A DNA stretch of 64,000 nt, from the NCBI RefSeq assembly GCF_003065605.1, contig NZ_CP026952.1, forward strand, positions 3,100,001-3,164,000. The letters are read 5' to 3'. The notes under the pieces were generated by a model. It saw only the letters and a program-made list of their open reading frames with translations. It did not search any database and had not been told where the DNA came from. Made by a program: the position numbers and the translations under genes. Source of the DNA: Aeromicrobium chenweiae (GTDB lineage Bacteria; Actinomycetota; Actinomycetes; Propionibacteriales; Nocardioidaceae). Shown here in pieces: positions 1 to 64,000 of the stretch (positions are counted from its first letter, which is position 1; each line of letters begins with the position of its first letter).

Positions 1-20
1 AGGGATGTCCGGGCGCTCAT
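1..20 (-). CDS. Start of the next Mce operon gene (partial)
   Basis: An ATG on the minus strand at 20-18 overlaps the TGA of the preceding Mce gene (ATGA). It opens a frame reading M-S-A-R-T-S before the window ends. By the usual mce gene order this should be mceE, often a lipoprotein of the LprK type. Only the first codons are visible, so the assignment rests on operon position alone. Confidence 0.5.
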
Positions 21-1219
21 CGGCCGCCTCCCAGGACGTCGGCGAGGGAGTCGTACACCGGGTCGTCGAAGGTCGAGGCCGCCGGCGGCTGCGGTGCGAC
101 GCTCGTGCGGGGCAGCGCAGCGTCCTCGGGCTTCGGCTTGGGCTTCGGCTTGAGCTTGTCCAGCACGCCGGTCAGCGCCGAGCACAGGCCCTTGTCGTCG
201 AGGGTCTCCCCCAGCAGGTTGCAGACCAGGCTGGCGGGGTTGTCGAGGGCGCTGAACACGATCTCGGGCAGGTCGGCCCGGGTGTCGAGGGTGCCCGAGT
301 TGCCGTTGTAGGCCAGTGCGACGTTGGTGAGCGCGGTGGGCGCGTTGACCGTGATGGCCTCCAGGTCCTCCTTGTGCTTCGCGAGCAGCTGGGCCAGGGA
401 CGCGATGTTGTCGACGTTGCCGCGCAGCGCCGAGCGGTTCTCCTTGACCAGCGAGTTGACGTCGACCAGGGCCTTGCTCAGCGCCTCCAGCGTGGCGGCG
501 AGGTCGTCGCGCTCCCCGGCCAGCACCTCCGAGACGCGGGCGGTGCTGTCGTTGAACGCGCGCACCGAGGAGTCGTTGGTCCTGAGCAGGCTGACGAAGT
601 CCTCGACCTCGCGCAGGCTGCCGAACAGCTCGTCCTTGTTGTTGGACAGCGTCGTGCTGAGCTTGCCGAAGTTCCTGATCGTCTCGTTGACCTGCGCACC
701 CTGGCCGTTGAGCTGCTCGGCGGTGCTGTCCAGGAGGGTGCTGAGCGATCCCTCCTTGTTGGCGCCCTTGGGGCCGAGCGCGACGGACAGGTCGTCGAGC
801 GACTGGTAGATCGCGTCGAGCTCGATCGGGACCGCGGTGCGGTCGACGGGCAGGAAGGCCTTGTCGCGCAGCGCGGGCCCGCCGGTGTAGGCCGGCGCCA
901 GCTGCACGTAGCGGTCGCCGACGATCGACGGCGACACGACGACAGCCTTCACGTCGGCCGGCAGCTTCTGCTTGCCGTCGTACGCGATCTTGACCCGGAC
1001 CACGTCGCCGCGCGGTGTCAGGCTCTCGACCCTGCCCACCGGGACCCCCAGGATCCTGACGTCGGAGCCCTTGTAGAGCGAGTTGGTCTGCTGGAAGTCC
1101 ACCGTGAGGTAGCGCTTGCCGTCGCCGTTGTTGAGGAACAGCACCCCCGCCGCGACGAGCAGCAGGACCACCACGCCGACGAGCAGCTTGGAGAAGCCCG
1201 CGAACCGTTGAGCGATCAT
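17..1219 (-). CDS. mceD: Mce family protein (MceD position)
   Basis: This 400-residue protein is a substrate-binding subunit of an Mce lipid/sterol import system, anchored in the membrane and extending into the cell envelope. It has one N-terminal membrane helix (about residues 10-30), then an MlaD/MCE domain (about 38-115), then a long helical region. A Lys-Pro repeat (KPKPKPKP) and a low-complexity tail end the protein. Its start overlaps the stop of the preceding mce gene by four bases, and its stop overlaps the next start. It is fourth after the permeases, hence the mceD label. The transported lipid cannot be read from sequence. Confidence 0.85.
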   Translation of the reverse strand: MIAQRFAGFSKLLVGVVVLLLVAAGVLFLNNGDGKRYLTVDFQQTNSLYKGSDVRILGVPVGRVESLTPRGDVVRVKIAYDGKQKLPADVKAVVVSPSIVGDRYVQLAPAYTGGPALRDKAFLPVDRTAVPIELDAIYQSLDDLSVALGPKGANKEGSLSTLLDSTAEQLNGQGAQVNETIRNFGKLSTTLSNNKDELFGSLREVEDFVSLLRTNDSSVRAFNDSTARVSEVLAGERDDLAATLEALSKALVDVNSLVKENRSALRGNVDNIASLAQLLAKHKEDLEAITVNAPTALTNVALAYNGNSGTLDTRADLPEIVFSALDNPASLVCNLLGETLDDKGLCSALTGVLDKLKPKPKPKPEDAALPRTSVAPQPPAASTFDDPVYDSLADVLGGGR

Positions 1220-2214
1220 CGCTTCTGCCCCCTCAGCACCTCGGAGAGCTGTTCACCCAGGCCGGCGGCCGAGGTCAGGCCGCCCAGGTAGGTGTCGAAC
1301 CACGGGCCGGTGCCCAGCGCGTTGGCGAACACCCGCGTGAACGCCGGGTAGACCCGCAGCGCCTCGTCCAGGCTGGCCTCGTTCTTGCGCAGCATCGTCG
1401 TGACGACGTCCAGCTGCTCCAGGGCGGGTCGCAGGTCGGCGCGGGTGTCCTTGACCAGTCCGCGCAGCTGGGTGGAGATCGACTGCGTCGAGACGAGGAG
1501 GCGATGGATCGAGTCGCGCCGCTCGCTGATGGCGGCGAACAGCGTGTCCGAGTCCTCGAACAGCGTCACGAGCTCCTCGTTGCGCGAGTTGAGCACCCCC
1601 GAGACCTTCTTGAGGTTGATCAGCAGCGTGTTGATCTGGTCGTCGCGGGCGGCGAGGTTGCGCGACAGGTCCGACACCCCGCGGATCGCGCCACGGAACT
1701 CCTCGGGCGTCTGCGTGGAGATCTCCGAGAGGGTGTCCAGCGCCTCGGACAGCTGGGGCACGTCGAGGGCGTCCGTCGTGCGGCTGAGGTCCGAGAACGC
1801 CTGCACGACGTCGTAGGGAGGAGTCGTACGGTCGACCGGGATCGTCGACCCCTTCGCCATCTGGCCCTCGCCCTTGGGGTTGATCGCGAGGAACTCGGCA
1901 CCCAGCAGCGTGCGCACGCGGATCTCGGCGCCGCTCTGGCGGCCGAACTCGATGCCCTTGTCGATCGTGAACGTCACGCGCACCTTCGCGCCGTCGAGCT
2001 CGATCTTGCGGACCTTGCCGACCGACACCCCGGCGACGCGGACCTCGTTGCCGCCCTTGAGACCGCCGATCTCGGCGAACTCGGCGTGGTAGGTGTCGCC
2101 GCCGCCGATGATCGGCAGCCGGTCGGCACGGAAGGCGCCCAGCATCATCAGGGCGATCAGGGCGATGCCGATGACGCCGATGATGACGGGATTGCGCTCG
2201 CGGAAGGGTTTCAC
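1216..2214 (-). CDS. mceC: Mce family protein (MceC position)
   Basis: This 332-residue Mce substrate-binding subunit has a single N-terminal transmembrane helix (about residues 9-27). The MCE beta-barrel domain follows (about 40-115, with the typical G-L-x-x-G-N-x-V-x-x-x-G-V-x-V-G pattern), then a coiled-coil-like helical part. Mce subunits assemble as a hetero-hexamer that forms a lipid channel to the YrbE permeases. It overlaps both neighbours by ATGA junctions, so the operon is translationally coupled. The C-terminal part is shorter than in the neighbouring MceA. Confidence 0.85.
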   Translation of the reverse strand: MKPFRERNPVIIGVIGIALIALMMLGAFRADRLPIIGGGDTYHAEFAEIGGLKGGNEVRVAGVSVGKVRKIELDGAKVRVTFTIDKGIEFGRQSGAEIRVRTLLGAEFLAINPKGEGQMAKGSTIPVDRTTPPYDVVQAFSDLSRTTDALDVPQLSEALDTLSEISTQTPEEFRGAIRGVSDLSRNLAARDDQINTLLINLKKVSGVLNSRNEELVTLFEDSDTLFAAISERRDSIHRLLVSTQSISTQLRGLVKDTRADLRPALEQLDVVTTMLRKNEASLDEALRVYPAFTRVFANALGTGPWFDTYLGGLTSAAGLGEQLSEVLRGQKR

Positions 2215-3308
2215 TTGTCATACCCCGGCTGGTTGCATCGTGATCCGCCGACCTTGAGTCCTTGGGGGCCGGTCAGGTCGAGGGGGGTCTCGGGAAGGAT
2301 CGTGATGCCGAGGAGCTTGACCTCGGGGATCGTGATCCGTCCGTTGATCTCGCACAGGTAGAAGTTGAACTCGCTGCCGGTGGACGCCGCGGTGCCGATC
2401 TTGCTCAGCTTGATCGGCAGGATCTGGATCGAGCTCGAGACCGTCTTGAGGTTCTTCTTGGACGACAGGTTCTTGGTCAGGGCCCGCAGCTGCTTGATGT
2501 CCTCGGTGAGCGCCGGACGGCCCTGGACCAACAGGTCCGAGGTCTCGTCGGTCAGGTCCGAGATCGAGTCGACCGAGTCGAGGATCGCGTTGCGGTCGTC
2601 CTTCAGGCCGGTGACGAACTGCTGCAGCGTGTCGATGGTCTCGGTCAGCTCCTTGTCCCGGCTGCCCACGGTGTCCAGGACGTCGCTGAGGTTGACGATG
2701 ACGTCCCCGATCAGCTTGTCGCGGTCCGCGAGGGTGCTGGTCAGCGAGGACGTGCGGGCCAGGAGGCTCTCGACGTTGCCGCTCTCGCCCTGCAGGGTCT
2801 GGATGATCTCGTACGCGAACTTGTTGGTGTCCTCGGGCGACAGGGCCTGGAACACCGGCTTGAAACCGTTGAGCAGGACGTTGAGGTCCAAGGCCTCCTT
2901 CGTGCGCTCCATCGGGATCGTGCTGCCGGCCTTGAGGATCGTCTTGGCGCCCTGCGAGCCCTGGGTGAGGGCGATGTAGCGCTGCCCCACGAGGTTTCGG
3001 AACTTGATCGTCGCATTCGTGTTGCCGGTCAGCGGCACGTCGGACTCCACGCCGAAGGTCACGAGCGCCTTGTCGCGGTCGACGATCTCGACCTTGCTGA
3101 CCGAGCCGACGGCCACACCCGCGATGCGGACGTCGTCGCCCTTGGCCATGCCGGTCACGTCACCGAAGACCGCCTTGTACTCCTTGCGCTCACCGAACGA
3201 GCCGTTGCTCAGGGTCAGCGCGAGGATCAGCGTCGCGACGCCGGTGAAGGCGAAGAAGAACCCGAGCTTCAGGGCGGCGCCCATGGACTCCCTGTCGATC
3301 TGCTTCAC
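2211..3308 (-). CDS. mceB: Mce family protein (MceB position)
   Basis: This 365-residue Mce subunit has an N-terminal membrane helix (about residues 13-32), an MCE domain beginning near residue 40 (GDDVRIAGVAVGSV), a helical segment, and a C-terminal portion with two cysteines (YLCEINGR and SRCNQPGY). Those cysteines could pair outside the membrane. It overlaps mceA and mceC by four bases each. It is second after the permeases, matching mceB. Confidence 0.85.
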   Translation of the reverse strand: MKQIDRESMGAALKLGFFFAFTGVATLILALTLSNGSFGERKEYKAVFGDVTGMAKGDDVRIAGVAVGSVSKVEIVDRDKALVTFGVESDVPLTGNTNATIKFRNLVGQRYIALTQGSQGAKTILKAGSTIPMERTKEALDLNVLLNGFKPVFQALSPEDTNKFAYEIIQTLQGESGNVESLLARTSSLTSTLADRDKLIGDVIVNLSDVLDTVGSRDKELTETIDTLQQFVTGLKDDRNAILDSVDSISDLTDETSDLLVQGRPALTEDIKQLRALTKNLSSKKNLKTVSSSIQILPIKLSKIGTAASTGSEFNFYLCEINGRITIPEVKLLGITILPETPLDLTGPQGLKVGGSRCNQPGYDK

Positions 3309-4783
3309 TTCGCGCTCACCTCCGTCCCACGCAGCAGCGGGCCGACGAGCAGCGAGCCGACGTCCGGGACGTCAGCGGCCTTCGTGCCGGTCATCGAGGC
3401 GATCAGCAGGTCGAGCTGTGCACGCTCGTCGGCCGAGTCGGTCGCGCCGATGCTCGGCTGCACGAGGTCCTGCAGGTCGAGGCTGGACGCCGCGGGGCGG
3501 TTCTTCGCGAAGTCCCCGTCGGGTCCGACCGAGCCGAACTTGGTGTGGGCCCGCTTGACGCCCACGAGGCGGTAGACCTCGGCCGGGATCTTGAACGGGT
3601 TCTTCTGCGACGACAGCGCCTCCTGCTGGGCGCGGCCCTTGTTGATCTCGTTGAGGTCGATGCACGAGGGTGACGCCGCGTTGCGTGCGTTGATCTCCGA
3701 CCCGCTCTTGGCACCGGGCTCCTGGCGTGCCGCGTCGAACTTCTTCTTCGTGACGTTGACGTTCTCGTTGCCCGGGTCGTCGGGGTCGCTGTTGTTGTAC
3801 GAGTACGCGTTGGGCTGCTTGATCAGCTCGACGTTGATGTGCAGCATGCCGCCGCGGTACGCACTGTCCAGGCGCGGGATCAAGGTGTCCATCGACTTCA
3901 GGAAGCAGGGGAACGTCACCGAGTAGTCGGACACCATCTCGAGCACCGGCCGGCCGTCGCCCGCGAGCTGGACGAGGTCCTCGCCGCTCTCCTTCGTGAA
4001 CGCGGTCAGCGTGTTCGACAGGTCGGTGCCCTCGTCGAAGAACGCCGCCAGCTGGGCCTTCTTCGCGACGATCGTGTTGCCGGTGACGACCGTGTTGCGC
4101 AGCACCCGGCCGAGGTCGGGCATCGCGTCGGCGTAGCCGTCGGCGACGGTGCCGAGCTTGGTGACGTCGGTGACGAGCTGCGGCACCTCGGGGTTGATCT
4201 TCTGCAGGTAGCTGTTGAGGGTCACGAGCGTCTCGCCGACCTGGGTGCCGCGGCCCTCCAGGGCGGTCGCCACCGCGCTCAGCGTGTACGACAGGTCGGC
4301 CGGGTCGACCGCCTCGAGCAGCGGGTACAGGTCGTTGAGCAGCGTCTCGACCTCGATCGGCACGTTCGCCTTGGTGATCGTGTCGCCGGCCTGCAGCGAG
4401 GGGCCGTTCACGGAGGCGTCCTCCGGCGGGATCAGCGCGACGTACTTCTCGCCGAACAGCGTCTTGGGCACGAGCTGGGCGGTCACGCCCTTGGGCACGT
4501 CCTTGATCATCTTGGGGTTCATGCCGAGCTCGAGCTCCACGCCGTCGCCGTCGGTCCTGACGCCGCGCACCTCCCCCACGATCATGCCGCGCAGCTTGAT
4601 GTCCGCGTTCTGGGGCAGGTTGACGCCTGCGGTGTCACTGCGCAGCGTCACGGTGTCGTAGTCGACGAAGGCTTTGGTGAAGAACGCGTACGTGATCCAC
4701 AGGAAGAACAGCACGAGGGCGAGGAATGCCGCGCCCAGCATCTTCAGCGAGGCGGGACGTTCGAGGACGGGTGTGCGCGCCAT
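3305..4783 (-). CDS. mceA: Mce family protein (MceA position)
   Basis: At 492 residues this is the longest Mce subunit here. It has a membrane helix at about residues 15-35 (LALVLFFLWITYAFF) and an MCE domain at about 40-120. The helical domain is followed by an extended C-terminal region of roughly 200 residues containing CFLKSMD and SCIDLNE cysteines. It begins three bases after the stop of the second YrbE permease gene. First position after the permeases identifies it as mceA. Confidence 0.87.
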   Translation of the reverse strand: MARTPVLERPASLKMLGAAFLALVLFFLWITYAFFTKAFVDYDTVTLRSDTAGVNLPQNADIKLRGMIVGEVRGVRTDGDGVELELGMNPKMIKDVPKGVTAQLVPKTLFGEKYVALIPPEDASVNGPSLQAGDTITKANVPIEVETLLNDLYPLLEAVDPADLSYTLSAVATALEGRGTQVGETLVTLNSYLQKINPEVPQLVTDVTKLGTVADGYADAMPDLGRVLRNTVVTGNTIVAKKAQLAAFFDEGTDLSNTLTAFTKESGEDLVQLAGDGRPVLEMVSDYSVTFPCFLKSMDTLIPRLDSAYRGGMLHINVELIKQPNAYSYNNSDPDDPGNENVNVTKKKFDAARQEPGAKSGSEINARNAASPSCIDLNEINKGRAQQEALSSQKNPFKIPAEVYRLVGVKRAHTKFGSVGPDGDFAKNRPAASSLDLQDLVQPSIGATDSADERAQLDLLIASMTGTKAADVPDVGSLLVGPLLRGTEVSAK

Positions 4784-4786
4784 GGG

Positions 4787-5632
4787 TCAGCCTGCCAGTC
4801 TCACGGTCACGTTCGTGCCCCAGATCGCCATCGAGGCGAGCAGGTCCACGACGTTGACCGCGACGATCGAGGTACGGATGGCCAGTCCCACGGCCACGCC
4901 GACGCCGGCGGGACCACCGCTGGCGTAGTAGCCGTAGTAGCAGTGGATGAGGATCACGACGACCGCGAAGATCAGGACCTTCACGAACGACCAGAGGACG
5001 TCCTGGGGTGGCAGGAACGTGTTGAAGTAGTGGTCGTACGTGCCAGAGCTCTGCCCGTTGATCCAGGTCACCGTCAGCCGGGTCGCGAAGTAGGACGCCA
5101 GCAGACCGACGATGTACAGCGGCACGACGGCGATGAGGCCCGCGATCACGCGGGTGGTGACCAGGAACGGCAGCGACGGGATCGCCATCGTCTCGAGGGC
5201 GTCGACCTCCTCGCTGATCCGCATCGCGCCGAGCTGCGCGGTGAAGCCGCAGCCGACGGTCGCGGCGAGCGCGATGCCCGCGACGATGGGGGCGATCTCC
5301 CGGGTGTTGAAGTAGGCGGAGATGAATCCGGTCAGTGCCGCGGTGCCGAGTTGGTCGAGCGCGGCGTAGCCCTGGATGCCGACCGACGTGCCGGTGAAGA
5401 AGCACATCGCCCCGATGACGCCGACCGTGCCGCCGATCACCGCGAGCGAGCCCGAGCCGAGGGTGACCTCGGCCAGGAGCCGCACGATCTCCTTGCGGTA
5501 GTTCCTCACGGCGCGCGGGATCGAGCGGAAGACGCGCAGGTAGAACAGCATCTGGTGGCCGAGGCTGTCCAGGAAGGCGCCGAACCTGTTCGGCACCTGC
5601 GTGATCATCGACAGAGCTGTCTTGTCGGACAT
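4787..5632 (-). CDS. yrbEB: YrbE/MlaE permease (second copy, YrbEB)
   Basis: This 281-residue integral membrane permease of the MlaE family carries lipid across the inner membrane for the Mce complex. The signature cytoplasmic segment reads GAMRISEEVDALETM, the conserved E-E-x-D-A-L region that contacts the ATPase. Five or six hydrophobic segments are visible. I chose the ATG at 5632 (M-S-D-K-T-A) because longer frames run back into the upstream permease. It begins two bases after the stop of that gene. Confidence 0.88.
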   Translation of the reverse strand: MSDKTALSMITQVPNRFGAFLDSLGHQMLFYLRVFRSIPRAVRNYRKEIVRLLAEVTLGSGSLAVIGGTVGVIGAMCFFTGTSVGIQGYAALDQLGTAALTGFISAYFNTREIAPIVAGIALAATVGCGFTAQLGAMRISEEVDALETMAIPSLPFLVTTRVIAGLIAVVPLYIVGLLASYFATRLTVTWINGQSSGTYDHYFNTFLPPQDVLWSFVKVLIFAVVVILIHCYYGYYASGGPAGVGVAVGLAIRTSIVAVNVVDLLASMAIWGTNVTVRLAG

Positions 5633-5634
5633 CG

Positions 5635-6411
5635 TCACATCCCCTTCGGCGGGACGAGCTGGATGTAGACCGCGGTGAGGACGAAGTTCACGATGAACAG
5701 CAGCGTGAACGTGATGACGACCGCCTCGTTGACCGCGTCGCCGACGCCCTTCGGGCCGCCCTTGGCGTTCATGCCCTTGTAGGAGGCGACGATCGCGGCG
5801 AGCAGGCCGAAGACCAGGGCCTTGATCATGCCCTGGTAGAGATCGGGCAGCTGCGCGAGAGCGGAGAAGGAGGACACGTACGCTCCGGGCGTCCCGTCCT
5901 GCAGCACGACGTTGAACACGTAGCCGCCGGCCACGCCCACCACGGTCACCAGCCCGTTGAGGAAGACCGCGACCAGCATGCAGGCCAGCACGCGGGGGAC
6001 GACGAGGCGCTGGATGGGGTCGATGCCCAGCACCATCATCGCGTCGAGCTCCTCGCGGATGCGCCGCGCGCCGAAGTCTGCGGCGATCGCCGATCCGGCC
6101 GCACCGGCGATCAGCAGCGCCGTCGCAATGGGGGCCGCCTGCTGGACGACCGCGAGCACCGCGGCCGAGCCGGTGAACGACTGGGCGCCGAACTGCTTGA
6201 TCAGGCCGCCGGTCTGCAGCGCGATGACGGCGCCGAACGGGATCGCGACGAAGGCGGTCGGGATGATCGTGACCTTGACGATGAACCAGGCCTGGACCAG
6301 GAACTCCTTGAGCTGGAACGGGCGACGGAACAGCGCGACCAGCACGTCGAGCGCGAAGGCGAAGAGATTGCCGGCGACCCGTGCGGGACCGGTGAGGACG
6401 GCAACGCTCAC
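5635..6411 (-). CDS. yrbEA: YrbE/MlaE permease (first copy, YrbEA)
   Basis: This 258-residue MlaE-type permease pairs with the downstream YrbEB. It shows GARRIREELDAMMVLGIDP, the family signature facing the ATPase. The GTG at 6411 is chosen as start: it overlaps the TGA of the ATPase gene (GTGA), and longer frames add only Arg-rich sequence encoded within the ATPase gene. Actinobacterial Mce systems use two different YrbE proteins, unlike the single MlaE of Gram-negative Mla. Confidence 0.87.
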   Translation of the reverse strand: MSVAVLTGPARVAGNLFAFALDVLVALFRRPFQLKEFLVQAWFIVKVTIIPTAFVAIPFGAVIALQTGGLIKQFGAQSFTGSAAVLAVVQQAAPIATALLIAGAAGSAIAADFGARRIREELDAMMVLGIDPIQRLVVPRVLACMLVAVFLNGLVTVVGVAGGYVFNVVLQDGTPGAYVSSFSALAQLPDLYQGMIKALVFGLLAAIVASYKGMNAKGGPKGVGDAVNEAVVITFTLLFIVNFVLTAVYIQLVPPKGM

Positions 6412-7370
6412 GCCACGCCTCCGGCGGGGACCTGCTCGGCGCTCGGCTCGAACGAGCCCGCCGGCGGGACGACACCGTTCTCGCGGCACCAGGCACCCGG
6501 CTCGCGCTGACCGCGACGGGGACGGCCGTCGGAGGTCTCCAGCTGCATCGGCACCGGCGGCAGGGGCGGCATCGCGATGCCCTTCTCGGCGGCCAGCTCG
6601 TCGGCGTCCTTCTCCTCGGACATCCCGATCGGGCCGACCGTCTGGGCATTGAGGAACTGCGCGACGACCGGCTCCTCGGACGTCAGGAGCATCTCGCGGG
6701 GACCGAACATGGCCAGGTGCTTGTGGTACAGCAGCCCGATGTTGTCGGGGACCTTGCGCGCGGTGTTGATGTCGTGGGTCACGATCAGGAACGTCGCGTC
6801 GATCTGCGCGTTCAGGTCGATGAACAGCTGGTTGATGTACGACGTGCGGACCGGGTCCAGGCCGGAGTCGGGCTCGTCGATCAGGAGGATCTCGGGATCC
6901 AGGACCAGGGCGCGGGCCAGGCCGGCGCGCTTGCGCATGCCGCCGGAGATCTCGCCGGGGAGCTTGCGCTCCGCGCCGACGAGGCCGGTCAGCTCCATCT
7001 TGTCCATCACGATGGTGCGGATCTCGGACTCGGACTTGCGGGTGTGCTCACGCAGCGGGAAGGCGACGTTGTCGTACAGGTCCATCGAGCCGAACATCGC
7101 GCCGTCCTGGAACAGCACCCCGAACAGCTTCCGGATCTCGTAGAGCTCCTTCTCCTTGCAGTTCGCGATGTCGACGCCCTCGATGAAGATGTGGCCCGAG
7201 TTCGGCTTGAGCAGGCCGATGAGCGTCTTGAGGAAGACGGACTTGCCGGTGCCCGACGGGCCGAGCATCACCGAGATCTCGCCGGCGGGCAGGGTCAACG
7301 TCACGTCGTTCCAGATCGTCTGGCTGCCGAACTTCTTCGTCAGTCCCTCGACCACCACTTCAACACCCAC
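6408..7370 (-). CDS. mkl: Mce-associated ABC transporter ATPase (Mkl/MlaF-like)
   Basis: This 320-residue cytoplasmic ATPase energises lipid import through the Mce/YrbE complex. It has Walker A GPSGTGKS (residues 37-44), Q-loop Gln88, ABC signature SGGMRKR (142-148) and Walker B ILLIDE (161-166). A C-terminal extension of about 80 residues is typical of Mkl. The GTG at 7370 is preceded by AAGGAGGGG seven bases upstream. Longer frames have no such site. It is the first gene of the operon. The 240 bp upstream, up to the rplL terminator, should hold the promoter, but I see no convincing -35/-10 pair. M. tuberculosis mkl (Rv0655) also lies between rplL and rpoB. Confidence 0.92.
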   Translation of the reverse strand: MGVEVVVEGLTKKFGSQTIWNDVTLTLPAGEISVMLGPSGTGKSVFLKTLIGLLKPNSGHIFIEGVDIANCKEKELYEIRKLFGVLFQDGAMFGSMDLYDNVAFPLREHTRKSESEIRTIVMDKMELTGLVGAERKLPGEISGGMRKRAGLARALVLDPEILLIDEPDSGLDPVRTSYINQLFIDLNAQIDATFLIVTHDINTARKVPDNIGLLYHKHLAMFGPREMLLTSEEPVVAQFLNAQTVGPIGMSEEKDADELAAEKGIAMPPLPPVPMQLETSDGRPRRGQREPGAWCRENGVVPPAGSFEPSAEQVPAGGVA

Positions 7371-7610
7371 GGGCGCCCCTCCTTGCTCACCGTGGTCCAC
7401 CGACTGCTGCCGGCAGAGCTCCCATGTCCCGGGTCGACGTGACCGTGGACACAGGTACAACGACGGCCCGTGAACGAAGTTACGAACTGACGCCTGCCTG
7501 TGACCGGGCGGTAACACCCGAGGACTGAGCGAACATACCCCAGGTAACTCCGAGTGACAAACGTGACCCAGACCACGAACGAGAGATGACCGGAACCCCG
7601 GGCACGCCAA

Positions 7611-7640
7611 AGGCGCCCCTCCCCGAAGGGAGGAGCGCCT
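7611..7640 (-). terminator. Terminator after rplL
   Basis: A hairpin AGGCGC-C-CCTCC / GGAGG-A-GCGCCT (one internal mismatch, six-base loop) lies 22 bp downstream of the rplL stop. It separates the ribosomal operon from the Mce operon. There is only a very short T tract. Confidence 0.7.
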
Positions 7641-7662
7641 CTGGAAGTGGGCTAGCCGTGTG

Positions 7663-8052
7663 TCACTTGACGGTGACGCTGGCGCCGGCTGCCTCGAGGG
7701 CATCCTTCGCCTTGTCGGCAGCTTCCTTGTTGGCCTTCTCGAGGACGGGCTTCGGAGCACCCTCGACGAGGTCCTTGGCCTCCTTGAGTCCGAGACCGGT
7801 GATCGTACGAACTTCCTTGATGACCTGGATCTTCTTCTCTCCAGCGCCCTCGAGGATGACGTCGAACTCGTCCTGCTCGGCGGCGGCGTCGTCACCAGCG
7901 GCACCGCCGGCGGCGGGCGCGGCAGCGACGGCAACCGGAGCGGCTGCGGTGACGTCGAACGTCTCCTCGAACTCCTTGACGAACTCGGAGAGCTCGATGA
8001 GGGTCATTTCCTTGAATGCATCCAGCAGATCGCCGGTGCTGAGCTTCGCCAT
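7663..8052 (-). CDS. rplL: 50S ribosomal protein L7/L12
   Basis: This 129-residue stalk protein binds as dimers to L10 and recruits translation factors. It has the expected three parts: an N-terminal dimerisation helix (about residues 1-35), an Ala/Gly-rich hinge, and the conserved C-terminal domain ([25 protein letters not shown]). GGAAGGA lies nine bases before the ATG. It follows rplJ by 57 bp in the standard order. Confidence 0.97.
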
Positions 8053-8109
8053 GGTGGCGTCCTTCCGTTATGAGACCCCGAGGGGGTCCCGATTGGGATA
8101 ATCGGGCTA

Positions 8110-8694
8110 TCAGCCCTCGGTGGTCTCCGCGACTGCGGAGTCGGCCTCGGCGGGTGCCTCGGCCGGGGTGTCTGCGCCCTCGCTGTCGACCTTCGCCTGC
8201 AGGGCACCCAGAACTCGGGCGGCCTGCGACAGCGGGGCCTGGAACAGCGATGCGGCGTTCGACAGGCTGGCCTTCATGCCACCTGCGAGCTTGGCGAGGA
8301 GGACCTCGCGCGACTCGAGGTCGGCCAGCTTGTTGATCTCGTCAGCGGAGAGGATCTTCCCGTCGAGGAAGCCTCCCTTGATGACGAGGGGCGTGTTGGC
8401 CTTCGCGAAGTCACGCAGACTCTTCGCTGCCAGCACCGGATCGCCCTTGATGAAGGCGATCGCGGTCGGACCGGTGAGGAGCTCGGTGTCGAGCTCCACG
8501 CCTGCGTCCTTGGCGGCGATCTTGGTCAGCGTGTTCTTGGCGACGGCATAGCTCACGTCTTCACCGAGAGAGCGGCGCAGTTCCTGCAGCTGCTTCACGG
8601 TGAGACCGCGGTACTCGGTGAGGACAGCGCCGCTCGACTGACGGAAGTTGTCCGCCAGCTCCGCAACAGCGGCTGTCTTTTCCGCGTTTGCCAT
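8110..8694 (-). CDS. rplJ: 50S ribosomal protein L10
   Basis: This 194-residue base of the ribosomal stalk binds 23S rRNA with its N-terminal domain and L7/L12 dimers with its C-terminal helix. The start ATG at 8694 (M-A-N-A-E-K) is preceded by GGAAGGAGA. Longer in-frame extensions cover the leader RNA and are not credible. A C-terminal Ala/Glu-rich tail (about residues 170-194) extends beyond the usual L10 core. Regulation probably runs through the leader described separately. Confidence 0.96.
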
Positions 8695-8895
8695 GGGTCT
8701 CCTTCCAGCACATGGGTCGTACCTAGACTGCGATCCCATGTGCGTACACGGGCCCGACACGAAAAAACGTCCCGGGCACAGGGCCACGGGACGCTGAGTT
8801 GCTGCATCTGAGTCGTGAACCTGCGCGGGCCGCCCTCTCGGGCGCTTCGGGCAGCTCGTGCGAGCTACCTGCCAGCGGTCTTCGGCACGTCCCAG
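8695..8895 (-). promoter_or_regulatory. rplJ leader region (L10 leader-like)
   Basis: The 200 bp before rplJ are rich in secondary structure on the transcribed strand. First comes a GC-rich multi-stem part (about 8820-8880), then an intrinsic terminator at 8762-8793, then a 9-bp hairpin GCACATGGG/CCCATGTGC (8708-8743) ending one base before the Shine-Dalgarno sequence (8697-8707). In many bacteria L10(L12)4 binds the rplJ leader to repress its own synthesis. A comparable autoregulatory leader is likely here, but I have not matched it to a covariance model. Confidence 0.6.
8762..8793 (-). terminator. Intrinsic terminator/attenuator in the rplJ leader
   Basis: A perfect 7-bp stem CGTCCCG/CGGGACG with a 12-base loop is followed on the minus strand by six T residues. 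It lies 68 bases before the rplJ ATG, so it either ends the upstream transcript or acts as an attenuator. It is the only classical U-tract terminator I found in this GC-rich window. Confidence 0.8.
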
Positions 8896-8940
8896 AATAG
8901 GGCACGGACGCGAGGCAACCAAATCGTCGCCCGGCGGGGG

Positions 8941-9773
8941 TCAGACCGAGGCGCCCTTCAGCAGCGTGGACAGGCTCTTGTCGGACAGCTCGTCGGCCGG
9001 CGGCGGGGTGATGTCGACCGGCTCGCCCCACTGGCTGAGGTCGATCGTCCCGGTCATGCCGCCGAAGCCGTACGTCATCCGGCGCAGCAGATCGTCCGGG
9101 CCGAGGAACATCGTGTAGACGAGCGTCTTCGGGATCGTGGACCGCGACGCCTCCGGGAGCTCCGCGAACGCTTCCACGCGGCTCGTGTCGACCGTGACCT
9201 CGTACGGCTGCGCCTGGACCCCGTCGATCGTCTCGGGATCGCCCTTGGCCTCGACCGACGTCACTGCGTCGGCGAGGGCGGTCACCTGCTGGGAGGTGTC
9301 GAGCTGCTCCAGGACGGGTGCCAGCTGCTGGGTGATCGGGTCGCTGGTGTCGGAGAGATCGGCCTTGGCGAACTTCCCCCGGTGAGCGCGCCGAGGTTCA
9401 TGTAGATCTGGCCGTCCACGAACGTCACCTTCATCGTCCCCGGACCGGCCTGGCCGTACTCCATCGTCACCGAGACTGCGTTGTCCTCGGGCTTCTCACC
9501 GGTCTGCTGGTCGCCGGACGCGGTGACCTTCTGGCCGCCGGCCTCGATGACCATCTCCACGTGGCTCGTGCGCGACTTCTGCTGCGCCGTGACCAGCCGC
9601 TCGCTGAAGTTCTTGGCCGTCAGCACGTCGCTCGCCGGGGACGCGGACGCACCGCTGCCAGCCGAGGTCGCCGACCCGTCCGACGCGGTGTCGCTCCCGC
9701 CGCAGGCGGACGTACCGAGGGCGAGGGCCGCCACGGAGGCGACGACGGCGAGCTTCGTGAGGCGCAGCTTCAT
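8941..9773 (-). pseudogene. LppX/LprG-like lipoprotein, frameshifted
   Basis: The N-terminal part (9773 to about 9375) has a lipoprotein signal peptide with lipobox L-G-T-S-A-C-G, then a Ser/Ala-rich linker and an LprG/LppX-like beta-strand region (VTMEYGQAGPGTMKV). The frame is lost at a run of five G on the minus strand (plus 9376-9380). Adding one G restores a single frame of about 277 residues through K-F-A-K-A-D-L-S to the TGA at 8941. Such lipoproteins bind lipids in the cell envelope. The gene sits between rplA and rplJ, where other genomes often have nothing. The break may be a sequencing error. Confidence 0.72.
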
Positions 9774-9886
9774 GGCACCAGCGTATCCGCCGCGACGCGC
9801 GATCGCCTGGGCGAACGACGCCGGCCCCCTGGCGACGCGGTGGGCGTCGCCGGGGGGCCGGCGGGTGGTGCAGGTGGTGCGGAGGC

Positions 9887-10600
9887 TCAGGCCTCGTCGA
9901 CCGCGTAGCTCTTCGTGCGGCTCGGGTCGACCGGGATGCCCGGACCGTTGGTCGTGGAGACCGTGATCTTGCGGACGTAACGGCCCTTCGAGCTGGCCGG
10001 CTTGAGACGCAGGATCTCGTCGAGCGCAGCGCCGTAGTTCTCGGCGAGCTGCTCGGCGGAGAACGACGCCTTGCCGATCACGAAGTGCAGGTTGGCGTGG
10101 CGATCGACGCGGAACTCGATCTTGCCGCCCTTGATGTCACCGACGGCCTTGGCGACGTCGGGCGTGACCGTGCCGGTCTTCGGGTTCGGCATCAGGTTGC
10201 GGGGGCCGAGCACGCGGCCCAGGCGACCGACCTTGCCCATCATGTCCGGCGTCGCGACGACGGCGTCGAAGTCGAGCCATCCCCCGTTGACCTTGTCGAC
10301 CAGCTCGTCGGCGCCGACGTAGTCAGCGCCGGCCTCGCGGGCGGCCTCGGCGTTGGCGCCGGTGGCGAAGACCAGGACCCGTGCGGTCTTGCCCGTGCCG
10401 TGCGGAAGGTTGACGGTGCCGCGCACCATCTGGTCGGCCTTGCGGGGGTCGACACCGAGCCGGACGGACACGTCCACGGTCGAGTCGTAGTTCTTGCTGC
10501 CGGCCTCCTTGGCCAGGTTGGTGGCCTGGAGGGGGGTGTACAGGCTGTTCTTGTCGATCTTCTCGGCGACCTCGCGGTACGCCTTGCTGTGCTGTGCCAT
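9887..10600 (-). CDS. rplA: 50S ribosomal protein L1
   Basis: This 237-residue L1 protein is the two-domain stalk that helps release E-site tRNA. The conserved [14 protein letters not shown] motif is present, together with the N-terminal region [10 protein letters not shown]. It lies 92 bp downstream of rplK. L1 often represses the rplK-rplA mRNA, but I did not identify an operator here. Confidence 0.97.
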
Positions 10601-10692
10601 CTCTGGTCTTCCTTCGTGTGTGTGAACCAGTCGTGGTCGGTACGGGCCCAGCCGGCCCTGCCACTAGTGGTGCGTAAAAGAGCTGGTGGAGA

Positions 10693-11121
10693 TCAGTCCG
10701 TCGTGACGCCCATCGAGCGCGCAGTGCCCTCGACGATCTTCATGGCGGCGTCGATGTCGGTCGCGTTCAGGTCCGGCAGCTTGGTCGTGGCGATCTCGCG
10801 GATCTGGTCCTTCGTGATCTTGCCGACCTTGTCCGTGTGCGGGACGGCCGAACCCTTCTGCAGACCGGCAGCCTTCTTGATCAGCTCGGCCGCGGGCGGC
10901 GTCTTGGTGACGAAGGTGAACGTGCGGTCTTCGTAGATCGTGATCTCGACCGGGACGACGTTGCCACGCATGGCTTCTGTGGCCGAGTTGTAGGCCTTGC
11001 AGAACTCCATGATGTTGACGCCGTGGGGGCCGAGCGCGGTACCGACGGGCGGTGCCGGGTTGGCCATACCGGCCTGCAGCTGCACCTTGACGATGGCTGC
11101 GACTTTCTTCTTGGGAGGCAT
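10693..11121 (-). CDS. rplK: 50S ribosomal protein L11
   Basis: This 142-residue protein forms the GTPase-associated centre with 23S rRNA and is needed for RelA-type stringent signalling. The sequence shows the N-terminal [22 protein letters not shown] proline-rich switch and the C-terminal rRNA-binding domain. It follows nusG by 63 bp in the standard secE-nusG-rplK-rplA order. Confidence 0.97.
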
Positions 11122-11184
11122 TTCTCGGGTCCTTGACTGATGGTTGGTGCGGTGTAGTGAACCGGTTGGCTCAGACTTGCTGGC

Positions 11185-11973
11185 TCAGACCTTCTGGATC
11201 TGGGTGAAGCTGAGCTCGACCGGCGTTTCGCGGCCGAAGATCTCCACGAGGGCCTTGACCCTCTGTGCATCGACGTTGATCTCGGTGATGGTCGCGTGCA
11301 GCGTGGCGAACGGTCCATCGACGACCATGACGGAGTCGCCGACCTCGAAGTCGGAGAACTCGACCTTGGCGGCCTTCGTCTGCTGCTGGTCGGGGGCGTC
11401 CGCCGCGGTTGCGACTTCGGCCTCCACTGCCGGGGCGAGCATGCTCTCGACCTCGGCAAGACTGAGGGGGACGGGCTGGTGGGAGTTGCCCACGAAGCCC
11501 GTGACGGACGGCGTGTGGCGGACGACGCCCCACGACTCGTCGGTGAGGTCCATGCGGACCAGGACGTAGCCGGGCAGGACGGTGCGCTTGACGAGCTTGC
11601 GCTGACCGTTCTTGATCTCGGCGACCTCTTCGGTCGGGACGACGACCTCGTAGATGTAGTCCTCGGCGTTCAGCGAGGTCACCCGGTTCTCCAGGTTCGA
11701 CTTCACCCGCTTCTCCATGCCGGAGTAGGTGTGCACCACATACCAGTCGCCGACCTGGTTGCGGAGGCGGTCCTTGAACTCCTGGAGCACGTCGACGACG
11801 GGCTCCTCGGCGTCGTCGGCGTCCGCGGCCTCGACAGAGTCGTCGACGTCGGCCTCGTCAGCCGTGGTGTCGACCTCGTCGGTCGCCTCCGGGGCTTCAG
11901 GCGCGTCGACATCGGTCGCGTCGGACTGCGCGTCCGCGTCGACGTCGATGTTCTCTTCGTAACCTTGAGTCAC
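11185..11973 (-). CDS. nusG: Transcription termination/antitermination protein NusG
   Basis: This 262-residue protein binds RNA polymerase and couples it to Rho or the ribosome. An acidic N-terminal extension of about 75 residues (rich in Asp, Glu and Ala) precedes the NGN domain ([21 protein letters not shown]). A Gln/Ala-rich linker leads to the KOW domain ([15 protein letters not shown]). The acidic extension is common in actinobacterial NusG and absent from E. coli NusG. It lies 18 bp after secE. Confidence 0.96.
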
Positions 11974-11991
11974 AGTGATCCTTTGGAATTG

Positions 11992-12213
11992 CTAAGCGAA
12001 GATGGCGAAGGCTGCCTTGCCGAACCCGTAGTCGAGTCCGGCGACGATGGCCATCATGACGAGCACGAACACGAGCACCACCCAGAAGTAGTTGATCACC
12101 TGGGGGCGGGTCGGCCAGACCACCTTGCGGAGCTCGGCGATCACCTGGCGATAGAACGTGATCGGCGAGGTGCGCTTGCCGGACGTGCCGGCCAGCTCGT
12201 GACGATCGCTCAC
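11992..12213 (-). CDS. secE: Preprotein translocase subunit SecE
   Basis: This 73-residue single-span SecE clamps SecY in the SecYEG channel. The conserved amphipathic segment IAELRKVVWPTRPQV precedes one transmembrane helix (about residues 44-65). This short, one-helix form is normal outside the gamma-proteobacteria. It is transcribed with nusG, directly downstream of tRNA-Trp. Confidence 0.96.
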   Translation of the reverse strand: MSDRHELAGTSGKRTSPITFYRQVIAELRKVVWPTRPQVINYFWVVLVFVLVMMAIVAGLDYGFGKAAFAIFA

Positions 12214-12264
12214 GTGATGCTCCTTGGTCAGTGTTCGTTTTCGGTGCTACGTGGTCGTGTTGCG

Positions 12265-12337
12265 CAGGGCACGAGGGACTTGAACCCCCAACCTTCGGTT
12301 TTGGAGACCGATGCTCTACCAGTTGAGCTAGTGCCCT
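12265..12337 (-). tRNA. tRNA-Trp (CCA)
   Basis: A 73-nt cloverleaf with acceptor stem AGGGCAC/GTGCCCT, D-arm AGCTCAACTGGTAGAGC, anticodon loop CTCCAAA (anticodon CCA) and T-arm GGGGGTTCAAGTCCCTC. The 3' CCA end is not encoded. It lies just upstream of secE, a common actinobacterial position. Confidence 0.95.
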
Positions 12338-12468
12338 TCGGTCAAATTCGCCGAGCCGCCGCCCGAAGGAGGGCATGACGATTCAGAGTGAAAATTCACC
12401 GGTGGGTCAAGTGTACGTGGTGGGGTGTGCCGACGTCGAACCGAGGCAGGCAGCACGGGACTGGCAGG

Positions 12469-13529
12469 ATGGGTGACGTGTCCGACCCGGTTGAAGGCTT
12501 CCGTCCGGTCGCCGCCCTGCCCAAGGCCCACCTGCACCTGCACTTCACCGGATCGATGCGGCACGCGACGCTGCTCGAGCTCGCGGAACGCGACGGGATC
12601 CGTCTGCCGTCCTCGCTCACCGAGGAGTGGCCCCCGAGCTGAGCACCGCCGACGAGAAGGGCTGGTTCCGCTTCCAGCGGCTCTACGACGTCGCCCGTTC
12701 GGTGCTGCGGACCGAGGAGGACGTGCGCCGTCTCGTCCTCGAGGCTGCGCTCGACGACGCCGCGGACGGATCGGTCTGGACCGAGATCCAGGTGGACCCG
12801 TCGGGGTACGCCGCCCGGTTCCACAACATGACCGAGTTCACCGACCTGGTCATCGACGCCGTCCGGGACGCGTCCGAGCGCGCCGGGATCGGCATGGGCG
12901 TCGTCATCGCCGCCAACCGGACCAGGCACCCCCTCGACGCACGGACCCTGGCCCGGCTGGCCGCGCAGTACGCCGGACGCGGCGTGATCGGGTTCGGGCT
13001 GTCCAACGACGAGCGGCGCGGCGACACGCGTGAGTTCGCCCCGGCGTTCGCGATCGCCGAGCGGGCCGGGCTCGCGCTGGTCCCCCACGGCGGCGAGCTG
13101 CGCGGCCCCGCGCACGTGACCCAGTGCCTCGACCACCTGCACCCGAACCGCCTCGGGCACGGCGTGCGCGCCGCCGACGACCCGGCCGTGCTCGCGCGCG
13201 TCGCCGACAGCGGGGTCGCCCTCGAGGTGTGCCCGACCTCGAACGTCTCGCTCGGCGTGTACAGCACGTACGAGGAGGTGCCGGTCCGCACGCTGACCGA
13301 GGCCGGGGTCGACGTGGCGCTCGGCGCCGACGACCCGCTGCTGTTCGGCTCGCGCCTGGGCGCCCAGTACTCGATCCTGCGCGTCGCCCAGGACTTCTCG
13401 GACGCGGAGCTGGCCGAGCTCGGCCGGATGTCGATCCGCCGCTCGTACGCGCCGCGCGAGCTCGTCGCGACCGCCCTGTCCGGGGTCGACACCTGGCTCG
13501 GGACACCTCCGGACGACGGCTCGCGATGA
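12469..13529 (+). pseudogene. add: Adenosine deaminase, frameshifted
   Basis: The enzyme hydrolyses adenosine to inosine in purine salvage. The first part has the zinc-binding HLHLHFTGS motif. The frame then stops at 12642 because the run at 12631-12635 has five C. A sixth C restores W-P-P-E-L-S-T-A-D-E and a 353-residue protein, the normal length. The second part carries PHGGE (zinc His and catalytic Glu), LGHGV and GADDP, all active-site motifs. Start is the ATG at 12469 or the GTG at 12478. All catalytic residues are intact on both sides, which favours a sequencing error. Confidence 0.85.
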
Positions 13530-13840
13530 CCGCCCTGCGGCCCCCTGCGCCCAGTGCACCCGGCGCGACGGCGTCGCTCGTGCTGGGCCTGTGCTCGGTC
13601 GCCGGCTCGATCCTGCTCCTCCCGGTTCTGCTCGGTCCTTTGGCCTGGTACCTCGGGGCGTCCGCCCAGCGTGAGGCTCAGCGGGACCCGGTCCGGTGGT
13701 CCGGCGCCGGCACCGCCCGCACGGGCATGGTCCTCGGCATGGTCGCGACCGCCCTCCTGCTCGCGGTGCTCCTGGCCCTCGCGGCCGCCGTCGCGGGGCT
13801 GGCCTTCGTCTACCGGTACGACGCGGGGTACGGCACGTGA
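13526..13840 (+). CDS. Small DUF4190-type membrane protein
   Basis: This 104-residue protein has two long hydrophobic segments (about residues 13-37 and 65-95), separated by the short polar loop ASAQREAQRDPVRWSGAGTARTG. That arrangement is typical of DUF4190 proteins. No enzymatic motif is visible. Its ATG overlaps the adenosine deaminase stop (ATGA), so it is translationally coupled. It resembles the larger protein that follows, and function is unknown. Confidence 0.7.
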   Translation: MTALRPPAPSAPGATASLVLGLCSVAGSILLLPVLLGPLAWYLGASAQREAQRDPVRWSGAGTARTGMVLGMVATALLLAVLLALAAAVAGLAFVYRYDAGYGT

Positions 13841-13868
13841 CCCGAGCGGCTGTGCAAGGCTGGCCCGC

Positions 13869-14402
13869 ATGAGCGACGAGGAGCCGAGGTACCCGGGCCA
13901 GGAACCACCGCACCAGCCCAACTGGGGCTCGGCGTACCCGCCGCCCGGCCAGTCGACGCCGCCTCCGGGCTACGGCTATCCGCCGCCCGGCTATCCCCCG
14001 CCGGGATACCCGCCGCAGGGGTACGGCTACGGCCCCGTCGTGCCCAAGCACCCCAACGCGTCCACCGCGATGGTGCTGGGCATCGTGGGCGTCGCAGGAG
14101 GCTTCTTGTGCTGGCTCCCCCTGCTCGTGTCGCCGGTCGCCCTGTTCCAGGGGCGCAAGGCGATGCGGGAGATCGACGCGAGCAATGGACAGCTGAATGG
14201 CCGCAGCGAGGCCAAGGCGGGCTTCGTGCTGGGCATCATCGGCACGGTCCTGCTCGCCCTCGCGCTGGCGTTCGTCGTCCTGATCGTCGTGCTCTCGCTC
14301 ACGATCCAGGACTTCTGGGGCGAGACGACGGACGACGACCCCGGCACGTTCGACACCTCAGCGCGCACATCCCTGGTCGCGACCTGGCCGTCCGGCGCCT
14401 GA
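13869..14402 (+). CDS. DUF4190 membrane protein with Pro/Tyr-rich N-terminus
   Basis: This 177-residue protein has about 58 cytoplasmic residues rich in P-P-G-Y repeats (PPPGYGYPPPGYPPPGYPP). Two transmembrane segments (about 64-90 and 118-145) flank a polar loop with GRKAMREIDAS, followed by an acidic tail. Such P-P-G-Y-rich membrane proteins are frequent in actinobacteria, but their role is not known. It follows the shorter DUF4190 protein by 28 bp and ends just before convergent murB. Confidence 0.72.
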   Translation: MSDEEPRYPGQEPPHQPNWGSAYPPPGQSTPPPGYGYPPPGYPPPGYPPQGYGYGPVVPKHPNASTAMVLGIVGVAGGFLCWLPLLVSPVALFQGRKAMREIDASNGQLNGRSEAKAGFVLGIIGTVLLALALAFVVLIVVLSLTIQDFWGETTDDDPGTFDTSARTSLVATWPSGA

Positions 14403-14408
14403 GCCCGG

Positions 14409-15428
14409 CTACAGCGAGCAGCCGACCAGCACGGGCTCGTTGACCAGCCTGATGCCGTAGGCGGCCTGGACCCCGTCGCGGATCTCGCGGGCGAGGTCGA
14501 GCAGCTCGGCCGTGCTGGCGCCGCCCCGGTTCGTCAGCGCCAGGGTGTGCTTGGTCGACAGCGACACGTGCGCGTTGCCGTGCCCCTTGGCGAAGCCGGC
14601 GTGGTCGATCAGCCATGCGGCGCTCGTCTTGACCGAGCCGTCCGGCTGCTCGAAGCGGGGGGCGCCGGCGGGCAGGGCCGCGGCCTGCTCGGGGGTGAGG
14701 AGCGGGTTGGTGAAGAACGAGCCGGCGCTCCACGTGTCGTGGTCGTCCGCGTCGAGCACCATGCCCTTGCCGCGACGCAGGCCGAGGACCGTGTCACGGA
14801 CCGCGCGGGCCGGCGCACGGCCACCGACCTCGACGCCCAGCGTGCGGGCCAGCTCGCCGTACGCGACGGGCGCGCCCAGGTCGCCCAGGGCGAGCTGGAA
14901 CGTGACCGTCAGGACGACGTGGCGCTGCGGCTCGGCCTTGAACCGGCTGTGGCGGTACCCGAAACCGCAGTCGGCCGCGGCGAACGTGCGGATGCGCCGG
15001 TCGTAGCGGTCGTAGGCACGCACCGACGCGATGGTCTGCGAGACCTCCTGGCCGTACGCGCCGACGTTCTGGATGGGCGTCGCGCCGGTCGATCCGGGGA
15101 TGCCGGACAGCGCCTCGACCCCGACCCAGCCCTCGTCGACCGTGCGGGCGACGAACGCGTCCCAGGGCTCCCCCGCGGCGACCGTGACCATCGCGCCGCT
15201 GCAGGCGTCCGCATCGACCGTGACGCCGCGGGTGAGCACGCGGACGACCGTGCCGTCGAGTCCCTCGTCGGCGACGACGAGGTTGCTGCCGCCGGCCACG
15301 ACCAGCACCGTGTCGCCGGCCTCGTCCGCGACCCGGACGGCCTCGACCAAGTGCTCCTCGGTGGTGGCGTCGATCACGGCGCGTGCGGGCCCACCGAGAC
15401 GCAGCGTGGTCAGCTCGGCCAGGTCCAT
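14409..15428 (-). CDS. murB: UDP-N-acetylenolpyruvoylglucosamine reductase
   Basis: This 339-residue FAD enzyme reduces UDP-GlcNAc-enolpyruvate to UDP-MurNAc in peptidoglycan synthesis. The FAD-binding VVAGGSNLVVADEG, the GIPGSTGATPIQNVGAYGQEV region, YRHSRFK, GSFFTNP and the terminal VNEPVLVG with the catalytic Glu are all visible, marking a type I MurB. The ATG at 15428 (M-D-L-A-E-L) is chosen because extended frames run into the rpmG region. It lies downstream of rpmG on the same strand. Confidence 0.94.
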   Translation of the reverse strand: MDLAELTTLRLGGPARAVIDATTEEHLVEAVRVADEAGDTVLVVAGGSNLVVADEGLDGTVVRVLTRGVTVDADACSGAMVTVAAGEPWDAFVARTVDEGWVGVEALSGIPGSTGATPIQNVGAYGQEVSQTIASVRAYDRYDRRIRTFAAADCGFGYRHSRFKAEPQRHVVLTVTFQLALGDLGAPVAYGELARTLGVEVGGRAPARAVRDTVLGLRRGKGMVLDADDHDTWSAGSFFTNPLLTPEQAAALPAGAPRFEQPDGSVKTSAAWLIDHAGFAKGHGNAHVSLSTKHTLALTNRGGASTAELLDLAREIRDGVQAAYGIRLVNEPVLVGCSL

Positions 15429-15486
15429 GGCCGCGACGCTAGCAGCGTGCGCCGAGCCGCCCGGCGAGCGGTCCGGGAATGACGAA

Positions 15487-15515
15487 GGCTCCCACCTGCC
15501 GAAGCAGTGGGAGCC
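15487..15515 (-). terminator. Hairpin between rpmG and murB
   Basis: A perfect 9-bp stem GGCTCCCAC/GTGGGAGCC with an 11-base loop lies about 20 bp beyond the rpmG stop. It can extend by ACGA/TCGT beyond one mismatch. No T tract follows. Confidence 0.5.
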
Positions 15516-15535
15516 GTCGTACGGGGAACCTGGGG

Positions 15536-15706
15536 TCAGCGCGTCTCGCGGTGCGTCTGGTGCGTCTTGCAACGCGGGCAGAACTTCTTGAGGTCGAGAC
15601 GATCGGGGTCGTTGCGACGGTTCTTCTTCGTGATGTAGTTGCGTTCCTTGCACTCGGTGCAGGCCAAGGTGATCTTGGGACGAACGTCTGAGCTCTTGCT
15701 GGCCAC
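15536..15706 (-). CDS. rpmG: 50S ribosomal protein L33
   Basis: This 56-residue ribosomal protein starts with GTG at 15706 ([15 protein letters not shown]). Two Cys pairs (CTEC and CPRC) make it the zinc-binding form of L33. Lys-rich [17 protein letters not shown] is characteristic. It lies downstream of tRNA-Met and tRNA-Thr, the usual actinobacterial setting. Confidence 0.95.
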
Positions 15707-15761
15707 GAGGGTGCCTCTTCTGATCGATGATGCTGGGGTCTTGCCTGTGCAGGTTGTGCGG

Positions 15762-15835
15762 TAGCTGGGGCGGGACTCGAACCCGCGACCCCACGATTAT
15801 GAGTCGTGTGCTCTAACCACCTGAGCTACCCAGCC
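15762..15835 (-). tRNA. tRNA-Met (CAT)
   Basis: A 74-nt cloverleaf: acceptor GGCTGGG/CCCAGCT (first pair G-U), D-arm with GGTGGTTAGAGC, anticodon stem ACGAC with loop TCATAAT (anticodon CAT), T-arm GCGGGTTCGAGTCCCGC. Bases CC but not the final A of CCA are encoded. The absence of the initiator GGG anticodon-stem pairs suggests an elongator tRNA. Confidence 0.92.
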
Positions 15836-15840
15836 GCGAC

Positions 15841-15862
15841 GGGCACGAGTTTCCCCGTGCCC
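15841..15862 (-). other. Hairpin between the two tRNA genes
   Basis: GGGCACG/CGTGCCC, a 7-bp stem with an 8-base loop, lies between tRNA-Thr and tRNA-Met. It could be a processing signal or a weak terminator. There is no T tract. Confidence 0.4.
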
Positions 15863-15889
15863 GACGGACTCTTCGTGTTGCGAGTCCTG

Positions 15890-15962
15890 AGCCCCTTTAC
15901 GGAATCGAACCGTAGACCTTTTCCTTACCATGGAAACGCTCTGCCGACTGAGCTAAAGGGGC
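15890..15962 (-). tRNA. tRNA-Thr (GGT)
   Basis: A 73-nt cloverleaf: acceptor GCCCCTT/AAGGGGC, D-arm AGCTCAGTCGGCAGAGC, anticodon stem TTTCC/GGAAA with loop ATGGTAA (anticodon GGT), T-arm TACGGTTCGATTCCGTA. The CCA end is not encoded. Confidence 0.95.
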
Positions 15963-16026
15963 AAGCCGACAAGCAAAGATACCCGGTACCACCCTCAGAC
16001 ACGAAATCGGGGGTCCGTGGTGCAGG

Positions 16027-16569
16027 ATGTCGTGCATGACAGCCCGCCATCCCAACGGTTTTCGGTTCAGTGACGAGTTCATCAAGAAGTGGACCAACGC
16101 GCTCATCATCACCCTGTTCGTCGTCACGGGGGTCGGTGTGGCCCTCGGTCTGGCGAGCGACGCCGACGCCGCCCCGAGCTGGCTGGGCGAGGCAGCCGTC
16201 GTCGTGATCGTGATCGGCGTCGTCGGTCCGATCCTGGCCTCTGCCGTGCTCGGCGGCGAGGCCATCCGGAAGGGCGGAGGAGTCATCGGGCTGCTGTTCA
16301 CCGCGGGCTTCGTCGCAGGAGGGGCCGGGAAGGGCTTCGAGATCCCGTGGCTGATGTGGACCGGCGGCGTCGTCGCGGCGCTCGGCGTGCTGAGCTTCTG
16401 GGTCATCGGCTGGATCGCCAAGGTGCCGATGTACATCGGGCTGCCGCGGGCCCACGGCAAGGTCATCCAGCGCAAGGACAGCCCGCCGAGGGACTACTTC
16501 GGCGGCGACGACCCACGGCTCCGGGTCAAGCGCCCCCGACGCGGCTCAGGCGGCTCCAGACGGCGCTGA
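16027..16569 (+). CDS. Hypothetical membrane protein
   Basis: This 180-residue protein has about four hydrophobic segments (around residues 24-42, 52-75, 86-103 and 108-128) and a strongly basic, Arg/Gly-rich C-terminus. I do not recognise a family and see no catalytic motif. The ATG at 16036 (M-T-A-R-H-P-N-G) is an equally good start, nine bases in. It stands alone, divergent from the tRNA genes and convergent with pyrD. Confidence 0.65.
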   Translation: MSCMTARHPNGFRFSDEFIKKWTNALIITLFVVTGVGVALGLASDADAAPSWLGEAAVVVIVIGVVGPILASAVLGGEAIRKGGGVIGLLFTAGFVAGGAGKGFEIPWLMWTGGVVAALGVLSFWVIGWIAKVPMYIGLPRAHGKVIQRKDSPPRDYFGGDDPRLRVKRPRRGSGGSRRR

Positions 16570-16594
16570 GACGGCCGAGCAGGCTGCGGGCGCG

Positions 16595-17620
<1,026 letters not shown>

Positions 17621-17638
17621 GGAGCCAGCCTATCGGCC

Positions 17639-18199
17639 TCAGCCGCGGGCGAGGACGTCGAGCCGGAAGTCCTCCTCGAGGTGCTCGACCACCCTGACCA
17701 GCCCGTCGCACTCGACGATCTCGCGGTGCGCCTCGTCCCCCGTGCACGTCGCGGCCTCGAACGGGTGCCGCCAGTGCACCAGGACCAGGTGCCCGTCGAG
17801 GGCCAGGCTGTCCAGGACGTGGGCCAGCACCTGCACCCGGCCGCTTGCCGAGAGGTAGTAGAGCAGCTCGGAGAGCACGATCAGGTCGAGCGGGCCCTCC
17901 GGCCAGTCGTCCGGCACCGACTGCTGGGCGAACGTCACGTTGGACGACGGCACGCCTGCCCGGGCCCGGACCAGCGGTGCAGCGACGGGATCGGTCGCCA
18001 GCAGCGTGTCGCAGCGGCCCGACAGCAGGTCGGTCAGGGCGCCGATCGAGCACCCGGGCTCGAAGCCGCGGCCGTACCGCTCACGGGGCAGGCTCGCGAC
18101 CGTCAGGGCGTGCTTGCGCCGCTCGTACGCGCGCTCGGCCAGTTCCCACGGATCACTCGATGCTGCATACAGCCCCTCGAAGTACTCCGGCGAGGTCAC
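17639..18199 (-). CDS. SAM-dependent methyltransferase (NodS-like)
   Basis: This 186-residue class I methyltransferase has a SAM-binding motif at FEPGCSIGALTDLL (about residues 46-59), an acidic residue at the end of strand 2 (LLATDP), and DLIVLSELLYYL as motif post-I/IV. NodS-like enzymes of this size often sit with PIG-L deacetylases and glycosyltransferases. Here the gene stands alone before pyrD, so its substrate cannot be inferred. An in-frame ATG is present at 18199. Confidence 0.75.
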   Translation of the reverse strand: MTSPEYFEGLYAASSDPWELAERAYERRKHALTVASLPRERYGRGFEPGCSIGALTDLLSGRCDTLLATDPVAAPLVRARAGVPSSNVTFAQQSVPDDWPEGPLDLIVLSELLYYLSASGRVQVLAHVLDSLALDGHLVLVHWRHPFEAATCTGDEAHREIVECDGLVRVVEHLEEDFRLDVLARG

Positions 18200-18287
18200 G
18201 CAGCCACCCCCTTGCGGCGACGTCCAGCCGGCTCCTGCACAACCGGCACCCTCTCACCATGCCACCTGCCGCGGCGTCCGCAAACCC

Positions 18288-18698
18288 CTACTGGGCCCCG
18301 AGACGGGCCTCGGCGATCGACCGCATGGTGTCGGCGAATCCCGCGTCGTGCTCGAGCAGGTCGCGCAGCGCCTCCTCGCCGAGGCGCACGGCGGAGATCG
18401 GCGAGGACGCGACGACCGAGGCGTTGCGCAGGCGGTGGTTGACCAGCGCGATCTCGCCGAAGACCGCACCGGGACCGAGCGAGGCGAGCCGCTGGCCGCC
18501 CTTGCGGATCTCGACGGTGCCGTCGAGCACGATGTACGCGGAGTCGGCGGGGGTCGACTCCATGATGATCGACCAGCCGCCGGGAATGTTGACGAGCGTG
18601 CCGACCGTGGCGATCCGGGTGACGATGTCGGCGTCGAACTCGGTCACCTGGGTGAGGCGGTCCACGACCTCGGGGTCGGCCTTGGGCTTGCGGAGCAT
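18288..18698 (-). CDS. Cyclic-nucleotide-binding domain protein without output domain
   Basis: This 136-residue protein is essentially one cNMP-binding beta-barrel. The phosphate-binding cassette reads FGEIALVNHRLRNASV, with the ribose-binding Glu and the phosphate-contacting Arg kept, so cAMP binding is plausible. There is no helix-turn-helix, kinase or channel domain after it. It is divergent from a membrane adenylate cyclase 150 bp away, which suggests that it senses that enzyme's product. Confidence 0.82.
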   Translation of the reverse strand: MLRKPKADPEVVDRLTQVTEFDADIVTRIATVGTLVNIPGGWSIIMESTPADSAYIVLDGTVEIRKGGQRLASLGPGAVFGEIALVNHRLRNASVVASSPISAVRLGEEALRDLLEHDAGFADTMRSIAEARLGAQ

Positions 18699-18848
18699 GG
18701 GAGTTCCTTTCGTCGCGGCGCGTGGGCGCCGTGAGATGTCGGATGCTTAGCCACACCGTAGCGCCAGATCGCCGCTACTTTGTGGGGAGCGACCGGCACG
18801 GTCGGTGACCCTCGTGGCCGTCCGGCCACCCCCTGAGACGGAGTCGAC

Positions 18849-20381
18849 GTGGCACCCGAGCACCGCTGGAGCATCGACCGGCTGCTCGGCCCGCCGGACC
18901 AGCCCACCCGCCGTCTGCGGGTCCGGGTCCAGCTCCTCCTGACGACGCTGCTGATCCTGACGAACGTCGTGGGCGCCGCGATCGTGTTCGGGCTGACGTT
19001 CCTCATCACCCCCGGCGGCGGGCCGGACGCGTCGTACCTGGGAGCGCTGGCCATCGCCGTTCCCGTCTACGTCGCCACGGCCGTCGTGGTCGGCGCGACC
19101 CTGATCACGGTGGGCGCGCTGCGGGCACTGCGCTGGGTGCGCGACGACGACGTGCCGACCGCGCGGGAGCGCCGCACCGCCCTGCGTCTCCCCTGGCGCA
19201 TGACGCTGATCCAGCTCGGCCTGTGGTTCTGCGCCAGCGTCGTCTTCACCGTCATCGCGCTCGCGATCCAGCCCGAAGCGGCCCTCAGCGTGCTGTTCGC
19301 GGTGGGGATCGCAGGCGTCGTGGTCAGCGCGATCGCCTACCTGATCACCGAGTTCGCGCTGCGCCCCGTCGCGGCGCGCGCCCTGGCCGGCAGGGCCGAG
19401 ACCGACGACCTCGGCGCGGGCGTGGAGCGCAAGATGGTCGTCTTCTGGTGCCTCGGCACGGCCTCCCCCGTGCTGGGCCTCGTCGTGGCGTCCGCCGTCG
19501 CGCTGACCCGCGACGACATCGACATCGACCGGCTCGCGTACGTCATCCTCGGGCTCGCGGCCGTGGTGCTCGTGTTCGGGCTGCTGGTCACGGTGCTCAA
19601 CGCACGCTCGATCGTCACCCCGATCCAGTCGGTGCAGGCCGCCCTGGCCCGCGTCGGCGAGGGCGATCTGGACGTCGAGATCCACGTCAACGACGGCACC
19701 GAGCTGGGCCTGCTGCAGTCCGGCTTCAACGAGATGGTGCACGGGCTGCGGGAGCGCGAGCAGATCCGCGACCTGTTCGGCCGGCACGTCGGGCAGGCGG
19801 TCGCGCGGGCCGCCACCGCGGGGCAGGTCGAGCTCGGCGGCGAGACGCGGGTCGTGTCCGTGCTGATGATCGACCTGGTCGGCTCCACGACGTACGCGAC
19901 CAACCGCCCGCCCGGGGAGGTCGTCGACATGCTCAACCGGTTCTTCGGGATCATCGTGGAGGAGGTCGACCGGCGCGACGGCCTGGTCAACAAGTTCATG
20001 GGCGACGCGGTGCTCGCGATCTTCGGGGCGCCGGCGGACCAGGACGACCACGCCGCCGCCGCCCTCGCGGCGGCGCGCGTCATCGCTGCCCGGATCGCGG
20101 ACGAGATGCCCGACATCGGCGCGGGGATCGGGGTGTCCACGGGCCGGGCCGTCGCCGGCAACGTCGGCGCCCGCTCCCGGTTCGAGTACACCGTCATCGG
20201 CGACGCCGTGAACTCCGCCGCGCGCCTCGAGGAGCTCGCCAAGGACGTCTGCGGCGGCGTGCTGGCTGCCGCGGCGAGCGTCGCGGAGGCCGGCCCCGAG
20301 GAGCAGAAGCACTGGGTCGAGCACGAATCGATCGTGCTGCGGGGCCGGGCCGAGCCGACGGCGACCGCACGGCTGGCCTGA
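18849..20381 (+). CDS. Membrane adenylate/guanylate cyclase with HAMP domain
   Basis: This 510-residue class III cyclase has a GTG start. Six hydrophobic segments (residues about 35-250) lead into a HAMP linker (NARSIVTPIQSVQAALARVGEGD, about 255-305). The catalytic domain follows (about 335-480). Metal Asp residues are in LMIDLVGST and FMGDAV, the substrate Lys in NKFMGD, and VIGDAVNSAARLEE carries the purine-specifying Asp plus transition-state Asn and Arg. All essential residues are present, and the Lys/Asp pair indicates ATP as substrate. The architecture matches M. tuberculosis Rv1318c-Rv1320c and Rv3645. Confidence 0.92.
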   Translation: MAPEHRWSIDRLLGPPDQPTRRLRVRVQLLLTTLLILTNVVGAAIVFGLTFLITPGGGPDASYLGALAIAVPVYVATAVVVGATLITVGALRALRWVRDDDVPTARERRTALRLPWRMTLIQLGLWFCASVVFTVIALAIQPEAALSVLFAVGIAGVVVSAIAYLITEFALRPVAARALAGRAETDDLGAGVERKMVVFWCLGTASPVLGLVVASAVALTRDDIDIDRLAYVILGLAAVVLVFGLLVTVLNARSIVTPIQSVQAALARVGEGDLDVEIHVNDGTELGLLQSGFNEMVHGLREREQIRDLFGRHVGQAVARAATAGQVELGGETRVVSVLMIDLVGSTTYATNRPPGEVVDMLNRFFGIIVEEVDRRDGLVNKFMGDAVLAIFGAPADQDDHAAAALAAARVIAARIADEMPDIGAGIGVSTGRAVAGNVGARSRFEYTVIGDAVNSAARLEELAKDVCGGVLAAAASVAEAGPEEQKHWVEHESIVLRGRAEPTATARLA

Positions 20382-20394
20382 GCCCGCCGTCCGC

Positions 20395-20419
20395 GGTTGC
20401 GCGGCCCCGCGCGGGGTAC
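20395..20419 (+). promoter_or_regulatory. Candidate SigB/SigF-type promoter for hemerythrin gene
   Basis: GGTT-N15-GGGTAC matches the general-stress consensus GNNT-N14-16-GGGTAC/T and ends 30 bp before the GTG. A GAGGAGAG ribosome site follows. The spacer is GC-rich, so some chance of coincidence remains. Confidence 0.5.
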
Positions 20420-20449
20420 GGCAGGGACCCGAAACCCTGAGGAGAGAAC

Positions 20450-20950
20450 GTGTCGACCGATGCCATCGTGCTGCTGAAGAACGACCACCAGGAGATCCGC
20501 AAGGTCTTCAAGGCCTTCGAGGAGGCCGGCGAGCAGGCCTACAAGACCAAGGGCCGGCTCGTCGACCAGATGATCGAGCTGCTGACGGTGCACACGTACA
20601 TCGAGAACGAGATCATGTACCCCCGCGTCCGCGACCTCCTCCCGGACCTGGAGGACGACGTGCTGGAGTCGTACGAGGAGCACCACGTCGCGGACGTCCT
20701 CGTGATGGAGCTGGCCGCCATGAAGCCCGACGCCGAGCGCTTCACGGCCAAGACCACCGTGCTGATCGAGAACGTCACGCACCACATGGACGAAGAGGAG
20801 CAGGACTGGTTCCCCAAGGTCCGCGAGGGCCTGAGCCGGACCGTCCTGCAGGAGATGGGTGCGGACATGATCGAGGCCAAGAAGACGGCTCCGCGCAGGC
20901 CCTCGCAGCCGAGCGCGCTCAAGAAGACCATCGACGCCGTCATCAAGTGA
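20450..20950 (+). CDS. Hemerythrin HHE domain protein
   Basis: This 166-residue four-helix-bundle protein probably binds a di-iron centre and senses or detoxifies oxygen, NO or peroxide. Iron ligands fit KNDHQEI (His), HTYIENEIMYP (His/Glu), YEEHHVADV (His) and HHMDEEEQDWFP (His/Glu). The last 25 residues are basic (KKTAPRRPSQPSALKK). The start is GTG with GAGGAGAG upstream. A general-stress-type promoter precedes it, and a 58-residue protein follows 28 bp later. Confidence 0.85.
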   Translation: MSTDAIVLLKNDHQEIRKVFKAFEEAGEQAYKTKGRLVDQMIELLTVHTYIENEIMYPRVRDLLPDLEDDVLESYEEHHVADVLVMELAAMKPDAERFTAKTTVLIENVTHHMDEEEQDWFPKVREGLSRTVLQEMGADMIEAKKTAPRRPSQPSALKKTIDAVIK

Positions 20951-20978
20951 CGTCGGCACCAGCAGGAGGACCATCCGC

Positions 20979-21155
20979 ATGAGCAAGTACCAGATCCGGG
21001 ACGCCGAGGGCGAGGTCCTGGCCGAGGACAGCTTCGACACGTTCGACGACGCCAACGTGTGGGCCACCCAGCAGGAGGTCGAGCCGGGCTGGACGATGTT
21101 CCAGCAGATGGGCGGCGAGTGGGTCGCCGCACGCCACGACCCGCTGCCCGACTGA
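20979..21155 (+). CDS. Small hypothetical protein (58 residues)
   Basis: The ATG at 20979 has AGCAGGAGG nine bases upstream. The product is acidic with five aromatic or Trp positions (Y-Q-I-R-D-A-E-G-E-V-L, W-T-M-F-Q-Q-M-G-G-E-W). It has no membrane helix or signal. The pattern resembles small stress-region proteins with a beta-hairpin repeat, but I do not recognise a family. It lies 28 bp after the hemerythrin gene and is probably cotranscribed. Confidence 0.6.
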   Translation: MSKYQIRDAEGEVLAEDSFDTFDDANVWATQQEVEPGWTMFQQMGGEWVAARHDPLPD

Positions 21156-21166
21156 CGGGGCAGCAC

Positions 21167-22069
21167 GTGGGCGCGTCGGAGGTCGCGCGGCAGCTGTACG
21201 GGCTGCCGCGGGCGGACTTCATCTCCGCCCGCAACGCCCAGGTCCGCGAGCTCAAGGGCACCGACCCCGAGCTGGCCCGGCAGGTCGCCGGCTTCACCAA
21301 GCCGTCCGCAGCGGCCGACCTCGTCAACCGGCTGGTCCGGGCCCGGACCGACCTGGTCGACGAGGTCGGCGACCTCGGGGTCCGGCTCCGGTCGGCGCAG
21401 CGTCGCTCCGAGGCCGCCGAGCTGCGGGGGCTCGACCAGGAGCGGCGTGCGCTGGTGAACCGCGCGGTCGACGCTGCCCGCGAGGTCGCCGAGGGCAGCG
21501 CCACCGACGCGACGCTGCGTGACGTCGAGCAGACCGTGTGGGCGGCAGTCGTCGACGCCGGCGCCCACGCCGCCTTCCGGGCGGGGGTGCTGGTGCGTCC
21601 GATGGCACCCGGCGGCTTCGGCGACGTGGACGTCTCGGCGTCGTCGGCCGTCCCGGTGGAGGTGGACACCAGCGCCGAGGACGTGGCCCCCGTCCGGTCG
21701 CGGTCACCACGATCCGCCACGAAGAAGGAGGCGCCCGCGAGGACGGGCCCGACCGCGGCCCAGCAGGAGGCCCGCCGCAAGGCCCGGCGCGATGTCGACG
21801 CGGCCACGGAGGACCTGGCAGGCGCGGAGCAGGCCGCCGCTGAGGCAGCCCGCCTCGCCGAGGAGTCCGAACAGCTCTCGACGGACCTGCAGCAGGAACG
21901 CGACGAGCTGCGGGAACGACTCACCGTCCTCGAGCGGGAGGCACGGGACACCGCACGTCAGGCCAAGGAGCGGCAGGCGGCCGCGCGGACGGCCGAGCGC
22001 GAGCGTCGCACCGCCGCGGACCGGCTCGACCGGGCCCGCCGCCGGATGGCGCAGGCCGAGGAGAGCTGA
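21167..22069 (+). CDS. Coiled-coil protein of unknown function
   Basis: This 300-residue protein has a helical N-terminal half (V-A-R-Q-L-Y-G-L-P-R-A-D-F-I-S-A-R) without known motifs. A Pro/Ser-rich linker follows (around residues 165-200), then about 100 residues of continuous heptad-rich coiled coil, very rich in Ala, Glu and Arg. The GTG at 21167 lies 11 bp after the preceding small gene and is the first start in this frame beyond it. The context is a stress-type operon with hemerythrin. I do not recognise the family. Confidence 0.6.
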   Translation: MGASEVARQLYGLPRADFISARNAQVRELKGTDPELARQVAGFTKPSAAADLVNRLVRARTDLVDEVGDLGVRLRSAQRRSEAAELRGLDQERRALVNRAVDAAREVAEGSATDATLRDVEQTVWAAVVDAGAHAAFRAGVLVRPMAPGGFGDVDVSASSAVPVEVDTSAEDVAPVRSRSPRSATKKEAPARTGPTAAQQEARRKARRDVDAATEDLAGAEQAAAEAARLAEESEQLSTDLQQERDELRERLTVLEREARDTARQAKERQAAARTAERERRTAADRLDRARRRMAQAEES

Positions 22070-22081
22070 GCAGGTTCCAGG

Positions 22082-22726
22082 TCAGTCGGTCGTCGACGCC
22101 CCGGGTCCGGTCGCTGCGTACCGTGCGGCGGTGGTGCGGACGGCCTCGTCGACCACCTGGGCGACACGTTCGGCGCTCACCTCCCAGCCCGGCACCAGGA
22201 GTGTCGGCCAGAAGACGTAGTTGGAGATCATGCCCAGGAACTGGGTGGCCGCGAGGTCCACGTCCTCGATCCGCACCGTTCCCGCCTCGTTCTCGGCCAG
22301 CAGGTAGCCGCGCACGGACTCGAAGTAGGGCATCTTCCCGTTCGAGAACTGCGCGTTGGCGAGCTCGGGGAATCGCGGCAGCTCGGCGATGACGATGCGG
22401 AACAGGTCGGTCATCTGGGGGCGGCCCAACAGCTCGGCGTAGCGGCGACCGAGCGTGCTCAGCCCGTCGACGATGTTGCCCGGCGGCGGAGGATCCTCGT
22501 CGTCAGCGGTCGACCAGGACTCGGTGACCATGGCGTCGAACAGGTCGGCCTTGCTCGGGAACTGCTTGAACAGGGTGGCCCGTGAGACGCCCGAGCGCTC
22601 GGCGATGCGGGCCAGCGACGTCCGGTCGTAGCCCAGCTCGAGGAACAGGGCGGTCGCGGCCGTCAGGATCTGCTCGCGCTTCTCCTGCGCGATGCGCTGG
22701 TGGTACGTCGTCACGGCCCTGGTCAT
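22082..22726 (-). CDS. TetR family transcriptional regulator
   Basis: This 214-residue repressor has a TetR helix-turn-helix at about residues 16-62 (LFLELGYDRTSLARIAERSGVSRATLFKQFPSKADLF) and a C-terminal ligand domain. It is divergent from an SDR gene, and the 108-bp gap carries two copies of GGTGAGT-N6-ACTCACC-like palindromes, so it very likely controls both genes. The ligand is unknown. The SDR substrate, or a similar steroid or alcohol, is a reasonable guess. Confidence 0.88.
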   Translation of the reverse strand: MTRAVTTYHQRIAQEKREQILTAATALFLELGYDRTSLARIAERSGVSRATLFKQFPSKADLFDAMVTESWSTADDEDPPPPGNIVDGLSTLGRRYAELLGRPQMTDLFRIVIAELPRFPELANAQFSNGKMPYFESVRGYLLAENEAGTVRIEDVDLAATQFLGMISNYVFWPTLLVPGWEVSAERVAQVVDEAVRTTAARYAATGPGASTTD

Positions 22727-22741
22727 GGTCCGACCATACGA

Positions 22742-22810
22742 GGTGAGTGGCTTGACTCGCCATCAACGGGGGCCTACTGTCGTCAGTGGTGAGTCACTCC
22801 ACTCACCACT
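22742..22810. promoter_or_regulatory. Tandem operators between TetR and SDR genes
   Basis: The palindrome AGTGGTGAGT-CACTCC-ACTCACCACT (22785-22810, 10-bp perfect arms) is echoed by GGTGAGT-GGCTTG-ACTCGCC (22742-22761, one mismatch). The shared core is GGTGAGT-N6-ACTCRCC, with centres 46 bp apart. Two such sites in a divergent TetR promoter are typical operators. Confidence 0.75.
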
Positions 22811-22834
22811 CGCCACGAACTGAAGGAACCTCCG

Positions 22835-23614
22835 ATGAACCGCTTCGACGACCAGACCGTGCTCGTGACCGGTGGGACCGGTGGCCAGGGATCGAGCCAC
22901 GTCCGCGCCTTCCACGCCGAGGGGGCGAACGTGGTGATCGGCGACATCGACGCCGACCGCGGCGCCGCTCTCGCCGACGAGCTGGGGACCCGCGCTCGCT
23001 TCACGCTCCTCGACGTCACCGACGAGGACTCGTGGTCCGCGGCCGTGCAGGCCGCCGAGAGCGCGTTCGGCGGCCTGAACGTGCTCATCAACAACGCGGG
23101 CGTCCAGAACCCGCCGGCGCCGATCGAGAGGACGGACCAGGCCACGTGGTCGCGCATCCTCGACATCAACCTCACCGGGACCTTCCTCGGCATCAAGGTC
23201 GCGGCCCCCGCCCTGCGTCGCGCGGCAGGGGGAGCCATCGTGAACATCGCCTCCACGATGGGCCTGGGCGGCACGGCGCAGTACGCGCCGTACGTCGCCA
23301 GCAAGTGGGCCGTGCGAGGTCTCACCCGGACGGCAGCGCTCGAGCTCGGCCGGGACGGCATCCGCGTGAACACCATCCACCCCGGCGTGATCGCGACCCC
23401 CTTCATCCAGGAGCCGGCGGCCGGCGCCACCGCGGCGATCGCCGACTTCTACTCCCCCGAGCCGTTCGCCATCCCCCGACTCGGGGAGCCGACCGACGTC
23501 ACCCGGCTCCTGCTGTTCCTCGCGTCATCAGACGCATCGTTCGTCACGGGGTCGGAGTACGTCATCGACGGTGGGCTCCTCCTCGGTCCCGCCCTCCAGG
23601 CCGAGACCGCGTGA
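22835..23614 (+). CDS. SDR family oxidoreductase (hydroxysteroid dehydrogenase-like)
   Basis: This 259-residue classical short-chain dehydrogenase has cofactor loop TGGTGGQGSSH (residues 11-21), with D in GDIDAD pointing to NAD+. NNAG, catalytic Ser in IASTMG, and YAPYVASK (Tyr, Lys) are all present. The sequence resembles 3-alpha/20-beta-hydroxysteroid dehydrogenases such as Rv2002. The substrate is not certain. GAAGGAACC precedes the ATG. It is divergent from, and probably repressed by, the TetR gene. Confidence 0.88.
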   Translation: MNRFDDQTVLVTGGTGGQGSSHVRAFHAEGANVVIGDIDADRGAALADELGTRARFTLLDVTDEDSWSAAVQAAESAFGGLNVLINNAGVQNPPAPIERTDQATWSRILDINLTGTFLGIKVAAPALRRAAGGAIVNIASTMGLGGTAQYAPYVASKWAVRGLTRTAALELGRDGIRVNTIHPGVIATPFIQEPAAGATAAIADFYSPEPFAIPRLGEPTDVTRLLLFLASSDASFVTGSEYVIDGGLLLGPALQAETA

Positions 23615-23618
23615 GCGG

Positions 23619-23644
23619 GTTTGGCCACCGCGTACCGGGGGTAC
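23619..23644 (+). promoter_or_regulatory. Candidate SigB/SigF-type promoter
   Basis: GTTT-N16-GGGTAC, an exact match to the general-stress promoter consensus, begins four bp after the SDR stop. The -10 ends nine bases before the ATG at 23654, implying a leaderless or nearly leaderless message. Confidence 0.65.
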
Positions 23645-23653
23645 GGCGGCGCC

Positions 23654-23821
23654 ATGATGACGATGCTGGGTGCCATGACCACGACCCCGGTCCTGATCAC
23701 GGCGGAGCTGGCTGCCGGCCTCGGCGCCGCCGTGTCGACGACGTTGGGACGCCCCGGACCCGTGCGCCGCTCCTGGCTCCAGCCCAGCCACCACCGGCCG
23801 TCCACAGGAGGGGCAGCATGA
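23654..23821 (+). CDS. Possible 55-residue small protein
   Basis: The frame starts at the ATG nine bases after a stress-type -10 and ends in an ATGA overlap with the next gene. The product begins M-M-T-M-L-G-A-M-T-T-T-P with one moderately hydrophobic stretch (VLITAELAAGLGAAV) and a basic tail. Precise promoter spacing and the ATGA coupling argue for a real gene. Lack of a known family and its short length argue against. Confidence 0.4.
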   Translation: MMTMLGAMTTTPVLITAELAAGLGAAVSTTLGRPGPVRRSWLQPSHHRPSTGGAA

Positions 23822-24069
23822 GCACCGAGCCGAACGACGACCTCATCCGCGACGAGGTCTCCCCCGTGCAGCCGAGCGTCGAGGAGGTGGACGCCGAGGT
23901 GCGGGCGAAGCTCACCGGCCAGAGCGTCTCCGCCGTCGCCCAGCAGGCGGAGGATGCGTACGCCACGATCGGCGTCCGGCTGACGGGCGAGCAGCTCGCC
24001 GACTACGCCGATGCCGTCAGCACCGGTGCGGCGTTCGACATCGTCCAGGCCGTCGAGCGGTCGTCCTGA
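23818..24069 (+). CDS. Small acidic hypothetical protein (83 residues)
   Basis: The ATG at 23818 has AGGAGGGGC just upstream. The product is acidic and Ala/Gln-rich, with a predicted helical middle (DAEVRAKLTGQSVSAVAQQAEDAYATIGVRLTGEQLADYADAV). It contains no membrane segment or known catalytic motif. It follows a stress-type promoter and lies in the stress region. I do not recognise a family. Confidence 0.6.
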   Translation: MSTEPNDDLIRDEVSPVQPSVEEVDAEVRAKLTGQSVSAVAQQAEDAYATIGVRLTGEQLADYADAVSTGAAFDIVQAVERSS

Positions 24070-24099
24070 TCGCAGGTCCGACGCTGGGGGCGGCGCCCC

Positions 24100-24399
24100 T
24101 CAGTGCTCGCGCAACGCCTTGACGAGCTCGGCCTTCTTCTTGCCCGAGTAGCCCGCGAGGCCCAGCTCCTTGGCCCGCTTGCGCAGGTCGGGAACCGTCC
24201 AGTCCTCGTAGGATCCGGACTCACCACCCTTGCGGCCGACCGAGGACTTCGACCGGCCCTCCTGGGCGGCCGCGTTGGAGATGCGCGCAGCCTTCTCCTC
24301 GTTGGTGACAGGTGGATTTGGCGGAGTCGTACCCCGGTCACCGGGGCCAAACGCATCAGCCTGTTTCAAGCGGGCGCGTGCTGGGAACTTGACGGGCAT
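24100..24399 (-). CDS. Rho-N/SAP-like small protein, start unclear
   Basis: The conserved part (NEEKAARISNAAAQEGRS, GRKGGESGSYEDWTVPDLRKRAKELGLAGYSGKKKAELVKALREH) matches small actinobacterial proteins with a C-terminal Rho-N/SAP-like helix-extended-helix fold, often called ChaB/Rho-N-like and thought to bind nucleic acid. No ATG, GTG or TTG lies directly before it. The nearest are TTG near 24372 and ATG at 24399, both upstream of a stress-type promoter (24329-24352). The N-terminus is therefore doubtful; a GTC codon sits where a start would be expected. Confidence 0.6.
   Translation of the reverse strand: MPVKFPARARLKQADAFGPGDRGTTPPNPPVTNEEKAARISNAAAQEGRSKSSVGRKGGESGSYEDWTVPDLRKRAKELGLAGYSGKKKAELVKALREH
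24329..24352 (-). promoter_or_regulatory. Candidate SigB/SigF-type promoter (minus strand)
   Basis: GTTT-N14-GGGTAC on the minus strand is an exact consensus match. It points at the small Rho-N-like gene, but lies inside that gene's only open N-terminal extension. Confidence 0.55.
24363..24388 (+). promoter_or_regulatory. Candidate SigB/SigF-type promoter for SDR gene
   Basis: GTTT-N16-GGGAAC, one mismatch from the GGGTAC -10. It ends nine bases before the ATG at 24398, the same spacing as the site at 23619-23644. Confidence 0.5.
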
Positions 24400-25258
24400 G
24401 ACTTCCGACAACGAGTTCCCAGAGCAGCAGCAGACGCCTCCCGGCCGCACCGACGCCATGGACCCGCTTCCCGACCACGGCGAGGAGAGCTACCGCGGCA
24501 CCGGCCGCCTGGCCGGACGCCGGGCCCTGATCACGGGCGGCGACTCCGGCATCGGCCGCGCCATCGCGATCGCATACGCCCGCGAAGGTGCCGACGTCGC
24601 GTTCACCTACCTCCCCGAGGAGCAGGACGACGCCGACCAGACCAAGGCCCTCGTCGAGGCAGAGGACCGCACGTGCCTGGCGATCGCCGCCGACCTGCGC
24701 GAGCGCGAGACCTGCGACCGGGTGATCGAGGAGACCGTCGCCGGGCTCGGCGGACTGGACATCCTGATCAACAACGCCGGCTACCAGATGGCCCGCGAGT
24801 CAACCCTGGCCGAGCTGACCGACGAGAACATCGAGCGCACGTACAAGACCAACCTGTTCCCCGTGCTGTGGCTCGCTCGCGCGGCCGAGCCGCACCTCTC
24901 CGCCGGATCCTCGATCATCAACAACTCCTCGATCCAGGCCTTCGACCCGTCGGTGACGCTGCTCGACTACGCGTCCTCCAAGGCGGCGATCAACAACCTG
25001 ACCGTCAACCTCGCCGCGCAGCTCGGACCCAAGGGAATCCGTGTGAACGCCGTCGCGCCGGGCCCGATCTGGACGCCACTGCAGCCCGCGACCCAGTCCC
25101 CGGAGAAGGTCGCGCAGCTCGGCCAGGAGACGCCGATGGGCCGGGCCGGTCAGCCCGCGGAGGTCGCTCCCGCGTTCGTGTTCCTCGCCTCGGAGTCCGA
25201 CGCGAGCTACGTCTCCGGCACGGTGCTGGGCGTCACCGGCGGCAAGGCGGTGTTCTGA
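24398..25258 (+). CDS. SDR family oxidoreductase (general-stress type)
   Basis: This 286-residue SDR has an N-terminal extension of about 40 residues (QQQTPPGRTDAMDPLPDHGEESYRG) that is characteristic of the YdaD/YhxC/GsP39 group of stress-induced dehydrogenases. Cofactor motif TGGDSGIGRAIA, NNAG, Ser in NNSSIQ and catalytic YASSK are present. FTYLPEEQDD suggests NADP(H) is not excluded. Its substrate is unknown. Its stop overlaps the next small gene (TGATG). Confidence 0.85.
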   Translation: MTSDNEFPEQQQTPPGRTDAMDPLPDHGEESYRGTGRLAGRRALITGGDSGIGRAIAIAYAREGADVAFTYLPEEQDDADQTKALVEAEDRTCLAIAADLRERETCDRVIEETVAGLGGLDILINNAGYQMARESTLAELTDENIERTYKTNLFPVLWLARAAEPHLSAGSSIINNSSIQAFDPSVTLLDYASSKAAINNLTVNLAAQLGPKGIRVNAVAPGPIWTPLQPATQSPEKVAQLGQETPMGRAGQPAEVAPAFVFLASESDASYVSGTVLGVTGGKAVF

Positions 25259-25389
25259 TGACCACGCAGCCCGACAAGCCCCTGGCCACTCCGCGGCCCG
25301 CCGACCCGGACGGTCGGCCCACCGACCCCGACACCGAGCGCAACCCGGTGACGCCTCCCAACCCGGCCGAGACACCACCGAGCAGCTGA
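25258..25389 (+). CDS. Small Pro/Asp-rich protein (43 residues)
   Basis: The ATG overlaps the SDR stop codon. The product is hydrophilic and disordered-looking, almost entirely Pro, Thr, Asp, Arg and Ala (M-T-T-Q-P-D-K-P-L-A). Such low-complexity peptides are hard to verify. The overlap with the SDR stop supports coupled translation. No function can be given. Confidence 0.4.
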   Translation: MTTQPDKPLATPRPADPDGRPTDPDTERNPVTPPNPAETPPSS

Positions 25390-25394
25390 GGCGA

Positions 25395-25420
25395 GTTTGC
25401 GTCCCTCCCCTCGCGGGTAC
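25395..25420 (+). promoter_or_regulatory. Candidate SigB/SigF-type promoter for katE
   Basis: GTTT-N16-GGGTAC is a full match to the general-stress consensus and lies 40 bp before the katE ATG. An AAAGGGAG ribosome site sits between them. Catalases are classical targets of Streptomyces SigB. Confidence 0.75.
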
Positions 25421-25460
25421 TCCCTGCCCCAATGCACGTACGCACGACAAAGGGAGCAGC

Positions 25461-27749
<2,289 letters not shown>

Positions 27750-27757
27750 TCTGACAG

Positions 27758-27830
27758 AACCCCGCTGGCCCTGACGTTTCTGCCTCGACACGCCTCGCGT
27801 GTCGGTCAGAACGTCAGGCCAGCGGGGGTT
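27758..27830 (+). terminator. Nested hairpin terminator after katE
   Basis: A 23-bp near-perfect stem (AACCCCGCTGGCC... against ...GGCCAGCGGGGGTT, with single-base bulges) encloses a perfect 8-bp hairpin CGACACGC/GCGTGTCG at 27786-27804. GGTTTGT follows. It starts eight bp after the katE stop. Confidence 0.75.
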
Positions 27831-27853
27831 TGTCATTCCCCGCGCTGCGGTGG

Positions 27854-27993
27854 GGTGCCTACGCCACCGAATAGCCGGGGCGCGGTGCCTACGCCACCGA
27901 AAGAGGCCGTTTTCAGGCTCAAACGGTGGCAGATCCACCGCGCCGGTCCATACGGTGGCAGATCCACCGCCCAGTGGGCGGTGGATCTGCCAG
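27854..27993. repeat. Short direct and inverted repeats downstream of katE
   Basis: GGTGCCTACGCCACCGAA occurs at 27854-27871 and 27884-27901. ACGGTGGCAGATCCACCGC occurs at 27924-27942 and 27953-27971. The second pair's core reappears inverted at 27976-27993. The block fills the gap between the convergent katE and hydrolase genes and codes for nothing I can see. Confidence 0.8.
27957..27993 (-). terminator. Perfect 18-bp inverted repeat after the hydrolase gene
   Basis: TGGCAGATCCACCGCCCA and its exact reverse complement are separated by a single base. It begins 12 bp beyond the stop of the minus-strand alpha/beta hydrolase gene and could act as its terminator. No T tract is present. Confidence 0.65.
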
Positions 27994-28005
27994 GATCGGA
28001 TTCGG

Positions 28006-29235
28006 TCAGCGGTGCGACCTCAGCCAGCTGCGGATGTCCTTGACGACCTGCTTGTCGGGGTCACCGAACGCGGGCGTGAACTTGCGCGTGACGTTCATGG
28101 TGTGCGCCATGCCCGGGTAGATGATGACCTTGTGGTCCTTGTTGTTGCCGGCCGCAGCGATCGCGGCGTCGGCGGTCAGGGCGACCCGCGCCGGCGTCTG
28201 CAGGTCGTTCTCACCGTTGAGCAGCAACGTCGGTCCGGAGAACTTCGGCAGCGCCTCGGTCACCGTCGGGAAACGGGCGATGTCGGCGACGTACTCCTGC
28301 AGACCCTCCAGGCCCGGGACGTCCGGGTAGTTGTCGATCCCGGTGGCCTTGCGCAGGACCACACCGGCCTCCGCGTCGATCGCGATCTTGCCGTCCTTGT
28401 TGGTGTCCGTGCTCGGCTGGATCTTGTTGCCGTCGAGCAGGACGGGACGGATCTGGTCGGCGAGATCCTTCGGCTGGCCGATCATGCCGTCCACGGCCTC
28501 CGTCGCAGTCAGCTGACCGTCGGCGTCGACGTCGAACTCGTCGTGCATCTGCAGCAGGAGGCGACCGTAGAGCTGAAGCGTCAACAGCTCCTTGATGTCC
28601 TGGCCGACGACGCCCATCTCGATCACGCCTGCCGGCTTCGGGATGTCGTACTTCTTCGGGTCGGACGCCAGGTTCGCCGCCACGTTGGTCCCCTCGCTGT
28701 GTCCCAGCAGGAAGATCCTCGAGCGGTCCACCTTCGACGACGCGGCCCCGAAGCGGATCACCGACGCAGCGTCCTTCTGGATCTGCGCGTAGGGGTTCTT
28801 CGGGTCCAGCTGCTTCGGGTCCTTGCTCTCGACCGGGCCGATGTCCGTGACGCCGCGCTTGTTGAAGCGCAGCGTTGCGAAGCCCTCGCGGGTGGCGGCC
28901 TGCGCCAGCGGCACGAACGTCGCGCCCCCGCCGTCGGGCAGCGTCTGGTTCATGTCGTTGTGACCGCTGCCGTGCACCATGACCACCAGCGGCAGACGCC
29001 CCCGGGAGTGGGTCGGGTACGTGAGCTCGGCCTTGGTGACCCAGCCCTTGCCGAAGTCGATCTTGACGGCCTTGCGGGTGATGCCCTCCCACCCGGACGT
29101 CTTCGTGGTGGCGGAGTGGCCCCCGTGGGGACCCTTCTCGGCCACCCCTGCGTTGGCTGCACTGACGCCACCTGCGAGCAGCGCAGCGGCAGTGAGCCCG
29201 ATTGCCAGTTTGCGGTACTTCTTCGAATTGGTCAT
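28006..29235 (-). CDS. Secreted alpha/beta hydrolase with EF-hand-like loops
   Basis: This 409-residue exported hydrolase has a signal peptide (KKYRKLAIGLTAAALLAGGVSAANA). The alpha/beta fold shows an oxyanion region VVMVHGSGHND, nucleophile elbow LGHSEGT (Ser), acid in LNGENDLQTP and His in YPGMAHTMN, complete for an esterase or peptidase-like enzyme. In a mid-protein insert lies DVDADGQLTATE, a textbook 12-residue EF-hand calcium loop, and further on DTNKDGKIAIDAE, a less perfect one. The start ATG at 29235 gives the signal peptide directly. The substrate is unknown. Confidence 0.85.
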   Translation of the reverse strand: MTNSKKYRKLAIGLTAAALLAGGVSAANAGVAEKGPHGGHSATTKTSGWEGITRKAVKIDFGKGWVTKAELTYPTHSRGRLPLVVMVHGSGHNDMNQTLPDGGGATFVPLAQAATREGFATLRFNKRGVTDIGPVESKDPKQLDPKNPYAQIQKDAASVIRFGAASSKVDRSRIFLLGHSEGTNVAANLASDPKKYDIPKPAGVIEMGVVGQDIKELLTLQLYGRLLLQMHDEFDVDADGQLTATEAVDGMIGQPKDLADQIRPVLLDGNKIQPSTDTNKDGKIAIDAEAGVVLRKATGIDNYPDVPGLEGLQEYVADIARFPTVTEALPKFSGPTLLLNGENDLQTPARVALTADAAIAAAGNNKDHKVIIYPGMAHTMNVTRKFTPAFGDPDKQVVKDIRSWLRSHR

Positions 29236-29337
29236 GACATCGACGCTATGGCGGCAGCCCGGGCCGTTCGATCCCCTCACCTACCCCTTTGATGGTGCAG
29301 CAGGCTGTACCGCAGGGCGTGACGCGGTGGGCCGCGT

Positions 29338-29555
29338 TCAGCTCTCGTCGGTGCCCCAGCGTGCAAGTGCGTCGATCGCGTCGCGCAGCGCAAGCCCGCG
29401 ATCGGTCAGCGCGTAGGCGGGGGTGTTGTGCCGAAGGGGTAGGCGACACCGGCAGCCTCGAGCTCGCGCAGACGGGTCGCGCGCATGTTGGTCGGCACTC
29501 CGAGGTCGCGCTGCAACACGCCTACCGACTGCGGAGTACCTTCTGCGATCGCAAG
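29338..29555 (-). pseudogene. Remnant of an HxlR-type winged-helix regulator
   Basis: On the minus strand, LQRDLGVPTNMRATRLRELEAAGVAY is the recognition part of an HxlR-type winged helix. It shifts frame at a run of five G (plus 29419-29423). One added base restores A-Y-A-L-T-D-R-G-L-A-L-R-D-A-I-D-A-L-A-R-W-G and a stop at 29338. The N-terminal first helix of the domain is missing, so this is a truncated gene even if the frameshift is an error. It follows a TetR gene on the same strand. Confidence 0.6.
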
Positions 29556-29559
29556 CGAG

Positions 29560-30156
29560 CTAAGCGTCAGGGACGGGCGATCGGTATCGCAGTCCGTCGA
29601 GCGCCAGCTCGAGGAGGTGATCGATCTCAGCCGGCGACTCGAAGGGGATCTTGGCAATGCCGCCAGTGAGCTTCAGGATCTCGGCGAGATCGGTGTCCGG
29701 GCGCACGACTCCGGCCTCCTGGGCGCGGTCGAGGAGCGGCTGACCGACGGCGTAGAACGCCGCGCGGCTGCGTTGGAAGACCTCAGCATCGTGCCCGAGG
29801 GTACTCAGCAGCACCGGAGACAGGGCTTGCTTCCCCAGGAGGTAGGCCGTCAGCCGCCGCAACCACTCGGCAAGTGCGTCCCAGGGAGGCTCGTCGAGAA
29901 GTTCGGCAGCTGAGTCGCAGAACGCCTCGACCTCCTCGAGGTAGACCGCCTCGAGGAGGTCGGCCCGGTCGGGGAAGTTGCGGTACAGAGTCGCGATGCC
30001 CACCCCAGCGCGTCGCGCGACCGCTTCGAGCGATGTGTCTGCACCGCCCTCGGCGAAGGCCTCTCGCGCGGCTTCGACCAGCTTGTCGTAGTTGCGGCGA
30101 GCATCAGCGCGGCGCGGACGGGCGGGAGCGAGCTGCTCGGACTTTTCGTGGTTCAT
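29560..30156 (-). CDS. TetR family transcriptional regulator
   Basis: This 198-residue regulator has a helix-turn-helix at about residues 20-65 (AFAEGGADTSLEAVARRAGVGIATLYRNFPDRADLLEAV), followed by the helical ligand domain of the SbtR/TetR_C type. The ATG at 30156 (M-N-H-E-K-S) is preferred: an upstream extension crosses the operator. It is divergent from a DHA2 efflux pump, which it probably represses. Confidence 0.88.
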   Translation of the reverse strand: MNHEKSEQLAPARPRRADARRNYDKLVEAAREAFAEGGADTSLEAVARRAGVGIATLYRNFPDRADLLEAVYLEEVEAFCDSAAELLDEPPWDALAEWLRRLTAYLLGKQALSPVLLSTLGHDAEVFQRSRAAFYAVGQPLLDRAQEAGVVRPDTDLAEILKLTGGIAKIPFESPAEIDHLLELALDGLRYRSPVPDA

Positions 30157-30195
30157 GGCGACGGTCCTGAAATCCGATTTGACGATCCGAAGGGG

Positions 30196-30216
30196 CCCTC
30201 CATATATTGTGGAGGG
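30196..30216. promoter_or_regulatory. Probable TetR operator between regulator and efflux pump
   Basis: CCCTCCA-TATATTG-TGGAGGG is a perfect 7-bp palindrome around an AT-rich centre, the only such centre in this stretch. A second overlapping palindrome GGAGG-GGG-CCTCC runs to 30223. The position suits repression of both divergent genes. Confidence 0.7.
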
Positions 30217-30287
30217 GGCCTCCACTTAGTCTCGCGGGCATCGCGAGCCTAACACCCCCGCCTTTCCGTCGACCTTGGGAACCAGTC

Positions 30288-31748
30288 ATGAGAACCGAAC
30301 CCGCACCTACTCCGGCACACCCTCGCATGGCCTTGGTGGTCCTGTGCTTCGCGCAGCTGATGATCACTCTCGACACCACGATCGTGAATGTCGCTCTGCC
30401 CGCGATCCAGGACGATCTTCATTTCAGCGACGCCAACCTGACGTGGATCGTCAACGCCTTCCTTGTCACCTTCGGCGGCTTCATGCTCCTGGCCGGCCGC
30501 CTCGGCGACCTGCTCGGACGACGGCGCGTCTTCATCGTCGGTCTGGTCATCTTCACGGTGGCATCAGCACTCTGCGGCTTCGCCCCCGACCAAGGCGTGC
30601 TCGTAGGCGCCCGCTTGCTGCAGGGTGTCGGCGCTGCGCTGCAGGGAGCGGCCATCCTGGCGATCATCGCCACCGAGTTCCCGAAGCCGGACGAGCGCGC
30701 ACGGGCGATGAGCGCTTACGTCTTCGTCGCCGTCGCTGGTGCCGCACTGGGCCTGCTCGTCGGCGGTGTCCTCACCGAAGGCATCAGCTGGCGCTGGATC
30801 TTCCTCGTCAACCTGCCCATCGGCGTCGCCACCATCATCGTCGGACGCATGCTGATCCCGGCCGACATCGGCATCGGTCTGGACCAGGGCCTCGACTGGA
30901 TCGGATCCGTGCTCGTCACCCTCGCCGTCATGGTCGGCGTCTTCGCGGTCGTCGGAGCGGCCGATCACGGCTGGGGGTCAGCCTGGGTGCTCGGCTCCGG
31001 CGCCCTGGCACTGATCCTCGCCGCCGCCTTCCTTGCAACCGAGGCACGAGTCGCCAATCCGGTGATGCCGATGCGCATCCTGCGCCTGCGGGGATTGATG
31101 GGGGCAAGCGCGGTGCGAGCTCTGATTGCGACTGGCCTCTTCGCCATCTTCTTCCTCGGCACGCTGTACGTCGAGAACGTCCTCGGCTACAGCGCAGTCC
31201 AGACCGGACTGGCCTTCCTGCCGTGGTTCCTCAGCCTTGGCGTCCTGTCTCTGGGAGTGACGGCACGGCTGGTCAGCCGCTTCGGCCCGACCCCGATCAT
31301 GGTCGCCGGCATGCTGACATCGATCGTCGGCATGCTGCTCTTCAGCACCGCCGGAGTCGGCACGGACTACTTCCCCACGATCGGCCTGGCCAACTTCGCC
31401 GTCGGCACCGGGGTCGGGCTTGCGATGATGCCGCTGCTCACGATCGCCATGGGCGACGTGCCCCCGTCTGATCGAGGCCTGGCCTCCGGTCTGATCACCG
31501 TCGCCCACCAGGTCGGTGGCGCCCTCGGCCTCGCTGTCCTCAGCACCCTCGCGACCACCCACACGCGCTCGCTCATCTCAGAAGGCCATCCAGCACTGAG
31601 CGCCCAGGTTGACGGCTACCACCTCGCATTCCTGCTGGCTGCAGGCGGCTTGGCGATCGGGATCGTCGTCGCCGTGCTCGCACTGGGTCGCGCTGGATCG
31701 GCGACGCCGGCTGCCTCTCAAGGCGATGTCGTGTCCGACTCGCGGTGA
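30288..31748 (+). CDS. MFS drug efflux transporter, DHA2 family (14 TM)
   Basis: This 486-residue proton-coupled exporter has fourteen hydrophobic segments. Motif C-like LDTTIVNVALPAI in TM1, motif A GRLGDLLGRRRVFIVGL after TM2, and the DHA2 EmrB/QacA pattern are clear. The ATG at 30288 begins M-R-T-E-P-A-P, just before TM1. It probably exports toxic organic compounds under control of the divergent TetR. The downstream inverted repeat likely ends its transcript. Confidence 0.9.
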   Translation: MRTEPAPTPAHPRMALVVLCFAQLMITLDTTIVNVALPAIQDDLHFSDANLTWIVNAFLVTFGGFMLLAGRLGDLLGRRRVFIVGLVIFTVASALCGFAPDQGVLVGARLLQGVGAALQGAAILAIIATEFPKPDERARAMSAYVFVAVAGAALGLLVGGVLTEGISWRWIFLVNLPIGVATIIVGRMLIPADIGIGLDQGLDWIGSVLVTLAVMVGVFAVVGAADHGWGSAWVLGSGALALILAAAFLATEARVANPVMPMRILRLRGLMGASAVRALIATGLFAIFFLGTLYVENVLGYSAVQTGLAFLPWFLSLGVLSLGVTARLVSRFGPTPIMVAGMLTSIVGMLLFSTAGVGTDYFPTIGLANFAVGTGVGLAMMPLLTIAMGDVPPSDRGLASGLITVAHQVGGALGLAVLSTLATTHTRSLISEGHPALSAQVDGYHLAFLLAAGGLAIGIVVAVLALGRAGSATPAASQGDVVSDSR

Positions 31749-31758
31749 GCGCCGATAT

Positions 31759-31831
31759 GCCCTGAAGGCGGCATCTTCAGCTGACGGGGAGGTGTGGTTC
31801 CCCCGCAGCTGGAGCGTGCCGCCTTCAGGGC
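31759..31831. terminator. Large inverted repeat between convergent genes
   Basis: Perfect 15-bp arms GCCCTGAAGGCGGCA/TGCCGCCTTCAGGGC enclose an inner hairpin built from CAGCTG and GGGGA/TCCCC pairs. It starts 10 bp after the MFS stop and reaches into the last codons of the convergent gene, so it may serve both strands. Confidence 0.6.
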
Positions 31832-32202
31832 GACTGGGCGAGCCACGCTGAGACGCGCGATGACAACAGGGCGTACTGCGCATCAAGGCGGGTCGGGCCT
31901 GTCGGCCGTTCCACGCGCTCGCCGCCCACGATCTTCTCGTGCGGGCCGAACTGATCGATCGTGGCGTCGATCTCCTTGCCGTCCGGCAAACGGTTCCACC
32001 AGTGAAAGTCGACCTGCCGGCCATCGACGACGACCTCGCCTCGCACCAGACACCCACCGAAGTAGTCGTGGAGAACAACTGCAGCCGTCGCGCACTGACC
32101 GCGAGCCGGGTTGTCGGGCGTCGAGTGCGCGACATCCTCAGGCGCGCAGGTGTCCGGTCCCCAGGACTCGCGCAGAGCGGTCATGACGGCTGCAAGATCC
32201 AT
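31825..32202 (-). CDS. YunG-like hypothetical protein
   Basis: This 125-residue soluble protein shows features of the YunG family: SWGPDTCAPED, GQCATAAVVLHDYFGG, and DFHWWNRLPDGKEIDATIDQF (an H-W-W-N core). In YunG proteins the C/H/D residues suggest a papain-like or transglutaminase-like fold, but no activity is established. The ATG at 32202 is preferred to one 33 bases upstream because it starts at the conserved region. It stands between convergent MFS and the same-strand Ntn-hydrolase. Confidence 0.65.
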   Translation of the reverse strand: MDLAAVMTALRESWGPDTCAPEDVAHSTPDNPARGQCATAAVVLHDYFGGCLVRGEVVVDGRQVDFHWWNRLPDGKEIDATIDQFGPHEKIVGGERVERPTGPTRLDAQYALLSSRVSAWLAQSP

Positions 32203-32256
32203 GGTTTCGAACGTATACGCGAGATCCGACAGCACGGACAGGCAACGCCTCGTGCA

Positions 32257-33228
32257 CTAGTTCTGCGCCAGGATCTGCTGCCCGGTGACCAGCGGGTAGC
32301 AGGAGAGGGCGGCGCCGTCGAGGTCGACCTTGTGCAGGTCGACTGCCGTGATCTGGCTGTTCTCGTACGTCGTGTAGTAGTAGATGGCCTTGTCCGTGTT
32401 GCAGCACGAGGAATAGATGGTGATCTCGTACTTGTCGCCGACCTCCACGCAGCCCCGCTGCTGCGCGACGGAGCCGAGGATGTGGAAGAACTGGCTGATG
32501 GCCTCCGACTCGGAATCGCCCGAGATCGAGTTCACCGCGGTGAACGCAGCCTTGACGAACCGGGACATCGAGGAGAGGTCACCGGGCAGACCTACGGCAC
32601 CCAGCCCCCTGCTGTAGGAGTCGAGCTGCAGCTTCTTGGAGAAGTGGTTCTCGGGTTGCGCGGTCGACATGCTCGCGTAGTTGTTGAGGTTGAACAGCTG
32701 GATGTCGAAGGTGGGGTTGTTGGTCAGCAGGCCCACCGGGTTGTCATAGACCCGCAACCCGTCCTTGACCGACTCGACCGTCACAGACTCCTCGCGGTCG
32801 GAGATGATCCAGTGCAGCGGCGACAGCGGGAACTCAGCGCTGAAGGGAATGTCGACCAGCACCATGTCCTGCAGGGCCTCACGCGCCTGGGAGACGGTCT
32901 CGAACTGGCCGAGGATCCACGGGATGAACTCGAACGGCGTGATGTTGTTCTTCCCCGGCGTCTCGGGCTTGTAGTCGGCGTTGTCGGGGAAGTTGAGCCC
33001 CGCCATGCTCAGCCCCTTCTCGTTGGTCGCGTCGTAGTAGAGCGGGTAGCCATCGGCCACGGTCGTCATCCCGATGAGAGCGTGATGAGTCGTCAGGTCG
33101 CTCACTTTCCGGAACGCGAGCGGGAAGCTGCGCGGCGTGATGGTGACCGACTCGTGATAGGAGAACTCGAGATCCAAGTTGCGGCCGAAATAGTGATCCT
33201 TCGCGGCATAGCTCGTTGCAGTGCACAC
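32257..33228 (-). CDS. Choloylglycine hydrolase family (bile salt hydrolase/penicillin acylase-like)
   Basis: This 323-residue Ntn-hydrolase has Cys2 directly after the start codon (GTG at 33228; V-C-T-A-T-S). Removal of the first residue exposes this nucleophile. Arg16 and Asp19 (GRNLDLE), Asn in MAGLNFP, Asn in TNNPTFD and Arg in SMSRFVKA complete the family's active site. Length equals BSH/PVA enzymes (about 317-330). Substrates may be conjugated bile salts, penicillin V or N-acyl-homoserine lactones; which one cannot be told. Longer frames are discarded because they bury the Cys. Confidence 0.9.
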   Translation of the reverse strand: MCTATSYAAKDHYFGRNLDLEFSYHESVTITPRSFPLAFRKVSDLTTHHALIGMTTVADGYPLYYDATNEKGLSMAGLNFPDNADYKPETPGKNNITPFEFIPWILGQFETVSQAREALQDMVLVDIPFSAEFPLSPLHWIISDREESVTVESVKDGLRVYDNPVGLLTNNPTFDIQLFNLNNYASMSTAQPENHFSKKLQLDSYSRGLGAVGLPGDLSSMSRFVKAAFTAVNSISGDSESEAISQFFHILGSVAQQRGCVEVGDKYEITIYSSCCNTDKAIYYYTTYENSQITAVDLHKVDLDGAALSCYPLVTGQQILAQN

Positions 33229-33434
33229 AGTGCGACCTCCATTGGTGTCCGACTCGATTGGTCCGGCCAATGACGAGGTGCGGCACGGATTCACGTCGAC
33301 GTTAGGAGAGGTCGCAGGTACTCGATAGAGAACTCCGCCACTGTCGGGCGGGAATCGGGTGACCCCGGATCGTCGTTCGGAGCCTGCGGTCGCAGCAGAA
33401 AAGGAGTGTCGGTGGCGACCTCTAGGTTTGAGGT

Positions 33435-34610
33435 ATGGCCACCACGACAGCCCCGACCACCGAGTCGCTGTCGGACGCCGTACGACGCCAGTCCATGGCC
33501 GAGGCCCACACCATCCAGGCGATGGTCGACTACCGCGACGCGGAGATGGCTCGTACTGCTCTGATCGAGTCGTCGTTGCGGCGCAAGATCGAACGCTCGG
33601 CGATCGCGTTGACGATCGGCGAGGCCACGGGGATGTCAGAGGCGCGGATCCAGCTGAGGCTGTCGATCGCCGACCGGGTCCGCGACAAGACACCGCAGGT
33701 GTGGGAAGCCTTCGTCGACGGAATCATCGACTTCTCCCGGGTGCGTGACATCAGCGCGACGATCGAGAAGCTGCACCGGGAGGAGTCCGTGGCCCGGCTC
33801 GAGAACCGTGTCGTCGGTTATGCGGCCGACCACACGGGCACCGAGCTGAGGCAGTGGCTGCGGCGCTTCGTCCAGCGGGTCGAGGCCGATCTGGCCGTCG
33901 AACGAGCCGACGCCGCACGCAAGGACCGACACGTGGCCGTGGCTCATGGGGATGACTCGATGTCGTGGCTGAACGCCTACCTGCCCTCGCACGAGGCCGC
34001 AGCGATCGAGGCCCGGCTGCGCAAGGAAGCCCGCAAGCCCGCCGACCCCGATGACGACCGCACCGTGGCCCAACGTGAGGCGGATCTGTTGGTCGGATGG
34101 TGCACCGATTCGGACGCCGCCACCAGCGCGATCGATGCGAACATCGCCGTCACCGTCGGGGCCGACGTGCTCGCCGGGGCGACTCCCGGTTTCGCCGAGT
34201 CCACGGACGGCTGCTGGGCCGTCCCCGCGCCGTGGCTGGCCGACGTGGTCGCCACCGGTGGGACGTTCTGGCATCGCATCGTCGTCGACCCGGTCAGCGA
34301 CGACGTCCTGGCCCACGAGTACGTCGGCCGGTTCGCCCCCGACACCCTCGCTGTGGCGTTGCAGTTCCTCCACGGTGTCTGCCAAGCCCCCGGATGCATG
34401 GTGCCGGCCGAACGGTGCGACCTCGACCACCGCATCCCCCATCCCGCGGGTCCCACCACCGGCGACAACATGGGGCCCCTGTGTCGAAGACACCACAACC
34501 TCAAAGGCCACGGCCTGCTCCACTGGTCAACCAGCCCACCAGCCGAGCTGATCGTCATCGAGCTCTACCCACCGACGCCCGCCGTCGAGATGGAGTACGT
34601 CGCCGCCTGA
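33435..34610 (+). CDS. DUF222/HNH endonuclease domain protein (13E12 type)
   Basis: This 391-residue protein has an N-terminal helical DUF222 domain (about residues 20-280) and a C-terminal HNH nuclease fold. The nuclease motif reads CQAPGCMVPAERCDLDHRIPHPAGPTT, then N-M-G-P-L-C-R-R-H-H-N-L-K, with zinc-knuckle cysteines and catalytic His kept. This family is strongly amplified in mycobacteria and nocardioforms, and its role is not settled. It stands alone, divergent from the Ntn-hydrolase gene. Confidence 0.88.
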   Translation: MATTTAPTTESLSDAVRRQSMAEAHTIQAMVDYRDAEMARTALIESSLRRKIERSAIALTIGEATGMSEARIQLRLSIADRVRDKTPQVWEAFVDGIIDFSRVRDISATIEKLHREESVARLENRVVGYAADHTGTELRQWLRRFVQRVEADLAVERADAARKDRHVAVAHGDDSMSWLNAYLPSHEAAAIEARLRKEARKPADPDDDRTVAQREADLLVGWCTDSDAATSAIDANIAVTVGADVLAGATPGFAESTDGCWAVPAPWLADVVATGGTFWHRIVVDPVSDDVLAHEYVGRFAPDTLAVALQFLHGVCQAPGCMVPAERCDLDHRIPHPAGPTTGDNMGPLCRRHHNLKGHGLLHWSTSPPAELIVIELYPPTPAVEMEYVAA

Positions 34611-34620
34611 CCCGAACGGC

Positions 34621-36212
34621 TCAGCGCAGCGCGCCCCTCGTCACCCGGCGCACGCGAGCGTGAGCGATCGCCGCGCGGGCGGCGTTCATGCCCGGCGCGC
34701 CGTGCACCCCTCCCCCGGGGTGCGCCGACGCCGAGCCCAGGAAGAGGCCGCGAATGGGTGTCTCGGCCCGGCCCATGCCCGGCACCGGGCGGAAGATGAG
34801 CTCCTGGTGCAGCTGCGAGGTGCCACCGTTGATGGCGCCGCCGATGAGGTTGGCGTCGGCCCGCTCCAGCTCCTGCGGCCCCAGGACCCGCCGGCTGATG
34901 ATCTTGCTGCCGAATCCGGGAGCCAGCCGCTCGATGCGGGCCTGCATGCGGTCCGCGAACCGTTCGCAGTCGTCGCGGTCCCACGTGCCCTTGATGCCGT
35001 CGCCACCGCCGTCGGCGACCGACTGCTGCGGGACGTGCGTGTACGCCCACAGCGACTCGGTCCCGGCCGGCGAGCGGGTCGGGTCGGTGGTCGTCATCTG
35101 TCCCGCGAGCATGAACGGGGCCGCCGGGATCAACCGCGCGGAGATCTGGCCGAGGGCCTCGGTCATCTGCTCGACGGAGTCCGCGACGTGGAACGTCCCC
35201 GGCGCGTGCGGTGGTGCCGACTGCCACGGGATCGTGCCGTCGAGCGCCCAGTCGACCTTCACCGTCCCGGGGTCCAGGTCGAACGACTTCATCGACTTCA
35301 CGGTCCGCGGCGGGAGGTCGTCGTCGGCCACGAGACCGCCGTAGAGGTGGGGCGCCACGACGTCGGCGACGACGGCGCGCCGTGCGGCGTACCGCTCGCC
35401 GTTGGCCCGGACCGCGGTGGCCCGTCGACCGGTCACCTCGATCCTGGTCGCCTCGGCCGACAGCACGATGTCGCCGCCCAGCGACTCGAACCTGCGGGCC
35501 AGGGCGTGGGCGAGGCCGCCGGCGCCGCCCTCGGGCGCCGGGAAGCCGACGGTCTGGCCGAGCATCGACATCAGCACCCCCATCAGCCCCGAGCCGGGGG
35601 CGTTCAGGGGATGTCGGCGTGGCCGGCGTTGCCGGCGATGATGAGTCGCGGTGACTCACCACCGAAGCGCGACCGCCCGAGCTCGCTCGCCGGGGTCAGC
35701 ATCGTCTTGACGAAGTCGAGCCCGCCGACGCTGCGGAGCTTGGCGAGCGCGCCGAGACCGTTGCGGACCGGCGGGAACGGCGACAGCAGAGCCTTGACGA
35801 CCTGGTCGCCGATGCGGTCCCACTGACCGCACAGCTCGAGCCACGCCTCGCCGTCACCGGAGTGCGCCTGCTCGAACAGGTCGGCGGTCACCGTGCGGTC
35901 GCGGTGCAGGATCGCCCAGCTGCCGTCGGGCCGGGGATGGCCCAGCACGGCGGGGGCGTGCCGCCAGGTGAGGCCGTGGTTCTCCAGCTCGAACGACCGG
36001 ATCGTCGGCGACGCCTCGGACAGCGGGTAGAACGCGCTGAACGTGTCGTGGACGAAGTCCGGGTGGACGTCGCGTGAGCTCTTGACCGCTCCCCCGACCT
36101 CCGCCTGCGCCTCCAGGACGACGACCGACCAGCCTTGGTCGATCAGGTGGTTCGCTGCGACCAGCCCGTTGGGGCCGGCCCCGATGACGACTGCGTCGTA
36201 CGTCTTGGTCAC
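34621..36212 (-). pseudogene. Phytoene dehydrogenase-like FAD oxidoreductase, frameshifted
   Basis: The N-terminal half (from 36212) begins with the dinucleotide fold VVIGAGPNGLVAANHL and continues to GNAGHADIP, where a stop follows. At plus 35607-35610 the run has four G. One more restores L-N-A-P-G-S-G-L-M-G-V-L and joins the second half, giving about 530 residues. The C-terminal FAD motif GLFLGSASAHPGGGVHGAPGMNAA is intact. These are PYROXD2/CrtI-like enzymes of unknown substrate. Its ATG overlaps the stop of the truncated dehydrogenase gene. Confidence 0.82.
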
Positions 36213-36577
36213 GCTGCCCTCCCGGCGGCCGACTTGACCCGGGCGACCGCATTGCGTGCGATGCCGATGACAGGGTTGCCGACACCGCCGTGAAGGCTGT
36301 AGCCGGGCTCGTGGGACCGCAGGACGTTGCCCACGCGGTCACCGACCTGCAGGTCACCGGCCTCGGGACCGACCTCCTCGACGATGCCCATCGTCTCGTG
36401 CCCGAGGACGTCGCCGGGGTGGAGATACGGGCCGAGCACCGTGTAGAGGTGCAGGTCCGAGCCGCAGATCGCCGTCGAGGTGACCTTGATGATCGCGTCG
36501 TTCGGCTGCTCGATCCGCGGATCGGGGACCTCCTCCACCGACACGTTCTCCCTGCCCTGCCAGGTCAGCGCCAACAT
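36209..36577 (-). CDS. Truncated zinc alcohol dehydrogenase (GroES domain only)
   Basis: The 122 residues match the N-terminal catalytic domain of formaldehyde-dehydrogenase-like enzymes: EQPNDAIIKVTSTAICGSDLHLY with the catalytic zinc Cys, and GHETMGIVEEVG with His/Glu. After LQVGDRV the sequence jumps to RSHEPGYSLHGGVGNPVIGIARNAVARVKS. The structural zinc lobe and the whole NAD domain are absent, so it cannot be a normal dehydrogenase. The clean ATGA overlap suggests a stable short gene rather than a fresh break. Two complete relatives are at 52.0 and 54.7 kb. Confidence 0.7.
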   Translation of the reverse strand: MLALTWQGRENVSVEEVPDPRIEQPNDAIIKVTSTAICGSDLHLYTVLGPYLHPGDVLGHETMGIVEEVGPEAGDLQVGDRVGNVLRSHEPGYSLHGGVGNPVIGIARNAVARVKSAAGRAA

Positions 36578-36587
36578 GTGTGCTCCT

Positions 36588-37028
36588 TCAGGACGTGGGG
36601 CGGTTCTCCGCGATGTACGCGAGCCGGCGGAGCGTCTCGGTGTTGCGCCACTTCAGGGAGATGCCCTTGAGCGGCTCGGGGATGAGGACGCCGGGGCCGG
36701 CCACGACCTGCTCGCGGATCTCGACCTCCGTGTGGGCGCCGGACGGCCGCAGCTCGATCACGACCTCCGCCTCGCCGACGGGCCACCCGCGAGCCCGCAG
36801 GCGGATCATGCGCTGTGGATCGACCTCGAGGACCTCGCTGTTGTCGTCGATCAGCGCCGGCCACACCCCCACCGAGTGGTGGATGAGGCTGCCGACGGCG
36901 GGCCAGCTCTCGTCGACGTCGCGCACCCGGGAGGCTCCCACCACCCACAGGGGGTACGTCCAGCCATCGGCCAGGACGTTCCAGACGTTCTCGGGCGAGG
37001 TGTTGATCACGCGGGTGTTGACGCTCAT
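36588..37028 (-). CDS. SRPBCC (START-like) family protein
   Basis: This 146-residue protein has the polyketide-cyclase/START helix-grip fold: V-I-N-T-S-P-E-N-V-W-N-V-L-A-D-G at the N-terminus and a long C-terminal helix (LKGISLKWRNTETLRRLAYIAENRP). Such proteins bind hydrophobic ligands. It is first in an apparent three-gene operon with the truncated dehydrogenase (10-bp gap) and the FAD oxidoreductase. A stress-type promoter lies 59 bp upstream. Confidence 0.8.
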   Translation of the reverse strand: MSVNTRVINTSPENVWNVLADGWTYPLWVVGASRVRDVDESWPAVGSLIHHSVGVWPALIDDNSEVLEVDPQRMIRLRARGWPVGEAEVVIELRPSGAHTEVEIREQVVAGPGVLIPEPLKGISLKWRNTETLRRLAYIAENRPTS

Positions 37029-37086
37029 GCGTTCCCCTGGGGTCGGTGTCCGGCTCGGGCGGGCCGGCGACGCCGGCTCCTGTGCA

Positions 37087-37112
37087 CTACCCCCTGTGCC
37101 GCCGGGCTAACC
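37087..37112 (-). promoter_or_regulatory. Candidate SigB/SigF-type promoter for SRPBCC operon
   Basis: GGTT-N16-GGGTAG on the minus strand fits GNNT-N14-16-GGGTA and lies between the nnrD stop and the SRPBCC start. Confidence 0.5.
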
Positions 37113-37115
37113 CGG

Positions 37116-37988
37116 TCAGCTCTCGAGCTCGGCCAGGATCGGCGCGACACCGTCGACGATCTCCCGGGCGAGGTAGCCCGTGCGACCGTGCTGCACCGCG
37201 AGCCGCTGACCGGACGCCGCGTGGGCGTACACGCCCCAGCTCGCGGCCTGGGCCGGCTCCGCGCCGCGCGCCAGGAGCCCGGCGATCACCCCGGCGGCCG
37301 CGTCGCCGCTGCCGGACGTGCCGAGACCGGAGTCGCCCGTCTCCTCACGCCACACCGATCCGTCCGGGTCGGCGACGTGGCCGAACAGGGACACGACGCA
37401 GCCGTACGTGCTGGCGAGCTCGATCGCCTCCGCGTCGAGATCGTCCCCGAGCTCCCGGTCGAGCAGGCGTGCCCCCTCGCTGACGTTCGGCGTCAGCACG
37501 GCGTACGTCTTGCGGCCGTGCAGCAGGGACTGCCGCTCCGCGAGCGCGCCCAGCGCGTACGCGTCCACGATCAGGCGGGTGTCCGCGTCGACGACGTCGA
37601 GGACGGCCTCGAGCAGCGCGCCGGTCTCCTCGACGTCGACGAGGCCGGGCCCGATCAGCACCACGTCGGCGCCCCGGACCAGGCCGGCCAGCTGGTCGCC
37701 CATCTCACCGCGCATGGCGCCGGTGTCGGTCTCCGGCAGGCCGACGACGAGCGCCTCGGGCACGGCGATGCTCAGCGCCGCAGCCGTGCTCTCCGTGGTG
37801 GCCATCTGCAGCTTGCCCGCACCGGCACGCAGCGCGGCCGTCCCGGCCAGCAGCACCGCGCCGGGGGTCGAGCGCGAACCGCCCAGGACCAGCACCGTCC
37901 CGCGCGAGGACTTGTCGCCCTCGGGCCGGGGCAGCGGCCACGACCGCAGCCGGCCGGGGGTCAGGGTCACCGTCTTCTCACCGCTCAT
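37116..37988 (-). CDS. nnrD: ADP-dependent NAD(P)H-hydrate dehydratase
   Basis: This 290-residue ribokinase-like enzyme repairs hydrated NAD(P)H. Motifs LVLGGSRSTPGAVLLAGTAALRAGAGKL (N-terminal YjeF-C signature), LTPNVSEGARLL and the GTSGSGDAAAGVIAGLLARGAEP region with catalytic Asp are visible. The epimerase (YjeF-N) half found in fused NnrDE proteins is absent. The ATG at 37988 overlaps the upstream phosphatase gene by 11 bases. Confidence 0.85.
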   Translation of the reverse strand: MSGEKTVTLTPGRLRSWPLPRPEGDKSSRGTVLVLGGSRSTPGAVLLAGTAALRAGAGKLQMATTESTAAALSIAVPEALVVGLPETDTGAMRGEMGDQLAGLVRGADVVLIGPGLVDVEETGALLEAVLDVVDADTRLIVDAYALGALAERQSLLHGRKTYAVLTPNVSEGARLLDRELGDDLDAEAIELASTYGCVVSLFGHVADPDGSVWREETGDSGLGTSGSGDAAAGVIAGLLARGAEPAQAASWGVYAHAASGQRLAVQHGRTGYLAREIVDGVAPILAELES

Positions 37989-38703
37989 CGGCGGGCTCCT
38001 CCTCGGTCGGTTCTGCCCCACGGTCGTCATGGACGTGGGACACGTCGTTGAACGTCTCACGGCGCCAGGCGCCCCGGCCGCCGGTCCAGCTGCTGAGGGA
38101 CGCGTTGCCGATGGGCGCCTTCGCGGCCTCCTCCATCAGCTCGACCTCGTCGAGGTCCTCCAGGACGTAGCGGACCAGCGTCACCACCACGTCGTGGGCG
38201 AACAGCAGGACCCGGTGGCCCGGGTGGTCCTGCTCGATCTCGCGCAGGACGGCCCGCAGCCGCAGCGCGACGTCGGTCCACGACTCGCCTCCCGGCGGGC
38301 GGTAGTAGAACTTCCCGTGCCGGGTCCTGCGCTCGGTCTCCTCGGGGAACGCCGAGCGGATCCCCTGCGCCGTGTGCAGGTCGAGCACTCCCAGGTCGCG
38401 GTCGCGCAGGCGCTCGTCCACCCGCGTGGGGACGCCGAGGCCCTCCATCGCGATCTCCGCGGTCTGCCGGGCGCGCAGGAACGGGGAGGTGATCACGAGG
38501 TCGGGGAGCTCGTCCTCCGGGAGATCACGCAGGCGGGCGGCGAGGCTCTCGGCCTGCCGTCTGCCGAGGTCCGACAGCGGCACGTCCGCCTCGCGCTCGG
38601 CGACGTCGATCAGCTCCAGGCCGTCACGTGCGGCCGATGACGCCGCGACGTTCGCGGTGCTCTCGCCGTGCCGCACCACGCCGATCCACAGTTCGTCCCC
38701 CAT
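37978..38703 (-). CDS. Histidine phosphatase family protein
   Basis: This 241-residue phosphoglycerate-mutase-like phosphatase has the catalytic VVRHGEST motif (His, about residue 10), the second Arg in SPFLRARQTAEIA, the acid Glu in PGGESW and the second His in LLFAHDVVV. The C-terminus is acidic and has no recognised domain. Its substrate is unknown. It overlaps nnrD by 11 bases. The ATG at 38703 is selected because the extended frame covers the intergenic hairpin. Confidence 0.83.
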   Translation of the reverse strand: MGDELWIGVVRHGESTANVAASSAARDGLELIDVAEREADVPLSDLGRRQAESLAARLRDLPEDELPDLVITSPFLRARQTAEIAMEGLGVPTRVDERLRDRDLGVLDLHTAQGIRSAFPEETERRTRHGKFYYRPPGGESWTDVALRLRAVLREIEQDHPGHRVLLFAHDVVVTLVRYVLEDLDEVELMEEAAKAPIGNASLSSWTGGRGAWRRETFNDVSHVHDDRGAEPTEEEPADER

Positions 38704-38744
38704 GCATCCACACCTCGTCCTCGTCGGTTGACCGCACGTACCCG

Positions 38745-38778
38745 CGTCGGCGACTTCCATGCCTGTCAGTCGCCGACG
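38745..38778 (-). terminator. Terminator of the manganese catalase operon
   Basis: Perfect 11-bp stem CGTCGGCGACT/AGTCGCCGACG with a 12-base loop, 18 bp after the last stop of the operon. No T tract. Confidence 0.6.
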
Positions 38779-38795
38779 AGGGTGCGCAGGTGTCG

Positions 38796-39344
38796 CTACG
38801 AGACGTCGTTGCGGACGCCCTCGGCGGCCGACTGCCCCTCGTCCTTGACGTGCTGGGCCGACTCGGTGGCCGTGTCCTTCACGTCGGACGCGGCCTCGGC
38901 GGCCTTGCCCTTGAGGTCGTCGCCGACCTCCTGTGCGACCGACTTCGCGTGGTCGACCAGGGGCTGGCCCTGCTCCTTCGCGGTGTCGATCGCCTGTCCG
39001 GCGAGCCTGGCCTCGGCGTTGCTGGCCGGCATCAACGAGGACACGAGCCAGCCGGCGCCGAACGCGATCAGTCCCGCGGCCAGCGGATTGCCCTCGGCCC
39101 TGCGGGAGACCGCGCCAGCGGTGTCGGACAGGCTGCCGACGGCGGAGCCCGAGGCGTCCGACATCGAGCTGGCCGAGCCCATCACGCTGTCCTTGGCGCC
39201 GGCGATCCGGCCCTTGACGCTGTCGACGCGACGACCCACGACCCGGCCGGGGCTGACCCGGTCGGCGAGCGCGTCGAAGTTGCGTGACAGGTCCTCGCGG
39301 CTGCTCTCGATGTCATGCTCGATCACTTCTGGTTCTTTGCCCAT
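38796..39344 (-). CDS. DUF3618 family protein
   Basis: This 182-residue protein has the DUF3618 N-terminus IEHDIESSREDLSRNFDALADRVSP (residues about 7-33). A helical Ser/Ala/Gly-rich region, one hydrophobic segment (PLAAGLIAFGAGWLVSSLMP, about 88-107) and a long amphipathic LEA-like tail follow. Such proteins accompany phage-holin-X proteins in stress-linked envelope operons. Function is unknown. It overlaps the upstream holin-X gene by 22 bases. Confidence 0.78.
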   Translation of the reverse strand: MGKEPEVIEHDIESSREDLSRNFDALADRVSPGRVVGRRVDSVKGRIAGAKDSVMGSASSMSDASGSAVGSLSDTAGAVSRRAEGNPLAAGLIAFGAGWLVSSLMPASNAEARLAGQAIDTAKEQGQPLVDHAKSVAQEVGDDLKGKAAEAASDVKDTATESAQHVKDEGQSAAEGVRNDVS

Positions 39345-39727
39345 TGCACATCCTCCTTGAGGGTTTTCTGAGTCCGTTCGAGTGACGGGTCGACCGTCTT
39401 GAGACGTGAGCGGCCGAGGACGGCGAGCACCGCGGCGATGATGGCCCACACGACGAAGACGATCAGGGCGGCCCACTGCAGGTCCATGCCCTCGCCCAGC
39501 AGGTACATGACGAACAGCGACAGGAACAACAGCGTGAAGTAGCCCGCCACCGCCGCGCCGCCGAGCATGCCCGCTCCCTTGCCGGCCTTCGCGACCTCGG
39601 CCTTCGCCTCGGTCTTCGCCAGCTCCAGCTCGGAGCGGACCATGTTGCTCAGGTCCGACGCGATCTCGCCGACGATGTCACCGATCGACCGTTCGTCCTG
39701 GCCGGTGGGTGGCGTCTGCTCGGTCAC
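39323..39727 (-). CDS. Actinobacterial holin-X family (DUF1469) membrane protein
   Basis: This 134-residue protein begins with an amphipathic region (IGDIVGEIASDLSNMVRSELELAKTEAKAEV) and has two transmembrane helices (about 52-76 and 82-103) typical of phage holin superfamily III / DUF1469. No phage genes are near, so a lytic role is unlikely. It is flanked by DUF3618-type proteins with overlapping reading frames. Confidence 0.85.
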   Translation of the reverse strand: MTEQTPPTGQDERSIGDIVGEIASDLSNMVRSELELAKTEAKAEVAKAGKGAGMLGGAAVAGYFTLLFLSLFVMYLLGEGMDLQWAALIVFVVWAIIAAVLAVLGRSRLKTVDPSLERTQKTLKEDVQWAKNQK

Positions 39728-40503
39728 TGCCTCCCCCCGGTGTTCTGACCGCCCGGCACGACGTCCGAGGTGGTGATGGGTTCTCCGGTCGGCGGGGCGT
39801 ACGTGGGCGCAGGCGCCGACGCCGTCGTCATCGGTGCCGTCGTCGGCGCTGCGGAGCCGGTGTCGCTCGAGCCCTGCGAGGCCTTGGCACCACGGGTCAT
39901 GCGTCCGGCCAGGATGCCGGCGATGCCCGCACCGGCCAGGAACGCACCGGGACGACGACGGGCGAAGGCCCGGACGTCCTCGACGAGGTCCTTCGGCTGG
40001 CGGCCGTCGAGGTGCGAGCTGAGCTCGTGGGTCTTGTCGGCCAGTTGCTGCGCGAGCTGGGTGACGGTGCCTCGCACGTCGGCGCCGTCGACCAGGCCGT
40101 CGATCTCGTCGGCGAGCTCGCTGAGCTTGGACGTGAGGCCCTTGAGCTGCGTCTTGGACTGTTCGTCGAGCTGCGACTTGAGGTCGGCGAGCAGGTCGGT
40201 GGCCTTCTCCTTGGCCTCCGACGCCACCTTGCCGGCCTCCTCCATGGCCGTGTCCGCGACGCTCGAGGCGTGCTCGGACGCACTGCCGAGGGCCTCCTGC
40301 GCGGTCTCCTTGGCGGAGCCGCCTGAACTGCCTGAGCCGCCTGAACTGCCCGAGCTGCCGGACGAGTCCGGCGTCGGGGGCGCCGGCGGGGTGGGGGTGA
40401 TCCCGGCGTCGTGGGCGAGCTCGTCACCGATCGGCGACGAGGACCCCGGCAGGTCCGAGCTGGTGGTGAGAGGGTCTGTCTCTCCGTACGGGGGTGTGGT
40501 CAT
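39724..40503 (-). CDS. Helical envelope protein with low-complexity N-terminus
   Basis: This 259-residue protein has a Ser/Gly/Pro-rich first third (G-S-S-G-S-S-G-G-S-G-S-S-G-G-S). Long amphipathic helices (ETAQEALGSASEHASSVADTAMEEAG and KEKATDLLADLKSQLDEQSKTQLKGL) follow, then one short hydrophobic segment (PGAFLAGAGIAGILAGRM, about 195-212) and a Pro/Thr/Ala tail. It resembles LEA-like or apolipoprotein-like envelope proteins. It overlaps the holin-X gene by ATGA. Confidence 0.7.
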   Translation of the reverse strand: MTTPPYGETDPLTTSSDLPGSSSPIGDELAHDAGITPTPPAPPTPDSSGSSGSSGGSGSSGGSAKETAQEALGSASEHASSVADTAMEEAGKVASEAKEKATDLLADLKSQLDEQSKTQLKGLTSKLSELADEIDGLVDGADVRGTVTQLAQQLADKTHELSSHLDGRQPKDLVEDVRAFARRRPGAFLAGAGIAGILAGRMTRGAKASQGSSDTGSAAPTTAPMTTASAPAPTYAPPTGEPITTSDVVPGGQNTGGRQ

Positions 40504-40547
40504 GTGTCCTCCATCGTGGGGTGGTCAGTCGTGTCGGTGCCCGACGC

Positions 40548-40742
40548 TCATCCGTGGGTCACGGGTGAGCGGAGGCCTGGGTCGTACGCGGCCAGTCGTG
40601 CGAGCGAGCAGCGGGCTCGGTAGACGCCGCATCCTGCGAGCGCGATCGCCAGGACGATCCCCGTGCCGCCGGCTGCCAGGAGCAGCGACACGAAGAGGGT
40701 CGTGACGAGCACGCTGAAGAAGCCGTCGCCCACCCGGCTCAT
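40548..40742 (-). CDS. Small membrane protein (64 residues)
   Basis: The ATG at 40742 overlaps the manganese catalase stop (ATGA). One long hydrophobic stretch (FFSVLVTTLFVSLLLAAGGTGIVLAIALAGCGV, residues 8-40) may form one or two helices, followed by a basic Cys-containing tail. It has no known family. Coupling to the catalase gene supports expression. Confidence 0.65.
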   Translation of the reverse strand: MSRVGDGFFSVLVTTLFVSLLLAAGGTGIVLAIALAGCGVYRARCSLARLAAYDPGLRSPVTHG

Positions 40743-41602
40743 TTCAGCGCGTCCTTCGCCTTGTCGATAAGGCCTTTGGTCTCCATCAACGGGTTCGTGC
40801 CGTACAGGCGCGGATCTCCGGGAGCCAGGTCGGTGTGCTCGCCGTGCGCCTGGATCAGCGCGCTCTGGAAGTCGCCGCGGCCGTCGGGCGCCGGTCCGCT
40901 GGCCCAGCGACCCTCCGTCGCGGCCTCGCCGTCCGAGGCCTGGATGAACACGCGGGAGAACTCGTCGAACTCCTCCTCCAGCGGGAACGCCTCGGGTGTC
41001 GGCAGCCCGTCGAGGCCATCGGCCTTGAGCTCCTCGATCGCCGAGAGCCACTGCATCTGGTGCATGTGGTCACGCGTCGTGAGGAAGCGGATGAGGTCCT
41101 TCATGCCCGGGTCGTCGGTCATGTGGAACAGGCGCGCCACCTGGAGGCGGCCCTGCATCTCGGCCGTCACGTTGAGATGGAAGTCGGCCATCAGGTTGCC
41201 GCTGGCCGTGACGAAGGCGCCGGACCACGGGATGCCGTTGCTGTCGTGCGGGTACGCGCCGCCACCGTTGACGATGGTGTGCTGCGGGTTCGCCGCACCG
41301 AACTCGGCGGCCTGCGTCGAGCCGGTGGTGTCGTCGGCGGACATCGGGGGCGCCTTGTCGAGCAGCTGGTCGATCGCGGTCACGATCATCTCGACGTGGC
41401 TGAGCTCCTCGGTGCCGATGGCCATCAGCATGTCCTTGTACTTGCCGGGAAGACGCGCGTTCCAGCCCTGGTAGAGGTACTGCATCGCGACAGTCATCTC
41501 GCCCCACTTGCCGCCGAGGACCTCCTGGAACTTCCTGGCGAACGCCGGGTCCGGTCCCTCGGGCCGTGCTGCGAACTGGGGTGCCTTCTGGTGCGTGAAC
41601 AT
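40739..41602 (-). CDS. Manganese (non-haem) catalase
   Basis: This 287-residue di-manganese catalase breaks down hydrogen peroxide without haem. The four-helix bundle ligands fit EMTVAMQYLYQGWN (Glu), GTEELSHVEMI (Glu, His), NVTAEMQGRLQVARLFHMTDDPGMKDLIRFLTTRDHMHQ (Glu, His). The start M-F-T-H-Q-K is family-typical. It is the first of five overlapping or closely spaced genes and has a stress-type promoter. It is unrelated to the KatE at 25.5 kb, so the cell has two peroxide-removal systems. Confidence 0.93.
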   Translation of the reverse strand: MFTHQKAPQFAARPEGPDPAFARKFQEVLGGKWGEMTVAMQYLYQGWNARLPGKYKDMLMAIGTEELSHVEMIVTAIDQLLDKAPPMSADDTTGSTQAAEFGAANPQHTIVNGGGAYPHDSNGIPWSGAFVTASGNLMADFHLNVTAEMQGRLQVARLFHMTDDPGMKDLIRFLTTRDHMHQMQWLSAIEELKADGLDGLPTPEAFPLEEEFDEFSRVFIQASDGEAATEGRWASGPAPDGRGDFQSALIQAHGEHTDLAPGDPRLYGTNPLMETKGLIDKAKDALK

Positions 41603-41649
41603 GTACGCCTCCTGGTTCTCGGGGGCTGTCGCTCCCGGTCAAGAGGGAT

Positions 41650-41674
41650 CTACCCGCCTCCCTCCGCCTGATAC
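41650..41674 (-). promoter_or_regulatory. Candidate SigB/SigF-type promoter for Mn-catalase operon
   Basis: GTAT-N15-GGGTAG on the minus strand lies 48 bp before the catalase ATG. It fits GNNT-N14-16-GGGTA. Confidence 0.6.
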
Positions 41675-41729
41675 GCCTTTTCTCCCTTGCGATTCCAAGG
41701 GAACGGCCGCGCTCAGCGGCCCCTCGGCG

Positions 41730-42509
41730 TCATCCGGCCTTCGCCGCCGGCTCCGCGTCGAGTCCGTCGATCGCGGTGCGCAGCCTCGTCAGGACGCGGC
41801 GGAGCTCACGCGACACCTGGACCTGGGTCTTGCCCAGCTGGTCGGCGATCTGCCGCTGCGTCAGGTCCTCGAAGAACCGCAGCCGCAGCAGCTCGCGGTC
41901 CTGCGGCTCGAGCGCCGCGCACGCCCCCGCGGCGGCGAGACGTTCCTCGGTCAGTGCGAATCCGCCGTCCTCGACGGCCACGTCGAGGCCGCCGGCCGCG
42001 TCGTGCCCCGGGGCCGGGGCGTCGAGCGACGTCGGGGTGAAGCAGCTGCGGGCGGCAGCCGCCTCCTGCACGTCCGCGGCCGATACCCCGAGGTGCGCCG
42101 CCAGGCTGATCACCGAGGCGCCCTGGCCCTCGTGCTGGAGCTGGACGGTCGCCGCGGAGAGGCGCGACTGCAGCTCCTGGACCGAGCGGGTCGGCCGGAT
42201 CGTCCAGCACGAATCCCGGAAGTACTTCTTGATCTCGCCGAGCACCGTCACCGAGGCGTAGCCCAGGAACGACCCACGGCCGGACTCATACCTGCGGATC
42301 GCCCCGAGGACGGCCACATCGGCGACTGCCCTGAGGTCGTCGAGCTCGGCCCCGCGGTTGGCGTAGCGCTGGGCGATCCCCCACGCGAGCGGACGGCAGC
42401 GGGAGATGACCTCACCCTCGAGGCGGTCCCGCTCGCGGCGGTCCGGCGTGTGATGCGCATCGAGCACCAACGAGCACAGATCCTCGTCGTCCTGAACGGT
42501 CTGGTACAT
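41730..42509 (-). CDS. RNA polymerase sigma factor, SigB/SigF/SigG type
   Basis: This 259-residue sigma-70-family factor without region 1 shows region 2 (ANRGAELDDLRAVADVAVLGAIRRYESGRGSFLGYASVTVLGEIKKYFRDSCWTIRPTR), region 3, and region 4 (DRELLRLRFFEDLTQRQIADQLGKTQVQVSRELRRVLTRLR). The size and the G-E-I-K-K-Y-F-R-D pattern fit the general-stress/sporulation group. No anti-sigma gene adjoins it. A GGTT-N16-GGGTAC site in its own promoter suggests autoregulation, and similar sites nearby suggest its regulon. Confidence 0.9.
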   Translation of the reverse strand: MYQTVQDDEDLCSLVLDAHHTPDRRERDRLEGEVISRCRPLAWGIAQRYANRGAELDDLRAVADVAVLGAIRRYESGRGSFLGYASVTVLGEIKKYFRDSCWTIRPTRSVQELQSRLSAATVQLQHEGQGASVISLAAHLGVSAADVQEAAAARSCFTPTSLDAPAPGHDAAGGLDVAVEDGGFALTEERLAAAGACAALEPQDRELLRLRFFEDLTQRQIADQLGKTQVQVSRELRRVLTRLRTAIDGLDAEPAAKAG

Positions 42510-42582
42510 GGGCAGGTCCTGGTGGTCGCAGGTGCCGGCTCATGTCTAACCGCGGACGGCTGTGTTCACCGTCACGGTGCTC

Positions 42583-42608
42583 GTACCCCACCTCCGCGGG
42601 AACCAACC
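42583..42608 (-). promoter_or_regulatory. Candidate SigB/SigF-type promoter for the sigma gene
   Basis: GGTT-N16-GGGTAC on the minus strand, 74 bp before the sigma factor ATG; consistent with autoregulation. Confidence 0.55.
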
Positions 42609-42635
42609 CACTTTTTTCGGGCGACTTTTTCGGCT

Positions 42636-42661
42636 GTCTCAGGACCGGGACCGCCGGGTAT
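42636..42661 (+). promoter_or_regulatory. Candidate SigB/SigF-type promoter for hemerythrin gene
   Basis: GTCT-N16-GGGTAT on the plus strand, 41 bp before the ATG of the hemerythrin gene and back to back with the sigma gene promoter. Confidence 0.6.
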
Positions 42662-42702
42662 CACGTGGGCGTTCCCGAGCGGCCAACCCCCAGGAGGTCA
42701 TC

Positions 42703-43368
42703 ATGCAGTCGTTGAGCGTCATCGTCCGGCAGAAGCGCGACCACGCCCGCCTGGACGAGCTGCTGCAGCAGCTCGAGGAGTCACGGCGGCACCAGGAGGA
42801 CGACCTCCTGCGGGAGATCTACCGCCTGGTGTTCCCCCACGCGTTCGCCGAGGAAGGGGTGCTGTGGCCGGTGATGCGCCGGGTCCTGCCGGACGGTCAG
42901 GCGCTGACGCTGGAGGTCGAGCAGGAGCACCAGGAGGTCAACGAGCTCGTCGCCCAGATCGACCGGCTGCCCGCCGGCGACCCCGAGCGCGACGCCCGGA
43001 TCCGACGCCTCGTGGAGGTCCTGAAGGAGGACGTCCACGACGAGGAGGACGTCCTGCTCCCGCGCCTGGAGTCCAGGCTCTCGGACCGCCAGCTGCAGGC
43101 GTTGGGCCTCGCGTGGGAGGTGGTGCGCCGCACCGCGCCGACCCGGGCCCACCCCGTCGTGTCGCGCCGGCCCCCCGGCAACACCACGTCTGCACTCCCG
43201 CTCTCGATCATCGACCGCTCCCGCGACCGGCTGGACGCGATGGCCTCACGCGGCACCCGGCCCCAGGCGGCCCGCTCGGCGAGCCAGCGCCTGGGAACGC
43301 TGGCGACCCGGCTTGAGCACGTCCCCCTGTTCACCCGCGGGGAGGATCCGTCGACGTCCCGTACCTGA
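42703..43368 (+). CDS. Hemerythrin HHE domain protein (second copy)
   Basis: This 221-residue protein has an N-terminal four-helix hemerythrin domain: QKRDHARLDELL (His), FPHAFAEEGVLWPVM (His, Glu), EQEHQEVNELV (His), VHDEEDVLLPRL (His, Glu). It is shorter at the first loop than the copy at 20.5 kb. The last 80 residues are basic, Arg/Ser/Pro-rich and probably disordered. CAGGAGG precedes the ATG. It is divergent from the stress sigma gene, with a matching promoter. Confidence 0.85.
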   Translation: MQSLSVIVRQKRDHARLDELLQQLEESRRHQEDDLLREIYRLVFPHAFAEEGVLWPVMRRVLPDGQALTLEVEQEHQEVNELVAQIDRLPAGDPERDARIRRLVEVLKEDVHDEEDVLLPRLESRLSDRQLQALGLAWEVVRRTAPTRAHPVVSRRPPGNTTSALPLSIIDRSRDRLDAMASRGTRPQAARSASQRLGTLATRLEHVPLFTRGEDPSTSRT

Positions 43369-43373
43369 GCCTC

Positions 43374-43398
43374 GATTCAAGCCGGCGGCTCCGGGTAC
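43374..43398 (+). promoter_or_regulatory. Possible SigB/SigF-type promoter for GAF-ANTAR gene
   Basis: GATT-N15-GGGTAC, 30 bp before the GTG. The -35 element is weak, so this is the least certain of the plus-strand candidates. Confidence 0.4.
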
Positions 43399-43428
43399 AG
43401 GGGCCGTCGACTACGAGGAGGTGGTGAC

Positions 43429-44115
43429 GTGGACGTCGCCAGGATGCTGGCGGACATGGCCGTCGAGCTGGAGCAGGACGGCAACCCCACCACGATGCTG
43501 GACCGGGTCAGCCACTACGCACGACTGGTGCTGGACGCCGACGACGCCGGCATCATGCGCGTGCGCAGCCGGTCGCACGTGGAGACGCCCGCCGCCACCA
43601 CCTCGCGGGTGGACCAGGCCCACCAGCTGCAGGTCCAGTTCGACGAGGGACCGTGCCTCGACGCGATCGAAGGCCGCGCGACGTACCGCTCGGACGACGT
43701 GAAGGCGGACCTGCGCTGGCCCAAGTGGGGGCCTGCCACCGCTGAGCTCGGCATCCGCTCGGCCCTGGGCGTCCGCCTCGCCACGCGTGACCGCGGCTAC
43801 GGCTCTCTGGACGTGTACGCCGACCGGCCCAGCGCCTTCACGCGGGCCGACGAGGAGATCGTCGAGATGCTGGCCGCACACGCGACCGCCGCCTACGCCG
43901 CCGCCGAGCGTGCAGAGGGGCTGTCCAGCGCCCTCGACAGCCGGACCGTCATCGGTCAGGCGCAGGGCATCCTCATGCAGAAGTTCGACATCGACGCCGA
44001 CGCCGCCTTCGACTTCCTCAAGCGGATCTCCCAGCACCAGAACGAGCGGCTCCACGCGGTCGCCGAGGCGATCGTCGTCCAGCGCGAGTCCAACGCCCGG
44101 CCCTCCGACGGCTGA
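43429..44115 (+). CDS. GAF and ANTAR domain regulator
   Basis: This 228-residue protein has an N-terminal GAF sensor domain (about residues 10-150) and a C-terminal ANTAR RNA-binding domain (SRTVIGQAQGILMQKFDIDADAAFDFLKRISQHQN). ANTAR proteins bind paired hairpins in nascent RNA and prevent termination. The GTG has GAGGAGG nearby. It is convergent with a second GAF-ANTAR gene at 44180. Target and ligand are unknown. Confidence 0.88.
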   Translation: MDVARMLADMAVELEQDGNPTTMLDRVSHYARLVLDADDAGIMRVRSRSHVETPAATTSRVDQAHQLQVQFDEGPCLDAIEGRATYRSDDVKADLRWPKWGPATAELGIRSALGVRLATRDRGYGSLDVYADRPSAFTRADEEIVEMLAAHATAAYAAAERAEGLSSALDSRTVIGQAQGILMQKFDIDADAAFDFLKRISQHQNERLHAVAEAIVVQRESNARPSDG

Positions 44116-44179
44116 TAGGACACCCCGTAACGGGTAAGTCATCAGCACAGCGGCGGACGCGCCTAGGCACGAACGCCGC

Positions 44180-44848
44180 TCAGGTGCCGGGGTTCAAACG
44201 AGAGTCCCCGGCACCGACCCCGTGCTCCTGCAGGAGGGCGCGCGCGGCCTCGACCAGGGGCACGCCCAGGACGTGCGACCGGCGCTGGAGCATCGAGAGG
44301 GCCTGCTCGGCAACCATGGAGTGCCGCCCCATGAGGACGCCCTGCGCCTGCCCGATCGTCGCCCGGGACTCGAGCGCGGAGGTCAGCCTCTCGATGTGCT
44401 GGGTGTACCGAAGGGCGATGGCCGCATGGCTCGCGAGGAGCTGCCCGGTCTCCACGTCGTCAGGGGTGAAGGGGCGGCCCCCGGCGCGGTAGACGTTGAG
44501 GGACCCGAGGATCGCCCCTCCGGCGTCCAGCTCGGACGACACGACGCGCTCCAGCCCCATGGCTGCGGCACGAGGTCCCCACTCGGGCCAGCGCACGTCG
44601 CGGGCGATGTCGTTGGAGAGGATGAAGCCGGGGCTGAGCTCGGCCTTCGCCCACGGACCTTCCCGCAGCAGGCGCTGCAGGGAGTCGGCACCACGCACCA
44701 CCTCGGTGGTCGGACCGACGGTCTCGAACCCGTCGCCGCGCCTCAGCGTGATCCCCACGTGGGCGGTGTCGAACGTCCCTGCCACGAAGTCGACGACATC
44801 GGCGACGGACTGGACGAACGCGGATGCCTCAGGCTGCTGGGTCCTCAT
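44180..44848 (-). CDS. GAF and ANTAR domain regulator (second copy)
   Basis: This 222-residue GAF (about residues 10-155) plus ANTAR (SRATIGQAQGVLMGRHSMVAEQALSMLQRRSHVLG) protein is similar in layout to the convergent copy but clearly diverged. It starts nine bases after the DoxX stop on the same strand, making it the last gene of the dioxygenase operon. That placement suggests a regulatory role for the operon rather than for the stress region. Short inverted repeats AGCGGCG/CGCCGCT (44149-44180) lie at its 3' end. Confidence 0.87.
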   Translation of the reverse strand: MRTQQPEASAFVQSVADVVDFVAGTFDTAHVGITLRRGDGFETVGPTTEVVRGADSLQRLLREGPWAKAELSPGFILSNDIARDVRWPEWGPRAAAMGLERVVSSELDAGGAILGSLNVYRAGGRPFTPDDVETGQLLASHAAIALRYTQHIERLTSALESRATIGQAQGVLMGRHSMVAEQALSMLQRRSHVLGVPLVEAARALLQEHGVGAGDSRLNPGT

Positions 44849-44857
44849 CCTCGGAGA

Positions 44858-45391
44858 TTACCCTCCAGCGTCGGGTCCCATACGACGATCCGTCCCTCGC
44901 AGCTGCGCGGAGCGGCGGACCAGCAGGGGGACCGCAGCGACGACCCCGACGACGAGCGCGACCCACCTGACCCACGGGGCGTACGTCCATCCGAGGGCGT
45001 GGTCCAGGGAGATCTCCCCCGGTCCGGTGAGGACGAGCACGGCGGCCGTGCCCGCATACACGAACGCGACCTCGTACCCGCCGAGGTGCGCCCACAGGCC
45101 GTGGGAGAAGTTCGCGGACGCCGCGACGATCATCGTGCCGATGGCCACCGCTCCGCCCAGGGGCGTCAGCAGCCCGAGTGCCAGCAGCGTCGCCGCGACG
45201 GTCTCGGACACCCCGGCCATGACCACCATGGGAGGTCCCGGCGAGAAGCCCAGGGACTCGAAGTGCGTGCCGGTCCCGGCCACCCCCATGCCGCGGAACC
45301 AGCCGAAGAGCTTCTGGGTCGCGTGACCGAGCAGCAGCAACGCGAGCATGACCCGCAGCGCCAGCAGCCCCAGGTCGAGCGTGTCGGTCAT
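44858..45391 (-). CDS. DoxX family membrane protein
   Basis: This 177-residue four-helix membrane protein of the DoxX/DoxD-like family has LLLLGHATQKLFGWFRGMGVAGT in the first helix region and later helices ending in a basic tail (LLVRRSAQLRGTDRRMG). Family members accompany oxidative or thiol metabolism, but the biochemical role is unsettled. Its start overlaps the dioxygenase stop (ATGA). Confidence 0.8.
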   Translation of the reverse strand: MTDTLDLGLLALRVMLALLLLGHATQKLFGWFRGMGVAGTGTHFESLGFSPGPPMVVMAGVSETVAATLLALGLLTPLGGAVAIGTMIVAASANFSHGLWAHLGGYEVAFVYAGTAAVLVLTGPGEISLDHALGWTYAPWVRWVALVVGVVAAVPLLVRRSAQLRGTDRRMGPDAGG

Positions 45392-46245
45392 GACGGCTGG
45401 AGCACGAAGTCGAACTCTGCGGTGACGAACGGGCGGTCGAGGGAGGTGCCGTCCGGGGCCGGACCGCCCTCGTGCGCCGTGAACGGGGTGATGAGCGCCT
45501 CCTTGGTGCCGAAGACGACGTCGGACTCGATGTAGCGCGTCCCCTCCTCGAAGATGTGGGTCACGAGGCGCTCGTAACCGTCCTCCTCCAGCAGGAAGTG
45601 GATGTGCGCGGGCCGGAAGTGCCCGATGTCGGTCCGGGAGATCAGATCGCCGACCGTGCCGTCCATGGGGATCGAGTAGCCCAGTGGGACGATGCTGCGC
45701 ACGCAGAAAGTGCCGTCCTCCCCGGTCACGTACTTCGCCCGCAGACGGGCCTCGTCGAGCTCGCCGATCTGGGACTCGTACAGGCCGTCGGCGTCGGCCT
45801 GCCAGACGTCGAGCACCGCGCCGCTGATCGGCGTGCCGTCGACGGAGGTCACCTGGCCGGTCACGAAGAACGGCACGCCCTCGATGCCGTCGGACATGTC
45901 GTGCCCGTACGGCACGCTCGGCGAGCCGTCGATGTGGAACGGGCCGAGCACCGTGGCGGGTGTCGCGGCGTCCTGGAAGTGGTGGTTCATCTGCACGACG
46001 AGCATGCTGAGGCCCAGGACGTCGGAGGCGAGGATGAACTCCTCGCGCTTCTCGTCGCTGATCTGGCCCGTACGCGTCAGCCACTGCATCGCGGCCATCC
46101 ACTCGTCCTCGGTGAGCCTGACCTCCCGCGCGAAGTCATGCAGATGCTGCACGAGCCCCGTCATCAGCTCGGCCAGGCGGGGCGTGTCGGCCGTGCCCCA
46201 GCGCCGGACCGCCAGGTCGGTGATGTTGTCCTCAGTGGCGAACAT
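45388..46245 (-). CDS. Intradiol dioxygenase, hydroxyquinol 1,2-dioxygenase type
   Basis: This 285-residue non-haem Fe(III) enzyme opens the ring of hydroxyquinol (or a catechol) between the two hydroxyls. Iron ligands fit Tyr in DADGLYESQ, Tyr in PLGYSIPMDG, and the two His in RPAHIHFLL. The N-terminal dimerisation helices (about residues 1-95) and length match hydroxyquinol dioxygenases. Catechol or chlorocatechol 1,2-dioxygenase is the alternative. No maleylacetate reductase lies in the window. It overlaps the citryl-CoA-lyase-like gene by 14 bases. Confidence 0.85.
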   Translation of the reverse strand: MFATEDNITDLAVRRWGTADTPRLAELMTGLVQHLHDFAREVRLTEDEWMAAMQWLTRTGQISDEKREEFILASDVLGLSMLVVQMNHHFQDAATPATVLGPFHIDGSPSVPYGHDMSDGIEGVPFFVTGQVTSVDGTPISGAVLDVWQADADGLYESQIGELDEARLRAKYVTGEDGTFCVRSIVPLGYSIPMDGTVGDLISRTDIGHFRPAHIHFLLEEDGYERLVTHIFEEGTRYIESDVVFGTKEALITPFTAHEGGPAPDGTSLDRPFVTAEFDFVLQPS

Positions 46246-47047
46246 CGGATCCTCCGTTCTCGGGTTCGACAAAGACGGCGTTGTTCTCGATGAGCAGGTA
46301 GGCGTCCATGGCCATCGGGCGCCGTCGTTCCTCCGCGATCTGGCCGAGCAGGCCCGCCGTGCGGGCGAGCAGGGCGAAGCCGCGGAGCAGCTCGACGGGC
46401 AGGTCGAGGTCGGCCAGCGCCGCGCCGACGACGCCGGCACCGTTGAGCACGAGCCGCCGGCCGAGGATGTCGGGGTGGACGCGACCGATCGCGAGAAACA
46501 GCTGCAGGTGCGGGCCGTACGTCCCCTCCTCCTTCGCGATCTGCACCAGTGCGGGCGTGCGGGGGTCCTCCTGCTTGTGCACCGGGTGCCCGAGCCCGGG
46601 GATGATCGCCTTGCGGGCGCGCTCGCGGGTGACGATCTCGCGCGCCAGGGCGTCCCAGTCCCCGTCGGACTCCGGGAGGGTCTCGAGCGCCCGGATCTCC
46701 CGGTCGAGGAACTGGCCGCAGTCCTCGGTGACGCCCAGGAACCGGGACCCGCCGCCGAGCAGCCCGGCCGCGAGAGCTCCCTGGAGCGAGTCCGGGGCGC
46801 TCAGGTAGGTCATGCGCGCCGCGATCGCGGTCGGGGTGAAGCCGTGGTCGGCGAGGGCCAGCAGGCACGCGTCGAACACCCGCACCTGGCCCGGTGTGGG
46901 CCGCTGCTGCGTCACGAGCCAGAACGCCATCTCGCTGAACCCGACCTGCCCCATCAGCTCGGTGCCGAGATCCTTGCCGAGCAGCGAGATCGTGGACGTC
47001 GTCGACATCCCCAGCGAGGTGGGGAAGGACGGTACGGAGTCGGTCAT
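46232..47047 (-). CDS. Citryl-CoA lyase-like protein (citrate synthase superfamily)
   Basis: This 271-residue protein is shorter than citrate synthase (about 370-430). It keeps the large-domain pattern: FSEMAFWLVTQQRPTPGQVRVFDACLLALADHGFTPT, GLLGGGSRFLGVTEDC, IIPGLGHPVHKQEDPR (His) and NGAGVVGAALADLDLPVELLRGFALLARTAGLLGQIAEE. This form is annotated as citryl-CoA lyase and should cleave or form a C-C bond of a CoA ester. The ATG at 47047 overlaps the CoA-transferase stop. Confidence 0.8.
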   Translation of the reverse strand: MTDSVPSFPTSLGMSTTSTISLLGKDLGTELMGQVGFSEMAFWLVTQQRPTPGQVRVFDACLLALADHGFTPTAIAARMTYLSAPDSLQGALAAGLLGGGSRFLGVTEDCGQFLDREIRALETLPESDGDWDALAREIVTRERARKAIIPGLGHPVHKQEDPRTPALVQIAKEEGTYGPHLQLFLAIGRVHPDILGRRLVLNGAGVVGAALADLDLPVELLRGFALLARTAGLLGQIAEERRRPMAMDAYLLIENNAVFVEPENGGSDVRH

Positions 47048-48201
47048 CGGGTTCCCTTCGCCCAGGCGCGGATGTCGTCGTCGTGCTGGCCCAGGCGGGG
47101 CGGTGGCAGGTCGTACCGCGCCTCGTCGCGCGAGAACCGGATCGGGTTGCGGATGCTGGGCACGGCGGCCGGGCCCTCGCCGACCTCGACCACCGGCTCG
47201 AGGCCAAGCGACCGGGCGAACTCGACGCCCTCGGCGATCGAGTTGATGGGGGCCGCCGCGACGCCGGCCTTCACCAGGACGTCGAACCACTCGGCCTTGG
47301 TGCGCTCGCGGAGACGGTCCTCGAGCAGGGGCCGCAGCTCGTCCCGGTTGGCGGTGCGGTCGCGGTTGGTCGCGAAGCGCGGGTCGCCGGCCAGCTCGGG
47401 CACGCCGAGCGCCTCGCACAGCCGGGCGTACTGGCCGTCGTTGCCCGCGATGATGATGATGTCCCCGTCGGACGCAGGCAGCGGCTCGTACGGGAACAGG
47501 CTCGGGTGGGCATTGCCCATGCGGTGCGGGACGGTGTCCCCCGCGACGTACGCGCCGGTCTGGTTGACCAGGCCCGACAGCGCCGACGACAACAGGTTGA
47601 CCTCGACGTGCTGGCCGCGCCCGGAGGACCCGCGGGAGTGCAGCGCGGACAGGATGCCGATCATGGCGTGCATCCCGGTCATGACGTCGAAGACCGAGAT
47701 CCCGGCCCGGTACGGCGGTCCGTCGGGTGAGCCCGTGAGGCTCATCAGGCCCGAGATCGCCTGGACCATCAGGTCGTAGCCGGGGATGTGCGCGCCGTCG
47801 CCGGTGCCGAAGCCGCTGATGGAGGCGTAGACCAGCCCGGGGTTGCTGCTCGCGACGGTCTCGTAGTCCAGGCCGAAGCGGGCCAGCCCGCCCGGCTTGA
47901 AGTTCTCGACCATGATGTCGGCGCGGTCCGCGATCTGCCGCGCCACCTCCAGATCGTCCTCCCGGCGCAGGTCGAGCGCGATCGACCGCTTGTTGCGGTT
48001 GATGCTCAGGTAGTACGTCGACTCGTCACCGCGCGTGGGCGGCACCCAGGTCCGGGTGTCGTCCCCGCCCGGGCTCTCGATCTTGATGACGTCCGCGCCG
48101 AGGTCGGCCAGCAGCATCGTGGCGTAGGGACCGGCGAGGATCCGGGAGAAGTCGGCCACGACGAGACCGCTCAACGGCCCCGGGGTCGGACTGGCAGGCA
48201 T
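47044..48201 (-). CDS. CaiB/BaiF family CoA-transferase
   Basis: This 385-residue class III CoA-transferase moves CoA between acids. The N-terminal LVVADFSRILAGPYATMLLADLGADVIKIESP and NRNKRSIALDLR are family signatures. The catalytic Asp fits GYDLMVQAISGLMSLTG. It is the first gene of the five-gene catabolic operon and faces the amidohydrolase across a shared promoter region. It probably activates an acid for the lyase encoded next. The substrate is not known. Confidence 0.88.
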   Translation of the reverse strand: MPASPTPGPLSGLVVADFSRILAGPYATMLLADLGADVIKIESPGGDDTRTWVPPTRGDESTYYLSINRNKRSIALDLRREDDLEVARQIADRADIMVENFKPGGLARFGLDYETVASSNPGLVYASISGFGTGDGAHIPGYDLMVQAISGLMSLTGSPDGPPYRAGISVFDVMTGMHAMIGILSALHSRGSSGRGQHVEVNLLSSALSGLVNQTGAYVAGDTVPHRMGNAHPSLFPYEPLPASDGDIIIIAGNDGQYARLCEALGVPELAGDPRFATNRDRTANRDELRPLLEDRLRERTKAEWFDVLVKAGVAAAPINSIAEGVEFARSLGLEPVVEVGEGPAAVPSIRNPIRFSRDEARYDLPPPRLGQHDDDIRAWAKGTR

Positions 48202-48218
48202 GGCGTTCCGATCTCTGG

Positions 48219-48356
48219 CGGACGTTTGTCCGTTCAATCTGGACGACTGACTCAGAACTGTCAAGGGTGGGTTTTTGCGACCGCAGACCCCTTGACACGT
48301 GGCCGGGCCCACATTGACGATGACCTCATTGCGCATCGCAACGGACACTCGTCCGT
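48219..48356. promoter_or_regulatory. Divergent promoter region with duplicated palindrome
   Basis: CGGAC-GTTT-GTCCG (48219-48232) and CGGAC-ACTC-GTCCG (48342-48355) flank two outward promoters. The plus promoter is TTGACA (48292-48297)-N18-GACGAT (48316-48321). The minus promoter is TTGACA (complement of 48259-48264)-N17-CAGATT. Each palindrome lies just beyond its promoter's -10. A second palindrome TTGCG-CAT-CGCAA lies at 48329-48341. IclR encoded nearby is the likely ligand-dependent regulator. Confidence 0.75.
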
Positions 48357-48377
48357 GTTGTCGACCGGAAGGCTGTC

Positions 48378-49859
48378 ATGACCTCCTCCTCCGCACCCCT
48401 CACCCCGGACACGATCGGCGACCGAGCCATCGTGTTCCGCGGAGCCACGATCCTCACGCTCGACGACGGCGGCACGGTCCTGGACGACGCCGACCTCCTG
48501 GTCGTCGGCGAGCGCATCGAGGCCGTCGGGCACGACCTTCCCGTCCCCGACGGCACGGTCGAGATCGACGCGCGCGGCGGCATCCTCATGCCGGGCATGA
48601 TCGACACGCACCGGCACATGTGGCAGACCGCGATGCGCGGCTACGGCGCCGACTGGACCCTCACGCAGTACTTCGTCTGGTACTACCTGGAGCACGGCAC
48701 GATCTTCCGTCCCGAGGACGTCTACGCCGGCAACGTCCTCGCCGCGCTCGAGGCGCTCGACGCGGGCGTCACCACCACGGCCGACTGGTCGCACGGGCTG
48801 ATCACCCCGCAGCACGCGGACGCGGCGATCGACGCGCTGGAGGAGATCCCCGGCCGCTTCGTGTTCGGCTACGGCAACATCCACGCGGCCCCGTGGGAGT
48901 GGGCCACCACACCGGAGTTCGCGGACCTGCACGCCCGCCGGCTGCACGGCAAGGGCGACATGCTGGGCTTCCAGATGGCGTTCGACGTCACGGGTGACGC
49001 GAGCTTCCCCGAGAGGGCCGCGTTCGAGGTGGCCCGTGAGCTGGGCGCGCCGGTCACGACGCACGCGGGGGTGTGGGGCGCCACCAGCGACGACGGCATC
49101 CGCCTGATGCACGACCACGGGTTCATGACCCCGGAGTCGGTGTACGTCCACTCGGCCTCGCTCGACCGGGACTCCTACCAGCGGATCGCCGCCACCGGGG
49201 GCTCGGTGTCGGTGTCGACCGAGAGCGAGCAGAGCGCCGGTCAGGGCTATCCCCCCACATGGGTCCTGCGCTCGCACGACATCCCGGTGTCGCTGTCGAT
49301 GGACACCAGCGTGTGGTGGAGCGCGGACCTGTTCAGCGCGATGCGCTCGACCCTGGGCGCCGACCGGTCGCGCATGCACCTGGAGGCGCACGCCCAGCAG
49401 GAGACGGTGACCCACAGCCACCTGCGCTCCGAGCACGTCGTGCGCTGGGCGACGCGGGGCGGCAGCCAGGCCCTCGGGCTCGATCACGCCGTCGGCAGCC
49501 TCGAGGCCGGCAAGAAGGCGGACGTCGTCCTGATCAAGAATGACCGCTCCCCCGCGATGTTCCCGATCCTCAACCCGTACGGCCACGTGGCGTTCCAGGC
49601 CCAGCGCGCGGACGTGCACACCGTCCTGGTCAACGGACGCGTGGTCAAGAGCGACCACCAGCTCGTCGGGGTCGACCTCGACAAGGCCAGGGGTGCGGTC
49701 GAGGAGAGCCTGGAGCACCTGCGCTCCACGATGGGCGAGGAGGCCTGGCTGCAGGGCATGAACCCCGACGTGCCGGAGACCAAGATCCTGGACAACCCGT
49801 ACACCTACACTGACTATCGCGACACCTCCACGCACGACCGCGTCGGGGACCAGGTGTGA
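48378..49859 (+). CDS. Amidohydrolase (TrzN/SsnA/guanine-deaminase-like superfamily)
   Basis: This 493-residue metal-dependent hydrolase has metal ligands in MPGMIDTHRHMWQT (H-x-H), VTTHAGVWG (His), YVHSASL (His) and SMDTSVWWS (Asp). The C-terminal beta-domain has GSLEAGKKADVVLIKND. Such enzymes deaminate or dechlorinate N-heterocycles or hydrolyse cyclic amides. GGAAGG precedes the ATG at 48378. It is divergent from the CoA-transferase/dioxygenase operon and followed at 15 bp by an IclR regulator, so a shared pathway is likely. Confidence 0.87.
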   Translation: MTSSSAPLTPDTIGDRAIVFRGATILTLDDGGTVLDDADLLVVGERIEAVGHDLPVPDGTVEIDARGGILMPGMIDTHRHMWQTAMRGYGADWTLTQYFVWYYLEHGTIFRPEDVYAGNVLAALEALDAGVTTTADWSHGLITPQHADAAIDALEEIPGRFVFGYGNIHAAPWEWATTPEFADLHARRLHGKGDMLGFQMAFDVTGDASFPERAAFEVARELGAPVTTHAGVWGATSDDGIRLMHDHGFMTPESVYVHSASLDRDSYQRIAATGGSVSVSTESEQSAGQGYPPTWVLRSHDIPVSLSMDTSVWWSADLFSAMRSTLGADRSRMHLEAHAQQETVTHSHLRSEHVVRWATRGGSQALGLDHAVGSLEAGKKADVVLIKNDRSPAMFPILNPYGHVAFQAQRADVHTVLVNGRVVKSDHQLVGVDLDKARGAVEESLEHLRSTMGEEAWLQGMNPDVPETKILDNPYTYTDYRDTSTHDRVGDQV

Positions 49860-49874
49860 GGGGGACGACAGGTA

Positions 49875-50678
49875 GTGGTCACGCGCGGCAGTGGTCCTGA
49901 CTTCATCGAGGCAGTGGCCCGGGGGTTCGACGTCGTCAGGACGTTCACGCCGGAGTCGCCGACCCTGACCCTGTCGGAGGTGGCCGCCCGCACCGACCTC
50001 TCCCGGCCGACGGCCCGGCGGATGCTGCTGACGCTCATGGAGCTGGGGTACGTCCGCGAGTCGCCGGCCGGCTTCTGCCTGACCCCCCGCGTGCTCGAGC
50101 TCGGGCTCACCTACATCCAGTCCCACGGCCTGTGGGACCTGGCGCGGCCCCACCTCGAGTCACTCGTGTCGCGGACCCACCAGTCCTCGTCGATCGCCCA
50201 GCTCGACGGATCGGACATCGTCTACGTCGCGCGCGTCGCGGTGCCGAAGATCATCTCGCTGGCGGTCTCGATCGGGACGCGCTTCCCCGCGGTCTCGACG
50301 TCGTTGGGCCGCGTGCTGCTGGCCGACCTGCCCCCGGACGAGCTGGAGGTCGCGCTGTCCGAGCCGAGCAGGTCGGGCATCGAGCCGCGCTACGTGCCGG
50401 ACGACGAGGAGCTGCAGGTGCTTCTCGCGCAGACCCGCGCCCGTGGCTGGGTGATGACCGACGAGCACCTGGCCGGCGGCATCCGCTCGATCGCGGCACC
50501 TGTCCGCGACGGCAGCGGCGCCGTCATCGCCGCGACGAACGTGACGGTGCACGCCGCCGAGATCTCGGTCGAGACCCTCACGGACGAGTTCCTCCCCCAG
50601 CTGATCCGCACCGCCGGCGACATCAGCGCCGACGTCGTGTCGATCGACCGGATCCCCCAGGTCATCGCACCGCGCTGA
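49875..50678 (+). CDS. IclR family transcriptional regulator (PcaR/PcaU-like)
   Basis: This 267-residue regulator starts with GTG (V-V-T-R-G-S). It has a winged helix at about residues 12-75 (LTLSEVAARTDLSRPTARRMLLTLMELGYV) and an IclR effector domain whose DIVYVARVAVPKIISLAVSIGTRFPA stretch resembles the beta-ketoadipate regulators PcaR/PcaU/PobR. Aromatic-acid sensing is therefore plausible. It is cotranscribed with the amidohydrolase and is the best candidate for the palindromes at 48.2-48.36 kb. Confidence 0.88.
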   Translation: MVTRGSGPDFIEAVARGFDVVRTFTPESPTLTLSEVAARTDLSRPTARRMLLTLMELGYVRESPAGFCLTPRVLELGLTYIQSHGLWDLARPHLESLVSRTHQSSSIAQLDGSDIVYVARVAVPKIISLAVSIGTRFPAVSTSLGRVLLADLPPDELEVALSEPSRSGIEPRYVPDDEELQVLLAQTRARGWVMTDEHLAGGIRSIAAPVRDGSGAVIAATNVTVHAAEISVETLTDEFLPQLIRTAGDISADVVSIDRIPQVIAPR

Positions 50679-50683
50679 GCGCG

Positions 50684-51427
50684 TCAGGCGATGTCGGCAG
50701 CGCCCGCCAGCGCCGCGGCCTCGGCGGCACCCGCGCTCCAGGGCTGTCCGTGCCCGGTCAGCACGACCCGCGCACCGGTGGCGCCGATGCGTCCGAGCGA
50801 CGACCGCGCGGTGGCGGCGTCGTGCGTGCCGCCCTGGCCCACCACGCGGGGACCGGTGCGTCCGGAGTACGGATCCAGCGTCACCAGGGCGTCGCCGGTG
50901 AAGACGACGTCCCGCGACGGCACGTGCAGCGCGCAGTGGCCGTCGGTGTGCCCGGGCGTGAACACGACGGTCGGCCGCGCCGGGAGGTCCACAGTCTCCC
51001 CGTCCACGAGCGCCGGACCGGGCTCCACACCGCGGACGCGCAGCCCGCCGGCGGCAGCCATGCTCGCGAGGTGGGGCACCGACCGCGGGTGCAGGATCGG
51101 GTAGGCCAGCCGGGGACGTCCCGGGTGGTAGCGGTAGGGCTGGCGCACGATGCGCCGGTCGCCCGGGTGCACCCAGACCGGCACGGAGTGCTCGGCGACC
51201 GCCCGCGACAGGATCCCGAGGTGGTCGAAGTGCCCGTGGGTCAGCACGAATCCGGCGACGTCGGTCCAGTCGCGCCCGATCCTTCGCAGGACCTCCGTCG
51301 TCTCGTCCCACATCCTCGGCAGGCCGGCGTCCACGATGGTCACCGCGTCGTCGTCCTCCAGGACGTACAGGTTCGTGCTGGCGACCGCGACCAGGTGCAC
51401 CCCGGGCACGACGTCCATGGTGATCAC
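50684..51427 (-). CDS. MBL-fold metallohydrolase
   Basis: This 247-residue metallo-beta-lactamase-fold hydrolase has the LTHGHFDHLG metal motif, a third His in FTPGHTDGHC, Asp in FTGDALVT and a final His in LTGHGQPW, so both metal sites are complete. The GTG at 51427 overlaps the upstream stop (GTGA). The ATG at 51418 is an alternative. The substrate class could be lactone, thioester or glyoxalase-like; the sequence does not decide. Confidence 0.85.
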   Translation of the reverse strand: MITMDVVPGVHLVAVASTNLYVLEDDDAVTIVDAGLPRMWDETTEVLRRIGRDWTDVAGFVLTHGHFDHLGILSRAVAEHSVPVWVHPGDRRIVRQPYRYHPGRPRLAYPILHPRSVPHLASMAAAGGLRVRGVEPGPALVDGETVDLPARPTVVFTPGHTDGHCALHVPSRDVVFTGDALVTLDPYSGRTGPRVVGQGGTHDAATARSSLGRIGATGARVVLTGHGQPWSAGAAEAAALAGAADIA

Positions 51428-52011
51428 GCGGGACCGCCCGTGCCGGTCCTCCTTCGAGCCAGGCGCCGCACCGCCCTCACGGCGACGGTCCCGGTGACGA
51501 GCCAGGGTCCCGCCACGAGGATCGGGTCCATCCACTGGTGGCGCGTGTCCACCCGCCGGCCGGCGCGGCGCGAGGCCAGGCCGTGGTGCGTCAGCTCGGC
51601 GCGGATGCCGGTCTCGGTCACGGGGTTGTCCGGGTGCGCCGTCAGCAGCGAGCGCAGGTGGCTCTCGACCGCGTCGACCCGGTCGGCCCCCAGCAGCAGG
51701 AGCCAGTGCGCCGCGCGGGCCTCGCTGAACCGTGCGTAGGCGTACCGGCGGATCACGCCCGACAGCCCCTTCAGCGGCACGGAGGTGCCGAACACCGGCG
51801 GCATCATGCCGTGCTCGATCGACCGCTCCCGGAAGCCGTGGACCTCCTGGCGCTCGGGGAAGTCCCAGTGCGCGCCGGAGTCGAGGTCGCGCCGCTCCTG
51901 CGGGAACGCGGGACGGTCGGCGGGGTCGAGGTCCACTCCCCATCCCGGGATCTGGGCTCGGAGCTCGTCACGGGACCGGGCGAGCGGGGGCTTGTCGGCG
52001 GTGTAGGTCAT
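51424..52011 (-). CDS. Hypothetical protein in dehydrogenase operon
   Basis: This 195-residue protein has an N-terminal polar, Pro/Arg-rich part (IPGWGVDLDPADRPAFPQERRDLDSGAHWDFPERQ). A helical segment follows (SGVIRRYAYARFSEARAAHWLLLLGADRVDAVESHLRSLL), then a short hydrophobic stretch near the C-terminus (ILVAGPWLVTGTVAVRAV). I do not recognise the family. It lies 11 bp after the zinc dehydrogenase gene and overlaps the MBL gene. Confidence 0.65.
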   Translation of the reverse strand: MTYTADKPPLARSRDELRAQIPGWGVDLDPADRPAFPQERRDLDSGAHWDFPERQEVHGFRERSIEHGMMPPVFGTSVPLKGLSGVIRRYAYARFSEARAAHWLLLLGADRVDAVESHLRSLLTAHPDNPVTETGIRAELTHHGLASRRAGRRVDTRHQWMDPILVAGPWLVTGTVAVRAVRRLARRRTGTGGPA

Positions 52012-52022
52012 GACGGGGCCTT

Positions 52023-53165
52023 TCAGCTCGGGACGATGACGGGCTTGATGACGTTGTCGAGCTTCGCCGAGAAGATGTGATATCCCTCGGCGATGTGCTC
52101 GAGCGGGATGCGGTGGGTGATGATGTCGCTCGGCTTGAGGTGACCGTTGCGGATGTGCTCGAACAGGCGCGGCCACTGCCGCTTGGCGGGGCACTGGTTC
52201 ATGTTGAGCGTCAGCCCCTTGTTGAGCGCGTCGCCGAACTTCACCGCGCTGAACATCGGCCCGTAGGCGCCCATGACCGAGACCGTGCCGCCCTTGCGGA
52301 CCGAGTCGATCGCCCAGTTCAGCGCGATCGGCGACCCGCCCTGGAGCTTGAGCTTCGCGGACGTGACGTGCTGCATGAGGTTGCCGTCGGCCTCGGCACC
52401 GACCGCGTCGATCACGACGTCCGCGCCGAGGTGACCTGTCGTCCGCTTCATCTCCACGACGATGTCCTGGTGCTCGGCGAAGTTGAGCGTCTCGGCGTGG
52501 GCGAACTCGCGCGCCTTCTCGAGGCGGTAGTCCAGGTGGTCGATGACGATGACCCGTCCCGCTCCCATGAACCACGCCGACTTGGCCGCGAAGAGGCCGA
52601 CCGGGCCCGCGCCGAACACCGCGACGGTGTCGCCCTCGACGATGTCGCCGAGCTGCGCGCCGAAGTAGCCGGTGGCCAGCGCGTCGGTGCACAGCAGGGC
52701 GTCCTCGTCGTCCATCCACTCCGGGATGCGCGACGGGCCCACGTCGGCGAACGGCACCCGGACGAGCTGCGCCTGCCCGCCGTCGTACCCGCCGCACGTG
52801 TGCGAGTACCCGTAGATGCCGCCGACCGCGGTGGCGTTCGGGTTGACGTTGTGGCAGTTGGAGTACAGCCCCCGGGCGCAGAAGAAGCAGGAGCCGCAGT
52901 AGACGTTGAACGGCACCATCACCCGGTCCCCCGGCGAGAGGTTCTCGACCGAGGGACCGACCTGCTCCACCACGCCGATGAACTCGTGGCCGAACGTGTG
53001 GCCGACGCGGGTGTCCGGCATCATCCCGTGGTACAGGTGCAGGTCGGAGCCGCAGATCGACGCCATGGTCACCCGGACGATCGCGTCGTTCGGGTGCTCG
53101 ATCCGCGGGTCGGCCTTCTCCTCGACCCGGACCTTGTACGGCCCTCGGTAGACCATCGCCTTCAT
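52023..53165 (-). CDS. Zinc-dependent alcohol dehydrogenase, formaldehyde-dehydrogenase-like
   Basis: This 380-residue medium-chain dehydrogenase has catalytic zinc Cys in ASICGSDLHLYH, His/Glu in TFGHEFIGVVEQVG, and structural zinc cysteines in CGSCFFCARGLYSNC. The NAD-binding AVFGAGPVGLFAA loop and Asp in VIDHLD complete it. It belongs to the glutathione-independent formaldehyde dehydrogenase-like group, but alcohols or other aldehydes are possible substrates. A stress-type promoter lies 41 bp upstream. It leads an operon with the hypothetical and MBL genes. Confidence 0.9.
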   Translation of the reverse strand: MKAMVYRGPYKVRVEEKADPRIEHPNDAIVRVTMASICGSDLHLYHGMMPDTRVGHTFGHEFIGVVEQVGPSVENLSPGDRVMVPFNVYCGSCFFCARGLYSNCHNVNPNATAVGGIYGYSHTCGGYDGGQAQLVRVPFADVGPSRIPEWMDDEDALLCTDALATGYFGAQLGDIVEGDTVAVFGAGPVGLFAAKSAWFMGAGRVIVIDHLDYRLEKAREFAHAETLNFAEHQDIVVEMKRTTGHLGADVVIDAVGAEADGNLMQHVTSAKLKLQGGSPIALNWAIDSVRKGGTVSVMGAYGPMFSAVKFGDALNKGLTLNMNQCPAKRQWPRLFEHIRNGHLKPSDIITHRIPLEHIAEGYHIFSAKLDNVIKPVIVPS

Positions 53166-53205
53166 GGACGTTCCTCCTCGCGGGTGACGTGCTGTCGCGG
53201 GTCTG

Positions 53206-53230
53206 TTACCCGCTCGGGGGACGTTGAGAC
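53206..53230 (-). promoter_or_regulatory. Candidate SigB/SigF-type promoter for dehydrogenase gene
   Basis: GTCT-N15-GGGTAA on the minus strand, 41 bp before the ATG of the zinc dehydrogenase. One departure from GGGTAC/T at the last -10 base. Confidence 0.5.
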
Positions 53231-53251
53231 GGACGGCCCGCGTCCTCGGCC

Positions 53252-53947
53252 TCAGCCCTGCGTGCGGAGGAGGACGCCGACGCCGATGCAGTGCGCGGCG
53301 AACGCGGCGATCGTCAGGCTGTGGAAGACCTCGTGATAGCCGAAGAAGGTGGGTGCGGGGTCCGGCCTCTTCGTGCCGTAGACCACCGCGCCGGCGGTGT
53401 AGAGCAGACCACCCGCGGCCAACAGGGACAGCACGGCCGGGGACGCCGCGGCGATGAAGTCGCCGGCGAACAGGACCGGGGCCCAGCCCAGCAGGAGGTA
53501 CAACGGGGCGTTGGCCCAGCGCGGCGCGTCGACCCAGAAGATCTTGAACAGGATCCCGAGCAGGGCCCCGCCCCACATCGTGCCGAGCAGGATGGCTGCG
53601 CGCTCCTGCGACAGCAGCATCAGCGCGAACGGGGTGCTGGAGCCCGCGATCAGGACGAAGATGTTGGCGTGGTCGACCCGCTTCAGCAACCGCTTGCGCT
53701 CGGGTGACCATCGGCCGGTGTGGTAGACCGCGCTGGACGTGAAGAGCAGCAGCGCGCTCACCATGTAGACCGCGACGCCGAACCGTTCACGGGTCGTCTC
53801 GGCGAGGACCAGCATCGCGAGGAACGTGAAGAAGGCCAGGGGTGCCGTCGCCGCATGGAGCCAGCCGCGCAGGCGCGGCTTGATCTCGGCGACGGTGTCG
53901 ACCAGCTGGTCGTGCACGGCGCTGGGCACCTGCTCGGCGTGGGACAT
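53252..53947 (-). CDS. trhA: TrhA/hemolysin III (PAQR) family membrane protein
   Basis: This 231-residue seven-helix membrane protein has the family residues in SSAVYHTGRW, KRVDHANIFVLIAGSSTPFAL and FFGYHEVFHSLTIAAFAAHCIGV, likely a metal-binding His/Asp set. The bacterial members have been linked to membrane fluidity homeostasis; haemolysis is a misnomer for most. The ATG at 53947 is taken over longer frames that run into the terminator of the upstream gene. Confidence 0.87.
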   Translation of the reverse strand: MSHAEQVPSAVHDQLVDTVAEIKPRLRGWLHAATAPLAFFTFLAMLVLAETTRERFGVAVYMVSALLLFTSSAVYHTGRWSPERKRLLKRVDHANIFVLIAGSSTPFALMLLSQERAAILLGTMWGGALLGILFKIFWVDAPRWANAPLYLLLGWAPVLFAGDFIAAASPAVLSLLAAGGLLYTAGAVVYGTKRPDPAPTFFGYHEVFHSLTIAAFAAHCIGVGVLLRTQG

Positions 53948-53974
53948 CGCGGGCTCCTCCCGGAGGGTGACGAA

Positions 53975-54008
53975 GCGGGCCGGCGTCCCCGAGGAGACGC
54001 CGGCCCGC
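53975..54008 (-). terminator. Terminator after the 54.0-kb membrane protein gene
   Basis: Perfect 13-bp stem GCGGGCCGGCGTC/GACGCCGGCCCGC with an 8-base loop, 12 bp after the stop. TTCGTCA follows on the minus strand. Confidence 0.7.
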
Positions 54009-54020
54009 AGAAGGGGTGAC

Positions 54021-54539
54021 TCAGTTGCCGGTGTTGGTGGCGTGATCGGTGCGGTGGTCGCCGTCCTCGCGGTGCTCGATGTCACCCTCGGGCTGCATCG
54101 CGAGCAGGAACGAGCCGACGGCCCAGATCAGGGCGCCGACCAGACCGACGTACACGCCGATCTCGGTGTCGAAGCCGGCCTTGCGCTCAGCGCCACCGGG
54201 GACCTCGATGAGGTACGACAGGGCCAGGCCCGTCGCGGCGACGCCGGCCGCCATCGACGCCAGGGACAGTCCACGGTGCTGGCGACGCGTGGCCCGCTTG
54301 GCGGCGTACAGCAGCGCGGCCGCGAAGCCGAGGCCGAGGTAGGCGGTGAAGGGGATGACGGTGTCGGCCTCGTAGCCGCTGAAGCTCTTGTCATCCGTGG
54401 CGATCCAGGCGAGGAACGTGGCCACCACGAAGATGACGACGCCCGCCGTCGCGATGTAAGCGCCCTTGGGATCCGCGCGGTGCGGGTCGTAGGTGTGGGC
54501 GGGGCGGTTGGGCTGTGCAGTGTTGCCGTGGTTACTCAT
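54021..54539 (-). CDS. Hypothetical four-helix membrane protein
   Basis: This 172-residue protein has a His/Asn/Pro-rich N-terminus (NHGNTAQPNRPAHTYDPHRADP) and four hydrophobic segments (about residues 28-48, 62-80, 93-112 and 127-146). Its tail is His/Asp-rich (EHREDGDHRTDHATN). The His-rich ends could bind metal. I do not recognise the family. It is divergent from a zinc dehydrogenase gene and followed by its own terminator. Confidence 0.68.
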   Translation of the reverse strand: MSNHGNTAQPNRPAHTYDPHRADPKGAYIATAGVVIFVVATFLAWIATDDKSFSGYEADTVIPFTAYLGLGFAAALLYAAKRATRRQHRGLSLASMAAGVAATGLALSYLIEVPGGAERKAGFDTEIGVYVGLVGALIWAVGSFLLAMQPEGDIEHREDGDHRTDHATNTGN

Positions 54540-54615
54540 AAGTAAGAGATACCTCCCCGGCCCCGCCCCAATCATCTGTGGGCAAACTTTCTCATCGGCT
54601 TGGTCACACGGCACC

Positions 54616-54640
54616 GTTAGGGTGCTCGCCGATCGGGTAT
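54616..54640 (+). promoter_or_regulatory. Candidate SigB/SigF-type promoter for second dehydrogenase
   Basis: GTTA-N15-GGGTAT, 38 bp before the ATG at 54679. The -10 is perfect; the fourth -35 base differs from GNNT. Confidence 0.45.
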
Positions 54641-54678
54641 CGGTCAGGCACGAGCAGCGCCCACGGAGAGGACGGCCC

Positions 54679-55890
54679 ATGAAAGCAGTGGTGTGGCACG
54701 GAGTCGGTGACATCCGCGTCGACGAGGTCCCGGACCCGGTGATCTCCCAGTCGACCGACGCCATCATCGAGATCACGACGAGCGCTCTTTGCGGGACCGA
54801 CCTGCACTTCGTGCGCGGCACCATGAGCGGCATGGTCGAGGGGACGATCCTCGGTCACGAGGCCGTCGGCGTCGTGCGCGAGGTCGGCGACGACGTGCGC
54901 AACCTGCGACCCGGCGACCGGGTGGTCGTGCCCTCGACCATCGGCTGCGGCTACTGCTCGTACTGCCGAGCGGGCTACTACGCGCAGTGCGACAACGCGA
55001 ATCCCAACGGCAAGGACGCCGGAACGTGCTTCTTCGGTGGCCCGCAGGCGACCGGTCCCGTCGACGGCCTGCAGGCCGAGCTCGCGCGGGTGCCGTTCGC
55101 GAACGTCGGGCCGGTCTGGCTGCCGGACGAGATCACCGACGAGCAGGCGATCATGATCTCCGACATCTACCCGACCGCCTGGTTCGGCGCCCGGCTCGCG
55201 CAGGTCGGGCCCGGCGACACCGTGCTCGTGCTCGGCGCCGGACCCGTCGGGCTGTTCGCGATCACGAGCGCCTTTCAGCAGGGCGCCGGCCGTGTCCTGT
55301 GCATCGACGGGGTCATGAGCCGTCTGGAGCAGGCACGCGGCCGCGGCGCGGAGATCATCAACTTCAACGCCGAGGACCCCCTCGCCGTGGTGAAGGACCT
55401 GACCGGCGGCATCGGCGTCGACCGGGTCATCGACGCCGTCGGCGTGGACGCGCAGCGACCGAAGGAGGGGCCGGCTGCGGCCGCGGCCGCCGAGCAGGCC
55501 GAGACCTTCGAGCAGGAGCGCAACCAGGTCGCCCCCGAGCAGAACCCTGACGGCGACACCTGGGTGGCGGGTGACTCGCCGAGCCAGGCCGCCCGGTGGG
55601 CCGTCGACGCCGTGGCGAAGGCCGGCACGATCGGCATCATCGGCGTCTACCCGCCGCAGATGACCGCGTATCCGATCGGCACGGCGATGAACAAGAACCT
55701 GACGATCAACATGGGCAACTGCAACCACCGCCGCTACATCCCGCACCTGATCGACCTGGTCCGACGCGGCTCGATCGATCCGGCCACGGTGCTGACCCAG
55801 CACGAAGGCATGACGTCGGTGATCGACGCGTACAAGACGTTCGACCGCAGGGAGAGCGGCTGGACGAAGGTCGTCCTGGACCCCGCCTGA
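54679..55890 (+). CDS. Zinc-dependent alcohol dehydrogenase, formaldehyde-dehydrogenase-like (second copy)
   Basis: This 403-residue medium-chain dehydrogenase has catalytic zinc SALCGTDLHFVRG and GHEAVGVV, structural zinc CGYCSYCRAGYYAQC, and NAD loop VLGAGPVGLFA. It carries an extra charged segment of about 50 residues before the last beta-strands (AAAAAAEQAETFEQERNQVAP). Insertions at this place are known in formaldehyde-dehydrogenase-like enzymes. The ATG at 54679 is chosen over in-frame upstream codons that precede the promoter. The substrate is unproven. Confidence 0.88.
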   Translation: MKAVVWHGVGDIRVDEVPDPVISQSTDAIIEITTSALCGTDLHFVRGTMSGMVEGTILGHEAVGVVREVGDDVRNLRPGDRVVVPSTIGCGYCSYCRAGYYAQCDNANPNGKDAGTCFFGGPQATGPVDGLQAELARVPFANVGPVWLPDEITDEQAIMISDIYPTAWFGARLAQVGPGDTVLVLGAGPVGLFAITSAFQQGAGRVLCIDGVMSRLEQARGRGAEIINFNAEDPLAVVKDLTGGIGVDRVIDAVGVDAQRPKEGPAAAAAAEQAETFEQERNQVAPEQNPDGDTWVAGDSPSQAARWAVDAVAKAGTIGIIGVYPPQMTAYPIGTAMNKNLTINMGNCNHRRYIPHLIDLVRRGSIDPATVLTQHEGMTSVIDAYKTFDRRESGWTKVVLDPA

Positions 55891-55956
55891 GTACAGTCGT
55901 CCACGCGCGATCCCCTGCGCAGCAGACACCTGCCCGCAAGCCCCGAGGATGAGCTG

Positions 55957-57288
55957 ATGCCGCAGCAGCACGAGCACCCGACCGCGACAGCGACCACCCC
56001 GTCGGAAGGCCTCGGGCGTTCACGACAGAGCGCGATCTACCGGGACGGCGTGCTGGGCCGCAGGCCCACGGTGCCCACGGACTTCGCGGAGCTGGAACGC
56101 CGCGCCGCGAAGGCGTCCTCGGCGAAGGCCTGGGCGTACGTCGCCGGCGGCGCCGGCGAGGGCCGCACGATGCGCAACAACCGGGCGGCGTTCGACCGCT
56201 GGGCCGTGGTGCCGCGGATGGCCCACGGGGAGGCCGCGCGTGATCTCTCGGTGGACCTGTTCGGGAAAAGCCTGCCGACACCGCTCCTGCTCGCACCGGT
56301 CGGCGCGGGTCAGCTCATCGACCCCGACTGCGACCTCCACGTGGCTCGGGCCGCCGCTGCCACCGGCGTGCCGTACGTCTTCACGAACCAGGGCGGCACC
56401 CCGATGGAGGAGACCGCCGCGGCGATGGACGGCGGCCGGCACTGGATGCAGCTCTACTGGAGCACCGACGAGGACCTCGTCGACAGCCTCATCGGCCGCG
56501 CGGAGGCCAACGGCGCCGAGGCCCTGGTCGTCACCCTGGACACGACGCTGCTCGGCTGGCGTCCGCAGGACCTCAACCTCGGGTCCCTGCCGTTCGCGCA
56601 GGGCAAGGGCATCGGGCAGTACACCTCCGACCCGCGCTTCCTGCAGATCGTCCGGGACCGCATCGCGGCCGCCAAGAGCTCGGGGACGAAGCCGGACACC
56701 ACGATCACCCTGGGTGCCATCAAGTCCCTGATCTCGATGACGCGCCAGCACCCCGGGAGCTTCTGGTCGAACCTCCGCTCCCCCGAGCCGCGGGCGTCCG
56801 TCGAGACGTTCCTGGACATCTACTCCAACCCGGGCCTGCGCTGGAGCCACATCGAGACCCTGCGCGAGCGCACCCGGCTGCCCGTCGTGCTCAAGGGGAT
56901 CCTGCACCCCGACGACGCCCGCCGGGCCTTCGACCTGGGCGTGGACGCGCTCGTCGTCTCGAACCACGGCGGCCGCCAGGTCGACAGCTCGATCGCGTCC
57001 CTGGACGCGCTCATCGCGGTTCGCGAGGCCATCGGCCCCGAGCCGACGGTGCTGTTCGACAGCGGCATCCGTACCGGGGCGGACGTCTTCATGGCGCTCG
57101 CCCACGGGGCGGACGCGTGTCTGCTCGGCCGGCCGTACATGTACGGTGTCGCGCTGGCCGGTCAGGCGGGCGCGGAGGCCGTGATCGCCAACGTCCTCGC
57201 CGAGCTCGACCTGACGATGGCCCTCACCGGCGCGAGCCGGGCCCGCGACATCTCGCCCGAGCTGGTCGTCCCGAACCCGTCCCGCTGA
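55957..57288 (+). CDS. FMN-dependent alpha-hydroxy acid oxidase (lactate 2-monooxygenase-like)
   Basis: This 443-residue flavoenzyme oxidises L-lactate or a related 2-hydroxy acid. Residues AYVAGGAGEG, LLLAPVGAGQL, MQLYW, VVTLDT, VVLKGIL (Lys), SNHGGRQVD (catalytic His, Arg) and DSGIRTGAD, LLGRPYMYG are visible. A long loop of about 80 residues after LGWRPQDLNLG is a mark of lactate monooxygenase rather than plain oxidase. The N-terminal 20 residues are low complexity. It follows the dehydrogenase by 66 bp. Confidence 0.88.
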   Translation: MPQQHEHPTATATTPSEGLGRSRQSAIYRDGVLGRRPTVPTDFAELERRAAKASSAKAWAYVAGGAGEGRTMRNNRAAFDRWAVVPRMAHGEAARDLSVDLFGKSLPTPLLLAPVGAGQLIDPDCDLHVARAAAATGVPYVFTNQGGTPMEETAAAMDGGRHWMQLYWSTDEDLVDSLIGRAEANGAEALVVTLDTTLLGWRPQDLNLGSLPFAQGKGIGQYTSDPRFLQIVRDRIAAAKSSGTKPDTTITLGAIKSLISMTRQHPGSFWSNLRSPEPRASVETFLDIYSNPGLRWSHIETLRERTRLPVVLKGILHPDDARRAFDLGVDALVVSNHGGRQVDSSIASLDALIAVREAIGPEPTVLFDSGIRTGADVFMALAHGADACLLGRPYMYGVALAGQAGAEAVIANVLAELDLTMALTGASRARDISPELVVPNPSR

Positions 57289-57307
57289 GGGGCGGTCCGG
57301 GCCGTCG

Positions 57308-57673
57308 TCACGGCTCGCCGCGCGAGGGACCTTGGTAGTCGTCGTCCTCGAGGTCGTTGACGACGAGGCCCTCCACCCGCAGCTGGCCGGCCCGGAAGGA
57401 CGCCCGGGCGACCATGTGGTTCGCGACGGGCGTGGTGAGCATCTGGAACAGCCCGATCAGCACCAGCAGGCCGATCGTGCCCGGGTCGCGGAGCCGCAGC
57501 CCCAGCCCGACCAGCACGAAGAGGAGGCCGAGCACCTGCGGCTTGGTCGCGGCGTGCATCCGGCTGAGGAGATCGGGCAGCCTCACGATGCCCACTGCTG
57601 CGATCAGTCCGAGCAGGGCGCCGAGCAGGAAGCACACCCCGGCGAGCACGTCGGCGACGTCGGTCCAGGTCAT
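57308..57673 (-). CDS. mrpG: Mrp antiporter subunit G
   Basis: This 121-residue subunit has three transmembrane helices and the conserved GIVRLPDLLSRMHAATKPQVLG motif. It is the last gene of the Mrp operon and overlaps mrpF by ATGA. The C-terminus has an acidic extension (VVNDLEDDDYQG). The Mrp complex exchanges cytoplasmic Na+ for protons at the inner membrane. Confidence 0.93.
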   Translation of the reverse strand: MTWTDVADVLAGVCFLLGALLGLIAAVGIVRLPDLLSRMHAATKPQVLGLLFVLVGLGLRLRDPGTIGLLVLIGLFQMLTTPVANHMVARASFRAGQLRVEGLVVNDLEDDDYQGPSRGEP

Positions 57674-57948
57674 GCCTGGTCCTCCTCGATGTCGTCGCTG
57701 CCCTGGGTGAACCGGGCGACGCTGACCGAGCCCACGAACCCGAGGAGGGTCAGCACCAGCAGGAGCGGCAGGGTGAAGGTGTGCCGACTGTGCGCGGCCT
57801 GGATCGCGAGACCGCAGATGCCCAGCGCCACGAAGACGTCCAGTGCGACCGCACGGTCGAGCACCGTGGGGCCCATGGTCATGCGGGCCAGGGCGCACAC
57901 GGCCCCGACGAACAGCATCGCGGCTGCGACGAGCAGGGTGATCGTCAT
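57670..57948 (-). CDS. mrpF: Mrp antiporter subunit F
   Basis: This 92-residue protein has three transmembrane helices. The second contains RMTMGPTVLDRAVALDVFVA, the conserved MrpF core with a proposed ion-pathway Asp. It overlaps mrpE and mrpG by four bases each. The ATG at 57948 excludes a long upstream frame lying inside mrpE. Confidence 0.92.
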   Translation of the reverse strand: MTITLLVAAAMLFVGAVCALARMTMGPTVLDRAVALDVFVALGICGLAIQAAHSRHTFTLPLLLVLTLLGFVGSVSVARFTQGSDDIEEDQA

Positions 57949-58511
57949 CGCGCTCCTTCGAGGTGGTCGACGTGGTGCCCGAGGGCGCGGACCAGGCGCA
58001 CTTCCTGTGCGAGCACGCGCTGCCGGAACCGCTCGGCACCCGCCACGTCCCCGACGTCGAGGACGTGCAGGAACAACGAGTGAGTCGACCGTCGCGCCTC
58101 GACCACGATGCTGCCCGGGATCAGGCAGGTCATCTCCGCCACCACGGTCAGGACGAAGTCCGAGGGGGTCCGCAGCCTCACCTCGACCACGGCGTTGCGC
58201 ACGGGTCGGCCCGGTCGGATCACGACCCAGGCCACCTGCACGCTCGACACGATGACGTCGACCGCGAAGCGCACGACGAGCCACAGCAGCGCGACCGGCC
58301 GGACCCGTACGTCCAGCCGCAACGGCGGGAGGGGGAAGACGAAGCAGGCGATGACCGCGACGACGAAACCGCCGAGGACCGTCAGGACGGACACGTCGCC
58401 CCACAGCGCGACCCACACGATCGTCAGCCAGATCAGGACCGGGAGCTGCAGCGAGCGGTAGCGCGCAGGACGGACCTGGCCGTTGCGGCGGGTCTTCAGC
58501 TGCGGGCTCAT
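57945..58511 (-). CDS. mrpE: Mrp antiporter subunit E
   Basis: This 188-residue subunit has two N-terminal membrane helices (IWLTIVWVALWGDVSVLTVLGGFVVAV) and the MrpE soluble part (LTVVAEMTCLIPGSIVVEARRSTHSLFLHVLDV). It stabilises the Mrp complex. It overlaps mrpD by ATGA. Confidence 0.92.
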   Translation of the reverse strand: MSPQLKTRRNGQVRPARYRSLQLPVLIWLTIVWVALWGDVSVLTVLGGFVVAVIACFVFPLPPLRLDVRVRPVALLWLVVRFAVDVIVSSVQVAWVVIRPGRPVRNAVVEVRLRTPSDFVLTVVAEMTCLIPGSIVVEARRSTHSLFLHVLDVGDVAGAERFRQRVLAQEVRLVRALGHHVDHLEGAR

Positions 58512-60202
58512 CGGTCACCACCGCCCAGCACCGCTTCGAGGTACGGCGTGCGCTGCATGAGGTCGACCGCGGCCCGGTCGGTGTACTCGAACATCGGTCC
58601 GGCGACGAGCGTGAAGACCAGGCTGAACCCGATCAGGGCCGCGGTGGGCAGCACCATCGAGCGGGGCAGCCGCTCGGGCAGCTCGCCGTCGCGCAGCAGC
58701 TGGTAGAGGTCGCGGTCCGGCGCGTCCTCGTCACGCACCTGACGCGCGTCCTCGAGGTCCGCGGTGGCGTACGCCGTGCCGCCGGAGTGGACGTGTCCAC
58801 GGTGCCGGACCATCGTCACGGTCGGGTGCAGCGCATCGGCCTCCTCGCCGGGGCTCGGGAGCGCCTGCGCGGTCTCGTGGGCCTGCTCGGGGGTGCGCCA
58901 GAAGGCGATCGCCCAGGTCTTCGCCACGGCGTACAGCGTCAGCAGGCTCGTGGCGACGCCACCGATCACGAGGGTGACGGCGAGCGGCGTGCCCACGTCG
59001 AGTCCCGCCTGCAGCAGGCCCACCTTGCCGAGGAACCCCGACATCGGCGGGATGCCCGCGAGGTTCATCGCCGGCACGAAGAACAAGATCGCCAGCACCG
59101 GGGCGAGGCGGGCGAGACCGCCGAGCCGGAGCAACGAGGTGCTGCCGGCCCGCCGTTCGATGAGGCCCACGACCAGGAACAGGGCGGTCTGGATCGTGAT
59201 GTGGTGCGCGACGTAGAAGACCGCTCCGGAGACGCCCGCCTCGGTGGCCAGGCCGATGCCGAAGATCATGTAGCCGATGTGGCTGACGAGCGTGAACGAG
59301 AGCATGCGCTTGATGTCGGACTGCGCGATGGCGCCGAGGATGCCGATCACCATCGTGACGAGCGCCGCCCACATCAGCAGGTTGGTCAGCGGGCTGTCCG
59401 GGAACAGGAGCGTCTGGACGCGCAGGATCGCGTAGACGCCGACCTTGGTGAGCAGTCCCGCGAACACGGCGGTCACCGGCGCAGGGGCCGTCGGGTAGCT
59501 GTCGGGGAGCCACAACGAGAGCGGGAACACCGCCGCCTTGACGGCGAACGTCACCAGCAGCAGGAGCTGCAGGGTGAGGCTCACCGAGTCGGGCAGGTCC
59601 TGGATGCGCTGGGCGAGCTGGGCGAGGTTGAGGCTGCCGGTGGCGGCGTACACCGCAGCGATCGAGATCAGGAACAGCGAGGACGACAGCATGTTGACCA
59701 CGACGTAGATCGTGCCCGCGCGGATGCGGGTCTCGGTGCCGCCCAGGGTCAGCAGCACGTAGCTCGCGAAGAGCAGCATCTCGAAGCTGACGAACAGGTT
59801 GAACAGGTCGCCGGCGAGGAACGCGTTGGACACACCGGCCACCAGGACGAGGAACGTCGGGTGGTAGATCGAGACGGGTGCCTCGCGCTCGTCACCGGTC
59901 ATGCCCTGGCCGATCGAGTAGACCAGGACGACCAGGGTGACGACCGCCGACACCAGGAGCATCAGCGCGGACAGCCGGTCGGCCACCAGGCTGATGCCCA
60001 GCGGCGGCGTCCAGGCGCCGAGCCAGGCGACCTGCGGGCCGTAGCGGTCCGCACGGAAGAGGAGGGCCGCGGCGACGACCACCACGGCCACGAGCACCCC
60101 GAAGCTGACGAAGCGCTGGGCCCTCGGGAAGCGCGACAGCATCAGGGTCGCGCCGGCTCCGAAGAGCGGGAGGATCACGGGAAGGGGGACCAGGTAGCTC
60201 AT
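58508..60202 (-). CDS. mrpD: Mrp antiporter subunit D
   Basis: This 564-residue NuoM/N-like proton-conducting subunit has about fourteen helices. FVSFEMLLFASYVLLTL contains the key Glu of TM5, and VTFAVKAAVFPLSLWLPDSYPTAPAPVTAVFAGLLTKVG the TM7 Lys motif. Between about residues 450 and 510 is a charged loop (ALPSPGEEADALHPTVTMVRHRG) longer than in many MrpD. It overlaps mrpC. Confidence 0.94.
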   Translation of the reverse strand: MSYLVPLPVILPLFGAGATLMLSRFPRAQRFVSFGVLVAVVVVAAALLFRADRYGPQVAWLGAWTPPLGISLVADRLSALMLLVSAVVTLVVLVYSIGQGMTGDEREAPVSIYHPTFLVLVAGVSNAFLAGDLFNLFVSFEMLLFASYVLLTLGGTETRIRAGTIYVVVNMLSSSLFLISIAAVYAATGSLNLAQLAQRIQDLPDSVSLTLQLLLLVTFAVKAAVFPLSLWLPDSYPTAPAPVTAVFAGLLTKVGVYAILRVQTLLFPDSPLTNLLMWAALVTMVIGILGAIAQSDIKRMLSFTLVSHIGYMIFGIGLATEAGVSGAVFYVAHHITIQTALFLVVGLIERRAGSTSLLRLGGLARLAPVLAILFFVPAMNLAGIPPMSGFLGKVGLLQAGLDVGTPLAVTLVIGGVATSLLTLYAVAKTWAIAFWRTPEQAHETAQALPSPGEEADALHPTVTMVRHRGHVHSGGTAYATADLEDARQVRDEDAPDRDLYQLLRDGELPERLPRSMVLPTAALIGFSLVFTLVAGPMFEYTDRAAVDLMQRTPYLEAVLGGGDR

Positions 60203-60633
60203 GCGCCCTCCTCGGTGAGGACGTCGTCGTCCTCACCGCCGGTGGCCAGGTCGTGGCTGTCCGAGGCCTCGTCGGCAGCCGCGAGGCGGCGGATCGAGGC
60301 GTCCTCGACGTCGTCCTGCACGTCGTCGTTCGCATTCAGCTGCCAGCTGCGGTACGCCATCGCGAGCAGGAACGCGGTCGTGGCCAGGGCGATCACGATC
60401 GCCGTCAGCACCAGCGCCTGGGGCAGCGGGTCGGCCATGTCTGCAGCGTCCGTCGTCCCCTCGATCGGGGCGTCGCCCGCGCCACCCCCGGCGATGAGGA
60501 ACAGGATGCTGACCCCGTTGCCCAGGATGAGCAGGCCGGCCAGCACCCGGGTCAGGCTGCGCTCGAGGATCAGGTAGACGCCGCACGCGATCAGCGCGGA
60601 GGCGGTCACGATCAGGCTGACGTTCGTGCTCAC
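60199..60633 (-). CDS. mrpC: Mrp antiporter subunit C
   Basis: This 144-residue NuoK-like subunit has three helices with GVYLILERSLTRVLAGLLILGNGVSILFLIAG and DPLPQALVLTAIVIALATTAFLLAM (conserved D-P-L-P-Q-A-L-V-L-T-A-I-V-I). An acidic tail of about 45 residues extends beyond the usual end. The GTG at 60633 overlaps the mrpA stop (GTGA). Confidence 0.94.
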   Translation of the reverse strand: MSTNVSLIVTASALIACGVYLILERSLTRVLAGLLILGNGVSILFLIAGGGAGDAPIEGTTDAADMADPLPQALVLTAIVIALATTAFLLAMAYRSWQLNANDDVQDDVEDASIRRLAAADEASDSHDLATGGEDDDVLTEEGA

Positions 60634-63506
60634 AGACGGACCTCCTGCTCGGCTGCGCGTTCCTCGCGCAGGATCTGGCGGTCGATCCGGGCGCCGAGGG
60701 CCCGCAGCAGGTCGAGCACCAGCCCGACGACCACGAGGTAGACGCCGATGTCGAAGGCGGTCGACGTGACCAGGTGCAGCTCGCCCAGGACCGGGAGGTC
60801 GAGATCGATCATCGCGCTCTGGAGCACCGCGCCCCCGAACGCGAGGGGCGCAAGCCCCGACGCGGCCGCGATGAACAGGCCGGTGCCCATGAGCACGCCG
60901 GCGTCGATCGGGGCGGCCTCGTCGAGCTCGTAGCGGCCGCCCGCGAGGTAGCGGACCATCAGCGCGAGACCGGTGACCATCCCGGCAGCGAAGCCGCCGC
61001 CGGGCAGGTTGTGCCCGGCGAGCAGCAGGTAGAGCCCGAAGACGATGAGCACGGGGAACAGCAGCCGGGCCACCACCTCGAAGATGATCGAACGACGGTC
61101 GGGCGGCAGCGTCCTGGGTCCGGGCAGCCAGACCCGGCGTCCCGCGCCGGTCGGAATCTTCTCGACCGACTCCGGGTACGGGATGTCGTACACCCGGCGG
61201 ATCCCGGACATCCTGGTGTCCAGGAAGATCAGGCTCGCGACGCCGGTCGCGGCCGCCACCAGCACGGAGATCTCCCCCAGCGTGTCCCACGCCCGGATGT
61301 CGACGAGGATCACGTTGACGATGTTGTGGCCGCCCCCGAAGTCGACGACCTCGTCCGGGTAGCGCCTCGAGACCGGCTCGGCCGAGCGGGAGCCCGTCGT
61401 GACCAGCATGACGAGGCCGACCGTGATGCCGACGGCCGCGCCGAGGGCCATCCGCAGGTAGCGGCGCGGCGACAGCGGCCGGTCGGTGAAGTGCGACGGG
61501 AGCCGGCGCAGCACCAGCACGAAGATGACCAGGCTCGTCGTCTCCACCAGGACCTGCGTGAGGGCGAGGTCGGGCGCGCCGTGCAGGATGAACAGCATCG
61601 CGGTGCCGTAGCCGGTGACCCCCACGAGGATCACCGCCCGCAGCCGCCGGCGTGAGCGCACCGCGAACAGCGCCGCCAGCACGATGATGACGCCGACCGC
61701 GGCCTGGGCCGGGGTGTCCCACAGCACCACGTCGATCGGCTCGTCCAGGGCCATGAGCACGGCCGTCCCGGGCAGGAGCAGCACGACCACGAGGATGATC
61801 GCGAGGTACGCCGCGACGGAGCCTCGCTGGGTGAGACCGGTGGACTCCACCGCGACACGGTCGACCGTGCGCATCACGAGCCGGTAGCCGTCGTCGGCGG
61901 TCCAGGACGGCGACAGCGCTGACTGCACGCGGCCGAAGTCCACGCGGCGCACGAAGATCGCGACGCCGAGGACCACCGCCAGGACCGAGAAGAGCAGCGG
62001 CAGGCCGAAGCCGTGCCAGAGGCCGAGGTGGGTGTCGTGCGCGCCGGCGGGGAACTGGTGGGTGTACGGCTCGAAGACGTGGGTGAGGGCCGATCCGGCG
62101 AATCCGAGGGCGACCGTGAACACCGTCAGGATCACGGGCGCGATGAGGAAGCCGCGGGGGACCGGGGCGAAGAGCGTCTCGGTCGCGTCGGGCTTGGTGG
62201 CGAACGCGCCCCAGAGGAAACGGACCGTGTAGGCGACCGTGAGCACCGTGCCGAGGATGACGCCGACCAGGACGAGCACAGCCGCGAGCGGGGACAGGTC
62301 CGGGCGGTCGTCGGCCGCGTCGAGCAGCGAGGCGAAGACGCCCTCCTTGGCGACGAAGCCGAGCAGCGGCGGCAGTCCCGCCATCGACGCGCCGGCGACG
62401 AGAGCGGTGCCGAACAGGACCGGGGCGGTCCGACCGACCCCGGACAGCATGCGCAGGTCGCGGGTCCCGGCCTGGTGGTCGACGATGCCCACCACGAGGA
62501 ACAGTGTCGCCTTGAACAAGGCGTGGGCCAGCAGCATCGCCATCCCGGCGAGGGCCGCGGCCCGGGTGCCCACGCTGAACACGACAAGCAGGAACCCGAG
62601 CTGGCTGACGGTGCCGTACGCCAGCAGGAGCTTGAGGTCGTACTGCCGCAGCGCCCGCCAGCCGCCCAGCAGCATCGTGCCGACGCCGAGGACCAGCACC
62701 ACCTCGTGCCACCCCGGGGTGCCCGCGAACGCGGGAGCGAGCAGGGCCACGAGGTACACGCCGGCCTTCACCATCGACGCCGCGTGCAGGTAGGCGCTGA
62801 CCGGGGTGGGCGCGGCCATCGCGCCCGGGAGCCAGAAGTGGAACGGGACCAGGGCGGACTTGCTGAGCGCTCCGACCAGGATCAGCACCACTGCCACTGC
62901 GGTGGCCGTTCCCGTCGGCGGGTCGGCGAGGATCTCGCTGATGCGGTGCGTCCCGGCCTCCTGGCCGAGCACGAGCATGCCCACGAGCATCGCCAGTCCG
63001 CCCAGCGTGGTCACGATGAGCGCCTGCATCGCGGCCTGGCGGCTGGCCCGCTTGGCGGGGTCGCTGCCGATCAGCAGGTAGGAGAAGACCGTGGTCAGCT
63101 CCCAGAAGACGTAGAGGATCAGCAGGTCGTCACACAGGACGAGACCCAGCATCGAGCCCGCAAAGGCGACGAAGCTCCCCGCGAAGGCCGGGAGGGCCGG
63201 GTCGTCGTCGGAGAAGTACCAGGCGCAGTAGGCGAGCACCAGGGTGCCGATGCCGGTCACGATCAGCGTCATCAACCACTGCAGCGCCCCCATGCGGAAC
63301 GCCAGGTCGACACCCAGGCTCGGAATCCAGCTGACCACGTCGCTCGTGGCCTTGCCGTCCCGGATGTCGGCGGTGTGGCTGAGCGCCCAGCCGAAGCTGA
63401 CCAGGGGCACCGCTGCCAGGACCAGGAAGGCGCGGCTGCGAAGCGCGGAGACGAGCCAGGGCGCCATCGCCGCAGCCAGGAAGTGCGCGGCGATCAGCGG
63501 GATCAA
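60630..63506 (-). CDS. mrpA: Mrp antiporter subunit A (with fused B domain)
   Basis: This 958-residue, NuoL-like subunit with about twenty helices is the first gene of the operon. VLYVFWELTTVFSYLLIG holds the TM5 Glu and GALSKSALVPFHFWLPGAMAAPTPVSAYLHAASMVKAGVYL the TM7 Lys. The C-terminal 250 residues carry an MrpB-like part (LFPVLIVFGLYLLLAGHNLPGGGFAAGMVTG), so A and B are fused and no separate mrpB is needed. The complex expels Na+ and maintains pH. Confidence 0.95.
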   Translation of the reverse strand: MIPLIAAHFLAAAMAPWLVSALRSRAFLVLAAVPLVSFGWALSHTADIRDGKATSDVVSWIPSLGVDLAFRMGALQWLMTLIVTGIGTLVLAYCAWYFSDDDPALPAFAGSFVAFAGSMLGLVLCDDLLILYVFWELTTVFSYLLIGSDPAKRASRQAAMQALIVTTLGGLAMLVGMLVLGQEAGTHRISEILADPPTGTATAVAVVLILVGALSKSALVPFHFWLPGAMAAPTPVSAYLHAASMVKAGVYLVALLAPAFAGTPGWHEVVLVLGVGTMLLGGWRALRQYDLKLLLAYGTVSQLGFLLVVFSVGTRAAALAGMAMLLAHALFKATLFLVVGIVDHQAGTRDLRMLSGVGRTAPVLFGTALVAGASMAGLPPLLGFVAKEGVFASLLDAADDRPDLSPLAAVLVLVGVILGTVLTVAYTVRFLWGAFATKPDATETLFAPVPRGFLIAPVILTVFTVALGFAGSALTHVFEPYTHQFPAGAHDTHLGLWHGFGLPLLFSVLAVVLGVAIFVRRVDFGRVQSALSPSWTADDGYRLVMRTVDRVAVESTGLTQRGSVAAYLAIILVVVLLLPGTAVLMALDEPIDVVLWDTPAQAAVGVIIVLAALFAVRSRRRLRAVILVGVTGYGTAMLFILHGAPDLALTQVLVETTSLVIFVLVLRRLPSHFTDRPLSPRRYLRMALGAAVGITVGLVMLVTTGSRSAEPVSRRYPDEVVDFGGGHNIVNVILVDIRAWDTLGEISVLVAAATGVASLIFLDTRMSGIRRVYDIPYPESVEKIPTGAGRRVWLPGPRTLPPDRRSIIFEVVARLLFPVLIVFGLYLLLAGHNLPGGGFAAGMVTGLALMVRYLAGGRYELDEAAPIDAGVLMGTGLFIAAASGLAPLAFGGAVLQSAMIDLDLPVLGELHLVTSTAFDIGVYLVVVGLVLDLLRALGARIDRQILREERAAEQEVRL

Positions 63507-63537
63507 CGAGTGCTCCTCCAGAGGGGGCCGGGGGGTC

Positions 63538-63960
63538 TCAGTCTAATGGTCGCCTCAGCTCGGCCGTCACCCGCAGTCCCTGCTGGTCGTCGACCGTCCA
63601 CGCGTCGCACAGCTGGTCCACGATGGCCAGTCCCCTGCCGCGCACCCCCGCGCGCGTGAGCTCCAGCGCCTGCAGCTCGGCGGACTTCCCGCCGTCGCAG
63701 ACGCTGATGCGCAGCACGTCGTCGGCGATGCACCAGGAGACGTCGAGGGTGTCGTCGCCGCTCGGCCGGCCGTGCTCCAGTCCGTTGGCGGCGAGCTCCC
63801 CGAGCACGAGCTCGGCGTCGATGACGAAGGACTCGCCGAAGCCGAGACCCTCGAGCTCGTCCACCAGCCGGCGTCGCGCGACCCCGGCGCTCGTGGCGTC
63901 GAACGGCAGCCGCAGGCTCGTGCGGGGGTCGTCGTCGGCATGCGTGTGGGGTGCGGGCAC
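63538..63960 (-). CDS. RsbW-like serine kinase/ATP-binding protein
   Basis: This 140-residue GHKL ATPase of the anti-sigma-factor type has the N-box LVLGELAANGLEHG and G1/G2-like VCDGGKSAELQALELTRAGVRGRGLAIVDQLCDAWTV. The GTG at 63960 is used as start, but the frame stays open to the window edge (reading V-V-E-Q-A-C-S before it), so the gene may begin outside. Such proteins bind a sigma factor or phosphorylate an antagonist. Its partner is not in view. Confidence 0.75.
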   Translation of the reverse strand: MPAPHTHADDDPRTSLRLPFDATSAGVARRRLVDELEGLGFGESFVIDAELVLGELAANGLEHGRPSGDDTLDVSWCIADDVLRISVCDGGKSAELQALELTRAGVRGRGLAIVDQLCDAWTVDDQQGLRVTAELRRPLD

Positions 63961-64000
63961 CGAGCACGCCTGCTCGACGACGTTGTCCGGGACGCTCTCC

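Follow-up and report, generated by a model that had tools for sequence, protein, structure and literature searches.

Gene clusters encoding YqjD/YqjE-like membrane proteins are widespread and stress-induced, and no function has been agreed upon for them. The E. coli yqjD-yqjE-yqjK cluster resembles part of the locus described here in that its close or overlapping genes encode a small helical, membrane-associated first protein, a PF07332 second protein and a small third protein, but its first protein belongs to DUF883, its third is YqjK and not a DUF3618 protein, and no catalase is present in the annotated stretch. A comparable set in P. aeruginosa, PA3040-3042, is reported to encode a DUF883 protein, a YqjE-like protein and a third protein of unknown domain, to be induced by envelope stress and in stationary phase, and to be linked with biofilm, envelope stress and tobramycin rather than with peroxide; its first and third families differ from those found here, and the available portion of that report does not mention a catalase (PMC11302039). 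The DUF883 protein ElaB is described as keeping E. coli membranes intact during oxidative stress (PMC6389858), which is the nearest hint as to why a catalase and a membrane module might belong together.

In Actinoplanes, expression of the SigB-type sigma factor sigma-H, whose motif is given as GTTT/GGGTA, is reported to raise ACSP50_4921-4923, which like the present locus encode a DUF3618 protein and a Holin-X protein, together with an unknown protein, possibly the helical one, under consecutive locus tags, but no catalase is reported among them, and the word 'catalase' is absent from the main text of the article (PMC11205660). The Mn catalase of M. smegmatis, MSMEG_6213, offers a parallel to the other part of the locus: it is preceded by a GTTT-N15-GGGTAT box and is SigF-dependent (PMC4694148, PMC5445863), being lower in a sigF mutant (PMC4694148) and raised in repeatedly spray-dried cells (PMC5445863). 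The gene next in number, MSMEG_6212, encodes a hemerythrin, and the available parts of these reports describe no membrane trio beside the catalase. Among open-licence PMC texts, judged by titles and the beginnings of abstracts, none was found in which an Mn catalase is joined to a PF07332/DUF3618 operon.

The window (the whole stretch of 64,000 nucleotides that was analysed) is carried by a 3.72-Mb single-contig genome and contains a five-gene minus-strand array with the following features:

40739-41602, minus strand: Mn catalase of 287 aa, first gene of the array (PF05067, E 9.7e-90; ManCatBAC above cut-off)
40548-40742, minus strand: 64-aa hydrophobic protein, with a 4-bp overlap with the catalase stop (hydropathy peak 2.3)
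39724-40503, minus strand: helical protein of 259 aa with probably disordered ends, first gene of a three-gene module
39323-39727, minus strand: PF07332 (YqjE family, 'Holin-X') membrane protein with a GTG start (E 2.3e-36; 4-bp overlap)
38796-39344, minus strand: DUF3618 protein, last gene of the array (PF12277, E 3e-13)
41650-41674, minus strand: putative SigB/SigF-like promoter box GTAT-N15-GGGTAG
38745-38778, minus strand: hairpin 3' of the DUF3618 gene, with a perfect 11-bp stem and a 12-nt loop
41730-42509, minus strand: SigB/F/G-like sigma factor gene, 127 bp upstream of the catalase (TIGR02980, E 5.8e-50)

The coordinates confirmed the layout given by the first-pass annotation, in which three of the four junctions overlap (by 4, 4 and 22 bp) and the remaining one, between the 64-aa ORF and the helical protein gene, is a gap of 44 bp. 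The 22-bp overlap presumes that the DUF3618 gene starts at the ATG behind AAGGAGGA; a simple gene caller chose instead a GTG at 39326, which leaves a 4-bp overlap. The identical gene order was found in four genomes (G000, G063, G130 and the Aeromicrobium MAG locus L046), and because five genes with their order kept recur in three genomes besides that of the window, the array is beyond chance. Aeromicrobium records are the nearest named relatives that have either the five-gene operon or its catalase. Building on this order, these overlaps, their recurrence and a catalase family with its metal-binding residues, we consider it probable (about 0.68) that the whole is a general-stress operon of the SigB/SigF type, in which the removal of peroxide is coupled to a membrane module resembling YqjD/YqjE.

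The first gene product scored 300.8 bits against PF05067 (cut-off 27) and 381.9 bits against the NCBIfam model ManCatBAC (NF052557; cut-off 350). Its residues E35, E66, H69, E148 and H181 align with identical residues of the solved Mn catalase 1jku, and we take them, in role and in residue numbering, to be the Mn ligands; R147, adjacent to the ligand positions, is replaced by A in the window catalase. The sequence places the protein in the bacterial Mn catalase family, and it is predicted to dismutate peroxide. Among the operon carriers the catalase proteins are 97-99.7% identical, compared with 53-92% for the products of the adjoining genes. A recent swap of the catalase gene is not needed to explain this, since the fourfold sites of the catalase gene differ by 0.28-0.43 between operon carriers and its dN/dS is 0.011-0.055, which together indicate strong constraint and not recent transfer.

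No family match above a curated cut-off was found for the helical protein in Pfam or NCBIfam. A 27-row alignment revealed a conserved C-terminal segment, RRRPGxFLxGAxxAGxxAGR, and gave 3.75 as the strongest hydropathy period, a value taken from the alignment without a shuffle control, to be compared with the period near 11/3 of LEA-type amphipathic helices; the protein is probably amphipathic, and the AlphaFold model is all-helix and of low confidence (pLDDT 50). Assignment to DUF883 was rejected, as PF05957 reached 9 bits against a cut-off of 25.4 and PF19029 was not listed, and neither family was listed for four relatives. A profile comparison with DUF883 by hhalign aligned 31 glycine-rich C-terminal columns at a probability of 59.5 and 13% identity. 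Since the helical protein does not score as DUF883, the trio of helical, PF07332 and DUF3618 proteins is better said to work like a YqjD/YqjE module than to be one. The earlier label 'LEA-like' serves as a description: LEA_4 (PF02987) did not appear among the families listed for the protein of the window with E allowed to reach 5; two of the four relatives gave LEA_4 matches below the cut-off (E 0.018 and 1.1). The profile of the helical protein matched in 72 of 344 genomes of the class, and the protein was found in 51 of 149 genomes of the family; in G337 (L201) the gene caller missed the gene where the profile match is present.

The PF07332 protein scored 124.8 bits (cut-off 28.4) with a hydropathy peak of 3.08, and the DUF3618 protein scored 50.2 bits against PF12277 (cut-off 24.9), with an additional apolipoprotein-like match below threshold (E 3.5e-6). 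The family assignment of the 'Holin-X' protein in the first-pass annotation stands; the name is misleading where it suggests lysis, as it is a Pfam label only and E. coli K-12 YqjE belongs to the same family (E 3.5e-21). That label is also all that points to a phage-derived lysis or holin system with a captured catalase, an origin that we regard as very improbable given that YqjE shares PF07332, that the trio is widespread and chromosomal, and that no endolysin gene was seen among the annotated neighbours; a family scan assigned the genes adjoining the array to sigma factor, phosphatase, hydratase and hemerythrin families.

In all 16 other module loci, which were chosen for encoding the helical protein, the order helical-PF07332-DUF3618 was kept and no catalase lay directly in front. 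The earlier reading missed that the trio is an older module that mostly stands alone. All four genes that it had grouped as an envelope set are present, but they do not form one block: the 64-aa gene is the partner of the catalase, whereas the older module consists of the remaining three.

The 64-aa protein had no match in Pfam or NCBIfam searches, and its AlphaFold model is a single long helix (residues 4-53; mean pLDDT 67.5). A convincing 64-aa gene was found in 3 of 149 family genomes. A small hydrophobic, coding-like ORF directly behind the catalase was present in 19 of 24 testable loci with catalases at least 64.5% identical, compared with 1 of 35 loci whose catalases are more distant, and with 63 of 727 control genes. 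These counts omitted 19 loci that repeat genomes already represented by longer loci, as well as L023, which is near L117 (their identity being unproven) and carries a like ORF of 43 aa; the count of 19 in 24 also set aside L203, an identical match to L039, and L032, whose contig ends 99 bp past the catalase. The small ORF overlaps the catalase by 4 bp in the seven Aeromicrobium-type loci that passed the coding filter and in L022, which fell below it, and begins 67-142 bp behind the catalase in Geodermatophilaceae. No homology between the Aeromicrobium and Geodermatophilaceae small proteins was detectable (hhalign probability 0.1), so the two groups have in common position and type, not descent. 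From its position, the 64-aa gene is assigned to the catalase rather than to the trio.

These counts and overlaps also fit a different explanation, in which the 64-aa protein, by itself or together with the trio, would tether the catalase at the membrane near a respiratory source of peroxide. We hold this to be unlikely: the small proteins lack the detectable homology just mentioned, the 64-aa gene evolves far faster than its catalase partner (dN/dS 0.31-0.69 in six pairs, against 0.01-0.06), and the small-ORF matches come mostly from one family and are hence not independent. The broader proposal that actinobacteria repeatedly assemble a peroxide-and-membrane unit, in which the tiny protein would hold the catalase where the trio guards the bilayer, likewise appears doubtful. 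The catalase-linked small protein would provide a named target for asking whether a soluble catalase sits at the membrane.

The link between catalase and trio was followed in other genomes. The catalase was found in 20 of 149 family genomes, and the helical protein in 14 of these 20, compared with 37 of the 129 without catalase (p 5e-4, a probability that, like the others on co-occurrence and linkage, ignores shared ancestry). At class level the helical protein was present in 43 of 62 catalase-bearing genomes, G245 being counted by a weak partial match only, compared with 72 of 344 class-wide. The corresponding p of 1e-9 comes from a table that merges two non-identical samples (393 and 344 genomes) and scores the 23 remaining catalase genomes as module-less, which works against the association. 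The two units lay within 10 kb of each other in 9 of the 43 genomes with both (G000, G063, G130, G183, G209, G398, G120, G143 and G356, read from coordinates), compared with 0.18 expected by random placement, and outside the genus of the window in 6 of 39 genomes, compared with 0.16 expected. In the other 34 of the 43, as far as the contigs show, they were not within 10 kb; these include G019, of the same genus as the window, in which catalase and trio are 155 kb apart.

The linked arrangements vary. In G183 and G209 a single strand carries first the trio and then, after gaps of 112 and 88 bp, the catalase; in G398 the two are divergent across 452 bp; and in G120, G143 and G356 they are 5-7 kb apart. 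In a midpoint-rooted catalase tree, from which L023, L196, L203, L209, L210 and calls of up to 200 aa were omitted, the linked catalases sit in three parts, and those of the four operons group in a single clade with a support of 0.959, for which one fusion is the simplest account. The five-gene operon thus reads as two older units that were probably fused within one Aeromicrobium clade, and the pairing of catalase with trio, judged from these genomes, is wider than that fusion. Mn catalase was also found in 198 plasmid records. Among seven inspected plasmids, the one from Mesorhizobium ciceri carries a PF07332 gene (7.7e-24) two genes behind the catalase on the same strand, and on the one from Paracoccus marcusii a DUF883_C gene lies 1.8 kb from the catalase; neither gene was found in the incomplete gene tables of the other five. 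Co-occurrence and proximity in other genomes support the putative link between the catalase and the membrane module independently of the window locus. If the trio repeatedly joins a catalase in varied orders, peroxide damage to the membrane becomes a testable candidate for the threat that such modules meet.

Alternatively, the catalase and the module may be unrelated members of a SigB/SigF regulon that were merged by adjacency in a stress island and are co-expressed with no joint mechanism. This explanation stays strong, because hemerythrin and GAF-ANTAR genes surround the catalase in the window and adjoin it on a Rhodococcus plasmid; a hemerythrin gene is also close to the catalase in L022, L043, L131 and L132, and the trio mostly occurs alone. 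Operons with either gene order and a divergent pair, found in different catalase clades, and the tight overlaps of the Aeromicrobium form are nevertheless more specific than an island requires, and the co-occurrence across genomes is not accounted for by position alone, although lifestyle could be its cause. We consider coincidence within an island to be a serious contender, with odds a little short of even.

The coupling that the first-pass annotation had proposed is supported as an operon-like unit recurring in three other genomes; a joint function beyond shared regulation, membrane shaping and a role in desiccation are conjectural, the closest evidence on drying being the spray-dried M. smegmatis cells. 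For the general-stress operon that we favor, the arrangement suggests that peroxide removal and membrane protection may be parts of one stress response. In such a response, stationary phase or osmotic, drying or oxidative stress would activate a sigma factor, perhaps the one encoded by the neighboring gene, and a single transcript would begin at the GGGTA box. The catalase would remove H2O2 in the cytoplasm, while the helical, PF07332 and DUF3618 proteins would cooperate at the inner face of the membrane and protect or remodel it, as is thought for E. coli ElaB/YqjD and YqjE. The 64-aa protein would be an accessory of the catalase lineage, produced via translational coupling. The fused units would provide peroxide removal and membrane protection at a fixed ratio, and the fusion would be a local event of one Aeromicrobium clade.

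A stress-type promoter had been proposed in front of the catalase, and all four operon loci do have a SigB/SigF-like box of the type GTTT-N14-17-GGGTA, the regulon pattern being GTTT-N14-19-GGGTA, at 72-78 nt upstream of the catalase, but its specificity is weak. The window box, GTAT-N15-GGGTAG, has 8 of 10 matches to GTTT/GGGTAT, and an equal or better box occurred in 13 of 100 shuffles of its upstream region (12-26 of 100 across the four operon loci), so that the box says little by itself. Across all loci, leaving out the near-duplicates L023, L209 and L210, a box was present in 12 of 43 catalase upstream regions (p 0.03) and in 8 of 21 helical-gene upstream regions (p 0.011), compared with 63 of 418 control upstream regions. 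In G183 and G209 a GTTT-N15-GGGTAT box stands in front of the trio. The Geodermatophilaceae-type catalase loci L027-L041 are all without a box. Of the four operon loci, L046 has a separate SigB-like box for the trio, in the 95-bp gap before the helical gene, and the other three have none. A scan for sigma-70-type promoters found none. The neighboring sigma factor gene, which scored 170.1 bits against TIGR02980 and is thus under the cut-off of 234.35, adjoins the catalase in all four operon loci, being divergent in one, and its product is a possible regulator of the operon.

At the other end of the operon, the perfect hairpin noted earlier was found again with its 11-bp stem and a fold z of -4.26, though without a U-run, and it was not listed by a terminator scan. 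A strong hairpin lies 11-26 nt past the DUF3618 stop in all four operon loci; these hairpins represent three unrelated sequences, one of which is followed by TTTTCC.

The operon of the Mn catalase is adjoined in the window by the following genes, and a Mn catalase on a Rhodococcus plasmid has the same neighbours, hemerythrin and regulator-like genes.

42703-44848, one gene for a hemerythrin and two that resemble regulator genes

One of the two regulator-like genes was identified by Pfam as GAF-ANTAR, and the other was grouped with it through clustering.

Downstream of the operon lie two genes that are shortened or split in the window sequence.

36209-36577, minus strand, a shortened zinc-type alcohol dehydrogenase gene (122 aa, ADH_N only)
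34621-36212, minus strand, an FAD oxidoreductase, called as two pieces by gene calling

The alcohol dehydrogenase is full-length at the matching position in G130 and G063, two other genomes with the same five-gene order. The FAD oxidoreductase is a single 1596-bp gene in G130. The split of the latter in the window is a frameshift, a stop or a sequencing error.

In the Geodermatophilaceae-type loci (L027-L041), a conserved two-helix-like protein of 59-108 aa is encoded 67-142 bp behind the Mn catalase. On a Mesorhizobium ciceri plasmid (L212), three genes come after the Mn catalase in the same orientation: one of membrane type that carries the annotation DUF1206, then a PF07332 gene, then one for a hypothetical protein. 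This pairing of Mn catalase with PF07332 may have arisen independently in Alphaproteobacteria.

The window also encodes a possible anti-sigma factor.

63538-63999, minus strand, an RsbW-like ATPase domain protein (HATPase_c_2), extending to the window edge

Besides the Mn catalase of the operon, the window holds a second catalase, of the heme type. A short-chain dehydrogenase is encoded upstream of it, and it is accompanied by a hemerythrin gene.

25461-27749, plus strand, a long catalase of the heme type (PF00199 plus a C-terminal domain)
20450-20950, the accompanying hemerythrin gene

Follow-up and report, generated by a model that had tools for sequence, protein, structure and literature searches.

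The divergent region between a CoA-transferase gene and an amidohydrolase gene of Aeromicrobium chenweiae raises the question of whether a palindrome that occurs in it twice, CGGAC-N4-GTCCG, is an operator, which protein would bind it, and whether it ties the two flanking transcription units to one pathway. The window analyzed here is a stretch of 64,000 nucleotides (contig NZ_CP026952.1, positions 3,100,001 to 3,164,000), and coordinates are given within it. A first-pass annotation had proposed that both units are jointly repressed, probably by the IclR-family protein encoded next to them. The comparison of related loci supports this proposal in most parts. The two dyads are likely to be IclR operators, through which both units and the iclR gene itself would be repressed locally until a compound of the pathway lifts the repression; the probability of this reading is estimated at roughly 85%.

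The left unit is encoded on the minus strand. It begins with a class III (CaiB/BaiF-type) CoA-transferase (47044-48201), followed by a citryl-CoA-lyase-like protein with the citrate synthase fold (46232-47047; NF004868, 277 bits, above the cut-off), whose closest solved structure is the citryl-CoA lyase 6hxp. The third gene encodes an intradiol dioxygenase (45388-46245), closest to hydroxyquinol 1,2-dioxygenases (3n9t, 1tmx), and the last one a small DoxX-like membrane protein (44858-45391), a label given by sequence reading, not by family search. A homologue of the DoxX-like gene adjoins the intradiol gene in five other loci (L073, L075, L151, L153, and L154). The right unit, on the plus strand, begins with an amidohydrolase of the ATZ/TRZ-like group (PF01979; 48378-49859), related to atrazine-type hydrolases and deaminases. 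Another Pfam01979 protein, KpiC, was reported to be a ring-opening dioxygenase acting on 3,4-dihydroxypyridine (PMC7356986), and therefore the reaction of the amidohydrolase is not to be assumed. The second gene encodes the IclR-family regulator (49875-50678), which has the Pfam domains HTH_IclR and IclR_C (PF09339 with 61.5 bits and PF01614 with 119 bits, both above the cut-off). It is PcaR/PcaU/PobR-like; its score against TIGR02431, the model of this subfamily, is 256.8 bits, under the cut-off of 284.75, which makes it a close relative and not a member. Since iclR starts only 15 bp downstream of the amidohydrolase gene, the two are probably co-transcribed, and iclR is probably self-regulated.

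Exactly two exact copies of CGGAC-N4-GTCCG are present in the whole window, and both are inside the 176-bp intergenic gap between the ATG of the minus-strand CoA-transferase (48201) and that of the plus-strand amidohydrolase (48378). The left putative operator, CGGACGTTTGTCCG (48219-48232), precedes the CoA-transferase operon; it is 17 bp from the CoA-transferase ATG and overlaps the predicted transcription start. The right putative operator, CGGACACTCGTCCG (48342-48355), precedes the amidohydrolase-iclR unit and ends 22 bp before the amidohydrolase ATG, within the predicted 5' leader. Their start-to-start distance is 123 bp, as described earlier. When the gap was shuffled with dinucleotides preserved, just 2 of 4000 randomized sequences had any 5+5 dyad in duplicate. 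Across the 3.72-Mb genome there is no enrichment of the word, with 15 exact copies against 13 of the reversed control pattern; the single word means little, while the pairing does mean something. With a motif model derived from related loci, the two dyads of the window obtain the two highest scores (23.2 and 21.7) among these 15.

The promoter of the CoA-transferase operon (48236-48264, minus strand) consists of a -35 box TTGACA (48264-48259) and a -10-like CAGATT (48241-48236), and that of the amidohydrolase-iclR unit (48292-48321, plus strand) of a -35 box TTGACA (48292-48297) and a weak -10 around 48315-48321. Both outward TTGACA boxes fall within a 9-bp inverted repeat, CCCTTGACA. Promoter calling returned no promoter in the gap, the -10 boxes being poor when scored by the Escherichia coli consensus; the assignment is based on the sequence and on the layout of -35, -10, and operator, which is kept in relatives. 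Counted from the first base of the respective -35, the left dyad starts 32 nt downstream (about -3 to +10) and the right dyad 50 nt downstream (about +14 to +27). The corresponding distances in relatives are mostly 31-45 nt on the CoA-transferase side and usually 36-40 or 53-58 nt on the amidohydrolase side. These boxes and offsets agree with the earlier description of each dyad as lying downstream of an outward promoter, over or near the predicted start. That the putative operators follow the -10 and are located at the transcription start or immediately beyond it is what would be expected of a repressor, and this position fits a blocking of transcription.

For comparison, relatives of the amidohydrolase were taken from the window's family and from species genomes. 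Most of them have an IclR orthologue, a CoA-transferase gene, and a citryl-CoA-lyase-like gene nearby in varied order, and apart from the nearest relative the IclR orthologues are mostly 55-68% identical. In an unbiased count of dyads over 97 divergent gaps, CGGAC-N4-GTCCG ranked first with 96 of 97, against about 1 expected after shuffling (4-mer core). The 80 loci from species genomes contain 149 exact dyads and 4 copies of a control dyad. When the 30 permutations of the half-site were compared at the same spacing between half-sites, CGGAC was found near the amidohydrolase or the CoA-transferase gene in 77 of the 80 loci, and the others in 0-7 of 80. The left dyad is kept at the same position in 97 CoA-transferase leaders, and the right dyad is conserved in 85 amidohydrolase leaders.

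The dyads move with the leader genes through rearrangements, which matches one operator per transcription unit. Divergent CoA-transferase/amidohydrolase loci usually contain two dyads. Where iclR is inserted between the units, one dyad precedes the amidohydrolase gene and the other is between iclR and the CoA-transferase gene, and in a locus with all genes on the same strand (L125), one dyad precedes each leader gene. The fused operons of L153 and L154 have a single dyad, before the CoA-transferase gene; those of L142-L145 combine CGGAC-N4-GACCG with a third CGGAC. The second dyad of L147 and L148 is in front of the LigB and amidohydrolase genes. The existence of fused operons, in which both units are served by a single operator, supports the earlier suggestion that the two units belong to a common pathway. 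Another copy of the operator is located close upstream of the LigB start at L069:4431, which suggests a separate operator for LigB in this locus.

The dyad also follows the IclR orthologue. It is found near a leader in all 76 loci from species genomes whose genome has an IclR orthologue. In the four loci where the orthologue was not detected, the dyad is absent from three (L056, L105, and L124) and present in one (L058), giving a Fisher p of 5e-5 for the co-occurrence, a value that ignores shared ancestry. L105 and L124 are also without the CoA-transferase gene, and thus L056, which keeps the amidohydrolase, CoA-transferase, citryl-CoA-lyase-like, and LigB genes and has neither IclR orthologue nor operator, is the only clean natural control. 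IclR orthologues that stand apart carry a dyad about 160-180 bp upstream (L156-L159), and further examples with their own upstream dyad are L047, L061, L090, L098, L121, L122, and L160. Upstream of paralogues with 43-48% identity, no dyad was found in any of the 10 loci examined. One metagenome-assembled genome (MAG; G007/G295, loci L018, L058, and L152), rated 97% complete, has the operator with no IclR orthologue detected, which reflects a gap in the assembly or else a true exception.

In most relatives, the site is larger than the dyad. Aligned by gene direction, the amidohydrolase leaders have GACCG-N5 before the dyad (61 of 85, up to one mismatch to GTCCG allowed), and the CoA-transferase leaders have N5-CGGAC after it (78 of 97 with at most one mismatch, 52 exact). 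The three-box forms are GACCG-N5-CGGACA-N2-TGTCCG or CGGAC-N4-GTCCG-N5-CGGAC, and with the A/T conserved at the inner positions the dyad grows to 6+6 around a center of 2 nt. The inverted boxes with this 2-nt center, within the 1-2 nt typical of group 2, together with the third box in relatives, which makes up a group 1 pair, correspond to the operator architecture of the IclR family. Both sites of the divergent relatives have their third box on the flank that faces the CoA-transferase gene, and therefore the full operators share one orientation on the chromosome. The symmetric layout described by the first-pass annotation thus applies to the promoters, which are mirror images, but not to the operators, which are asymmetric three-box sites in relatives. 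The window itself has GATCG (left) and CGCAT (right) at the canonical third-box positions, neither matching CGGAC or GACCG, and the third box is not recognizable in a locus of the same genus (L017) either. Judged by these sequences, the third box is lost in the subclade of the window, and the two-box part is kept.

Three-box sites of IclR proteins were described by Suvorova and Gelfand (PMC8222616). The PobR motif, TTGTCCGATSATCGGACAR (PMC8222616), contains the same GTCCG-N5-CGGAC pair as the three-box operators of the relatives, and the half-sites GTCCG and CGGAC and the N5 spacing are shared with PobR and PcaU of Acinetobacter baylyi and with other three-box IclR sites. The three-box architecture of PobR, PcaU, and HmgR (PMC8222616) is that of most relatives, while the window keeps only the pair typical of group 2. 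The IclR group 2 motif, TGRAACA-N1-2-TGTTYCA (PMC8222616), has the same geometry as GGACA-NN-TGTCC, with inverted boxes and a 2-nt center, although its core is the AT-richer GAAC instead of CGGAC. The genes are of aromatic catabolism, as for PobR and PcaU, but the targets differ from pob and pca. The designation of the adjacent IclR protein as the probable regulator is strongly supported by the conservation of the dyad, by its co-occurrence with the orthologue, and by the three-box form.

The following mechanism is proposed. A dimer or tetramer of IclR would bind 48219-48232 and 48342-48355, and the bound protein, covering each transcription start or the sequence right behind it, would block RNA polymerase. 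The operon of the CoA-transferase, citryl-CoA-lyase-like, and hydroxyquinol-dioxygenase-like genes and the amidohydrolase-iclR unit would be repressed together, and iclR would repress itself because it lies in the right unit. A substrate or intermediate of the pathway, probably aromatic or N-heteroaromatic, would bind the C-terminal domain of IclR and derepress both units. Of the joint repression claimed before, the joint control is supported by the conservation of the sites and by their movement with the leader genes; the physical binding of IclR, its repressing instead of activating role, and the inducer are inferred. Each unit has a site to itself, and looping between the two would be unnecessary.

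Such a DNA loop was considered separately and rejected: the two sites show 35 distinct spacings between 94 and 192 bp, with no helical periodicity (scan p = 0.99). With every locus counted there is an apparent phasing, which is due to spacings that recur, probably among close relatives.

Among the alternatives, the one that survives best, although we consider it unlikely, keeps the same operators and the same IclR protein, but as an inducer-dependent activator, or as activator and repressor, like PobR and PcaU. These two best-known relatives are activators, and the sign in this system could therefore differ. By NCBIfam, the nearest subfamily of the protein is PcaR/PcaU/PobR, and the operator half-sites match those of PobR. 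An activator normally binds upstream of the promoter or over it, whereas in nearly all loci here the sites come after the -10, which suggests repression.

It is quite improbable that the operators belong to another regulator, such as a protein of the TetR type whose gene is located elsewhere. Short GC-rich palindromes are typical of other repressor families too, and the MAG mentioned above has the site with no IclR orthologue detected. This alternative is opposed by the dyad in 76 of 76 loci with the orthologue and its absence from three of the four without, by the sites in the own promoters of apart-standing IclR orthologues, and by the IclR three-box form of the motif.

Even less credible is an action of the palindromes in the transcript, where hairpins of 5 bp in the two 5' leaders would affect stability or translation. 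The transcripts probably include both sites, and a short hairpin can form from CGGAC-N4-GTCCG; the predicted folds, however, are little or no better than those of shuffled sequences (z of 0.08 and -1.0), a 6+6 dyad with 2 nt between is too tight for an RNA loop, the GACCG variant of the fused operons would give an A-A mismatch in the stem, and a third box at a fixed 5-nt spacing is a feature of a DNA motif. That two palindromes with no relation to each other ended up in the same GC-rich gap by chance, a reading for which only the lack of genome-wide enrichment could speak, is refuted by the conservation in 96 of 97 gaps and by the half-site permutations.

Within this genome, the IclR regulon is probably local, aside from the candidate sites L015 at the chromosome end and L012. 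The genome-wide motif search, which had been recommended as a check, points to a local regulon with one or two candidate sites besides. A genome-wide regulon was rejected: most of the other 13 exact dyads are inside reading frames with a strong GC3 signal, and all score lower. L015, close to where the chromosome record ends, is a high-scoring copy, GACGGACGTGTGTCCGTC (G000:C1:3717233-3717246), with a motif score of 20.7.

A third palindrome, TTGCGCATCGCAA (48329-48341), abuts the right dyad and had been included in the proposed layout. It is present, but outside the conserved system. The pattern TTGCG-N3-CGCAA occurs three times in the genome, this copy included, and its exact form was found in only 2 of the 97 gaps, the window included, and not in the same-genus locus L017. 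This lack of conservation rules it out as a conserved second operator, and it is probably incidental. It resembles the TphR operator of Comamonas, TTTTTGCGCATAGCGCAAAAA (PMC8222616), but is shorter at the center and is not conserved even within the genus.

The regulation by itself is nothing unusual, being a local IclR switch whose architecture has been published; the attached pathway is more interesting. In the 80 species-genome loci, the ring-cleavage slot is occupied by an extradiol LigB-type enzyme in 65 and by an intradiol hydroxyquinol-dioxygenase-like enzyme of the window type in 8, and never by both. With somewhat less than even odds, we suggest a dedicated IclR regulon for an uncharacterized actinobacterial ring-cleavage pathway, in which the amidohydrolase, the class III CoA-transferase, and the citryl-CoA-lyase-like protein are constant and the ring-cleaving enzyme is interchangeable. 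If true, this would imply a polyhydroxylated ring whose two modes of cleavage converge on one CoA-activated intermediate. No paper describing the regulon was found in the literature searches; the orthologous group of this IclR protein may already be included among the 1340 IclR proteins and predicted sites tabulated in the supplement of PMC8222616. With these results, the operator and regulator of a gene set that is conserved in many Actinobacteria become testable, and the conserved operator can serve as a simple reporter for screening inducers. It also defines a parts list of the pathway, including occasional extras such as the ABC transporter of L115.

In L115, two further copies of the operator, one of them a full three-box site, are located downstream of the amidohydrolase gene (L115:7572-7705) and precede a set of Peripla_BP_4, ABC_tran, and BPD_transp_2 genes (7780-11494), possibly a transporter of the pathway substrate. 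Homologous transporter genes are found downstream of the amidohydrolase gene in L124 (7735-11200), with no operator, in a genome without the IclR orthologue. In L056 (3246-5885), an aconitase-family gene is directly upstream of the amidohydrolase, CoA-transferase, citryl-CoA-lyase-like, and LigB genes, which hints at citrate-like chemistry.
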